DNA of 35,442 nucleotides. It comes from a virus. The stretch is from IMG/VR virus record IMGVR_UViG_3300008266_000220, positions 1 through 35,442 of that record. One strand, given 5' to 3'. Below are positions 1 to 35,442 of this stretch, in pieces. Position 1 is the stretch's first letter. Every line of letters begins with the position of its first letter. A program made the translations under genes and the position numbers. Under the pieces are notes generated by a model. That model had not been told where the DNA came from. It searched no databases and saw only the letters and a list, made by a program, of their open reading frames with translations.

Positions 1-114
1 AAAAGAAGAACTCTTGGTCGAGAACGCCATCTTAAAGAACAACGACCATCTCAGAGCTGTCCTCAAAGAAGAACTAGCACCATTTACTAAGGTTATTAAA
101 GACCTAGATCAGAG
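1..114. repeat. Terminal direct repeat, left copy
   Basis: These 114 bases recur exactly at 35329-35442. The repeat lies inside one open reading frame that becomes complete only when the two ends are joined, so the contig is a closed circle of 35,328 bp or a circularly permuted phage genome. The short length and the position inside a gene fit an assembler overlap better than a true packaged terminal repeat. Confidence 0.97.
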
Positions 115-268
115 ATTACATGTAGTAGAAAGAGAGGTAGACGAAATCAAAGACACAGTAGCACCATTTTCAGCAATCAAAAGGAAGATATATTTTGCAA
201 TTATATTTGTTAGCCTAACAGTAGGTTTAGCTGGTAGCAGAATAAGTGAAATGATAGGAGGTAAATAA
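1..268 (+). CDS. XhlA/holin-like small membrane protein, 3' part of a gene split by the contig ends
   Basis: The 5' end is at 35309 (ATG), and joining the ends gives a 95-residue protein starting MPRAAKSKEE. Residues 10-60 are charged and heptad-like (coiled coil); residues about 69-86 form one hydrophobic membrane span, followed by a short glycine/lysine tail. A coiled coil followed by a single C-terminal membrane helix is the layout of XhlA-type proteins, which act with holins and lysins in the membrane. The stop overlaps the endolysin start (TAATG), so the two are translationally coupled, which supports a lysis role. The holin function is inferred from layout and neighbour, with no sequence motif to prove it. 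A TTG at position 14 would give an 84-residue product but is an internal Leu codon of the full gene. Confidence 0.7.
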   Translation, partial: KEELLVENAILKNNDHLRAVLKEELAPFTKVIKDLDQRLHVVEREVDEIKDTVAPFSAIKRKIYFAIIFVSLTVGLAGSRISEMIGGK

Positions 269-1113
269 TGTCAGCGATGTTAAACCAATCTCAAACCTAC
301 TTGGGTCAATCTTGGATAGGCACCAATGATTACGATAAAGGCCAATGTGTAGGGCTTTATAACAAAGTTGTTTTAGATGTTACCGGGCTTCTTTATCCTC
401 TACAAGGGGCACAAGGTGCGAAGGATTTAATTACCTGCAAGAACACTCGGCCTGACTTATTCCAGCAGATTAAGAACAATCCTAATGACCCTAACCAACT
501 TCCACAAATAGGTGACTGGATAGTCTGGGGTTCAACATGGGGTGGCGGCTATGGGCATGTAGCCTGTGCCAAAACAGTTAGCAAGTCTAGCTTTACTTCT
601 ATTGAACAAAACTATGTCCCAAATAAAGTAACTGAACAGTGGCACGATTGGAACGGTGTTATTGGATGGGTTAGATACACTCCTCCAGCACCCGCACCAG
701 TAGATCCATGTGCTGATGTTAAGGCTCAACTAAACGCAGCTAACCAGCAGATAAGCACGCTTAATGGTCAATTAACTGCACTCACCAATGAAAACAACAG
801 CTTGAAGCTACAACTTACACAAAAGCAAACCGAACTAGACGCAGCAATAGCACAAGTAACTACGCTCTCTAACGCAAATACAGCCCTTTCTGAGCAGGTT
901 TTAAGCCAAGAAGCTACAATCAACCAACTCAACAACGAAATCGCTAATAAGCAGGTAGAAATAGCTCAGTTAAATTCTCAAATAGAAGCACTCAATGCCG
1001 AGATTGAGAAGCTAAAAAAAGAATTAGAACACTGTGGCATGAACATAACAATTAACTTGAATTTTATCGGGATAGTGTTATGGTGGTTAATAGGAAAAGT
1101 GGGTAAGAAATGA
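268..1113 (+). CDS. CHAP-domain endolysin with coiled coil and C-terminal hydrophobic tail
   Basis: This 281-residue protein is a likely cell-wall hydrolase (peptidoglycan amidase or endopeptidase). The N-terminal 140 residues look like a CHAP domain: nucleophile Cys in GQCVGLYN (C27), His in GYGHVA (H97), and the polar residue in IEQNY (E113/N115). A proline-rich linker (about 137-146) leads into a long coiled coil (about 145-255) of N/Q/E/L repeats, then a hydrophobic segment (about 258-276) ending in lysines. There is no N-terminal signal peptide. Most lysins end in a wall-binding domain, so a coiled coil with a membrane-like tail is unusual. It starts on the ATG that overlaps the stop of the holin-like gene and ends in ATGA with the next small gene. 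Confidence 0.82.
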   Translation: MSAMLNQSQTYLGQSWIGTNDYDKGQCVGLYNKVVLDVTGLLYPLQGAQGAKDLITCKNTRPDLFQQIKNNPNDPNQLPQIGDWIVWGSTWGGGYGHVACAKTVSKSSFTSIEQNYVPNKVTEQWHDWNGVIGWVRYTPPAPAPVDPCADVKAQLNAANQQISTLNGQLTALTNENNSLKLQLTQKQTELDAAIAQVTTLSNANTALSEQVLSQEATINQLNNEIANKQVEIAQLNSQIEALNAEIEKLKKELEHCGMNITINLNFIGIVLWWLIGKVGKK

Positions 1114-1265
1114 AAGCTATCTGGGACAAAAAACGACCAAAGTCATTAGGCAAACCTAAGAAGCTAACTTCTGCTAAGAAAGCCAAAGCAAAGGCTATGG
1201 CTAAGAAAGCTGGCAGACCCTACCCTAATCTTGTAGACAACATGAGAGCAGCTAGGAAGAAGTAA
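1110..1265 (+). CDS. Tiny lysine-rich basic protein (51 aa)
   Basis: A 51-residue product, MKAIWDKKRP to MRAARKK, very rich in Lys, Ala and Arg, with the phrase AGRPYPNLVDNMRAA near the C terminus. It starts on the ATGA that overlaps the endolysin stop and ends on TAATG with the next gene, so it sits in a chain of coupled genes and is very unlikely to be a chance frame. The charge suggests nucleic-acid binding, but no family function is known to me. Confidence 0.75.
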   Translation: MKAIWDKKRPKSLGKPKKLTSAKKAKAKAMAKKAGRPYPNLVDNMRAARKK

Positions 1266-1414
1266 TGGCTAAGTCTTCTAAACACTATCTACCAAACGGC
1301 AAGTTATACACTGGTGCAACACACAAAATGGGTGGCAAGATACATTCAGGAGCTACTCACACAGCATCAAGCAAGGTATTAACTCACACTAAACCAAAGG
1401 CTAAGAAGAAATGA
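1265..1414 (+). CDS. Tiny basic Gly/His/Lys-rich protein (49 aa)
   Basis: A 49-residue product beginning MAKSSKHYLPNGKLYTGATH, with GATH repeated (GATHKMGGKIHSGATHTASS) and a lysine-rich end. Start and stop overlap both neighbours (TAATG before, ATGA after). It resembles short basic proteins found near lysis genes of other phages, but I cannot assign a function. The repeated GATH with regularly placed His could suit metal or nucleic-acid binding; this is speculation. Confidence 0.72.
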   Translation: MAKSSKHYLPNGKLYTGATHKMGGKIHSGATHTASSKVLTHTKPKAKKK

Positions 1415-1680
1415 TTCAGCGTGGCAAAGAAAAATTCACAGGTTATAATAAGCCTAAAAGGACTCCAAGCCACCCTACTAAATCACATGCTGTACTTGCA
1501 AAGAGTGGAGACCAAGTGAAGCTAATCAGGTTCGGTCAGCAAGGCGTGAAAGGAGCCGGTGCTAACCCCAAGACAGCAACACAAAAAGCTCGCCAAAAGT
1601 CGTTCAAAGCACGACACGCACAAAATATATCAAAGGGTAAAATGAGTGCCGCTTATTGGGCAGATAAGGTTAAATGGTGA
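1411..1680 (+). CDS. Conserved small basic phage protein (89 aa)
   Basis: An 89-residue basic protein with a recognisable conserved core: KSHAVLAKSGDQVKLIRFGQQGVKGAG, then a K/A/R-rich stretch and the ending SAAYWADKVKW. Proteins with this core recur in many tailed phages as uncharacterised products. The first half may form a small beta structure and the second half a basic helix. It is coupled by ATGA to the gene before and by a GTG overlap to the gene after. Function unknown; nucleic-acid or virion association is a guess from charge. Confidence 0.75.
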   Translation: MIQRGKEKFTGYNKPKRTPSHPTKSHAVLAKSGDQVKLIRFGQQGVKGAGANPKTATQKARQKSFKARHAQNISKGKMSAAYWADKVKW

Positions 1681-1796
1681 AAAAGTTTTTGAATATAGCA
1701 TATAAGGTCTATATGACCATTACTTATACAGCGATTGCTGCCAGTCTATCTTACATCGCAATATGGCTTTATAAGGCAACAAACTGGAGTCTTTAA
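1677..1796 (+). CDS. Small single-span membrane protein (39 aa)
   Basis: A GTG-started 39-residue frame overlapping the stop of the preceding gene (GTGA). The product is MKKFLNIAYKVY followed by a hydrophobic segment (about residues 13-32) with aromatic residues at its edge, so it is predicted to be a one-span membrane peptide with a basic N terminus. Its place in the lysis block makes a role in membrane permeabilisation possible (small holin, antiholin or spanin-like helper), but nothing in the sequence decides this. Confidence 0.55.
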   Translation: MKKFLNIAYKVYMTITYTAIAASLSYIAIWLYKATNWSL

Positions 1797-1830
1797 TGTG
1801 ATTCCAGCAATATTAAATAAAAGGAGGATT

Positions 1831-2016
1831 ATGAAAAATCTACCTAAAAAACTATGGGCAAAACTAAATGGTCGCAAGACTTTAATCGGTTTGTTCGTAG
1901 CAGTAATATACTCTGGTCTAGTAGCACAAGGTGTTATCAGCAGAGACGAAACAGTCGAATGGGTAATTATGGCTGTTACAGGCGTAGGCGTAGGGCACAA
2001 AATAGTTAAGAGCTGA
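1831..2016 (+). CDS. Holin-like small membrane protein (61 aa)
   Basis: The start ATG is set by a strong AAGGAGG 4 nt upstream; an upstream in-frame extension to 1735 has no ribosome-binding site. The 61-residue product has a basic, amphipathic N terminus (MKNLPKKLWAKLNGRK), a hydrophobic span at about 17-36, a short acidic turn (SRDETVE) and a second weaker span at about 44-56 rich in Gly and Val, ending in lysine. Two short spans, a small size and the place among lysis genes make it the best holin candidate in the genome. No diagnostic motif is present. Confidence 0.6.
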   Translation: MKNLPKKLWAKLNGRKTLIGLFVAVIYSGLVAQGVISRDETVEWVIMAVTGVGVGHKIVKS

Positions 2017-2020
2017 TACC

Positions 2021-2293
2021 ATGGAAGACAGGCCGTGCAGTCCGTCGAAAGACTGCAAGCTATGGCCCGATTGTTTTATGGATATTCATCATATGTATTA
2101 TCCAAAGAGTTTATACAGAACCGACGCAGAGAAGTCGTTTCGGAACTTAGCTGGAAACATTATGAGGATTTGCCGAGCGTTGCACGACGATTTACACGCA
2201 AACGAACGACCTCCCGAAAAACCAAGTAGGGGGGTCATTTTTAATGCAATAAAGGAGGCACAAGGTGGGAACGGTAGACTGGACAAGCCCTGA
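2021..2293 (+). CDS. HNH-like zinc protein, short
   Basis: A 90-residue protein with a CSPSKDCKLWPDC cysteine cluster near the N terminus (residues about 6-18), then DIHHMYYP and, further on, ICRALHDDLHA. Paired cysteines, an HH pair after a hydrophobic strand, an Asn and a downstream C/H pair are the layout of a compact HNH (beta-beta-alpha metal) fold. Whether it cuts DNA is uncertain because the second zinc knuckle is incomplete. It overlaps the metallophosphoesterase gene by 29 nt and has no clear Shine-Dalgarno sequence. Confidence 0.55.
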   Translation: MEDRPCSPSKDCKLWPDCFMDIHHMYYPKSLYRTDAEKSFRNLAGNIMRICRALHDDLHANERPPEKPSRGVIFNAIKEAQGGNGRLDKP

Positions 2294-3581
2294 TAATTTA
2301 AAAAGGCTATTGACATTACCTGATGACGATTTGAGACAATATTATCATTGGCTCGATTGGGAGACATTATCACGGACTAGACGGAAATACAGGGCAAAAT
2401 TAAGAAAGGTTACAGGGATGGAACAAGAAAAGAATTATGAGAAAGAAGCAAGCGAGCTAGACAAATTAGCCCGTGTGTTCCAAGATGCCGGTATTAACAT
2501 TGAAGCTACTGATTTAGAGGGGGCCAGCCGTGCAGGCTTTCATGTGGGCTTTATACGCAACGCAGAAGGCGAGATTGAGTACACAAAGCCACTTCCTAAT
2601 GTCCAATTCGGAAAACGCAAGCAGAGGGCATTAGAAGACTTCATAAGCCAAGCCGACCCTATCAATATTAAACCTAGCAAAGCTAAGCCTAAGAAACGAG
2701 ATTACAGGCATCTAGTAGTGTTCGGAGACTCGCAAATCGAATACCGTAGCATTGGTGGGGAAATGGTGCCCATACACGACGAAAGAGCATTGGATGTAGT
2801 TAGGCAGGTCTGCAAAGAATTAAGCCCTGAGGTTATCGTGAACTTAGGCGATACTGTTGATCTAGCAGCACTTAGCAGATTCCAACCAGACAGCGACCAC
2901 TTTCGCCACTCACTTAACCCAGCGTTCAACCGAGTTCACCAGATGTATGCTCAACTTCGGGCAGAGAATCCACACGCCGAGATTCACGAAGTAGACTCAA
3001 ACCATAACACTCGTCTAGGTAAATTTATATTAAATAAGGTGCCTGAACTCTACGGGATTAAGCAAGCAGGTTCGCCAGACACAGCGTATCCAGCATTGAC
3101 TTATCCGTTCTTCGCAAACCTAGAAGCGGTAGATGTTAAGTGGCACTCAGGATATGGAGCAGCACAATATGTTTACGGGAACGAATATCAAGCACCTCCT
3201 ATTGTATTTAAGCACGGCGTTACTGTTGTCAGTAATGGTAGCACTGCGAACAAGGAATCAAAGGATAACCCGGAAACCCACATTGTTCGAGGACACGGGC
3301 ATAGAATGGAGAGCCATTATCGCACTACTCGTGCTGGTAGGTATCTTGCTTCTATTATGGTTGGTTGTACTTGTCGCATCGATGGCTTTGTACCGTCTTA
3401 TGGTTCGGCTGTAGATGACTTCGGTATACCAGTACCAAAGCAAGAGAACTGGCAACAGGGCATTTTAATTGTTACTGATTATATGAACGGTGAGTATAAC
3501 TTTGACCATGTTGCTATCAACAATGGCGTAGCACACTACCGTGGAAAAGAATTCGATGGAACGATACCAGTCGAGGGTTGA
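2265..3581 (+). CDS. Calcineurin-like metallophosphoesterase
   Basis: A 438-residue protein. The core (about 148-410) carries the metallophosphoesterase motifs in order: GDSQ (G154, D155), GDTVD (G195, D196), SNHN (N246, H247) in place of GNHE, a KHG motif, and GHGH (H344, H346). These residues bind a two-metal centre that hydrolyses phosphoesters, phosphodiesters or nucleotides; the substrate cannot be read from sequence. The N-terminal 145 residues are charged and helical and may bind DNA or a partner. The GTG start is chosen because AAAGGAGG lies 6 nt upstream. Possible roles are nucleic-acid processing or breakdown of a host signalling nucleotide. Confidence 0.85.
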   Translation: MGTVDWTSPDNLKRLLTLPDDDLRQYYHWLDWETLSRTRRKYRAKLRKVTGMEQEKNYEKEASELDKLARVFQDAGINIEATDLEGASRAGFHVGFIRNAEGEIEYTKPLPNVQFGKRKQRALEDFISQADPINIKPSKAKPKKRDYRHLVVFGDSQIEYRSIGGEMVPIHDERALDVVRQVCKELSPEVIVNLGDTVDLAALSRFQPDSDHFRHSLNPAFNRVHQMYAQLRAENPHAEIHEVDSNHNTRLGKFILNKVPELYGIKQAGSPDTAYPALTYPFFANLEAVDVKWHSGYGAAQYVYGNEYQAPPIVFKHGVTVVSNGSTANKESKDNPETHIVRGHGHRMESHYRTTRAGRYLASIMVGCTCRIDGFVPSYGSAVDDFGIPVPKQENWQQGILIVTDYMNGEYNFDHVAINNGVAHYRGKEFDGTIPVEG

Positions 3582-3921
3582 ACGGAGAGTCAGGCACTGG
3601 CAAACCGTTATGGACTTGGGGTTTGTTAGCATCTACAATTACTTTTCAGACGAAGAGTCCAAAAACATTGCAGAAGTAGTTACTAACTGGGAATACCGAG
3701 AAGCTGCCATAGTTTGGTACAACAAACAGATTAGAACTATGACACAGGAAGAAATAGACGAAGCAGCAATCCACGAGTTAGGACACATCATAGTGGCACC
3801 AATGAGTGATTACTTACCAAACAAGCATTACAAGCTAGAAGAATTCGCAGTTAGTTCGATAACAAAAGCAGTAATAGGAGTACATAATGAGAAAATTCGC
3901 AACAGGAGCAACAAGAGATAG
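3556..3921 (+). CDS. Minimal HExxH zinc metallopeptidase-like protein
   Basis: A 121-residue protein with the zinc motif HELGH (H73, E74, H77) in the context EAAIHELGHIIVAP, and a later EEF (E95/E96) that could supply the third ligand as in gluzincins. The domain is near the smallest size known for a zincin. It could be a peptidase processing a virion or host protein, or a relative of the ImmA/IrrE type; no DNA-binding domain is present. The start is uncertain: ATG 3556 is used, GTG 3541 would add five residues and ATG 3610 would shorten it. It overlaps both neighbours (26 and 35 nt), as expected in a compact operon. Confidence 0.6.
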   Translation: MERYQSRVERRVRHWQTVMDLGFVSIYNYFSDEESKNIAEVVTNWEYREAAIVWYNKQIRTMTQEEIDEAAIHELGHIIVAPMSDYLPNKHYKLEEFAVSSITKAVIGVHNEKIRNRSNKR

Positions 3922-4213
3922 CGACAAAGACAAATTAGACTTTGAAGGTTTCTTGAGTCCAATAGTTATAGAAGAGTTCGCTAAGTATATGCACCAAAAT
4001 CGTATACAAGCTGATGGTAATTTACGTGATGCAGATAACTGGCAAAAGGGTATACCAGTAGACGCTTATATGAAAAGTATGTGGCGACATTTTTTTGCTG
4101 TCTGGAAACATCACCGAGAGGGCAAAGATAACATAGAAGATTTATGTGCTTTGCTATTTAATGTTCAGGGGATGATGTTGGAAAAATTAAACAAACGCCA
4201 GTTAGACAAATAA
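3887..4213 (+). CDS. dATP/dGTP pyrophosphohydrolase-like protein (MazZ/DUF5664 type)
   Basis: A 108-residue protein whose opening RKFATGATRD, followed by KLDFEGFLSP, the central DADNWQKGIP and ALLFNVQG near the end, match my memory of the phage family once called DUF5664 and later tied to MazG-like (d)GTP/dATP pyrophosphohydrolases. Such enzymes convert a dNTP to dNMP plus pyrophosphate. In some cyanophages the relative MazZ supplies dGMP for the 2-aminoadenine pathway, but no PurZ is encoded here, so ordinary pool control is more likely. It starts at an ATG behind AGGAG and overlaps the metallopeptidase gene by 35 nt. Assignment is from motif memory. Confidence 0.6.
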   Translation: MRKFATGATRDSDKDKLDFEGFLSPIVIEEFAKYMHQNRIQADGNLRDADNWQKGIPVDAYMKSMWRHFFAVWKHHREGKDNIEDLCALLFNVQGMMLEKLNKRQLDK

Positions 4214-4237
4214 TTGGAAAAATAATATAATGTTTTA
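4203..4237 (+). promoter_or_regulatory. Promoter for a leaderless mRNA (endonuclease VII gene)
   Basis: A -35-like TAGACA (4203-4208), a 17-nt spacer and a perfect -10 TATAAT (4226-4231) are followed by only 6 nt before the ATG at 4238. Transcription should therefore begin at or next to the A of the start codon. No Shine-Dalgarno sequence is present, which agrees with leaderless translation, common in Actinobacteria. Confidence 0.7.
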
Positions 4238-4828
4238 ATGACAGACATTGTTAATTACAATAACTATAAAAAACCAGATTGCCACCCTGATAAAAAACAC
4301 GCTGGAAGAGGTTTGTGCTATGAATGTTACACGGCTCAATACCCTAAGGTAAAAAGAGCAACATGCCATACTGAAAGAGTGGCTCACGCTAAAACTTTGT
4401 GCAGGTCATGCTATGACAGGGAACTTAAAATAAAAAACCCTGAATATGCTAAAAAACAACGAGATAACCATAACAAATGGGTTCAAAATAACATTGATAA
4501 ATACAAAAGTAGCCGAGCAAAATATGTTCGTATGCCAGATAACAAATTAAAAAAACTTATATGGGAAAGAGAACGCACCTTATTGTCATTTGGTATTACT
4601 ATTGATGAGGAGCAAAAGATATTAAAACAACAAAATAATAATTGTGCTATATGCAATTTACCGCCTAATCGTATGTATTTAGATATAGACCACGACCATA
4701 ATACTGGCAAATTTCGTGGGTTTTTATGTGGCAAATGTAATAAAGGATTAGGTATGTTGGGCGATAATATACAAGGATTGGAAAAAGCGTTACAATATCT
4801 TAAGAAACACTACAAGGAAACTCAATGA
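4238..4828 (+). CDS. Recombination endonuclease VII family HNH nuclease with N-terminal zinc knuckles
   Basis: A 196-residue protein. The C-terminal half is an endonuclease VII domain: CAIC (C136, C139), the catalytic stretch DIDHDHNTG (D151, H152, H154, N155), then CGKC (C164, C167) completing the zinc site, followed by KGLGMLGDN. T4 endonuclease VII resolves branched DNA and Holliday junctions before packaging. The N-terminal 60 residues carry two similar Cys/His units (C15, H21, C27, C30 and C43, H50, C55, C58), probably tandem zinc knuckles. The gene is more AT-rich than its neighbours, which suggests separate acquisition. It has its own promoter giving a leaderless mRNA and is coupled by ATGA to the next gene. 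Confidence 0.85.
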   Translation: MTDIVNYNNYKKPDCHPDKKHAGRGLCYECYTAQYPKVKRATCHTERVAHAKTLCRSCYDRELKIKNPEYAKKQRDNHNKWVQNNIDKYKSSRAKYVRMPDNKLKKLIWERERTLLSFGITIDEEQKILKQQNNNCAICNLPPNRMYLDIDHDHNTGKFRGFLCGKCNKGLGMLGDNIQGLEKALQYLKKHYKETQ

Positions 4829-5085
4829 AAGAGAAACAGACCCCCAACCCAGACTATTCTATTGATGAAGAATCAGTGCTTATTAACACTGTAGTTAACC
4901 AAGTCCAGGCTGAGATTGGTAGGGATATTATGATTGACCCGAAGATGTCAGTTAGCGAAATTAAATCACAAGCTACTAGGCGTTTCATAGACTTAGTAGA
5001 GAAAGGGTTGTTATCGGAACAAGAAGCCAACAAGTGCTATAGAAGGTTCGCACGCATGGTTGATTGGTACTATAACGCAGAATAG
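4825..5085 (+). CDS. Hypothetical small acidic protein (86 aa)
   Basis: An 86-residue, mainly helical, acidic protein (MKEKQTPNPDYSIDEES onward) without Cys pairs, membrane span or catalytic motif that I recognise. The start overlaps the endonuclease VII stop (ATGA), so it is translated with that nuclease. A small helical partner of the nuclease or a regulatory protein is possible; function unknown. Confidence 0.65.
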   Translation: MKEKQTPNPDYSIDEESVLINTVVNQVQAEIGRDIMIDPKMSVSEIKSQATRRFIDLVEKGLLSEQEANKCYRRFARMVDWYYNAE

Positions 5086-5086
5086 T

Positions 5087-5401
5087 ATGAAAGAGTTTGA
5101 TATACGCAAAGACAAACTAACACCAATAAGTATTTTTGATGGTGAAGAACACCACGAGTTTATGGTTAACGCTCGATATGACCGAATAGATCACTACGCA
5201 CCTCTTGGAGTGTGGATTCTTAAAATAATGGACGATGAGAGTGGCATGATAGAGGGTATTTGTTCAGAAGAATATGCCCGGAACATAGCAAAGGTTGCGT
5301 TACTCCCAATAGTAGAACGAGAATTTATATACGAAACAGAGCATGAAATGTATTTAGATGCTATGGGCCAAAGACTTGACGATATATTTAACAAAGAATA
5401 G
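5087..5401 (+). CDS. Hypothetical protein (104 aa)
   Basis: A 104-residue alpha/beta protein beginning MKEFDIRKDKLTPISIFDGEE; no motif is recognised. The start is set at the ATG one base after the upstream stop, because the longer TTG start at 5060 would overlap the preceding gene without a ribosome-binding site. It is the last gene before the 940-bp non-coding region. A promoter for the small RNA (5376-5404) lies inside its 3' end. Confidence 0.6.
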   Translation: MKEFDIRKDKLTPISIFDGEEHHEFMVNARYDRIDHYAPLGVWILKIMDDESGMIEGICSEEYARNIAKVALLPIVEREFIYETEHEMYLDAMGQRLDDIFNKE

Positions 5402-5404
5402 TAT
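5376..5404 (+). promoter_or_regulatory. Putative promoter of the pseudoknot small RNA
   Basis: TTGACG (5376-5381), a 17-nt spacer and TAGTAT (5399-5404). The same -10 sequence with the same spacing after TTGACA is found at 7938-7966. The predicted start near 5411 coincides with the first hairpin of the small RNA. It overlaps the end of the upstream gene. Confidence 0.5.
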
Positions 5405-5410
5405 ACAATT

Positions 5411-5504
5411 TGGCAACGGTGCCAGGCTAACCCGTACTTGAGCCTAGAATCGTTACGGGCAAAGACCACCCTAGAATAGTTAGTGCTAGTTTGGGTGGTT
5501 TTTT
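5411..5504 (+). ncRNA. Candidate phage small RNA with H-type pseudoknot and intrinsic terminator
   Basis: About 94 nt form a complete unit. Hairpin 1 is TGGCA/TGCCA (5411-5415 with 5420-5424) closed by the loop ACGG. GGCT (5425-5428) can pair with AGCC (5441-5444), while CCCGTA (5431-5436) pairs with TACGGG (5454-5459); the two stems interleave as an H-type pseudoknot. A terminator stem with a T run follows. A promoter-like pair is correctly placed upstream and no reading frame covers the unit. I do not recognise a known riboswitch or small-RNA family. It could act on host or phage mRNA or bind a protein. Confidence 0.5.
5465..5504 (+). terminator. Intrinsic terminator
   Basis: ACCACCC (5465-5471) pairs with GGGTGGT (5493-5499), with an inner CTAG/CTAG extension, and is followed at once by a run of six T. 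It ends the small RNA and the operon that runs up to 5401. Confidence 0.85.
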
Positions 5505-5869
5505 GTTGACCATGTTTAATAGACCTGATTTTTTGCTACCCCCTAGGGTACAGGCTACCTTACATATTGCACTCTGAAAGCAGTTTATATTCATGCATTC
5601 AGAGCAGCTAAAGTGAGGTTGCCTAAATCTATCTCAAAGCTATTACCCTATTGATCTACAAATAAGTTACCCTCTCTTATTTGTTAATGTACACAGAATG
5701 TCTGCAATACAGAGGTCGTATAACCGCCATACGACTAGCGTTGTACCCTTGTGGCTGTCCGACTCCGACAGTGTGTATCATCTTGTTTTTGCCTCTTGCA
5801 AGGTTAATGAGTCCGATGATGGCTGGGTTCGCCTGCCTAGACTCTGGGGAACTACATCCCTGTATCTAA
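5505..5869 (+). other. Non-coding, hairpin-rich region
   Basis: No convincing gene on either strand; the short open frames here lack ribosome-binding sites and recognisable products. Several perfect or near-perfect stems are present: CTCTGAA/TTCAGAG (5572-5578 with 5598-5604), ACAAATAAG/CTTATTTGT (5658-5666 with 5676-5684, nine bp), GTCGTAT/ATACGAC (5715-5721 with 5729-5735) and CTGTC/GACAG (5755-5759 with 5767-5771). The triplet-rich string TACCCT/TACCCC recurs several times. This fits a large folded RNA, a replication origin with secondary structure, or both. Confidence 0.5.
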
Positions 5870-5935
5870 AGTATTTGTATTCTTGGATATAATACGAATA
5901 CTTAATTGGTATGATATAATGTACTTGGATATAAT
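5870..5935 (+). promoter_or_regulatory. Three -10 boxes with an inverted-repeat operator
   Basis: TATAAT occurs at 5888-5893, 5915-5920 (preceded by TGA, an extended -10) and 5930-5935. The string CTTGGATATAATAC is present twice, 42 bp apart. An inverted repeat, AGTATTTGTATT (5870-5881) against AATACGAATACT (5891-5902) with one mismatch, encloses the first -10 box, as expected for a repressor or activator site over a promoter. The downstream product would be the structured RNA at 5942-6090. Confidence 0.6.
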
Positions 5936-5941
5936 ACAACC

Positions 5942-6090
5942 CTAAAACGAAAGTCATGGGTCAGCCACCGGAAACGGTGGTTCTATAATTAAAAACTTCC
6001 ACGCTGGGTAGCTTAGAAACTACGGGTGGAAGCTAGATCTTGGTAAGCCTGACTGGCCGATATCTATACAGTGCCGGCGTTCAGGCTCAC
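5942..6090 (+). ncRNA. Candidate structured non-coding RNA (three hairpins)
   Basis: It begins about 7 nt after the last -10 box. Hairpin A: AGCCACCG/CGGTGGTT (5963-5970 with 5975-5982, one G-T pair) closed by a GAAA tetraloop. Hairpin B: CTTCCAC/GTGGAAG (5996-6002 with 6026-6032) with an inner GTAG/CTAC stem. Hairpin C: AGCCTGA/TCAGGCT (6046-6052 with 6081-6087), continued by CTGGC/GCCGG after a 3-nt bulge. No open frame of useful size or ribosome-binding site runs through it. No poly-T terminator follows, so the 3' end is unsure. I cannot place it in a known RNA family. Confidence 0.5.
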
Positions 6091-6104
6091 TATCTATTAT
6101 AACC

Positions 6105-6180
6105 TGTGGATAACTTTATAAGAACATATATTGACATAATACTGCTTATGCTGTATACTGTTACCATTGTTAGAAAGGAC
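6105..6180 (+). promoter_or_regulatory. Early promoter with upstream DnaA box
   Basis: A perfect DnaA box TGTGGATAA (6105-6113) in an AT-rich stretch, then consensus TTGACA (6131-6136), a 17-nt spacer and TATACT (6154-6159), then AGAAAGGAC (6172-6180). The same order and nearly the same distances recur at 8465-8541. It drives the early operon that begins with the gene at 6340. The DnaA box may let host DnaA control early transcription, or mark an origin. Confidence 0.75.
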
Positions 6181-6339
6181 GCTGACAATACATTAACAAG
6201 TTGCGGTACGCCATGAGGGCACTGAACGTAAAAGTCGAGTCTGTGCGAGACTTACTTGACTGGCGATGAAACTTCGCTCCCCGACAGGGCAGAACGTGAA
6301 CAGGCTCTCACGATGTACCACAACAATAGAAAGGACACT
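6166..6339 (+). other. Long 5' leader of the early operon
   Basis: The predicted transcript start near 6166 lies about 170 nt before the first gene. The leader contains one unused-looking AGAAAGGAC string (6172-6180), an 18-codon frame (ATG 6213) without a good ribosome-binding site, and short stems such as AAGTC/GACTT and GCGA/TCGC. It may be a regulatory leader, but I see no known riboswitch. Confidence 0.4.
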
Positions 6340-6678
6340 ATGACACTAACTACTAACTCACTACCAGCAGAGATAGAACGCAAGTTACTTGCTACTATTG
6401 AGCTACAAAAGCAATTAGAACAATACGAAACCGAGCTCAAAGCCGAGCTATTAGAAGCTATGGAACAGCACGATATCGTGTCGATCAAGAACGATAACTT
6501 TACCATCAGCCTAGTAGAACGAACAAACTACAAAGGAAACGTTAATGAAGTCCCTACTGATATGTTAAAGACTTCACTAGACACAACTAAGGTTGGTAAC
6601 TATGTAAAGCTTTATGGCGAACTGCCAAAAGGCGTAGAGCAAAGCAAAACTAAATATGTAAGTTGGAGGGCCAAGTAA
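6340..6678 (+). CDS. Gp157-like coiled-coil early protein
   Basis: The 112-residue product is set to the ATG directly behind AGAAAGGACACT; a 28-residue upstream extension to a TTG lacks a ribosome-binding site. Residues 8-50 form a charged coiled coil (LLATIELQKQLEQYETELKA and on), followed by a small beta-rich half (SIKNDNFTISLVERTNYKG). Coiled coil plus short beta half just upstream of an annealing protein and exonuclease resembles siphovirus Gp157-type proteins, of unclear function but usually linked to recombination or replication modules. Family match is from layout and memory only. Confidence 0.6.
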   Translation: MTLTTNSLPAEIERKLLATIELQKQLEQYETELKAELLEAMEQHDIVSIKNDNFTISLVERTNYKGNVNEVPTDMLKTSLDTTKVGNYVKLYGELPKGVEQSKTKYVSWRAK

Positions 6679-6848
6679 TGGACTTTTTCTTAGTAGTATT
6701 TATTATCTTATTTATGATTTATATTAGCGACAAGAAAGAAGTTGACGATTCAATCAGACAAGCAGCTATTAACAAAGCTGTGCAGTTTGTCGAGTTCCAA
6801 GAAGAAATTAACCAAGCTAAGAAACAAGCTAGAAAGAAGTACAAGTAA
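6678..6848 (+). CDS. Small membrane-anchored protein (56 aa)
   Basis: A 56-residue protein with a hydrophobic N-terminal segment (residues about 2-17, MDFFLVVFIILFMIYI) followed by a charged helical tail ending in lysines, so it is probably anchored by its N terminus with the tail in the cytoplasm. GGAGGG 14 nt upstream and the overlap with the previous stop (TAATG) support the start. Function unknown. Confidence 0.65.
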   Translation: MDFFLVVFIILFMIYISDKKEVDDSIRQAAINKAVQFVEFQEEINQAKKQARKKYK

Positions 6849-6943
6849 TGATTCGAGCATTCTATTTTTGGAGATGTAAACGACTTAATAATCGGTTACA
6901 GTATTATCAACTAAGACTACAACAGACAAGGAAGCCAAGATAA
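6848..6943 (+). CDS. Tiny arginine/glutamine-rich peptide (31 aa)
   Basis: A 31-codon frame joined to both neighbours by TAATG overlaps. The product MIRAFYFWRCKRLNNRLQYY, ending QQTRKPR, is basic and aromatic. The double coupling is the main argument that it is translated; it may serve only to carry ribosomes to the next gene. No function can be given. Confidence 0.45.
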   Translation: MIRAFYFWRCKRLNNRLQYYQLRLQQTRKPR

Positions 6944-7428
6944 TGGAAATAGTAAAACTCAGTACACTTAAAGACATTCAAGTATTCTCAGCAGAGGTTA
7001 AGAAGTTCATACACGACAATAGGCTCTGGACTAACGTTCAAGGTAGACCCTACGTAAACGTAGAGGGCTGGCAGTTTATGGGTGGCATGCTTGGGATTAC
7101 AGCCAACGTCAAAGAATTAGAGAACCAGAGCGACGACAATCAACTGAAATACCGAGCAGTCGTAGAACTGTATCGTGGCGATCAACTAGTAAGTTCTGGG
7201 GTAGCCATCTGCTCAAACAAAGAAAAGGGCAAACAATACTTCGATGAGTATGCAATCGCTTCAATGTGTCAGACAAGAGCCATAGGTAAAGCCTATCGTA
7301 TATACTTAGGCTGGATTATGAAAATGGCAGGATTCGAATCTACACCATTAGAAGAAATGCAGGAGGGTTACCATGCAAGCGAAGAACAAAAAGAAGAAAT
7401 CATCAAAGCACACAGTCAGAATTCATGA
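6943..7428 (+). CDS. Candidate single-strand annealing protein
   Basis: A 161-residue protein with a conserved-looking centre: YVNVEGWQFMGGMLGI, an AICSNKE stretch, then ASMCQTRAIGKAYRIYLGWI. A motif of the type A-x2-x2-TRAIG-KAYR is typical of phage proteins encoded just before YqaJ-type exonucleases, and resembles the DNA-binding helix of Rad52/Erf-like annealing proteins. The next gene is a YqaJ exonuclease, so the pair probably forms a RecT/RecE-like recombination system acting on DNA ends. The family assignment is inferred from context and motif. It overlaps the exonuclease gene by 56 nt. Confidence 0.55.
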   Translation: MEIVKLSTLKDIQVFSAEVKKFIHDNRLWTNVQGRPYVNVEGWQFMGGMLGITANVKELENQSDDNQLKYRAVVELYRGDQLVSSGVAICSNKEKGKQYFDEYAIASMCQTRAIGKAYRIYLGWIMKMAGFESTPLEEMQEGYHASEEQKEEIIKAHSQNS

Positions 7429-7951
7429 GACTGCTCAGGGCTCGCCTGAATGGTTCGATTTACGCAAAGGGCGTGTCACAGCGTCTAATGCGTGGAAAAT
7501 GCTTGAAAGGGGCTATAAATACGCCACAGAGCAAAAGCCAATAGCTACTACCAGTGCCATGCAGCGTGGTAAAGACTTAGAGCCCGAAGCTTTGGAACTT
7601 TACTCTAAAATCAAGAACGACCTAGAAATACTTAGTGTCGGGTTTGTTACTAATTCAAAATACCCTAATGCCGGGGCCAGCCCAGATGGTGTTCTTCCTG
7701 ATAAGCTATTGGAAGTTAAATGCTTTGGCCGAGACAAACATCTTGGGATCACAGAAGACAGTATCCCACCAGAAGTTATGGCCCAAGTGCAAATGCAGAT
7801 GATGATATGCGAGCTACCAGAATGCGATTTAGTTCTTTACAATCCACAGTGTGATCCAGCAGACGCTCTTAGGATAATAACTATCCCAGCTGATCCACTT
7901 ATCCACAAGAACCTAGCCAAACATTTGCAAGACGGTCTTGACATAGCATAA
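7373..7951 (+). CDS. YqaJ-type viral recombinase exonuclease
   Basis: A 192-residue protein with the motifs of the lambda exonuclease/YqaJ fold (PD-(D/E)xK): RKGRVTAS (31-38), GKDLEPEA (66-73), GASPDG (101-106, catalytic D105), LEVKC (113-117, E114 and K116) and QVQMQM (138-143). Such enzymes chew the 5' strand at double-strand ends and hand the 3' tail to an annealing protein. Size and motif spacing are normal, so it should be active. The ATG is preceded by AGGAGGG. Partner: the candidate annealing protein just upstream. Confidence 0.9.
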   Translation: MQAKNKKKKSSKHTVRIHETAQGSPEWFDLRKGRVTASNAWKMLERGYKYATEQKPIATTSAMQRGKDLEPEALELYSKIKNDLEILSVGFVTNSKYPNAGASPDGVLPDKLLEVKCFGRDKHLGITEDSIPPEVMAQVQMQMMICELPECDLVLYNPQCDPADALRIITIPADPLIHKNLAKHLQDGLDIA

Positions 7952-7989
7952 GCAACATGCTAGTATGTAATTACTCTAAAAGAAAGGAC
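7899..7989 (+). promoter_or_regulatory. Early promoter with upstream DnaA box (inverted)
   Basis: TTATCCACA (7899-7907, a perfect DnaA box in the opposite orientation to the other two), TTGACA (7938-7943), a 17-nt spacer ending TGC, TAGTAT (7961-7966, extended -10), then AGAAAGGAC (7981-7989) and ATG at 7993. The box and the -35 lie within the end of the exonuclease gene. Confidence 0.65.
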
Positions 7990-7992
7990 ACC

Positions 7993-8253
7993 ATGAGTAA
8001 AAAACTAAGTATGGACTTGCTAGACCCAAAAGAAATCGGGACAGCAAAGCGAACAATACCAAACAACAGAAGCCATCGCTTCTCTAACTGGGCAGATGAT
8101 CACTTACTGCCTTGGTTATCGCTTGCAGCACTTGCGTTCCTAGCAGCAGTCGGAATCATATCTATCACTCCAATGTTGGTAGACGACTTCCGGACAGCAT
8201 TTGCTTTCATTGTAGTTTTCTTCCTTGTCATCAAGGTTAGAACTATACAATAG
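7993..8253 (+). CDS. Small two-span membrane protein (86 aa)
   Basis: An 86-residue protein: a hydrophilic N-terminal 35 residues, then two membrane spans (about 39-59 and 68-82) and a short basic end. The ATG follows AGAAAGGACACC, the ribosome-binding string shared by early genes, and has its own promoter at 7938-7966, so it is a single-gene early unit ended by the terminator at 8286-8310. A superinfection-exclusion or host-membrane role would fit this kind of solitary early membrane protein but is unproven. Confidence 0.65.
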   Translation: MSKKLSMDLLDPKEIGTAKRTIPNNRSHRFSNWADDHLLPWLSLAALAFLAAVGIISITPMLVDDFRTAFAFIVVFFLVIKVRTIQ

Positions 8254-8278
8254 CAGTTGAGATTGGGTAAAACGAGGT

Positions 8279-8310
8279 AAAAAAAGAGCCCCCTAGATGG
8301 GGGTTCTTTG
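8279..8310. terminator. Strong hairpin terminator, possibly two-way
   Basis: GAGCCCCC (8286-8293) pairs with GGGGGTTC (8299-8306, one G-T pair) around the loop TAGAT. On the plus strand it is followed by TTCTTTG, and on the minus strand by a run of seven T, so it could stop transcription in either direction. It ends the unit containing the membrane protein at 7993-8253. Confidence 0.75.
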
Positions 8311-8464
8311 TGTGTGGAGAGGTTTTGTTGTGTGGTGTTTGTGTTTACCACTACTGGTGGGGGTTTAGTGGTGTTCTCATTATACATAAAAAGCAGCCCC
8401 AAAATAAAGAGTTTAGAAAGGACACTATACCACGGGGCTGCGATTGAGACATTATACCTTAAAC
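8302..8464 (+). other. Non-coding G/T-skewed tract and GC-stem hairpin
   Basis: I see no supportable gene here. From about 8302 to 8380 the plus strand is almost all G and T, with stem ACCACTA/TAGTGGT (8347-8353 with 8366-8372). GCAGCCCC (8393-8400) then pairs perfectly with GGGGCTGC (8434-8441) around a 33-nt loop. The loop carries TAGAAAGGACACTAT, the same 15 bases that form the ribosome-binding site before the gene at 6340. Confidence 0.55.
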
Positions 8465-8541
8465 TGTGGATAAATCAACCAAATCACTATTGCTAATACA
8501 ATGCTTATGATGTATGATACTTGTGTCAATAAAGAAAGGAC
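8465..8541 (+). promoter_or_regulatory. Early promoter with upstream DnaA box, copy of the 6105-6180 module
   Basis: Perfect DnaA box TGTGGATAA (8465-8473), TTGCTA (8490-8495), a 17-nt spacer containing GCTTATGATG, TATGAT (8513-8518), then AGAAAGGAC (8533-8541) and ATG at 8547. Box-to-minus-10 distance is 48 bp here and 49 bp in the 6105-6180 copy. Confidence 0.65.
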
Positions 8542-8546
8542 AACAA

Positions 8547-8798
8547 ATGAGAATACAAGTGCAAGATAGGGGGAGCTTCTTTGAGTTTCCTATAACAGTG
8601 CAGGGTGGCTATTGGGACGACGGTAGCTTCGAGATGGAATGGTGCAACCATGCCGGTGCATACCAAACCAACAGCGATTTTTGGTACGCCAAAGATAACG
8701 GTGGCTACGAAGAAGTCACAGAGAAATATTACATCTGCGATAAGTGCGACGAGACTTGGGAAATGGATAACGATGATTATGAAAAGGAGGATTTTTAA
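8547..8798 (+). CDS. Small acidic zinc-ribbon-like protein (83 aa)
   Basis: An 83-residue, strongly acidic protein started at the ATG behind AGAAAGGACAAC. It contains WCNHAGA and later ICDKCDETW; the spacing of C/H and CxxC suits a small zinc ribbon, followed by a highly acidic tail (MDNDDYEKEDF). A strong promoter makes it a likely abundant early protein, perhaps a host-interaction factor or DNA mimic given the charge. No family recognised. Confidence 0.65.
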   Translation: MRIQVQDRGSFFEFPITVQGGYWDDGSFEMEWCNHAGAYQTNSDFWYAKDNGGYEEVTEKYYICDKCDETWEMDNDDYEKEDF

Positions 8799-9023
8799 AT
8801 GGCAGGAACTAAAATAGGTGGAACTAAAGCAGCAGCAACTAACTATGAAAGACATGGTGCAGACTTCTACGCACGTATTGGATCAGTAGGTGGTAAGAAC
8901 ATTCATCAAAGAAACCCAGAAACAGGTAAGGCTCTTAAAGGCTTTGCATTAAACCCAGAACGAGCTCGTATGGCTGGAAAGGTTGGTGGGGCCATCAGCA
9001 AACGTGGTAAATCAAATGGTTGA
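8799..9023 (+). CDS. Small Gly/Ala/Lys-rich conserved phage protein (74 aa)
   Basis: A 74-residue protein of the pattern GGTKAAATNYERHGADFYARIG followed by GGK, GFALNPERARMAGKVGG and GKS. These glycine-lysine phrases recur in short phage and bacterial proteins, often labelled KGG or general-stress-like. Whether it has that role here is unknown; the repeated G-G-K ends and basic charge suggest nucleic-acid contact. AAGGAGG lies about 8 nt upstream, and its end overlaps the start of the next gene. Confidence 0.65.
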   Translation: MAGTKIGGTKAAATNYERHGADFYARIGSVGGKNIHQRNPETGKALKGFALNPERARMAGKVGGAISKRGKSNG

Positions 9024-9180
9024 GGGATTGACGATTGCAGTTGTACTTTTAGCTGGCATATTCATAGCTAGAGAACTAATAGAAACCTACAACACAATTC
9101 AAATTAGAAAACAGATAGCTAATCTTCAACAAGAACTAGACGAATTGATAAACGTATTAACTAAAAAAGGCAAGAAATGA
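9016..9180 (+). CDS. Small membrane protein with coiled-coil tail (54 aa)
   Basis: A 54-residue protein, MVEGLTIAVVLLAGIFIARE first, giving one N-terminal membrane span (about 4-20) and a coiled-coil tail with leucine heptads (IANLQQELDELINVL) ending in lysines. It overlaps the previous gene by 8 nt and the whiB gene by ATGA. Unknown function; its layout resembles the small protein at 6678-6848. Confidence 0.6.
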   Translation: MVEGLTIAVVLLAGIFIARELIETYNTIQIRKQIANLQQELDELINVLTKKGKK

Positions 9181-9461
9181 GTGAAACATTTGACAGTTTA
9201 AGTTTCTATGACAGGTCAGGGCTAGGCTTTGGTTGGCGTGAAGATGCCGCCTGCAAGGGTATGGATGTAGATATGTTCTACCCAGAGCGTGGACAGAACG
9301 GCAGAGAAGCAATTGCAGTGTGTGCTGGGTGTCTAGTCGTTAAAGAATGTTTGCACTTTGCGTTGAGCAACAGCATCAAAGTCGGTGTCTTTGGCGGGAC
9401 AACTGAGTTCCACAGAAGAAAGATGAGGGGGAAATATGAAACAGGTACAGAAGTTAGTTGA
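9177..9461 (+). CDS. whiB: WhiB-family iron-sulfur transcription factor
   Basis: A 94-residue protein with the four WhiB cysteines in the standard layout: C26, then C49-x2-C52-x5-C58, which bind a [4Fe-4S] cluster. Flanking features match too: W20 before the first Cys, FYPE after it, and a GVFGG turn (canonical GVWGG) followed by a basic C-terminal stretch (HRRKMR) that contacts DNA. WhiB proteins bind the primary sigma factor and are known from Actinobacteria and their phages, where they can reprogram host genes or block superinfection. It sits in the early operon by ATGA coupling. The Trp-to-Phe change in the turn is the only deviation. Confidence 0.93.
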   Translation: MSETFDSLSFYDRSGLGFGWREDAACKGMDVDMFYPERGQNGREAIAVCAGCLVVKECLHFALSNSIKVGVFGGTTEFHRRKMRGKYETGTEVS

Positions 9462-9738
9462 GCAAGCACTCCAAACTTGGGAGGAAACAAGGGACAGTGA
9501 TCGCAAACTAATGCTTGCAGTCTGGTATTTACAAGACCCAGAGTACGAATCAAACTTCCGCAAGTTCTTTTTAAACGAAGCAGCAAGCCCAGAAACTATA
9601 AGGCGTATGCGTCAGAAGCTTCAAGAGCAAGGCAAATATCTAGCCAGCAAAAAGGTAGAAGACGCTAGGTTTGAAAAGTTTAGAGATATGCACTACTCAC
9701 GAGCATCGCTTAGTAATATAAACCAAATGGATTTGTGA
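9436..9738 (+). CDS. Conserved hypothetical phage protein (100 aa)
   Basis: A 100-residue helical protein containing LMLAVWYLQDPEYESNFRKFFLNEAASPETIRR broken into helix-turn-helix-like segments, then RQKLQEQGKYLASKKVEDARFEKFRDM. I recall similar phage proteins of unknown role; the SPETIRRMRQKLQ part could be a recognition helix, so a DNA-binding regulator is possible. The ATG follows GAGGGGG and overlaps the whiB end. Its TGA stop is also the TG element of the next promoter. Confidence 0.65.
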   Translation: MKQVQKLVEQALQTWEETRDSDRKLMLAVWYLQDPEYESNFRKFFLNEAASPETIRRMRQKLQEQGKYLASKKVEDARFEKFRDMHYSRASLSNINQMDL

Positions 9739-9750
9739 TATAACTATGGT
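9736..9750 (+). promoter_or_regulatory. Extended -10 promoter for a leaderless mRNA (NinG-like gene)
   Basis: TGA (9736-9738, the stop codon of the preceding gene) plus TATAAC (9739-9744) make an extended -10. Six nucleotides separate it from the ATG at 9751, the same distance as at the endonuclease VII gene. No -35 and no Shine-Dalgarno sequence are present. Confidence 0.65.
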
Positions 9751-10152
9751 ATGGCCAGCCGACAGTTAGAAAAGAAATTAGATCTGATATTTTCGAAGTA
9801 TATTCGATTAAGAGACTCCGACAACGGGGTCTTTTTTTGTTGCAGCTGTGGAGCACTCAAGCCTGAACAGCAAATGGACGCAGGGCATTTTATTAGCAGA
9901 AAATGGCGTAATACACGCTGGAGAGAAGACAATGTTCATGGTCAGTGTAGAGCAGATAATAGATTTGGAAATGGTGAAGCTGCCGGGTATGCAATGTTTA
10001 TGATTAAAAAATATGGCTTGGAACATGTTGAGATGCTACATCAATTAAGTAGAAAAACAGCAAAGTTTACTGATAGCGAATTAGAGGATATGATAAAGAA
10101 GTACAAGGCTCTGGTGAAGGAGATGTCTGATGCTCAAAAAACTATTGAATAA
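9751..10152 (+). CDS. NinG/Rap-like recombination nuclease
   Basis: A 133-residue protein of the lambda NinG type: LDLIFSKYIRLRDSD at the start, a CxxC knuckle (C30-x2-C33), the HNH-type core QMDAGHFISRKW (D43, H46), TRW, then DNVHGQC (N61, H63, C66). NinG/Rap proteins cut Holliday junctions and branched DNA in lambda-type recombination. The second knuckle normally reads QCxxCN; here it is QCRADN, so the fourth zinc Cys is Asp69. Asp can ligate metal, so activity is possible but not assured. It has its own leaderless promoter and overlaps the next small gene. Confidence 0.85.
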   Translation: MASRQLEKKLDLIFSKYIRLRDSDNGVFFCCSCGALKPEQQMDAGHFISRKWRNTRWREDNVHGQCRADNRFGNGEAAGYAMFMIKKYGLEHVEMLHQLSRKTAKFTDSELEDMIKKYKALVKEMSDAQKTIE

Positions 10153-10273
10153 AGTGTTTATAATCAAGCACGACCCATGGCTAATAGAGAACAACAGAAA
10201 ATTCCCACTTGTCCCAGAAGCTCCTGTGGTAAACTTAAAGCGTAAGAATAGGGCAACAAATGATAGTGCATAA
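10130..10273 (+). CDS. Small basic protein (47 aa)
   Basis: A 47-codon frame with a good ribosome-binding site (AAGGAG, 6 nt before the ATG), overlapping the NinG-like gene by 23 nt and the methyltransferase gene by 14 nt. The product is MLKKLLNKVFIIKHDPWLIE followed by a proline/valine middle and a basic tail. No domain is recognised. It fills what would otherwise be a gap in a tightly packed operon. Confidence 0.6.
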   Translation: MLKKLLNKVFIIKHDPWLIENNRKFPLVPEAPVVNLKRKNRATNDSA

Positions 10274-11480
10274 TCCAAACAAACTACCAACAGCATCCAT
10301 TGCTGACCTATTACCTACGCAAGGTGAACTCAAAGACTTGAGCACCGAAAATTACGAGAAGCTTAAAAAGAATATTGAACGCCGAGGCTTTATAGACCCA
10401 GTAGCAGTCTGGGAAGATAAGAACGGAATCAAGTACATACTCAATGGCCACCAAAGACAGCGTGTGCTAGCTAACGAGGGATGGATAGAACCAATACCCT
10501 ACTTTAATGTACCGGCAAAGACACTACAGGAAGCAGCCGCAATAGTATTAGAACTCACAAGCCAGTACGGAAAGATTACCCAAGAGGGATTAGATGCTCA
10601 TATTGCCAAGTATGATTTACCAGAAGCCGAGATATACGAAGCTACTCACTTTGACGCATTATCGTTTTACGACACTAGCGAACCAGAGCAAGAGGTAGAA
10701 GAGGACGAAGCACCTGAGGTTGATGAATCAGAACCACCTAAAAGCAAGCTAGGCAAGATATATCAGCTAGGCAGACATAGGGTTATGTGTGGGGATAGCA
10801 CGAATATAGAACAGTTTGAAAAATTAGTTAATGATAAACGAGCAACGCTAGTCTTTACTGACCCCCCGTATGGAGTAAGTTACCAATCAAATATGCGTGT
10901 TAAGAGCAAAAAATTTGAAATTTTAAAGAACGACAACGTTATATCTATAGACGGAGTAGTAACGGCAAGCGAATATTCAGATGGTTGGATAATGGTATGC
11001 ACATCTTGGAAAGTTTTAAGACAATGGCTAGAAGCTTTAGAATTATTTGGAGAACCTAGCAATATAATTATTTGGGATAAGGGTGGTGGCGGAATTGGTG
11101 ATTTAAAGCATACTCTTTTAACTGATTACGAGGTAATAATTTCTTATAACAGGGGTGCAAAAATAATTGGTAAAAGGATTGGTAGCGTATGGGATTGTGG
11201 TAAAGATGCTGCAGGTAGTTATGAACACCCTACACAAAAACCTGTTGCTTTATCAGCTTTGGCTATTAATACTATGACAAATAAGGGTGATTATGTATTT
11301 GATGTATATTTAGGCTCAGGCTCGACCCTAATAGCCTGCGAACAAACAGACAGAACTTGTTACGGCATGGAACTAGACCCTAAGTATGTAGATGTAATAA
11401 GAAAGCGTTATGCTAAGTTTATACAGCCCGATGACCAGTTGCCTGAGAATTGGGAAGAATTAACACCAGCAATAAATTGA
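10260..11480 (+). CDS. ParB-domain DNA methyltransferase (N4/N6 type)
   Basis: A 406-residue fusion. Residues 10-110 are ParB/Srx-like (NGHQR at 62-66, a nucleotide-binding motif); 137-165 form an acidic linker; 165-395 are a methyltransferase with DPPY at 201-204 and the AdoMet loop DVYLGSGST (348-356). In relatives the latter reads DPFxGSGS/T, so Pro and Phe are replaced here by Val and Tyr. It should methylate adenine or cytosine amino groups in phage DNA to evade restriction; the target is unknown. Codons 205-350 are much more AT-rich than the ends, suggesting that this segment was swapped in. Start ATG overlaps the previous gene. Confidence 0.88.
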   Translation: MIVHNPNKLPTASIADLLPTQGELKDLSTENYEKLKKNIERRGFIDPVAVWEDKNGIKYILNGHQRQRVLANEGWIEPIPYFNVPAKTLQEAAAIVLELTSQYGKITQEGLDAHIAKYDLPEAEIYEATHFDALSFYDTSEPEQEVEEDEAPEVDESEPPKSKLGKIYQLGRHRVMCGDSTNIEQFEKLVNDKRATLVFTDPPYGVSYQSNMRVKSKKFEILKNDNVISIDGVVTASEYSDGWIMVCTSWKVLRQWLEALELFGEPSNIIIWDKGGGGIGDLKHTLLTDYEVIISYNRGAKIIGKRIGSVWDCGKDAAGSYEHPTQKPVALSALAINTMTNKGDYVFDVYLGSGSTLIACEQTDRTCYGMELDPKYVDVIRKRYAKFIQPDDQLPENWEELTPAIN

Positions 11481-11487
11481 GTGAAAA

Positions 11488-11835
11488 ATGAGCGACAAAA
11501 GATTAGACAACCTAAAACCATTCACAGGAGCCGATGATCCTAGACGCATGAACGGCAAACCTAAGGGTACTAAGCACATATCCACATGGATACAGGAGAT
11601 GCTTAACGACCCAGACTTCGAGCTAAAGTTAAAGGACGGCACGATACTCAAGGGAGCACCACTAGCAGCTATTATTAAGACAGCAGTAGCCAAAGCAGTC
11701 AGTGGAGATATGAGAGCCTTTGATATCCTCGGCAAGTATGGCTTCGGAACTAAACTAGATGTAACAACTAACGGCAAAGAATTACCAACCCCAATCATAA
11801 AGGTAGATGATGGCGCACAAGATAAATCTAGCTAA
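11488..11835 (+). CDS. DUF5681-like protein, candidate small terminase subunit
   Basis: A 115-residue protein with DPRRMNGKPKGTKHISTWIQ near the N terminus, the hallmark of DUF5681-type proteins, which lie beside terminase genes in many phages. A helical middle (APLAAIIKTAVAKAVSGDM) and a C-terminal TPIIKVDDG tail follow. Its position, one methyltransferase gene upstream of the large terminase, makes it the best small-subunit candidate, which would recognise DNA for packaging. No classic small-terminase helix-turn-helix is obvious. It overlaps the next gene by 26 nt. Confidence 0.6.
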   Translation: MSDKRLDNLKPFTGADDPRRMNGKPKGTKHISTWIQEMLNDPDFELKLKDGTILKGAPLAAIIKTAVAKAVSGDMRAFDILGKYGFGTKLDVTTNGKELPTPIIKVDDGAQDKSS

Positions 11836-13282
11836 CATTAAAGACTGGGCTGCTAACTACGATGGAGAACTCTTTGACGGTATTCTCTGCGACCCACCTT
11901 ATCACCTAGTAAGCATGACAAAAAGATGGGGTAGCGACAAAGCACATAACACCCCAATTATGGACACTAAGGAGGGTGGTGTATTTGCAAGGTCAGCCAA
12001 AGGTTTCATGGGCAAGGATTGGGATGGTGTAGACGAAAACGGAATAGGTATAGCCCAAGACCCTGAGATGTGGGCGTTACTCTACAAGCTACTTAAACCA
12101 GGCGCACACTTACTAGCTTTCTCTGGTAGTAGAACCTATCACCGTATGGCAGTAGCAATAGAAGATGCAGGCTTTGAGATTAGAGATATGATTGAGTGGG
12201 TGTATGGTAGTGGATTCCCTAAGTCATTAAATATAGCAAAACAACTAGATAAGATGGTGACCGACACCCCTGGTGTTTCCAGCGAAAAAACTGATAACGC
12301 AGTCGGATTAAATGGAGCGACAGACCAGCCATCATCTTGGGATAATAATGAATACGGTGGTGGTAACGCTAAATGTCCAATCTGTAATAAGTGGTTTATT
12401 TCTGGTAGTCCCTGCGTTTGCCCAAAAGAAAAAGTATCTTACAAAACAAATGAAGCTCAATACTGGGAAGGCTACGGCACAGCTCTTAAACCAGCCCACG
12501 AACCCTGTGTATTAGCTAGAAAACCAATAGAGGGTAATGTAGCCCAGAACTGCTTAAAGCATGGTACTGGTGGGTTGAATATAGATGGTAGTAGGGTAAC
12601 TACAGAAGATAACTTGAATGGTGGAATGTATTCAGGTAGTGGTAAAGCTAAAACAGTAGCTGACCACAAATGGGGATTTGAGAAACGAGATGGACAATAT
12701 GTACAACCTACTGGTCGCTTCCCTGCCAACCTTATACACGATGGCTCTGATGAAGTATTAGAGGTGTTTCCTGATAGTAAATCTACTGGTGGCACTGGGA
12801 AAATAAGTTTAGATAGCAACATAAATCTTGGAGGTGGGAATAATTATTTTCATTTTAATGACTCTGGCTCTGCTGCTAGATTCTTCTACACAGCTAAATC
12901 TAGTAAGAGTGAGCGTAATGCTGGGCTAGATGGGTTTGAGATAAAAGAAGCATTATTCAACAATACTGGGCTAAAAAATAATGGTGATGGTACAGAGCGA
13001 CCACAAGGCAAATTTCAAAATCACCACCCGACAGTCAAACCTTTGGCTTTAACTAAATACCTAGCAACTCTAATCAAACCACCAAAGGGCGGCAGACTAC
13101 TTGTTCCTTTTTCTGGCTCTGGTTCTGAGATGATTGGAGCATTACAAGCAGGCTGGGAATATGTTGAGGGCGTTGAACTTACCGAGGAATATATACCGAT
13201 TGCAGAAGCTAGAATTAAATACTGGTTAGATAAAATTCAAGAAGAGAAAGATAACGAACAGCCGAGCCTATTTGATGTATAG
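11810..13282 (+). CDS. DNA methyltransferase with inserted zinc knuckle
   Basis: A 490-residue protein: DPPY at 28-31 at the N terminus, and the AdoMet-binding FSGSGSE (434-440) at the C terminus, that is, a DNA amino-methyltransferase of the D12/N6_N4 class. Between them are about 400 residues, including a four-cysteine knuckle (C189, C192, C202, C204) and the phrases GRFPANLIHD and HPTVKPLAL found in phage methylases. The long insert is probably the target-recognition region. Codon use shifts in 12240-12500 and 12780-13030. No matching restriction enzyme is encoded, so it is a protective orphan methylase. ATG 11810 chosen; 11807 would add one Met. Confidence 0.85.
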   Translation: MAHKINLANIKDWAANYDGELFDGILCDPPYHLVSMTKRWGSDKAHNTPIMDTKEGGVFARSAKGFMGKDWDGVDENGIGIAQDPEMWALLYKLLKPGAHLLAFSGSRTYHRMAVAIEDAGFEIRDMIEWVYGSGFPKSLNIAKQLDKMVTDTPGVSSEKTDNAVGLNGATDQPSSWDNNEYGGGNAKCPICNKWFISGSPCVCPKEKVSYKTNEAQYWEGYGTALKPAHEPCVLARKPIEGNVAQNCLKHGTGGLNIDGSRVTTEDNLNGGMYSGSGKAKTVADHKWGFEKRDGQYVQPTGRFPANLIHDGSDEVLEVFPDSKSTGGTGKISLDSNINLGGGNNYFHFNDSGSAARFFYTAKSSKSERNAGLDGFEIKEALFNNTGLKNNGDGTERPQGKFQNHHPTVKPLALTKYLATLIKPPKGGRLLVPFSGSGSEMIGALQAGWEYVEGVELTEEYIPIAEARIKYWLDKIQEEKDNEQPSLFDV

Positions 13283-14459
13283 CCAGACTACAGCCACAGA
13301 CAAGATTATCGGAATGAGCAAACGCATTAGAGCTGTTGCCGGTGGTACTTCTGCGTCTAAGACAATCTCTATCCTTCTTTACTTAATAGCTAAAGCACAA
13401 AGCGATAAGCACCCAACACTCACCAGCGTCGTATCTGAAAGTTTTCCACACCTTAGGCGTGGTGCAATGCGTGACTTCTTGAACATTATGCAGGAACATA
13501 ACTATTTCAAAGACGACCTGTGGAGCAAGACAGACTACACTTACACATTCGAAACTGGTAGTAAGATAGAATTCTTTTCAGCAGATCAACCTAGCAAGGT
13601 GCGTGGTCCAAGACGTGACCGGCTATTTGTAAACGAGGGCAACAACATACCACAGGAAGCCTTTGAGCAACTCCTAGTGCGTACTAAAGAGTTTGCTTAC
13701 ATAGACTGGAACCCTGTCGCTGAGTTCTATATGTACACCGATTATATTGGCAAGCGTGACGATGTGGAGTTCATTACCTTAACTTATAAAGACAACGAAG
13801 CTCTAGCCAAAGAAATCGTAGGAGAAATTGAAGCCCGCAAGAACAACAAAGCTTGGTGGCGTGTTTACGGTGAGGGGCAACTTGGTGATGTCGAGGGCAG
13901 AATCTACAAAGACTGGCAGATTATAGACGACATACCTCACGAGGCTAGACTGATACGAAGAGGGCTAGACTTTGGTTACTCGGTAGACCCGTCAGCTATT
14001 GTGGATATCTATGAGTATAACGGCGGATATATTGTGGATGAGCAGCTTTACTTAAAGGGCCAAAGCAACAAACAACTTGCTGACTTTATTAAGAACCTAC
14101 CGGAATCGACTACATTAGTTATCGCTGACTCAGCCGAGCCCAAGAGTATTGACGAAATCAAACTTCATGGCGTGAATATACTCCCAGCAGAGAAAGGCAA
14201 AGACTCAGTGAACTACGGTATCCAGATGATTCAAGACAAGCAAATATCTATTACTAAGCGTTCAATCAACGGCATCAAAGAGTATCGCAACTACATGTGG
14301 AAAACTGACAAAGACGGTAGAAACGTTGGAGTACCCGAGCCTGGGCTAGATCACTTCCTAGATGCTATGAGATACGCAATTAGCAGCGACCAACCAAGCC
14401 AGCAGCTCCATGCTTACAAACCAAAAGCAATGGTGCAGCGTAAGTATGGTAGGGCATAA
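13275..14459 (+). CDS. Terminase large subunit (packaging motor)
   Basis: A 394-residue protein. ATPase half: Walker A GGTSASKT (23-30) and Walker B LFVNE (117-121), with N120/E121 as in LFVNEANN-type terminases. Nuclease half: GLDFGYSVDPSA (D231), VIADSAEP (D284) and DHFLDA (D358, D362), an RNase H-like acidic cluster. It pumps DNA into the procapsid and cuts concatemers. The Walker A is a variant with Ser-Ala before Lys in place of the usual Gly. It overlaps the methyltransferase by 8 nt. GLDFGY and the VNEGN phrase place it with the PBSX-type family of large subunits (my recollection). Confidence 0.9.
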   Translation: MYSQTTATDKIIGMSKRIRAVAGGTSASKTISILLYLIAKAQSDKHPTLTSVVSESFPHLRRGAMRDFLNIMQEHNYFKDDLWSKTDYTYTFETGSKIEFFSADQPSKVRGPRRDRLFVNEGNNIPQEAFEQLLVRTKEFAYIDWNPVAEFYMYTDYIGKRDDVEFITLTYKDNEALAKEIVGEIEARKNNKAWWRVYGEGQLGDVEGRIYKDWQIIDDIPHEARLIRRGLDFGYSVDPSAIVDIYEYNGGYIVDEQLYLKGQSNKQLADFIKNLPESTTLVIADSAEPKSIDEIKLHGVNILPAEKGKDSVNYGIQMIQDKQISITKRSINGIKEYRNYMWKTDKDGRNVGVPEPGLDHFLDAMRYAISSDQPSQQLHAYKPKAMVQRKYGRA

Positions 14460-14462
14460 TTG

Positions 14463-14499
14463 TGATATAATGCGAATAAGGTAGGGTTCAGGGTATAAC
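14463..14499 (+). promoter_or_regulatory. Late extended -10 promoter and G-rich leader (portal)
   Basis: TGA+TATAAT (14463-14471) begins four bases after the terminase stop. The -10 ends 28 nt before the GTG start. The leader contains two GGG runs separated by TTCA. No -35 is seen at the correct distance. Same design as 23138, 28222 and 31468. Confidence 0.75.
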
Positions 14500-16188
14500 G
14501 TGGCAAAACAAACTTCATTACAGACAGTATTAGACGGTTTCGATAAATCATGGGAATACTGTTCTGGCTCTTGGCATTCACGCTGGAACGATAACTACTA
14601 TCTTTACAATAACAACCGAGTCAAGGTTGGATACCAAGGCATAACCGATACATTTGTGCCAATGACTTTCTCTACTATTGAGACTATGACATCGGCTTTG
14701 TTTGGCACACGACCTAGATTCCAATACACTGCACCTGCTGATAAATTCGGACAGAACACTGACATCCTGAACGCACTTGTTAATTACTACTGGGACAAAG
14801 ACAAATGGGGAATGAAAGTTATCAACTGGGGCAGAGATATGCTTCGATTTGGTACTTCTGTTATTTACTTGCACTGGGATGGCAACTGCCCAAAGATGAT
14901 AAACGTGCCAATCAGGGACTTCTTTATAGACCCAACTTGTAACTCATTAGAAAACGCTGCTTACATGGGCCGCAGATACCTGACTACACTTGAAGAACTA
15001 AAAAGCTTTGAAATCGTAGACCTAGAAAAGTCTGACGACATGAACGTCGTTATGAAGCCTAAGTACATGAACCTAAATCTAATCTCTAAGACTAAGAACG
15101 GTGCCGGTGAGAACACTGACAAAGAAGAAAAGGATATGTGGTATGGCTCGACTGTATCAGACGAGGACAGCTTGGTAGAAGTCCTTGAATATTGGACAAA
15201 AGACCGAGTCATAAGCGTAGCCAACCGCTCTATTGTTATTGAAGATTCAGAAAACTACTTCAAGCAAAAAGCCAAGATGAATGGTGAAGATTACGCCAAG
15301 GGCTTAATGCCGTTCTGTTCACTAAGAGACTATGTTGATGGCTCACTATTCTACGCTAAGGGTGAGATAGACTTTATCGCTGACCAACAGGAACTACTGA
15401 ACGACCTAACTAACCAGAACATCGACTCAATTACCTTTACATTGAACCAGATGTATACCCTCGACCCACGCTACGCTCATCTTCTAGAAGAAATTGAGAA
15501 CATGCCGGGAGCTATCTATCCTGTCGAAGCTGGTGCTTTGCAGCCGATAGTTCAACGACCAGTGCCACAAGACGCTTTCTTAGAGCGAACCAACATCAAG
15601 AACGAAATACGAGAGACTACTGCTTCTAACGAGATTATCAAAGGGGTTAGCCCACAAGGTGGCGGCTCTACTACTGCTACTGAAATACAAGCACAAATTG
15701 CAGGTTCAGGCCAAAGACTAGCTCTTAAAGTAACCCAGATAGAAGATGAAGGATTCCACCAATTAGCAACACTAGTGCTAAGAATGATTAAACTTTATGT
15801 CACCGAGCCAATGCTTGTAAGAGTTGTTGGTAAAGATGGCGTACGATGGGAAGAGTTTAACCCATTAGAGTTTGCTGGCGAATATGACGTAGAAGTCCAA
15901 CTTGAAACCACTGTGAACTCACAGAAAGCCCAACAGGCTAACCAAGCCAAAGAGATGTATGCTGCTTTCTTAAACGACCCAACAGTTAACCAGACAGCAC
16001 TTAAAAAACTTGTCTTGCAGCGAGGCTTTGACCTAGATCCAGACGAAGTAGATGAGTTAATGGCTGAGCCACAAGAACCTATGATGCAGCCTGAAATGAT
16101 GCCTGAAATACCTGCGAATCCCCTACCGTTAATGCCTGAGGGAATGCCAATGGAACCACCACTTGAAATGCCTGTGGAGATGATGTGA
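14500..16188 (+). CDS. Portal protein
   Basis: A 562-residue protein between the terminase and scaffold genes. It has the portal pattern: an early TDTFVPMTFSTIETM stretch, FGTRPRF, a WGRDMLRFGTSVIYLHWDG core, PIRDFFIDPTC, and a helical stem (residues about 370-430, TTATEIQAQIAGSGQRLA). It would form the dodecameric ring through which DNA is packaged. The last 30-35 residues are a low-complexity Met/Pro/Glu tail (PEMMPEIPANPLPLMPEG), probably unstructured. GTG start behind AGGG; coupled to the next small gene. The large size and clip region suit a podovirus-type portal. Confidence 0.85.
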   Translation: MAKQTSLQTVLDGFDKSWEYCSGSWHSRWNDNYYLYNNNRVKVGYQGITDTFVPMTFSTIETMTSALFGTRPRFQYTAPADKFGQNTDILNALVNYYWDKDKWGMKVINWGRDMLRFGTSVIYLHWDGNCPKMINVPIRDFFIDPTCNSLENAAYMGRRYLTTLEELKSFEIVDLEKSDDMNVVMKPKYMNLNLISKTKNGAGENTDKEEKDMWYGSTVSDEDSLVEVLEYWTKDRVISVANRSIVIEDSENYFKQKAKMNGEDYAKGLMPFCSLRDYVDGSLFYAKGEIDFIADQQELLNDLTNQNIDSITFTLNQMYTLDPRYAHLLEEIENMPGAIYPVEAGALQPIVQRPVPQDAFLERTNIKNEIRETTASNEIIKGVSPQGGGSTTATEIQAQIAGSGQRLALKVTQIEDEGFHQLATLVLRMIKLYVTEPMLVRVVGKDGVRWEEFNPLEFAGEYDVEVQLETTVNSQKAQQANQAKEMYAAFLNDPTVNQTALKKLVLQRGFDLDPDEVDELMAEPQEPMMQPEMMPEIPANPLPLMPEGMPMEPPLEMPVEMM

Positions 16189-16391
16189 TAGAGATAAAGA
16201 AAGCCTATAACACTTTCTTTCGTTCCAAAGGCGGTGAGCACCTTATCAGTATAATTACAGAAATTGTATCAAGTAATCATCTTAAGGCCGAACAGTCCCC
16301 TGAACTGGCGAGAGATTTTGTTCAGAGGGCTAAAGGTGCTCGAGAAGTGCTTGACCACATACAGTCTGTACTTAGTGCCAAAGACAAATAG
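16185..16391 (+). CDS. Small helical protein coupled to the portal gene (68 aa)
   Basis: A GTG-started 68-residue frame overlapping the portal stop (GTGA), with GGAG a few bases upstream. The product is mostly helical (ISIITEIVSSNHLKAEQSPE and LARDFVQRAKGAREVLDHI). Function unknown; its place makes an assembly or packaging accessory role reasonable. Confidence 0.6.
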   Translation: MIEIKKAYNTFFRSKGGEHLISIITEIVSSNHLKAEQSPELARDFVQRAKGAREVLDHIQSVLSAKDK

Positions 16392-16399
16392 TTACCTTT

Positions 16400-16469
16400 C
16401 CAAAGGGAGTAGCGAGAAATATTAATTAACACCCTGCCTTGTGTTACTCGCTCCCCACTTTGGGCAGGG
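16400..16469 (+). other. Long RNA hairpin with pseudoknot potential before the scaffold gene
   Basis: CCAAAG (16400-16405), GGG (16405-16407) and AGCGAG (16411-16416) pair in order with CTTTGG (16458-16463), CCC (16453-16456) and CTCGCT (16447-16452), giving a stem of about 15 pairs. CCCTGCC in the loop (16432-16438) is fully complementary to GGCAGGG (16463-16469) just after the stem. The two helices interleave, so the element can form a pseudoknot or switch between two folds. No T run follows, so it is not a simple terminator. Confidence 0.6.
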
Positions 16470-16512
16470 AACATTAACATAAGTCAGCAATGACTAAATA
16501 AAAGGAGTTACG

Positions 16513-17298
16513 ATGGAAGACACCACAACCGAGGTGAGTTCTAATCAGGGCGTAGATTCTACACAACCCAACGATGCGAACTGGAAGCCAGAGGCGGTAT
16601 TAAAACCCACCGAACAAGAGCAACCGCAACAGGAAGCCGACGAGCCGACTGAGGCTAATAACGACGCAGAAGCTACGCAAGTAGACGAAACGCCAACAGA
16701 AGCACCAGACGACACCTCTAAATGGCTACAAGCAAAAGGCATTGACCCTAGCGACCCTGAAGCAATTAACAAATTAGCAAAGTCTGCAAGAGAAGCTGAG
16801 CGTGCTATGCACCAGAAAGCCCAACGAGCAAAAGAACTTGAACGTTCTATGACTGAATTAAGCGACGAGTCTGCCGAGCAGATAGCAATGTCTACTGGAC
16901 AAGACCCAGAGCTACTCAAACGACTACAACGCTTTGAGGTTAAGAGTACCATCAATGATTTCTTCGTTGATAACCCTGACGCAAAGCAGTACGAGCAAGA
17001 TATGATTCAGGAAATGACTAACAGTGGCCTTTATGGCTCACCTGAAGCTATGTTAAAAGCAGCCTATGCTATGGCGGTAGCAAAGAATCCTGATAAGGTT
17101 AAGTCCCAGGCACGCAAGGAAACCCTTGAGAGTCTAGCCCAGAAACAACAAGCCAGCGTACCAACTGGCAACGCTACAAACGCAGGTATTTCTTCTACGA
17201 AGATTACACCTGAGAATGTGGACCAATTGGTAGCAAAGAACGATTTAGCGTGGTTCCAAAAGCACTACGACGAAATCAATCGAGCAATGGCTGGTTAA
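16513..17298 (+). CDS. Scaffolding protein
   Basis: A 261-residue protein just before the capsid gene. Its first 85 residues are acidic and low in complexity (Glu/Gln/Pro/Thr), followed by a helical middle (EAINKLAKSAREAERAMHQ onward) and a charged C-terminal helix, ending KHYDEINRAMAG. This is the usual make-up of phage scaffolds, which assemble inside the procapsid and then leave or are cut. No protease motif is present. AAAGGAG precedes the ATG. Confidence 0.8.
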   Translation: MEDTTTEVSSNQGVDSTQPNDANWKPEAVLKPTEQEQPQQEADEPTEANNDAEATQVDETPTEAPDDTSKWLQAKGIDPSDPEAINKLAKSAREAERAMHQKAQRAKELERSMTELSDESAEQIAMSTGQDPELLKRLQRFEVKSTINDFFVDNPDAKQYEQDMIQEMTNSGLYGSPEAMLKAAYAMAVAKNPDKVKSQARKETLESLAQKQQASVPTGNATNAGISSTKITPENVDQLVAKNDLAWFQKHYDEINRAMAG

Positions 17299-17330
17299 AT
17301 TAACCATTAAAGATAAGGAAATATAATACT

Positions 17331-18215
17331 ATGACTACTACTGGCGCATATGGTTCAGGTAATGTCAACATCGGTACAACCGCTGCTAACGTATTTCGCC
17401 CAAATATTTGGAGCAAAGAAGTTCTAATGTTCGTTAAGAGCAACCTAGTTCTTCTTCCACTTATAAAGCACTACGATGCAGATGTTAGATCTGGTGGACA
17501 AACACTTGAAATCCCTAACGTATCTACAATCAGTGCTAACCTAAAAGCACAAAACACTGTTGTAACCCTAAACTACAACACTGAAACTAAGACTACAATT
17601 ACACTTAACAAGCACTACGAAAGCTCATTCTTAGTAGAAGACATTGTTAAGGTACAGTCTGCTTACGATCTACGCAGCGATTACACCAAAGCTGCTGCAT
17701 ACGCTATTGCTGAGAAAGTTGATTACACACTAGCTAGCGAAATGACATCTGCTTGGAAAACTGCTTCACAAACTATCGGTGCTTATGGCACAGCCATCAC
17801 TGACGATGAAATCCTAGCAGTTAACCGCTACTTGGATGACGCAAAGGCTCCTCAAACTGACAGAAGCCTTGTTGTTACACCTAAGGGTAAAGCTGAAATG
17901 CTTGCAATCGACAAGTACATCCGTTACGACGCAATCGGTGTCGGCGGTACAGAAAACTCTATCCGCAACGGTCAAATCGGTGAAATCTACGGAGTTAAGG
18001 TTTACATGAGCCAAAACCTCGTAGTTCTTGACACTGCTACTGACGAGCACAACCACTTGTTCTTCCACAAGGAAGCATTTGCTGTTGCTATGCAGATGGA
18101 ACCACGAACTCAGGCTACTTACGAGCAGCCATACTTGGGTTGGTTGGTAACAGTCGACGTTCTATTCGGATGTGCAAACCTCCGAGAAGACTTCGGTTGG
18201 GTTATCAAGGGATAA
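17331..18215 (+). CDS. Major capsid protein
   Basis: A 294-residue protein following the scaffold, with the features of an HK97-fold coat: an N-terminal arm, FVKSNLVLLPLIKHYDADV, an alternation of beta strands (TKTTITLNKHYESSFLVED), a spine helix (DYTKAAAYAIAEKVDYTLAS) and a C-terminal strand set including IGEIYGVKVYMSQNL. It builds the head shell. Codon use is cleaner and more GC-rich than elsewhere, as expected for an abundant product. It is followed directly by a strong terminator. The AAGGAA ribosome-binding string is at 17315-17320. Confidence 0.85.
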   Translation: MTTTGAYGSGNVNIGTTAANVFRPNIWSKEVLMFVKSNLVLLPLIKHYDADVRSGGQTLEIPNVSTISANLKAQNTVVTLNYNTETKTTITLNKHYESSFLVEDIVKVQSAYDLRSDYTKAAAYAIAEKVDYTLASEMTSAWKTASQTIGAYGTAITDDEILAVNRYLDDAKAPQTDRSLVVTPKGKAEMLAIDKYIRYDAIGVGGTENSIRNGQIGEIYGVKVYMSQNLVVLDTATDEHNHLFFHKEAFAVAMQMEPRTQATYEQPYLGWLVTVDVLFGCANLREDFGWVIKG

Positions 18216-18233
18216 TTACCCTTTAACCAAAAG

Positions 18234-18259
18234 AGAGCTCCCGCTCGGGGGCTCTTTTT
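18234..18259 (+). terminator. Intrinsic terminator after the capsid gene
   Basis: AGAGCTCCC (18234-18242) pairs with GGGGGCTCT (18247-18255, one T-G pair) around the loop GCTC, followed by TTTTT. It separates head genes from the glycan cassette. Confidence 0.9.
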
Positions 18260-18282
18260 ATATGTGTGTTTTTTATAACATT

Positions 18283-18312
18283 TGCTATACTTACGTTGTA
18301 AATAAAGGAGGG
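18283..18312 (+). promoter_or_regulatory. Extended -10 promoter with strong ribosome-binding site
   Basis: TGC+TATACT (18283-18291) lies just after the terminator; AAAGGAGGG (18304-18312) precedes the ATG at 18318. It probably drives the glycan cassette separately from the head genes. Confidence 0.7.
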
Positions 18313-18317
18313 TAACC

Positions 18318-18611
18318 ATGGCACACCTAGATATATATAAACAACTCGTAGAAGAGTTCAACATAACTGAGGATATGGAGCTAGATGCAGAGTTCCGAAC
18401 AGTATTTGTTAAGAACCAAGTAGATGAAATCAAAAAGATACTATGGCGAGAAATTGTAGACTTTATTATTGCTGACAGCATGAGCCGAAGCGATGACGAA
18501 ACAGTGGCAACTGCCGGTAACACCAAGAAAACTGAAAAGCGTTCAAACATTAAACAGTTTGCCAAAGCTTTAAGGTCATACAACGAACTGATTGCTGAAT
18601 TAGAGGCGTAA
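18318..18611 (+). CDS. Hypothetical helical protein (97 aa)
   Basis: A 97-residue, acidic, all-helical protein (MAHLDIYKQLVEEFNITEDM onward) with no cysteine or motif that I recognise. It is the first gene after the head terminator, has its own promoter and the best ribosome-binding site in the area, and lies one base before the first glycosyltransferase gene. A head-completion protein or cassette accessory are both possible. Confidence 0.65.
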   Translation: MAHLDIYKQLVEEFNITEDMELDAEFRTVFVKNQVDEIKKILWREIVDFIIADSMSRSDDETVATAGNTKKTEKRSNIKQFAKALRSYNELIAELEA

Positions 18612-18612
18612 C

Positions 18613-19404
18613 ATGGACAAGCTGGCAGTCGTCTTGCCAAGCCGAGGACTTATGTACTCGGAGACATTTGAGGAATTACTCAATGAGCTTGCTGATTTTA
18701 ACTATGAAATCTTCTGGGCACACGAAAGACCACTCCCAGAATGCTTTAACGAACCAACCGAGAGAGCACTAGCAGACCCAGAAGTCTATGCGGTGCTCTT
18801 TTGTGAAGATGACATGATTATCCCCAAAGGGATTTTGAAGAAGATGTTCGCACAGAACTACCCAGTAGTTGCTTTGGACTATCCATTTAAGAACAACGGC
18901 GACTCAACCGTGCTTAATGATCCTAACGGCTACGCTTATTGGTCAGGCACTGGGTTCTTGCTAGCTGCAAGAGGCGTACTAGAAGCCTTTCCGAAGCCTA
19001 TTTGGCGTACAGACACAGCCTACGACACCATGATTAAGGGCGACCAGCTACTGTTCTGGCCTAGAAAGCTTAAGAAGATAGCTTATGGGCTACACGATGT
19101 GCACTTTGGCATGGTTCTTTACTCACAAGGGCTACCAGTTAAGATGATGGCTCGCACAGCAGGACAAAGAAAGCTTGTCCACCTTGGCAAAGCTGGCGTA
19201 AACAACGGCAGACACGAGATTAAAGTCATAGATAAGGTCGGCAGAGACATGGTTATAAAGTCATTGGACGCTAAGAGCATAGATATCTTTAAGCGTGGGC
19301 TAAACAGAGTCAAAGGCGTGCAGATTCTTGACGCTATACCACCATTTATTAAGTATGTAGACGGACAAGCAACTTATACGGAGGGCAACGCACAATATGT
19401 ATAG
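18613..19404 (+). CDS. Glycosyltransferase-like protein (GT-A fold), paralogue 1
   Basis: A 263-residue protein beginning MDKLAVVLPSRGLMYSET, a nucleotide-sugar-binding first strand. An acidic metal site, FCEDDM (E65-D67), lies after the fourth strand as in GT-A enzymes. Later motifs are DYPFKNNG, YWSGTGFLL, YGLHDVHFGM (possible catalytic His/Asp) and GQRKLVHLGKAGVNNG. It is clearly related to the next gene, so the two come from a tandem duplication. It probably transfers a sugar to a protein or glycan; donor and acceptor are unknown. One base follows the previous stop. Confidence 0.75.
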   Translation: MDKLAVVLPSRGLMYSETFEELLNELADFNYEIFWAHERPLPECFNEPTERALADPEVYAVLFCEDDMIIPKGILKKMFAQNYPVVALDYPFKNNGDSTVLNDPNGYAYWSGTGFLLAARGVLEAFPKPIWRTDTAYDTMIKGDQLLFWPRKLKKIAYGLHDVHFGMVLYSQGLPVKMMARTAGQRKLVHLGKAGVNNGRHEIKVIDKVGRDMVIKSLDAKSIDIFKRGLNRVKGVQILDAIPPFIKYVDGQATYTEGNAQYV

Positions 19405-20224
19405 GCTAGGCATAGTAATACCCAGCAGAGGGCTGATATTTAGCCGCACTGCTGAGGAAATAGAGCGTGAAACTAAGGGCATAAGACGCAAGTTCTACTT
19501 TGCCCATGGCAAGGCTATCCCAAAATGCTTTGAGAGCCCCGTAAATAGGGCTCTGTGCGATTTTGATAACACACACGTCTTAATACTAGAAGATGACATG
19601 ATATTGCACGAGAACGCAATCTGGGAAGCCTTAGACGCAGACAAAGATGTGGTGGTTTATGACTACCCAATTACTAAAAACGGCAGAGGTTCAGTGTTTA
19701 CAGACGGTACCGGCAAGGTAATCTACTCTGGCACTGGCTTTATGCTCATTAAACGAGAGGTGTTCGATAAGCTCAAAGCTCCATACTTCCGTTCAGACAT
19801 AGGTTGGAACGTATATCGAGATAAAGAAAGCCTTAGATTTGTAGCTCGTGAGATGGTTAAAGGAGACGGGTATGGCCTACACGACATAACATTTGGGATG
19901 AAACTGCAAAAAGCAGGTATCGAGATTACTGTGCTGGACAAGACTCTTGGGCAAAGAAAACTCATAGCTCTCGGTAAGTCTGGAACCAATGACGGAGCAC
20001 ACAATATTGAGAACTGGACAACAGTCAAGAAAAACTTTTCTCTAAAAGAATACATGAAGCTTCCTGAATCACTTAGCAGTAAAAGCAAGCTAGTCACACT
20101 CGAAACACTAGACGGGTTCATTAACGTCAGTCAAGAGCACGCAGACAAGCTAATAGCAGCCGATAAAGCCAAGCCAATATTAAGTAAGCAAACAGTCATA
20201 GACTTTGGAGACTTTGAAATATGA
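19397..20224 (+). CDS. Glycosyltransferase-like protein (GT-A fold), paralogue 2
   Basis: A 275-residue paralogue of the preceding gene: MYRLGIVIPSRGLIFSRT, LEDDM (E65-D67, the same residue numbers), DYPITKNG, YSGTGFML, YGLHDITFGM and GQRKLIALGKSGTNDG all correspond. The C-terminal 60 residues differ and may set the acceptor. Shared, equally spaced motifs with low identity between them indicate an old duplication kept by selection. It overlaps the first copy by 8 nt and the next gene by ATGA. Confidence 0.75.
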   Translation: MYRLGIVIPSRGLIFSRTAEEIERETKGIRRKFYFAHGKAIPKCFESPVNRALCDFDNTHVLILEDDMILHENAIWEALDADKDVVVYDYPITKNGRGSVFTDGTGKVIYSGTGFMLIKREVFDKLKAPYFRSDIGWNVYRDKESLRFVAREMVKGDGYGLHDITFGMKLQKAGIEITVLDKTLGQRKLIALGKSGTNDGAHNIENWTTVKKNFSLKEYMKLPESLSSKSKLVTLETLDGFINVSQEHADKLIAADKAKPILSKQTVIDFGDFEI

Positions 20225-20949
20225 AACTACTGATAGCACTTGTTACCTATAACAGATTAGAATACACATTACGCACAGTTAAAAGTCTTCTGAGAACAAT
20301 TCAAGTACCTTATTACTTTGTGGTTGTGGACAACAACTCGACAGACGGAACGCAACTATACCTAGAAGATTTACACCATTTAGCTTTGTGCCATAAAGTT
20401 ATACTGAATCCAGATAACTATTATCCCGGCAAAGCAACCAACATAGCTTGGGCTGAGGGGCTTAAAGACTACCCAGAAGCTACGCACTTAATGAGATGCG
20501 ATAACGACATGCACTTTGAGAAAGGCTGGGACACAAAAGCACAGGAGTACTTCGAAAAGATAGACAGACTTGGACAGTTAGGTTTGGATTACTGGGGTGG
20601 AGAAGAGAAGCCTCCGATTATTATTAACGGCATGGGGTTAAACGAATACCCCGGTGCAGTCGGTGGCCCTAATATAATTAAGCGTTCTATCTGGAACGGT
20701 GGCGTTCGCTATGACGAGAGTCGCTGGGAAGGTAGCCGAGAAAAGGTTCAGGAAGATTCAAGACTTAGCCGAGAAATTAAAAGCTACGGCTATCTAGTGG
20801 GGCACATGAGCGAGAAACTAAGCTGGACATTTGCTAATGAATCTAATTGGTCAGACTACCCAGACTATTACTTAAAGACTATGTATGATCGTAACTACGA
20901 CGACAAAGTAGAGTTAATTAAAAAGATGAAAGAGGGCAGGAATGATTAG
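20221..20949 (+). CDS. Family 2 glycosyltransferase
   Basis: A 242-residue GT2 protein: MKLLIALVTYNRLEYTLRT at the start, VDNNSTDGT (36-44) for the nucleotide, RCDNDM (D94, D96; the DxD metal site) and a downstream GGPNIIKRSIWNGGVRYDES acceptor-side region. The most standard transferase of the cassette, using a UDP-, GDP- or dTDP-sugar. Coupled by ATGA to the gene before and overlapping the next by 8 nt. Confidence 0.85.
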   Translation: MKLLIALVTYNRLEYTLRTVKSLLRTIQVPYYFVVVDNNSTDGTQLYLEDLHHLALCHKVILNPDNYYPGKATNIAWAEGLKDYPEATHLMRCDNDMHFEKGWDTKAQEYFEKIDRLGQLGLDYWGGEEKPPIIINGMGLNEYPGAVGGPNIIKRSIWNGGVRYDESRWEGSREKVQEDSRLSREIKSYGYLVGHMSEKLSWTFANESNWSDYPDYYLKTMYDRNYDDKVELIKKMKEGRND

Positions 20950-21610
20950 TCTATTAGTACCAACAAGAAATCGTCCACAGAATGTGGAAAGACTGTGGAA
21001 AAGTATCACGGAGACAGCTAGCATGCCAATGGATATTGAAATGGTGCTCTACGTTGATGATGACGACGACAGCTACAACAACTTATCTTTCCCAGTAACT
21101 ATTATCAAAGGGCCGAGAATTGTACTAAGCGAGATGTGGAACAAAGCAGCCGAGAAAGCTACCTCAAACATTTTAATGTACGCTGCCGATGACATAGTAT
21201 TCAGAACGCCTAACTGGGATACAAAAGTAGTAAGCAAGTTTGATACTATTCCAGACGGTATAGGCTTTGTGTTCGGGAACGATGGCTCTGAGGTTCATGA
21301 CGGCAAATACGGAACTCATGGATTTGTAACTAAGAAGTGGGTTAAAGCATTGGGATATGTCTGCCCTCCACACTTCTCTGGTGATTATTCAGACACTTGG
21401 ATTAACGACATAGCTAAGATGGTTGGTCGGCACTTCCACATAGACATAATGACTGAGCACTTGCACCCAGACTTCGGCAAGACTGAACTAGATGCTACTT
21501 ACAAAGAAAAGTATGAACGCATGGCACAGGACAAAGTAGCAGAAAAGTACGCAAGCATGCACCTAGACAGAGTGGTTGACTCTAATAAATTAAGAAAGGT
21601 AATGCAATGA
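20942..21610 (+). CDS. Glycosyltransferase-like protein (222 aa)
   Basis: A 222-residue protein with a GT-A opening (MISLLVPTRNRPQNVERLWK), an unusual run of five Asp (39-43, VDDDDD) and AADDIVF (81-87) as the probable metal site. The C-terminal third has HFSGDYSDTWINDIA and HLHPDFGKTELD. It is shorter than full GT2 enzymes and may act with a neighbour. Its ATG overlaps the preceding gene by 8 nt. Confidence 0.72.
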   Translation: MISLLVPTRNRPQNVERLWKSITETASMPMDIEMVLYVDDDDDSYNNLSFPVTIIKGPRIVLSEMWNKAAEKATSNILMYAADDIVFRTPNWDTKVVSKFDTIPDGIGFVFGNDGSEVHDGKYGTHGFVTKKWVKALGYVCPPHFSGDYSDTWINDIAKMVGRHFHIDIMTEHLHPDFGKTELDATYKEKYERMAQDKVAEKYASMHLDRVVDSNKLRKVMQ

Positions 21611-22560
21611 AACGAATTGTTGTGCTAGGCGGGGGAGGATTTTTGGGATGTAATTTAGTGGCGTTCTTAAAAGACAAAGGGCACTGGGTTAGATCAGTTG
21701 ACATAGACTACCCTGAGTACCGAGAAAAGATGTGGAACCAAGCAGACGAAGTTATAGATTGCGATTTAAGAAACCCTGATAACGTAGATTCAGCTTTGAA
21801 AGACGTAGACTGGGTATTTCAGTTAGCAGCCGACATGGGTGGCGTTGGGTTCTTCCATGGTGGGCATGACTATTACCCATATCTCAATAGTCATCAGATT
21901 AACCTCAATGTTTTAAGGGCTTGCGAAGCTAACGATATTGAACGGTTGTTTTTTAGTGCATCGGCATGTGTCTATCCTACGCATTTAAACATGACAAGCG
22001 ACAGCCCAGCACTAACTGAGGATATGATCTACCCAGCTAACTGCGACATGAGCTATGGCTGGGAGAAGCTAATGATGTTAAGACTTTGCGAGCGAGCACC
22101 ATTTGAGGCAAGAGTTGGCATCTTTGATACCATCTATGGAGTTTACCAAGAGAAATCAGGCGAACGCATGAAGTTCCCGACATCAATAGCCACTAAGGTA
22201 ATCAAAGCTAAACGCACAGGGCAACCCGTAGAAGTGTGGGGCGATGGCACCCAGCAAAGAGTGTTCCTATACATAACAGACGCACTTGAAAAGATTTATG
22301 CAATTATGGCTAACGACGAGTATTATGGCCCAGTTAACGTAGCTTCCGATACCGAAGTTACTATCAGAGGCATAGCCGAGATGTGTTGCGATATCGTAGG
22401 GATAGAAAAGAACATAATTTACGACACTACAAAACCAGTCGGAGTGCTGTCAAGACGCACATCAAACGACAAATGGAATGATAAGTATGGTTTCGAGCCT
22501 AAGGTAAGCCCAGAACAAGGCTTTAAGGAGCTTATAGAATGGTTAAACTTTCAATCTTAA
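21607..22560 (+). CDS. NAD-dependent epimerase, GDP-mannose 3,5-epimerase-like
   Basis: A 317-residue extended short-chain dehydrogenase: GGGGFLG (8-14) for NAD, AADMGGVGF (74-82), SASACVYP (117-124) and the catalytic pair Y150/K154 in SYGWEKL. AADMGGVGF and SASACVYP are close to the signature phrases of GDP-mannose 3,5-epimerase, with the Cys that acts as acid/base. It would convert GDP-mannose into GDP-L-galactose or a related sugar, or more broadly epimerise a sugar nucleotide, to feed the neighbouring transferases. ATGA overlap with the gene before, 22 nt overlap with the one after. Confidence 0.85.
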   Translation: MKRIVVLGGGGFLGCNLVAFLKDKGHWVRSVDIDYPEYREKMWNQADEVIDCDLRNPDNVDSALKDVDWVFQLAADMGGVGFFHGGHDYYPYLNSHQINLNVLRACEANDIERLFFSASACVYPTHLNMTSDSPALTEDMIYPANCDMSYGWEKLMMLRLCERAPFEARVGIFDTIYGVYQEKSGERMKFPTSIATKVIKAKRTGQPVEVWGDGTQQRVFLYITDALEKIYAIMANDEYYGPVNVASDTEVTIRGIAEMCCDIVGIEKNIIYDTTKPVGVLSRRTSNDKWNDKYGFEPKVSPEQGFKELIEWLNFQS

Positions 22561-23129
22561 TACCGACAATGGAGCAACGCAAAAGCATGCTCTCACGTCT
22601 TTTATTTGGCTTACAGCATCAAATGAACGATAGCGTTGAAGTGTTGATAGACCAATCAAACAACAAGATGGGAGATAAACTCACTAACATGTTCCAAATA
22701 GCCAAGGGCAAGTATGTAGTGTGTGTAGACGATGATGATTACCTAGCCGATGATTATGTGTCTGCACTTACATTTGACGATGAGGATTTTGTAGGTTATA
22801 AGATACTTTCACTATGCAACGGTGAGTTTGAGAATGTATATTCGCACTCCATAGACGGCAGCGATGCTTGGGACAAAAGCACTGGTCGGGGCATATCTCC
22901 TAAATGTTTAGTTAAAACTGAAATAGCCAAACAAGTACCGTTTGGGAATGAATATACGTCAGATCGTGACTGGTCTATGTCGGTACGAAATCTATGCAAT
23001 ACTGGCAAGTTTATAAATAGGGTGCTGTATTACTACGATTGCTATCCTAATTCATCATTATTCTCATTAGGCGAAAAACGGGAGGTGGGTCACTACCCCT
23101 ATGACCCAACATTATTTACATGGGTATAG
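22539..23129 (+). CDS. Small glycosyltransferase family 2-like protein
   Basis: A 196-residue protein with a GT2 opening (MVKLSILIPTMEQRKSMLSR) and a VDDDDYL metal motif (63-69), then a SDRDWSMSVR segment in the place of the acceptor helix. Shorter than usual for GT2 (about 250), but the frame looks intact. Last gene of the cassette; a late promoter follows nine bases after its stop. Confidence 0.78.
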   Translation: MVKLSILIPTMEQRKSMLSRLLFGLQHQMNDSVEVLIDQSNNKMGDKLTNMFQIAKGKYVVCVDDDDYLADDYVSALTFDDEDFVGYKILSLCNGEFENVYSHSIDGSDAWDKSTGRGISPKCLVKTEIAKQVPFGNEYTSDRDWSMSVRNLCNTGKFINRVLYYYDCYPNSSLFSLGEKREVGHYPYDPTLFTWV

Positions 23130-23137
23130 CTCACAAG

Positions 23138-23174
23138 TGGTATAATACAGATAAAGGCGGGTAAGGTAATTATC
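23138..23174 (+). promoter_or_regulatory. Late extended -10 promoter and G-rich leader (fibre gene)
   Basis: TGG+TATAAT (23138-23146). The -10 ends 28 nt before the TTG start; the leader contains GGCGGG and AAGG. No -35. Confidence 0.7.
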
Positions 23175-25097
23175 TTGGACTACTTAGACTCCGTAAACGA
23201 CAAGCGAAAAAAACTTGAAGAGCAAAGACAAAAAGAGTTTTTGCACAAGCAGGCATTGGCACAATCTAAACAGAACACAAAGCAAATACTCGATACGCTC
23301 AAATCTGATAGCGAAACAACTAAGAAAGTTGAGATAGTTAACGAACTTGCATCCAAAGACGATATTGAAGATGTGATCGAACAGCTTAAAGAAGTACAGC
23401 TCGCAGCACTTCTATCTAACAAGCGACCAGAATTAATCTTAGCTAATGGCGTCAATGTAGAAGACATACTAAGCCCACTCAACGACAAGATATCCGCAGC
23501 ATTAGATACACTTGCTAATTCAAACAGCAACGAGAAACTTGCCAAACAATTAGACAAGAGTTTCAGCGATTTCTCAGAAGCAATGTCTGCGTTTTTGGTG
23601 CAGAACCAAGAGGCATTAACCGAAACTCAGCGTGGTATCGAAGACAGTATTAATAGAATCGACGTAAAGCCAGTTGTAAACGTTCCAAAAGCACAGGTCA
23701 GTGTATCTGCCCCGAAAGTAGATCTAAGCCCATTAGAAGCTAAACTAGATGCCCTAAGAACGGCCATAGAGTCAATCCCTACCCCATCACTAGACACAAC
23801 AGACTTAATGGTTGCAACCGACTCAGTGCGTAACGCAATCGAGAACATGCGATTCCCAGTTCCTAACTATGTGCTTCCCTACAAAGACATAAACGGTGCA
23901 GCAACTCAAGTAGAGCTAAACCCAGATGGTTCACTACCAGTTTCTATAGGAACAGACGGTTCAATCCCAGCAATAGACTTATTCGGCTCTGCAATAACTG
24001 GCTCACGCTACAACCAAGTCGAGATTGATTACTCAACAGCTGACCCAGACGCAATCACTGACATAACAGTCACTAAAACTAGCGGTGGTGATGCAACAAC
24101 AGCTAACGGTCAGGCAGTGTTCTCAACAGGAACAAGTGCTACTGGTGGCATCAAAGCAGTTACCAACACCACAGTTAATTACCGACCTAACACTGAATCT
24201 TATGCAGCGTTCTCGGCTATCTTTACAGCTGGAGTAGCTAACTCTTACCAAAGAATTGGTATTTATGACACTAATAATGGTTTCTTTGTAGGTTATGAAG
24301 GGACATCTTTCGGTGTAACAGTTAGAAAATCTAGCGTTGACACAACAGTACCGCAGGCTTCTTTTAATGTCGATACGCTAACCGGTGGCTCTACTTCTAA
24401 ATATACAAGAAATGCAGCCCCAGAAGCTATTGATTTCACTAAAGACAATCTCTACCGCATCAGATACGGTTGGCTTGGTGCTGCTGCTATCTACTTTGAG
24501 GTCTTAAGCCCAGACCAAAGATGGGTTGTATTCCACATCCACCGCACCATAAACACCAGCACTGTACCTTCAGTGGCTAACCCTAACCTTCCTATTACTT
24601 TAGATGCTCGCAAGACTTCAGGTGCTACAAATATCATTATGTACACAGCTTGCTGGGCAGGTGGTACAACTTCTAACTTCCAGAAGATTACAGACACTCT
24701 TACAGACAACACTTTGGCTACGCTTTCACGCTCAGTTATTACTGGCCAGACAACAGGCGGTGGTGGTGGCTATGTTAATGTAAAAGTAAATCCTAGTGGT
24801 GCGTTAGCAGTAGAATCCACTTCAGCAACGCCAGATACAGGCACAGTAACCACAGCTTCAGTTACTAACTCAAACACTACAGTTCTAGCTTCAAATAACA
24901 ACAGAATGGGAGCCACTATCTATAACGAGGGTACAGTAGACTGCTTGGTCAAGCTTGGATCAACAGCCTCAGCCAGCTCTTACACAGTTAAAATGATAGT
25001 AGATTCTTATTACGAGGTTCCTTTTGGCTACACTGGAATCATCACAGGCATTACAGCATCAGGCACTGCTACACTTAGAGTAACGGAGATGACATGA
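23175..25097 (+). CDS. Structural protein with N-terminal coiled coil and beta-rich C-terminal domains (tail fibre candidate)
   Basis: A 640-residue protein: residues 1-60 are a charged coiled coil (KRKKLEEQRQKEFLHKQA), 60-200 are helical, 200-240 have proline-rich linkers, 240-520 are Thr/Ser/Gly-rich beta structure, and the last 90 residues form a separate domain (MGATIYNEGTVDCLVKLGST) of the kind found at fibre tips. It should be a trimeric fibre or appendage. The TTG start rests on the promoter and leader spacing. No enzyme motif. Possible target of the nearby glycosyltransferases, as it is rich in Ser/Thr. Confidence 0.7.
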   Translation: MDYLDSVNDKRKKLEEQRQKEFLHKQALAQSKQNTKQILDTLKSDSETTKKVEIVNELASKDDIEDVIEQLKEVQLAALLSNKRPELILANGVNVEDILSPLNDKISAALDTLANSNSNEKLAKQLDKSFSDFSEAMSAFLVQNQEALTETQRGIEDSINRIDVKPVVNVPKAQVSVSAPKVDLSPLEAKLDALRTAIESIPTPSLDTTDLMVATDSVRNAIENMRFPVPNYVLPYKDINGAATQVELNPDGSLPVSIGTDGSIPAIDLFGSAITGSRYNQVEIDYSTADPDAITDITVTKTSGGDATTANGQAVFSTGTSATGGIKAVTNTTVNYRPNTESYAAFSAIFTAGVANSYQRIGIYDTNNGFFVGYEGTSFGVTVRKSSVDTTVPQASFNVDTLTGGSTSKYTRNAAPEAIDFTKDNLYRIRYGWLGAAAIYFEVLSPDQRWVVFHIHRTINTSTVPSVANPNLPITLDARKTSGATNIIMYTACWAGGTTSNFQKITDTLTDNTLATLSRSVITGQTTGGGGGYVNVKVNPSGALAVESTSATPDTGTVTTASVTNSNTTVLASNNNRMGATIYNEGTVDCLVKLGSTASASSYTVKMIVDSYYEVPFGYTGIITGITASGTATLRVTEMT

Positions 25098-25098
25098 T

Positions 25099-25485
25099 AT
25101 GCCTTTATATAATCCAGCATCAATCTCAACAATTAAAGTAAACGCCACAGCAGGTGAAAACCTAGTGGCTGGGAATCTTTGCTATCTCAAAAGCGATGGT
25201 AAGTATTGGAAAGCCTCTGTTAGTTCTACAAGCACAGGCACAGCCAAGCTCTTGATGGCTAACGCTACAATTAACGCAGATGCCGTTGGGCAGTTTGTAG
25301 CCTATGGGACATTTACTACGACTGGTTTAACTGCTGGTTCTGTTTATTACATGTCTACAGGCGGCGGCATATCTACCACGCCTCCTAGCACTCAGGACTA
25401 TGTGATTAGACCAATAGGCACAGCATCATCAACAACTAATCTAGAGTTCGACCCATCAGTATCATGGGCGACATATAAGGCATAA
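25099..25485 (+). CDS. Small beta-rich virion protein (128 aa)
   Basis: A 128-residue protein with Ser/Thr/Gly-rich beta strands: INADAVGQFVAYGTFTTTGL, then the ending YVIRPIGTASSTTNLEFDPS. That ending is typical of small tip or decoration domains attached to fibres. It starts one base after the fibre gene's stop and two bases before the spike gene, so it probably assembles with one of them. Capsid decoration is an alternative. Confidence 0.65.
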   Translation: MPLYNPASISTIKVNATAGENLVAGNLCYLKSDGKYWKASVSSTSTGTAKLLMANATINADAVGQFVAYGTFTTTGLTAGSVYYMSTGGGISTTPPSTQDYVIRPIGTASSTTNLEFDPSVSWATYKA

Positions 25486-25487
25486 CA

Positions 25488-27605
25488 ATGGCAACATACT
25501 ACCTAGACTTTGAAAACGGGAATGACGCTAGTGCAGGGACTTCTTGGGCTACTGCTTGGAAAACTATTACAAGTGGTGCTACCGCAGCAAGAACAGCACC
25601 TGGAGATACAATTAGAATTGCTAAAAGTGGTGGCGTAACATCTATCGGTAATGGAACTTGGACAAATAAATCTGCGACAGTTACTTTAGCCACAGCACAA
25701 ACAACATCTATCTATAAAGATGGTGCGTGGACATTAGCAAACTCTGCTACTTCAACAACCACTACAGCAAGAAAAGAAGGCACAAACGCTGCACAGATAA
25801 CTACCCCAGCTTCTACTGCTACTTCTACTAAATATGCTTATTTAGACTTAGGCGGAACTTTTGATTACTCTTCTTATGACGCAATAACCTTGTGGTTTGT
25901 GAACGTAACAAATGCTTTAGCAGACGCTAATAGATATACAATTAAACTTTGCTCAGATACTACTGGAGATACTGCAGTTGATGAATTTTTAATACCAGCT
26001 CAAACAAACAATAACCGTTGGAAGCCATTAGTTTTAACACGTGTAGGTGGTGGTAATTTAGGTTCAGCCATTAAATCTATTGCTTGGTATACAGGTTCAT
26101 CTAGTCCTGGCAACAGCAACCAAGTAAGGCTAGATAACATTTCTGCTTGTTCTGCTACTGGGCTTAATTTAACATCTTTAATTAGCAAAAACTCTGTCGA
26201 ATATAATGGCTCTGACACTTGGCACGGATTACAAAGTATTGATGGAACAACTGTCATATTGGGTAATATTGAAAGCGTAATAGCTGGGTCAACAAGCTTA
26301 AGAGGGTATTATACTGCTGGCACAACACCAGAAACAGTTACAACATACATAAGACCAACAATAAAATTGCCTCAAGGTGCATCTGGAACATCACTACAAA
26401 CCTTACAAGAATCAGGCACTGCAGGTAATTTAATTACTTATTCAGGTGGATGGAACACATCTTCTAATACACAAGATGGCGAAACTTGGTTAGACGCACA
26501 AGATGGAACGCCTAACTTAATAAACTATAATGGCATAAACTATACCAAATTTGAAAGAGTAAACGCTGTAAGGTGCTCTATTGGGTTTACATCTTCTGGA
26601 AATGCAGTGGTAGGTTCTGAATTATCTTGTATCGTAATTAACTCTTCTAATTCAATAAGTTTAGGTGGAAACTTAAATACTTTTTCCGTCCAATCTAACA
26701 ATAACAGTAACCCAATATCGACATCATCTTCTTCACCAGAAACTTACGACAATTATTTTAGTAAACTTATATCGAAAAACAATTCATCTAATTCGACTAT
26801 AAATGGTAGCAATATGTATATTGACGAATTAGAACATAGCAATAGTGCAGGATTATTAACATTGAGTAGCAACATAGGTATTTGGCGAATAAATAAATTT
26901 ACAATGGATGATAGCGATGATGGTGTTCTTATGTCAAGTAATATTTTTATAGAAGATGCTACTATTAAAAATTGCACTACTACATTCGCAGATTTTAGCA
27001 CTGGAATAAAAATAAACAAATTGACTGCGTCAGGAAACACTAACTTGGGTAATGTTAGAAATTTATATGTCAATAATCTTAACGCAGCTACAACACAAAT
27101 TTTAGGTTCTAACTTTTCTGGTTCTACTTTAAGAATTGGTCAACCCACAGCATTTTATAGTGCCATAAATAACAACGCTAATGATAATAGAGCATATTGG
27201 AAACTTGGTAATGCTTTGTCTCAAACCACAACTAGACACACAGCTTCAGGCATTGCTTGGCAAATAAACATTACAAGTAGTTCTCAAGATTCTAATAAAC
27301 CAGTTATGTATCCAATAGCTAAAGTGGCTTGTAATGCTAGTTCATTAGTAACTGTTAAAGCTTGGGTTAAGTTATCTCACGCCACAGATATTGGCGCAAA
27401 GCTAATGATACAAGCCAATGAAATAGCGGGTGTTTCAGCAGATGTTACAGCAACTAAATCTGCAGACACTAACTGGGAAGAACTTACTATTACCTTTACA
27501 CCAACAGTAGCTGGCGTAGCACAGATTTATGTTCAGGGCTACTGGCTTGCTAATCTAGCTGACGAATCCATATTTGTAGATGATGTAACAATTCAGCAAG
27601 CATAG
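25488..27605 (+). CDS. Tailspike / receptor-binding protein with beta-helix
   Basis: A 705-residue protein. The N terminus (YYLDFENGNDASAGTSWATA) has the start typical of pectate-lyase-like right-handed beta-helix proteins. Residues 80-220 may be a jelly-roll carbohydrate-binding domain, 300-560 a helix with many Asn/Ser turns (VINSSNSISLGGNLNTF and similar), and the last 140 a further jelly roll (VSADVTATKSADTNWEELT). It probably binds, and may cut, a surface polysaccharide; no catalytic acid pair can be named. The stretch around 26160-27190 is clearly more AT-rich than its surroundings, a sign of recent exchange of the receptor-binding part. Confidence 0.75.
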   Translation: MATYYLDFENGNDASAGTSWATAWKTITSGATAARTAPGDTIRIAKSGGVTSIGNGTWTNKSATVTLATAQTTSIYKDGAWTLANSATSTTTTARKEGTNAAQITTPASTATSTKYAYLDLGGTFDYSSYDAITLWFVNVTNALADANRYTIKLCSDTTGDTAVDEFLIPAQTNNNRWKPLVLTRVGGGNLGSAIKSIAWYTGSSSPGNSNQVRLDNISACSATGLNLTSLISKNSVEYNGSDTWHGLQSIDGTTVILGNIESVIAGSTSLRGYYTAGTTPETVTTYIRPTIKLPQGASGTSLQTLQESGTAGNLITYSGGWNTSSNTQDGETWLDAQDGTPNLINYNGINYTKFERVNAVRCSIGFTSSGNAVVGSELSCIVINSSNSISLGGNLNTFSVQSNNNSNPISTSSSSPETYDNYFSKLISKNNSSNSTINGSNMYIDELEHSNSAGLLTLSSNIGIWRINKFTMDDSDDGVLMSSNIFIEDATIKNCTTTFADFSTGIKINKLTASGNTNLGNVRNLYVNNLNAATTQILGSNFSGSTLRIGQPTAFYSAINNNANDNRAYWKLGNALSQTTTRHTASGIAWQINITSSSQDSNKPVMYPIAKVACNASSLVTVKAWVKLSHATDIGAKLMIQANEIAGVSADVTATKSADTNWEELTITFTPTVAGVAQIYVQGYWLANLADESIFVDDVTIQQA

Positions 27606-27612
27606 GAGTGAT

Positions 27613-27813
27613 ATGAGCATAATTTCAAGACAAGAACAAATAGACGGCAAATGGTTTACTTGGATTATTACAGAGGGTCTAAATACTATGATGGTAGAAG
27701 ATGACCATGAAATAACCGAAGCCGAAGCCGAACAAAAACTATTAGATTGGCAAGCATCTCAAATAGTAGTAGATCCAGTTATCGAGGAAGTTACAGATGG
27801 CACTACCAACTAG
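27613..27813 (+). CDS. Small acidic virion-associated protein (66 aa)
   Basis: A 66-residue protein: MSIISRQEQIDGKWFTWIIT, then an acidic helix (DDHEITEAEAEQKLLDWQAS). AGGAG precedes the ATG. Placed directly after the spike gene; it could be a chaperone or an adaptor for the spike. It overlaps the next gene by 17 nt. No family recognised. Confidence 0.6.
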   Translation: MSIISRQEQIDGKWFTWIITEGLNTMMVEDDHEITEAEAEQKLLDWQASQIVVDPVIEEVTDGTTN

Positions 27814-28054
27814 CACCGACCTACAGACAATGGACTGGTCTTATGCTGGGCTTCCATTTGTAGATGTTCCCGCCAAAGGCGATATTCTTACAGGCACTAT
27901 GGATTGGAGCTATGCTGGTTTACCGTTTGTTACTAACCCAGGCTTGCAAGGCCCAACCAATGTTGGCAGCTTTGATGGTGTTACTTCCACCAACCTCCAA
28001 ACTATCTCAGGAGTAGCCTATACGAATCTAGAAACTATTATGGGCGTAACTTAG
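27797..28054 (+). CDS. Small protein with internal duplications (85 aa)
   Basis: An 85-residue protein with two perfect copies of TMDWSYAGLPFV (residues about 11-22 and 34-45) and a second, looser pair NLQTISGV / NLETIMGV in the C-terminal third. The DNA of the two copies differs at many third positions, so the peptide is kept by selection. This is likely a small repeat-built virion component. It overlaps the previous gene by 17 nt. Confidence 0.65.
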   Translation: MALPTSTDLQTMDWSYAGLPFVDVPAKGDILTGTMDWSYAGLPFVTNPGLQGPTNVGSFDGVTSTNLQTISGVAYTNLETIMGVT

Positions 28055-28057
28055 ACT

Positions 28058-28080
28058 TGATATAATTAAAGTACAAGGAG
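28058..28080 (+). promoter_or_regulatory. Extended -10 promoter of a small basic-protein gene
   Basis: TGA+TATAAT (28058-28066), in frame with and two codons after the preceding TAG stop. A ribosome-binding AAGGAG (28075-28080) and ATG at 28087 follow, so the leader here is shorter than in the other late promoters (20 nt from -10 to ATG). Confidence 0.7.
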
Positions 28081-28086
28081 AACATC

Positions 28087-28221
28087 ATGCCATTAAAAAA
28101 AGGTTACGGGAAGAAAACAGTATCAGCTAACATTCGCAAAGAAATGAAAGCTGGCAAGCCACAAAAGCAGGCTATTGCGATAGCACTTAGCTCTGCACGC
28201 AAGTATAAGAAAAAGAAATAG
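28087..28221 (+). CDS. Small basic phage protein, DUF6496-like (44 aa)
   Basis: A 44-residue protein, MPLKKGYGKKTVSANIRKEM, then AGKPQKQAIAIALSSARKYKKKK. This phrase, small basic with KAGKPQKQA-IA-AL-ARK, is common in phage proteins of the DUF6496 kind, of unknown role. A strong ribosome-binding site (AAGGAG) and a private promoter support expression. Too short for routine gene calling. DNA or RNA binding is likely from the charge. Its stop runs straight into the next promoter. Confidence 0.8.
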   Translation: MPLKKGYGKKTVSANIRKEMKAGKPQKQAIAIALSSARKYKKKK

Positions 28222-28259
28222 TGATATAATAAGGGTAACGGGGCAGGCGAGGAAATCTC
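28222..28259 (+). promoter_or_regulatory. Late extended -10 promoter and hairpin leader (adaptor)
   Basis: TGA+TATAAT (28222-28230) starts on the base after the upstream TAG stop. The -10 ends 29 nt before GTG 28260. The leader has GGGG and AGG runs and a small hairpin, CGAG/CTCG (28248-28251 with 28257-28260), that encloses GAAAT and takes in the G of the start codon. Confidence 0.7.
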
Positions 28260-28931
28260 GTGGCATATCAACTTAGCGATTTAATAACCAAAGTTCAGAG
28301 AAGAGTCAGAGATACCGGCTATTCATCTGCTGAAATAACTGATTACCTAAACGACACACAGAACGACATCTATAACGAATATCGTCTGCCATTCATGCAG
28401 ACTTATGTCGACTATACTTTGTTTGCTAATGTGGCCGATATCACCAACAGCTCTGGGTTGCTGCCAGATTATGTTCAAGCCGTAGATCTTACTGTCACTA
28501 CGCAAGGCAAAGACTCGCAGCTTATCTACAAGCCATACGAAGAAATATTTGCAGAGTATCCTAACCCAGACGACCTCACTGCTTACCCATCAACCATACC
28601 TAAATACTGGTACTTTTATGACGAAACAATTAAGGTGTTCCCAACATCTAGCGAAGATTTAACCGTGAGACTACGCTACTACAAGAAACCTACTGACTTG
28701 GTTATCGCATCAGACGTGCCAAGTATTCCATCACAATTCTCTGAATTACTTGTAGTTGGTGCTGCATATCGAGTTCTACAAGTAAAAGACAACTACGATC
28801 AAGCAGGAGTTCTCCAAAACAAATACGACGAACTATTACAAAAGCTCGTAGTGAAGTTTAGCGTGCCACAGACTGGCCACGCACTTCGTATGAGAGTTAA
28901 CCGTCTTGCTGCCGGCAAGCAATACTTCTAA
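28260..28931 (+). CDS. Head-to-tail adaptor protein (P22 gp4 / T7 gp11-like)
   Basis: A 223-residue protein with an all-helical start typical of portal-bound adaptors: LITKVQRRVRDTGYSSAEI, DYLNDTQNDIYNEYRLPF, then a mixed part with PKYWYFYDETIKVFP and YYKKPTDL, and a C-terminal helix pair including ALRMRVNR. It should form the ring between portal and tail nozzle. GTG start in the promoter-leader layout. Sits next to the nozzle gene. Confidence 0.78.
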   Translation: MAYQLSDLITKVQRRVRDTGYSSAEITDYLNDTQNDIYNEYRLPFMQTYVDYTLFANVADITNSSGLLPDYVQAVDLTVTTQGKDSQLIYKPYEEIFAEYPNPDDLTAYPSTIPKYWYFYDETIKVFPTSSEDLTVRLRYYKKPTDLVIASDVPSIPSQFSELLVVGAAYRVLQVKDNYDQAGVLQNKYDELLQKLVVKFSVPQTGHALRMRVNRLAAGKQYF

Positions 28932-28942
28932 GGAGGTTATAG

Positions 28943-30928
28943 ATGCCTTGGGCTAAAAGAGTAACAAAGCGAATACCCGGACAAACTTCGCCAAAACAAA
29001 CCGTTGAGATTAACGATTACTCTGGTGGGTTTAACTCATTTACTGGTAATGATAGCTTCCCACTTAAAAGCGGTGGCTCTAATATGTGGCGTGTGGCTAA
29101 GAACGCTCGTATAACTACCCTCGGGGAGTATGGAACTCGCAGGGGCGTAGACTTTCACAGTGCAGCAGCAGGCGAAACTCAAGACCAAGCTCAGACATCT
29201 ACAACAGGTGCATCTACCGTTAACTTTAATTATACAAACAGGGTAGCTCAAAAGTTTACAGCTGGTGCCACAGGCCGTCTTACAAAGATAGACTTGAATA
29301 TTAAAAACGATTTGTCAGGAACAGGTGCAGTTATATGTGAGATTTGGACAGATAGTGCAAGCAACCCTGGGACAAAACTTGCTACTTCTTCTATTGCAGC
29401 ATCAGTCCCGACAGGGTCTTTGGCGTACCAAACTTTTTATTATAACGAAGCCCCATCAGTTACCAGCGGTGCATCTTATTGGCTGGTAATTTATGCACAG
29501 GCAAACGCTACTGGAAACTATACTTTATCCACAACTACTAACACTACGCTTGCCAAAACATCAGTGGACATTGGTACATCATGGTCGGCACAGACTTACT
29601 CAATTAACTTCAAACAATACTACGCAACCAGCCAACCAGTTAAAGGGCTTTTCAGGGCATATAAGACCGATGGGACAAAAGTTACGCTATTTGTGGCTGG
29701 GACAGTGCTCTATTCAGTAAACAACTCCACAGGGGCTCTTACAAGCGTTAAAACAGGTCTCAACGCCAGTGCTACCGACTACCGATTCGCTCTGGTAAAC
29801 GATATTGTCTATTATGTGAATGGCTATGATGGCTACCGTAAGTGGGACTTTAGCTCAGAGTCTCAAGTATCTGCAACTAACTACACTACAATAGCCGAGC
29901 ATAAAGGCTTAATGTTCTTGGGCGACAAGACTGACCCCAACAAAGTAGTGTTTTCTAACTTTGCAGCCTATGAAACGTTTACAGCAACTGATTTTATCTA
30001 CGTTCCAGCACCTAAAACTGGTGACCCAGTTACAGCCCTAGTTTCATTAAACGGTTATCTGTTCGTTTACACCCTAAATAACAAGTACATACTAGCCGGA
30101 GATGACCGAGACAGCTTCTCACTAGGCGAAGCACCAGACCAAAGAGGTACTTTTACTCAAGAAACTGTTACAAAAGACAAGAACTTTATGTATTACCTAT
30201 CTAATGACGGTGTTTACCGCTCAAATGGTTCCGAAGCTCAGCTACTCAGCGAGAATGTATACCAAGAAATCTTTGACTTAAACGACAAACCAGAATGCAC
30301 AATTCAAGTCAATGGTGGTCGACTCTATCTTTGGTACCAGACTAGTGGTTCTTCTGTTAATGACGAGTGCCTAGTGTGGAATCTTAACTACTCAACTCGC
30401 TCAGACACTGTGGAAAGCCGAGACACGCAGAGTTACGGTTCACGAGCCTTTGCTGCCTATGACGACAATAACGCTCTCTTGGTGGGTTCTAGCCTTGTAG
30501 GACAGGTTTACTGGCAAGAACTCCCAACTAACGATTACACAAACGCTGGTGGCCTTATAGAGTTTGAACTCTCTACACCATACATGCCGTTTGCAAGTCC
30601 ATCAGTTCTAAAAGAAATACGATATTGGAACCCAAGATTCGGTGCACAGTCAGATTCATACACTATTGCTTGCGAATATGCCTACGATTTACGAGATAAC
30701 TGGGAGCTTTACCAAGCACAGAACGTGCAAGGTGAGGGCTTTACTTACGCTGGTGGCTCGACATTTGGATCAACAGCTACTTATGGCACAACTTCTGAAT
30801 TACAGGCTTATCTCACAGTACCGGGAGAATACAGACGAATTGCTTTGAGATACAAGCACTACGCTACTAGACAGCCACATACTTTCTTGGGGCATACACT
30901 TGTAGTACAAACACGCAGGATTAGGTAG
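28943..30928 (+). CDS. Tail nozzle / tail tube B-like protein with inserted carbohydrate-binding-like domain
   Basis: A 661-residue protein. From residue 215 on there are repeated WD-like blades (GLFRAYKTDGTKVTLFVAGT, ALVNDIVYYVNGYDGYRKWD, GLMFLGDKTDPNKVVFSNF, ALVSLNGYLFVYTLNNKYIL) as in the beta-propeller nozzle of podoviruses (P22 gp10, T7 gp12). Between residues about 85 and 215 lies an extra domain (VAQKFTAGATGRLTKIDLNI, then SYWLVIYAQANATGN) resembling a jelly-roll choice-of-anchor type. AAGGAGG precedes the ATG. Confidence 0.78.
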   Translation: MPWAKRVTKRIPGQTSPKQTVEINDYSGGFNSFTGNDSFPLKSGGSNMWRVAKNARITTLGEYGTRRGVDFHSAAAGETQDQAQTSTTGASTVNFNYTNRVAQKFTAGATGRLTKIDLNIKNDLSGTGAVICEIWTDSASNPGTKLATSSIAASVPTGSLAYQTFYYNEAPSVTSGASYWLVIYAQANATGNYTLSTTTNTTLAKTSVDIGTSWSAQTYSINFKQYYATSQPVKGLFRAYKTDGTKVTLFVAGTVLYSVNNSTGALTSVKTGLNASATDYRFALVNDIVYYVNGYDGYRKWDFSSESQVSATNYTTIAEHKGLMFLGDKTDPNKVVFSNFAAYETFTATDFIYVPAPKTGDPVTALVSLNGYLFVYTLNNKYILAGDDRDSFSLGEAPDQRGTFTQETVTKDKNFMYYLSNDGVYRSNGSEAQLLSENVYQEIFDLNDKPECTIQVNGGRLYLWYQTSGSSVNDECLVWNLNYSTRSDTVESRDTQSYGSRAFAAYDDNNALLVGSSLVGQVYWQELPTNDYTNAGGLIEFELSTPYMPFASPSVLKEIRYWNPRFGAQSDSYTIACEYAYDLRDNWELYQAQNVQGEGFTYAGGSTFGSTATYGTTSELQAYLTVPGEYRRIALRYKHYATRQPHTFLGHTLVVQTRRIR

Positions 30929-30938
30929 GTAGTAAACA

Positions 30939-31460
30939 ATGGCTTTCGTACCACTTAATACAAACAACTCTAACTTAGCGAACTACAATAATGTTAACAA
31001 TGCCATTAGGGATTTAAATAATAAAAAGATTAAAAATTCTGATTTTAGCACAACCCCTGGTGAACCTGGTGGAGCTTGGAAGTCTTTTACTCCTTCTTGG
31101 ACAAATATAACTGTGGGTAACTCGACTATCAATGAGGGTTACTATACACAAATAGGTAAAACAGTAATTTTTTATGTTAGATTCGCACTTGGTTCTACGA
31201 GCGCTGTTACTGGTTCAGTAACTTTATCTTTACCTGTAGCAAAAGCATCAACATTAAATAACGCTACTCCTATAGGTTTGGTAAGGATGAATGATGTTGG
31301 AACAGCCATTTATACTGGCCAGATAACAGCGGCTGGCACAGTAACTGGCGTAGGGGCTTCTGGCACATATGCTACTGAAGCATTTTTAGCAGCTACAGTA
31401 CCTTTTACTTGGGCTACTAATGATGTTCTATATATACAAGGTACATATCAAGTAGCATAA
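30939..31460 (+). CDS. Fibre- or tip-like structural protein (173 aa)
   Basis: A 173-residue protein: a short helix with Asn repeats (NLANYNNVNNAIRDLNN), then a beta domain KSFTPSWTNITVGNSTINEG, YYTQIGKTVIFYVRFALGST. This last pattern is a common distal fibre domain (shallow jelly roll). It sits just after the nozzle gene, so it may plug the nozzle tip or be a short tail needle. Confidence 0.7.
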   Translation: MAFVPLNTNNSNLANYNNVNNAIRDLNNKKIKNSDFSTTPGEPGGAWKSFTPSWTNITVGNSTINEGYYTQIGKTVIFYVRFALGSTSAVTGSVTLSLPVAKASTLNNATPIGLVRMNDVGTAIYTGQITAAGTVTGVGASGTYATEAFLAATVPFTWATNDVLYIQGTYQVA

Positions 31461-31467
31461 TGATTTA

Positions 31468-31505
31468 TGATATAATACACTTAACAGGGCAGATGGTATA
31501 GGCTT
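31468..31505 (+). promoter_or_regulatory. Late extended -10 promoter and G-rich leader (ejection protein)
   Basis: TGA+TATAAT (31468-31476), eight bases after the preceding stop. The -10 ends 29 nt before ATG 31506; the leader carries AGGGCAG and a TGG run. No -35. Confidence 0.7.
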
Positions 31506-32273
31506 ATGCAACCCCGAACACTCGATCAAATCATTACAGAATTAAATCAGGTTTATAATCCTCGCATTCAGAATATTGAACAGCAACGAGCTTTAATACC
31601 TAAGCAAACTGAAGCTTTAATCCAACAGACAGAAGCAGCCAAAGGGCAGGCTTACGAAGACATTTTGACAGGCGCTCGTAGAAGAGGGCTTGGATTTTCT
31701 GGTATACCTCTAGGCGAACAAGCTAAATATGCTGCACAAGTCTATGCTCCAGCTGTATTACAAGCTCGCACACAAGGTCAGGCTCAGGCATTATCACTAG
31801 AAGATTCATTAAATCAGCTATTCTCTGAAAGATTAAATCGTGCAGAGCAAATCAGACAATACGAAACAAGCCAAGCCGAACAGCAAAGACAGTTTAACGA
31901 ACAACTTGCAGCTTCAAGACGAGCCGGCGGCGGTGGAGGCGGAGACGCTGGTAATGTGTTGGGCCAAGTATTATCAGCATTAACCGGAGGTGGCGGTGGT
32001 GCGGCAGAACAAGCCAAAGCATTTGCTACACAAAGAGCTAACAAAGGATTTGACTTTACCGATGTCAGTGGAAAAGCAATTAGCGCAGGTAAATATGCTC
32101 AGCTTACAGGTCAAGGCATTGGCCAAGTTCTTTATAACATGGGCAAATCTGGTGACACATACGCACAGAACCTTTACAACCAGCTAAAGAGAGATCCATT
32201 CTTTGGTAAAGGTAACGCAGCTTATGACGCAAAAATTAAACAGGCTTATAGCCCAATCTTCTGGGGGACATAA
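31506..32273 (+). CDS. Internal virion / ejection protein 1
   Basis: A 255-residue, mostly helical protein: a coiled-coil first half (EQQRALIPKQTEALIQQTEA, LNQLFSERLNRAEQIRQYE), then a glycine-rich link (RRAGGGGGGDAGN), a second short Gly run and a C-terminal domain with LTGQGIGQVLYNMGKSGDTY. This make-up and the place directly before the glycine-zipper protein match the small ejection proteins of podoviruses (P22 gp7, T7 gp14 role), which are ejected first to form a channel in the host envelope. TAATG coupling to the next gene. Confidence 0.65.
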   Translation: MQPRTLDQIITELNQVYNPRIQNIEQQRALIPKQTEALIQQTEAAKGQAYEDILTGARRRGLGFSGIPLGEQAKYAAQVYAPAVLQARTQGQAQALSLEDSLNQLFSERLNRAEQIRQYETSQAEQQRQFNEQLAASRRAGGGGGGDAGNVLGQVLSALTGGGGGAAEQAKAFATQRANKGFDFTDVSGKAISAGKYAQLTGQGIGQVLYNMGKSGDTYAQNLYNQLKRDPFFGKGNAAYDAKIKQAYSPIFWGT

Positions 32274-34120
32274 TGGATAATTTTTTTAAAGGATTTGACG
32301 CACCAGCATTTGATACTACACCACAGCAACCACCTGTTAGGTTACCTGCTTCTAAAGCTCAGGCACCTAAAACAACAGGTAGAGGAGGTATAGCTACCTC
32401 TTTAATATCTGAAACAGCTGGTCTAGCCGGAGCTTCAAAAGGAGCGGGTATTGGAGCTGGTATTGGAACTGCAATAGCTCCTGGTGCAGGAACTATAATA
32501 GGTGGTGTAATCGGTGGTATAGTAGGAGGTTTTGGAGGTGGTTTCTTAGGTCGCTCACTAGAAAATAAAGTCAGAGATGACGAATTTAGAATCAAACAAG
32601 CACTTGGTGAAGGCGTTACTTCTGGTATAGCTGGTGGTTTAGGCGGTGCTGTAAGAGGTTTTCAAGGTGCAAAAGCTCTTAAAGGTGTGGCAGAAGGCAG
32701 CAGACTGACAAAAGCAGGCGTACAACAACAAATATCTGCATTAGGTATTAAAGGAACTGGTGGCCCGCAAACTGCAACAGAAACTCGAAGATTATTAGAT
32801 GTCTTAAAGCAAGTTCCAGGCACAAATGCTAGTTCTAAATTGCAAAACATGCCAGCAGTTATTGCAAGAAAAAACGCAGAGATTGCTGACATTTTATCTA
32901 AAAGCACACTTTCTACAACTAAAACAGCTATAAGGCAAAACGCTGCTACTAAAGCTAAGGGATTATCACAATTCTTAGAAACAGACGCTAAGTATAGAAA
33001 TGCTTTGGCTAGTGAATTAAAAGAACTTACTTCTAAATTTGCTGGTTCAAAAGTCACAGCTGCTCAAGTGCAAACAGCAAAAAGCAGCCTTGGTAATAAA
33101 ATGACTAACATATTTAGCAAGATAGACAGAGCTGTTGACTTAAATCCTAAAGAAGCAGCAAGATTAGCTGTATGGCAATCACTCGACGATTCAATCATTA
33201 AACTAGCTCCACAAGCAAAACAAGCAACTCTATTCCTTAGCAATTTGAGAACAGCATCTCCAGCTATTTATAGAGCATCAGAAAAAGCATTTGGTGTACC
33301 TTTATTAGGTCTAAAGTCTCGTACCGCTGAATCAGCTCTACAAACTGTTAGAACACTTGGTGGTCGTGCCGCAGAAGTAGCTGGTGCAACCACAGGTAGA
33401 ATACCGGCAGGAACATTACCAGCACTTAGTGCTATGGGTATTGCAGGTGCGTCCAGAGTTGGGACACAACCTACAGCTACTTTAGAAGATGCTTTAATGG
33501 TTAGCCCTACTACAACACCAGAACTAGGAATGCCAGCAGAGTTTGGTCAACCATCTATGGGCACAACGAGTCAAATGGCACAACCTGCAGCACAAAACCC
33601 ATTCACTCCAGAGCTACTTATTACAGCTATTGCTTCTGATCCTAGAAACGCAGCATTATATGAAAGACTTTATAAGCTTTACGAAGACAGGTACAAATCT
33701 ACTACTCCTACTCAAAAGTACACCGCTACTCAAGCAAAAGCAGCAGCTTCAGCACAAAACGCACTACAAGACATACCAATGATTGCAGACGCTATCGAAT
33801 CTGGTGTGATTGGTGGAGCTAAAGCTTTGCCTGGCTCTGGTACTGCACTTGGACAAAGATTCTTAGGCACAGCCGATTTAGACGCAGCATTGTTTAATAT
33901 TGCCGACAACATTCTTCGTGCTCGTACAGGTGCAGCTGCTCCTGAGGCAGAAATAAGAAGATTTATGCGTAGCTTCTTGCCTAACCCGCTTGACACAAAA
34001 GCAGCACAAAGGTCTAAACTAGACAGAGCAATTAGAGAATTACAATCATTTGTTAATCCACCGCAAAATGTATCTACACTTGAAGAAGCTTTAATTTCAC
34101 AAACAGGAGGAACAGAATAA
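32273..34120 (+). CDS. Internal virion / ejection protein 2 with glycine zipper
   Basis: A 615-residue protein. Residues 57-93 are a glycine-zipper pair (GAGIGAGIGTAIAPGAGTII and continuing) expected to insert in a membrane. After it come helices rich in Ala/Lys (120-450) and a Pro/Thr linker (about 400-440), then a C-terminal domain (PQNPFTPELL-like to GGTE). Zipper-bearing large internal proteins of podoviruses form the DNA conduit across the envelope on infection. AT-rich and repetitive codon use in the first part. It overlaps the next gene by one base (TAATG). Confidence 0.7.
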   Translation: MDNFFKGFDAPAFDTTPQQPPVRLPASKAQAPKTTGRGGIATSLISETAGLAGASKGAGIGAGIGTAIAPGAGTIIGGVIGGIVGGFGGGFLGRSLENKVRDDEFRIKQALGEGVTSGIAGGLGGAVRGFQGAKALKGVAEGSRLTKAGVQQQISALGIKGTGGPQTATETRRLLDVLKQVPGTNASSKLQNMPAVIARKNAEIADILSKSTLSTTKTAIRQNAATKAKGLSQFLETDAKYRNALASELKELTSKFAGSKVTAAQVQTAKSSLGNKMTNIFSKIDRAVDLNPKEAARLAVWQSLDDSIIKLAPQAKQATLFLSNLRTASPAIYRASEKAFGVPLLGLKSRTAESALQTVRTLGGRAAEVAGATTGRIPAGTLPALSAMGIAGASRVGTQPTATLEDALMVSPTTTPELGMPAEFGQPSMGTTSQMAQPAAQNPFTPELLITAIASDPRNAALYERLYKLYEDRYKSTTPTQKYTATQAKAAASAQNALQDIPMIADAIESGVIGGAKALPGSGTALGQRFLGTADLDAALFNIADNILRARTGAAAPEAEIRRFMRSFLPNPLDTKAAQRSKLDRAIRELQSFVNPPQNVSTLEEALISQTGGTE

Positions 34121-34605
34121 TGGGTACCATTTCAGTATCACTACCATCAGATGGCCAGACAATCGACGCAGCTGACTATAACGTGCCTATCAACACCATA
34201 GTTAGCACAATTAACGGTTCAATAAACGCAGATAACATAGCAGACAGCTCAATCACTCCGGCCAAGGTAGACACAACACAGAAGTTTACCTTCTCAACAG
34301 TCGGCACAACAGCATCAGCTTCTACGATTACGCCAGAAGCTACTAAGGATATGTACACTGTTACGGCACTTGCTACCAACCCTACTATCGCAGCACCGTC
34401 TGGAACACCAGTAGATGGCCAAAGCCTTATACTTAGAATCAAATCATCAAGTGCAGACAGAACTTTAACTTGGAACGCAATATACCGAGCTATTGGAGTT
34501 ACGCTACCAACATCAGTGCCTAACGGCAAGACATATTATGTTGGATTGAAATATAACACAGCCGAAACAAAATGGGATGTATTGGCTGTAGCTAGAGAAA
34601 GTTAA
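34120..34605 (+). CDS. Beta-rich virion protein (161 aa)
   Basis: A 161-residue protein with a linker-like N terminus (ISVSLPSDGQTIDAADYNVP), NTIVSTINGSINADNIADSS, a pattern common near the attachment end of fibres, and a beta domain with TPVDGQSLILRIKSSSADRT and TYYVGLKYNTAETKWDVL. Probably a short fibre or fibre-base protein. Coupled to the ejection protein by TAATG. Confidence 0.65.
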   Translation: MGTISVSLPSDGQTIDAADYNVPINTIVSTINGSINADNIADSSITPAKVDTTQKFTFSTVGTTASASTITPEATKDMYTVTALATNPTIAAPSGTPVDGQSLILRIKSSSADRTLTWNAIYRAIGVTLPTSVPNGKTYYVGLKYNTAETKWDVLAVARES

Positions 34606-34607
34606 TC

Positions 34608-35309
34608 ATGCAAGGCGAGGTTGCATACGGTGGCACTTATGGCTTTGCGTATAGGCTTCGTCTTATAGTTACTCTGTTATCTCAGGACACTATTAACAAC
34701 CGCTCGCTAGTTCGTTTAACCCCAGACATGCGAGAAACAACTGCTGGGTATGAAGCTTTTAACTTTTCTACGACATCAGGAACAGTAACCTACGACGGTA
34801 GCTCATCTGGGATATCTCTTGGCTCATACGATTTTAGAGGTGGTCTTGCTGGGCCTTATTACTTTTCTCCGACAAACACAGATGTCTACATCAATCACAA
34901 CGCTGATGGAACTAAAACGGCTAACTTCCAAGCTTACCATAACGCAGCCAACAGCCCTTATGTAACAACTGCGACAGTATCTTTTAACTACACTCTCCCT
35001 ACCATAGCTCGCAACGCTACACTCACTCAGTTTACAGCTACTCCTATTACAGACGAAGGTTGGACTTTCAACGTAGGGACTGACGTAACTTGCGATTTAC
35101 TAGAATACTCATTAGACAACGGTGGTTCTTATACTACTGCTTTCTCAGGCGACTTTACTTCACGCACAATAGCAATCACCAGCAGACCAAGTGGCACTTC
35201 CTACACAACAAGAGTAAGAGTTAGAAGAAAAGATTCAGGGCTAAAGACAACATCCGACCCACTAGTAGTTACCACATTAACTCAAAATAACTTTATGGGG
35301 TTCCTGTAA
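34608..35309 (+). CDS. DUF859-like virion structural protein (233 aa)
   Basis: A 233-residue beta protein: RLIVTLLSQDTINNRSLVRL, then GLAGPYYFSPTNTDVYINHN, DGTKTANFQAYHNAANS and TIARNATLTQFTATPIT. The phrase order agrees with DUF859-type phage proteins with Ig-like domains, thought to be virion surface components; the last 100 residues look like one Ig/FN3 fold. It is the last gene before the contig ends meet and couples by TAATG to the lysis gene beginning at 35309. Confidence 0.65.
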   Translation: MQGEVAYGGTYGFAYRLRLIVTLLSQDTINNRSLVRLTPDMRETTAGYEAFNFSTTSGTVTYDGSSSGISLGSYDFRGGLAGPYYFSPTNTDVYINHNADGTKTANFQAYHNAANSPYVTTATVSFNYTLPTIARNATLTQFTATPITDEGWTFNVGTDVTCDLLEYSLDNGGSYTTAFSGDFTSRTIAITSRPSGTSYTTRVRVRRKDSGLKTTSDPLVVTTLTQNNFMGFL

Positions 35310-35442
35310 TGCCTAGGGCAGCTAAATCAAAAGAAGAACTCTTGGTCGAGAACGCCATCTTAAAGAACAACGACCATCTCAGAGCTGTCCTCAAAGAAGA
35401 ACTAGCACCATTTACTAAGGTTATTAAAGACCTAGATCAGAG
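35309..35442 (+). CDS. XhlA/holin-like protein, 5' part (continues at position 1)
   Basis: The ATG at 35309 overlaps the preceding stop (TAATG). The frame reads MPRAAKSKEELLVENA and continues through the terminal repeat into the start of the window, ending at 268. The full product is 95 residues; see the entry at 1-268. Confidence 0.85.
   Translation, partial: MPRAAKSKEELLVENAILKNNDHLRAVLKEELAPFTKVIKDLDQ
35329..35442. repeat. Terminal direct repeat, right copy
   Basis: Identical to bases 1-114. Joining the copies restores the complete gene that spans the ends. Confidence 0.97.

Follow-up and report, generated by a model that had tools for sequence, protein, structure and literature searches.

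Why should a small phage carry, upstream of its promoters, perfect copies of the box recognised by the bacterial replication initiator DnaA? The DNA that raises this question (the window, meaning the whole stretch of 35,442 bases analysed) is a virus record with a direct terminal repeat of 114 bp, and we therefore regard it as a complete genome. Its WhiB gene, at 9177, suggests that the host is an actinobacterium, as far as gene content can tell. The recognised genes concern lysis, recombination (YqaJ, NinG, endonuclease VII), methylation (methylases), packaging and structure. A scan that did not set every small gene against every library brought up no initiator, helicase, primase or polymerase. 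The annotated phage collection contains no close relative at the DNA level, and a scan of genome_contigs with the protein of the 6943 gene returned Bacteroidota only and did not find the host. Comparison was possible with G001 (35,148 bases) and G002 (35,618 bases), two further species of the same phage genus, which are circular permutations with ~75-80% DNA identity over the matching parts. All comparisons between species are thus of three phages that share ancestry; G003, whose promoter-3 unit is the same as that of G002, was left out as an independent species.

The original prediction had placed TGTGGATAA at 6105 and 8465 and its reverse complement, TTATCCACA, at 7899, and these coordinates are exact, as are the distances of 49, 62 and 48 bp from box start to -10 start (promoters 1 to 3). 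Each of these perfect TTATCCACA boxes, at 6105(-), 7899(+) and 8465(-), lies upstream of a sigma70-type promoter (Table 1). A count over the whole genome confirmed the three promoter boxes and added a fourth perfect copy at 29525, inside late coding sequence, which is common to G001 through protein conservation; both G001 and G002 have two boxes in addition to their three promoter boxes. The predicted figure of ~0.3 chance copies was borne out by shuffling, which gave 0.33 expected copies per window, and none of 100 shuffles reached four. In related viral loci outside the genus (1.35 Mb, some loci overlapping), 37 copies were seen against 11.1 expected under a Markov model, an excess of ~3x, and about one incidental box per genome is therefore normal.

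Table 1. Location in the window of the promoters, boxes, genes and RNA elements discussed in the text.
Feature	Position	Strand	Basis
DnaA box, promoter 1 (TTATCCACA on the - strand)	6105..6113	-	exact 9-mer; kept in G001 and G002 in opposite orientation
Promoter 1: TTGACA-17-TATACT (-10 at 6154), GCTTATG in spacer	6131..6159	+	11/12 consensus match; conserved
AGAAAGGAC at 5' end of promoter-1 transcript, without good start codon; second small RNA pairing site (11-14 nt)	6172..6180	+	
AGAAAGGAC, ribosome-binding site of gene 6340-6678; best small RNA target (TAGAAAGGACACTAT, 15 nt)	6328..6336	+	
Gene weakly resembling Mu Gam-like / Sipho_Gp157 families	6340..6678	+	below Pfam cut-off
Gene, function guessed as recombination from neighbours	6943..7428	+	weak matches to unknown-function PHROGs only; Pfam none
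YqaJ-like exonuclease gene; 3' end contains promoter-2 box and -35	7373..7951	+	PF09588
DnaA box, promoter 2, within end of YqaJ gene	7899..7907	+	exact in 3/3 species
Promoter 2: TTGACA-17-TAGTAT (-10 at 7961), CATAAGC in spacer	7938..7966	+	pattern and conservation
AGAAAGGAC, ribosome-binding site of gene 7993-8253	7981..7989	+	
Terminator-like hairpin closing promoter-2 unit	8290..8303	+	sequence
Predicted antisense small RNA: stem GCAGCCCC/GGGGCTGC, 33-nt loop with GTCCTTTCT, U-run; ~58 nt	8387..8444	-	
Small RNA promoter: TTGATT-16-TATAAT, DnaA box within spacer	8451..8478	-	conserved
DnaA box common to promoter 3 (upstream) and small RNA promoter (spacer)	8465..8473	-	exact 9-mer; conserved
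Promoter 3: TTGCTA-17-TATGAT (-10 at 8513), GCTTATG in spacer	8490..8518	+	pattern and conservation
AGAAAGGAC, ribosome-binding site of gene 8547-8798	8533..8541	+	

The same three promoters are found in G001 and G002, each again with a perfect TTATCCACA. An unbiased k-mer count over the 60 bases before the -35 in the three species returned TTATCCACA as the sole 9-mer present in all nine upstream regions, and TTATCCACAG (10 nt, the box and the G after it) in eight of them. At promoter 3 the box centre lies 21 nt before the -35 in all three species, and at promoter 1 it lies 22-24 nt before, even though the window's flanks cannot be aligned with those of the relatives and its box has the opposite orientation. 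The distances at promoter 2 are 35 nt in the window, 34 nt in G002 and 23 nt in G001, that is, 11-12 nt or about one helical turn apart. If transcription is assumed to start ~36 nt after the first base of the -35, the box centre comes to about -58 at promoters 1 and 3 and about -70 at promoter 2. As at DnaA-regulated promoters, then, a perfect box stands near the promoter and is conserved with it in relatives. The claim that the promoter boxes look selected is strongly supported, the 9-mer being kept unchanged at 9/9 promoters amid changes of orientation and distance.

Relatives with the promoters and no box were also sought. A boxless pattern scan of 2.9 million viral contigs found this genus only, always with the box; the locus L064, whose 6943 gene is 76% identical, was considered as such a case and proved uninformative, having neither boxes nor promoters. 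Scanning viral_contigs for the box together with the spacer motif gave 51 stretches; nearly all of those outside the genus look like chance matches in other settings. In the more distant phage G005 (L156:1501) a DnaA box was seen within a terminator-like hairpin, in its loop, with a promoter-like site downstream; it was not counted. The spacer word itself, GCTTATG (window 6144, 7947 and 8503), occurs in 9/9 promoters of the three species, with variable orientation at promoter 2, and may be the site of a further regulator. Promoter 3 may read on into late genes, so that the label 'early' given to all three promoters is unproven.

That the boxes arose by chance and were kept by common descent only is extremely unlikely. 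The threefold base rate in related viral DNA and the position of the promoter-2 box in coding sequence, where it is partly explained by the encoded Ile-His, could be taken to favour chance, but this would leave the promoter-1 box, flipped between unalignable flanks, and the presence of a box at every one of the nine promoters to be accounted for. A rough estimate puts the combined probability well under 1e-8 even when one incidental box per genome is allowed, and three boxes in a zone of ~26 nt before three promoters remain far beyond chance despite the raised base rate. Chance was accordingly discarded on the shuffles and the k-mer count after the base rate had been raised.

Selection could nonetheless have acted through something other than promoter control by DnaA. 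A sponge, in which the boxes on many phage copies titrate DnaA and halt host replication while their position at promoters is secondary, would suit the three conserved consensus boxes per genome in three species, yet decoys need no fixed promoter distance and all nine boxes lie 21-35 nt before a -35, which makes this very unlikely. A non-DnaA protein, of host or phage, might instead recognise TTATCCACAG upstream of the promoters: the conserved motif extends to 10 nt in 8/9 cases, the GCTTATG motif points to additional regulators and the phage encodes a WhiB-like factor. Against this, the 9-mer matches the canonical DnaA box at every base and WhiB-like proteins are not known to bind it, and we consider such a protein decidedly improbable.

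The second element of the original prediction, that each promoter is followed by the same leader, fared differently. AGAAAGGAC does start 18, 20 and 20 bases after the start of the -10, and the three promoter-linked copies are as described, but the window contains five (6172, 6328, 7981, 8415 and 8533), and we rejected a special leader as the main reading. At 6328, 7981 and 8533 the motif is mainly a Shine-Dalgarno sequence, that is, a ribosome-binding site, since AGAAAGGA pairs with the tail of the 16S rRNA. The 8415 copy corresponds, read on the opposite strand, to the hairpin loop of a putative leftward small RNA gene. The interpretation as a whole was partly supported: it stood as regards boxes selected at promoters and largely not as regards the leader; the layout of three promoters and boxes is sound, and what had been missed is a predicted antisense RNA whose promoter contains the third box.

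The small RNA is read from a conserved arrangement. Its promoter in G001 (TTGTGA-17-TATAAT) and G002 (TTGTAA-17-TATAAT) has the layout seen in the window, and the box in the spacer is conserved in three species. The stem core is invariant across the three species, and TGTCCTTTCT is kept in loops that otherwise differ. Folding against shuffled sequences gave z -5.2 for the window stretch and -3.5 and -3.7 for the relatives, and no match was found in Rfam. The RNA gene aside, exact loop complements of at least 11 nt in the whole window and in the ~12.5-kb loci of G001 and G002 occur only at three ribosome-binding sites and at the promoter-1 leader. The best target in the window is gene 6340 (15 nt, -28.0 kcal/mol, against -20.6 for the next gene and a median of -12); G002 has the same gene, the 6340 counterpart, as best target through a different 16-nt match (AGAAAGGACAATCCAA), and in G001, which has another gene behind promoter 1, without an exact AGAAAGGAC, the best target is the promoter-3 gene (14 nt).

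The loop flanks change in step with these targets between species, and they pair better than shuffled flanks around the core (P 0.003, 0.004 and 0.0004-0.0008 in the three species). When the RNAs were exchanged between species, pairing became weaker at 8/11 sites; at the promoter-3 site of the window, its own RNA pairs no better than those of the other species. A promoter, a structured RNA and an intrinsic terminator, as in trans-acting antisense small RNAs, are all found here, and so is a conserved and co-varying target complementarity (8/11 sites best with their own RNA). The phage appears to make a small RNA that is predicted to pair with the start signal common to the genes downstream of its promoters.

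Other RNA-like elements surround this locus. A pseudoknot-like RNA at 5424-5507, built from AGGCT/AGCCT and CCCGTA/TACGGG and with a terminator behind it, is conserved; its second helix has three double-sided changes in three species, and it has no Rfam match. A possible second leftward RNA (6089-5985, - strand) would start at the promoter-1 box (TATAAT at 6101-6096) and shows two strong hairpins, a U-run and a fold z of -5.2; in the relatives the box is flipped and a matching TATAAT was not seen by eye. In G002 the promoter-2 unit is separated from the small RNA by extra DNA (L062 ~7290-8170), parts of which resemble window 1105-1678 and 28087-28220; this spot therefore takes up cassettes.

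How might the boxes act? Because the 8465 box falls within the spacer of the small RNA promoter and ~58 nt ahead of the point where promoter 3 would start transcription, any protein occupying it should block the former promoter and could activate the latter; with the other two boxes considered as well, the arrangement suggests that DnaA activates all three promoters and represses the RNA. The three boxes would be binding sites of host DnaA, serving as upstream, class-I-like activator sites for the three sigma70-type promoters, and DnaA on the 8465 box would also block the RNA made from the divergent promoter. Through its loop this RNA would pair with the AGAAAGGAC ribosome-binding sites of the first genes downstream of the promoters, with gene 6340 as its foremost target. 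With ample DnaA, transcription would be strong and the ribosome-binding sites free; with DnaA scarce, for example when titrated by many phage genome copies, transcription would fall, the RNA would rise and the genes would be closed. Box, promoter and RNA anatomy, conservation and species-matched complementarity are visible in the DNA; DnaA binding, activation, RNA repression and titration are what we infer.

Coupling of phage transcription to host DnaA, as originally proposed, is a fair reading of these sequences. The likeliest account, to which we give about an even chance, is that the three promoters are activated by host DnaA acting from about -58 or -70, and that it also silences the small RNA. 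Variable box orientation is unusual for class I activation and counts against an activator, and control by DnaA usually takes several boxes, which speaks against activation from a single one. More tentative, and in our judgement somewhat doubtful, is the full two-layer switch, in which one host protein would activate three promoters and, from the promoter-3 box, silence an anti-Shine-Dalgarno RNA, so that the phage would read the replication state of its host and, through titration, its own copy number in both transcription and translation.

The main rival to this transcriptional reading is a role in replication, with the boxes recruiting host DnaA, and hence the replicative helicase, to a phage origin in this region and the promoters providing transcriptional activation or RNA primers. 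A complete genome in which no initiator, helicase, primase or polymerase is recognised would need host machinery; in G001 an O-like initiator gene with four iteron-like GGTGCAAAAA repeats (three of the four GGTGCAAAAAGTGCAC) ends directly before the promoter-1 box, as in lambda, and the window has a noncoding region of ~0.6 kb just left of that box. Yet the boxes keep their distances to the promoters across a span of 2.4 kb, the box remains at its promoter in species that have exchanged the initiator module, and the boxes are single, unlike the clusters of oriC. The fixed spacing and the swap favour transcription over an origin, which we regard as unlikely. An initiator with internal repeats, as in lambda-type origins, was found in G001 only; neither the window nor the searched part of G002 has one.

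The G001 gene (L063:4340-4810) belongs to a replication module that appears to have been exchanged between relatives. The noncoding stretch of the window (5510-6105), a possible origin, is partly conserved with G002 (5866-6002) and has a 132-base match to a fecal phage record.

The nearest precedents by analogy are lambda, with DnaA at pR/pO and the OOP RNA, and the c4 RNA of P1. Lambda shows DnaA-stimulated transcriptional activation of its origin, with DnaA boxes near pO footprinted (PMC3985674). What is reported for lambda, DnaA acting on phage transcription near the origin, is proposed here; both have a leftward antisense RNA, here a predicted one, from a promoter with DnaA boxes nearby, and in one relative, G001, there is an O-like initiator gene containing internal repeats. 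Unlike lambda, the window has one perfect box before each of three promoters in class-I-like positions, a box inside the small RNA promoter, an RNA predicted to pair with ribosome-binding sites in trans and no O-like gene, and the two were not found to have any sequence in common. Both OOP and c4 are antisense RNAs of phages, the latter acting at a ribosome-binding site (PMC12197685); the predicted RNA resembles c4 of P1/P7 in an antisense loop that pairs around a phage ribosome-binding site (PMC12197685), and differs in being unrelated in sequence, a single hairpin, predicted to have at most four target sites and linked to a DnaA box.

As a transcription factor, DnaA acts at dnaA, uvrB and other cellular promoters, with boxes near sigma70-type promoters (PMC6015884); unlike the promoters described there, the present ones are three promoters of one phage whose boxes lie nearly the same distance away. 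A whiB gene and, probably, low-GC actinobacterial hosts are what the window has in common with phages of 'Ca. Nanopelagicales' (PMC10202952); it has no DNA-level relatives in the annotated phage collection. Within the open papers searched, we found neither DnaA boxes in early promoters of actinobacterial phages nor any description of one box per promoter combined with an anti-ribosome-binding-site RNA under one of the boxes.

If the proposed control is real, a small phage without recognised replication genes would use the replication initiator of its host as a master transcription signal, and DnaA could move the infection from one stage to the next in response to copy number. Both the switching-on and the translation of phage genes may then be timed by a single cell-cycle protein of the bacterium, through a compact pairing of DnaA site and antisense RNA in phages of uncultured actinobacteria, whose gene control has been little studied.
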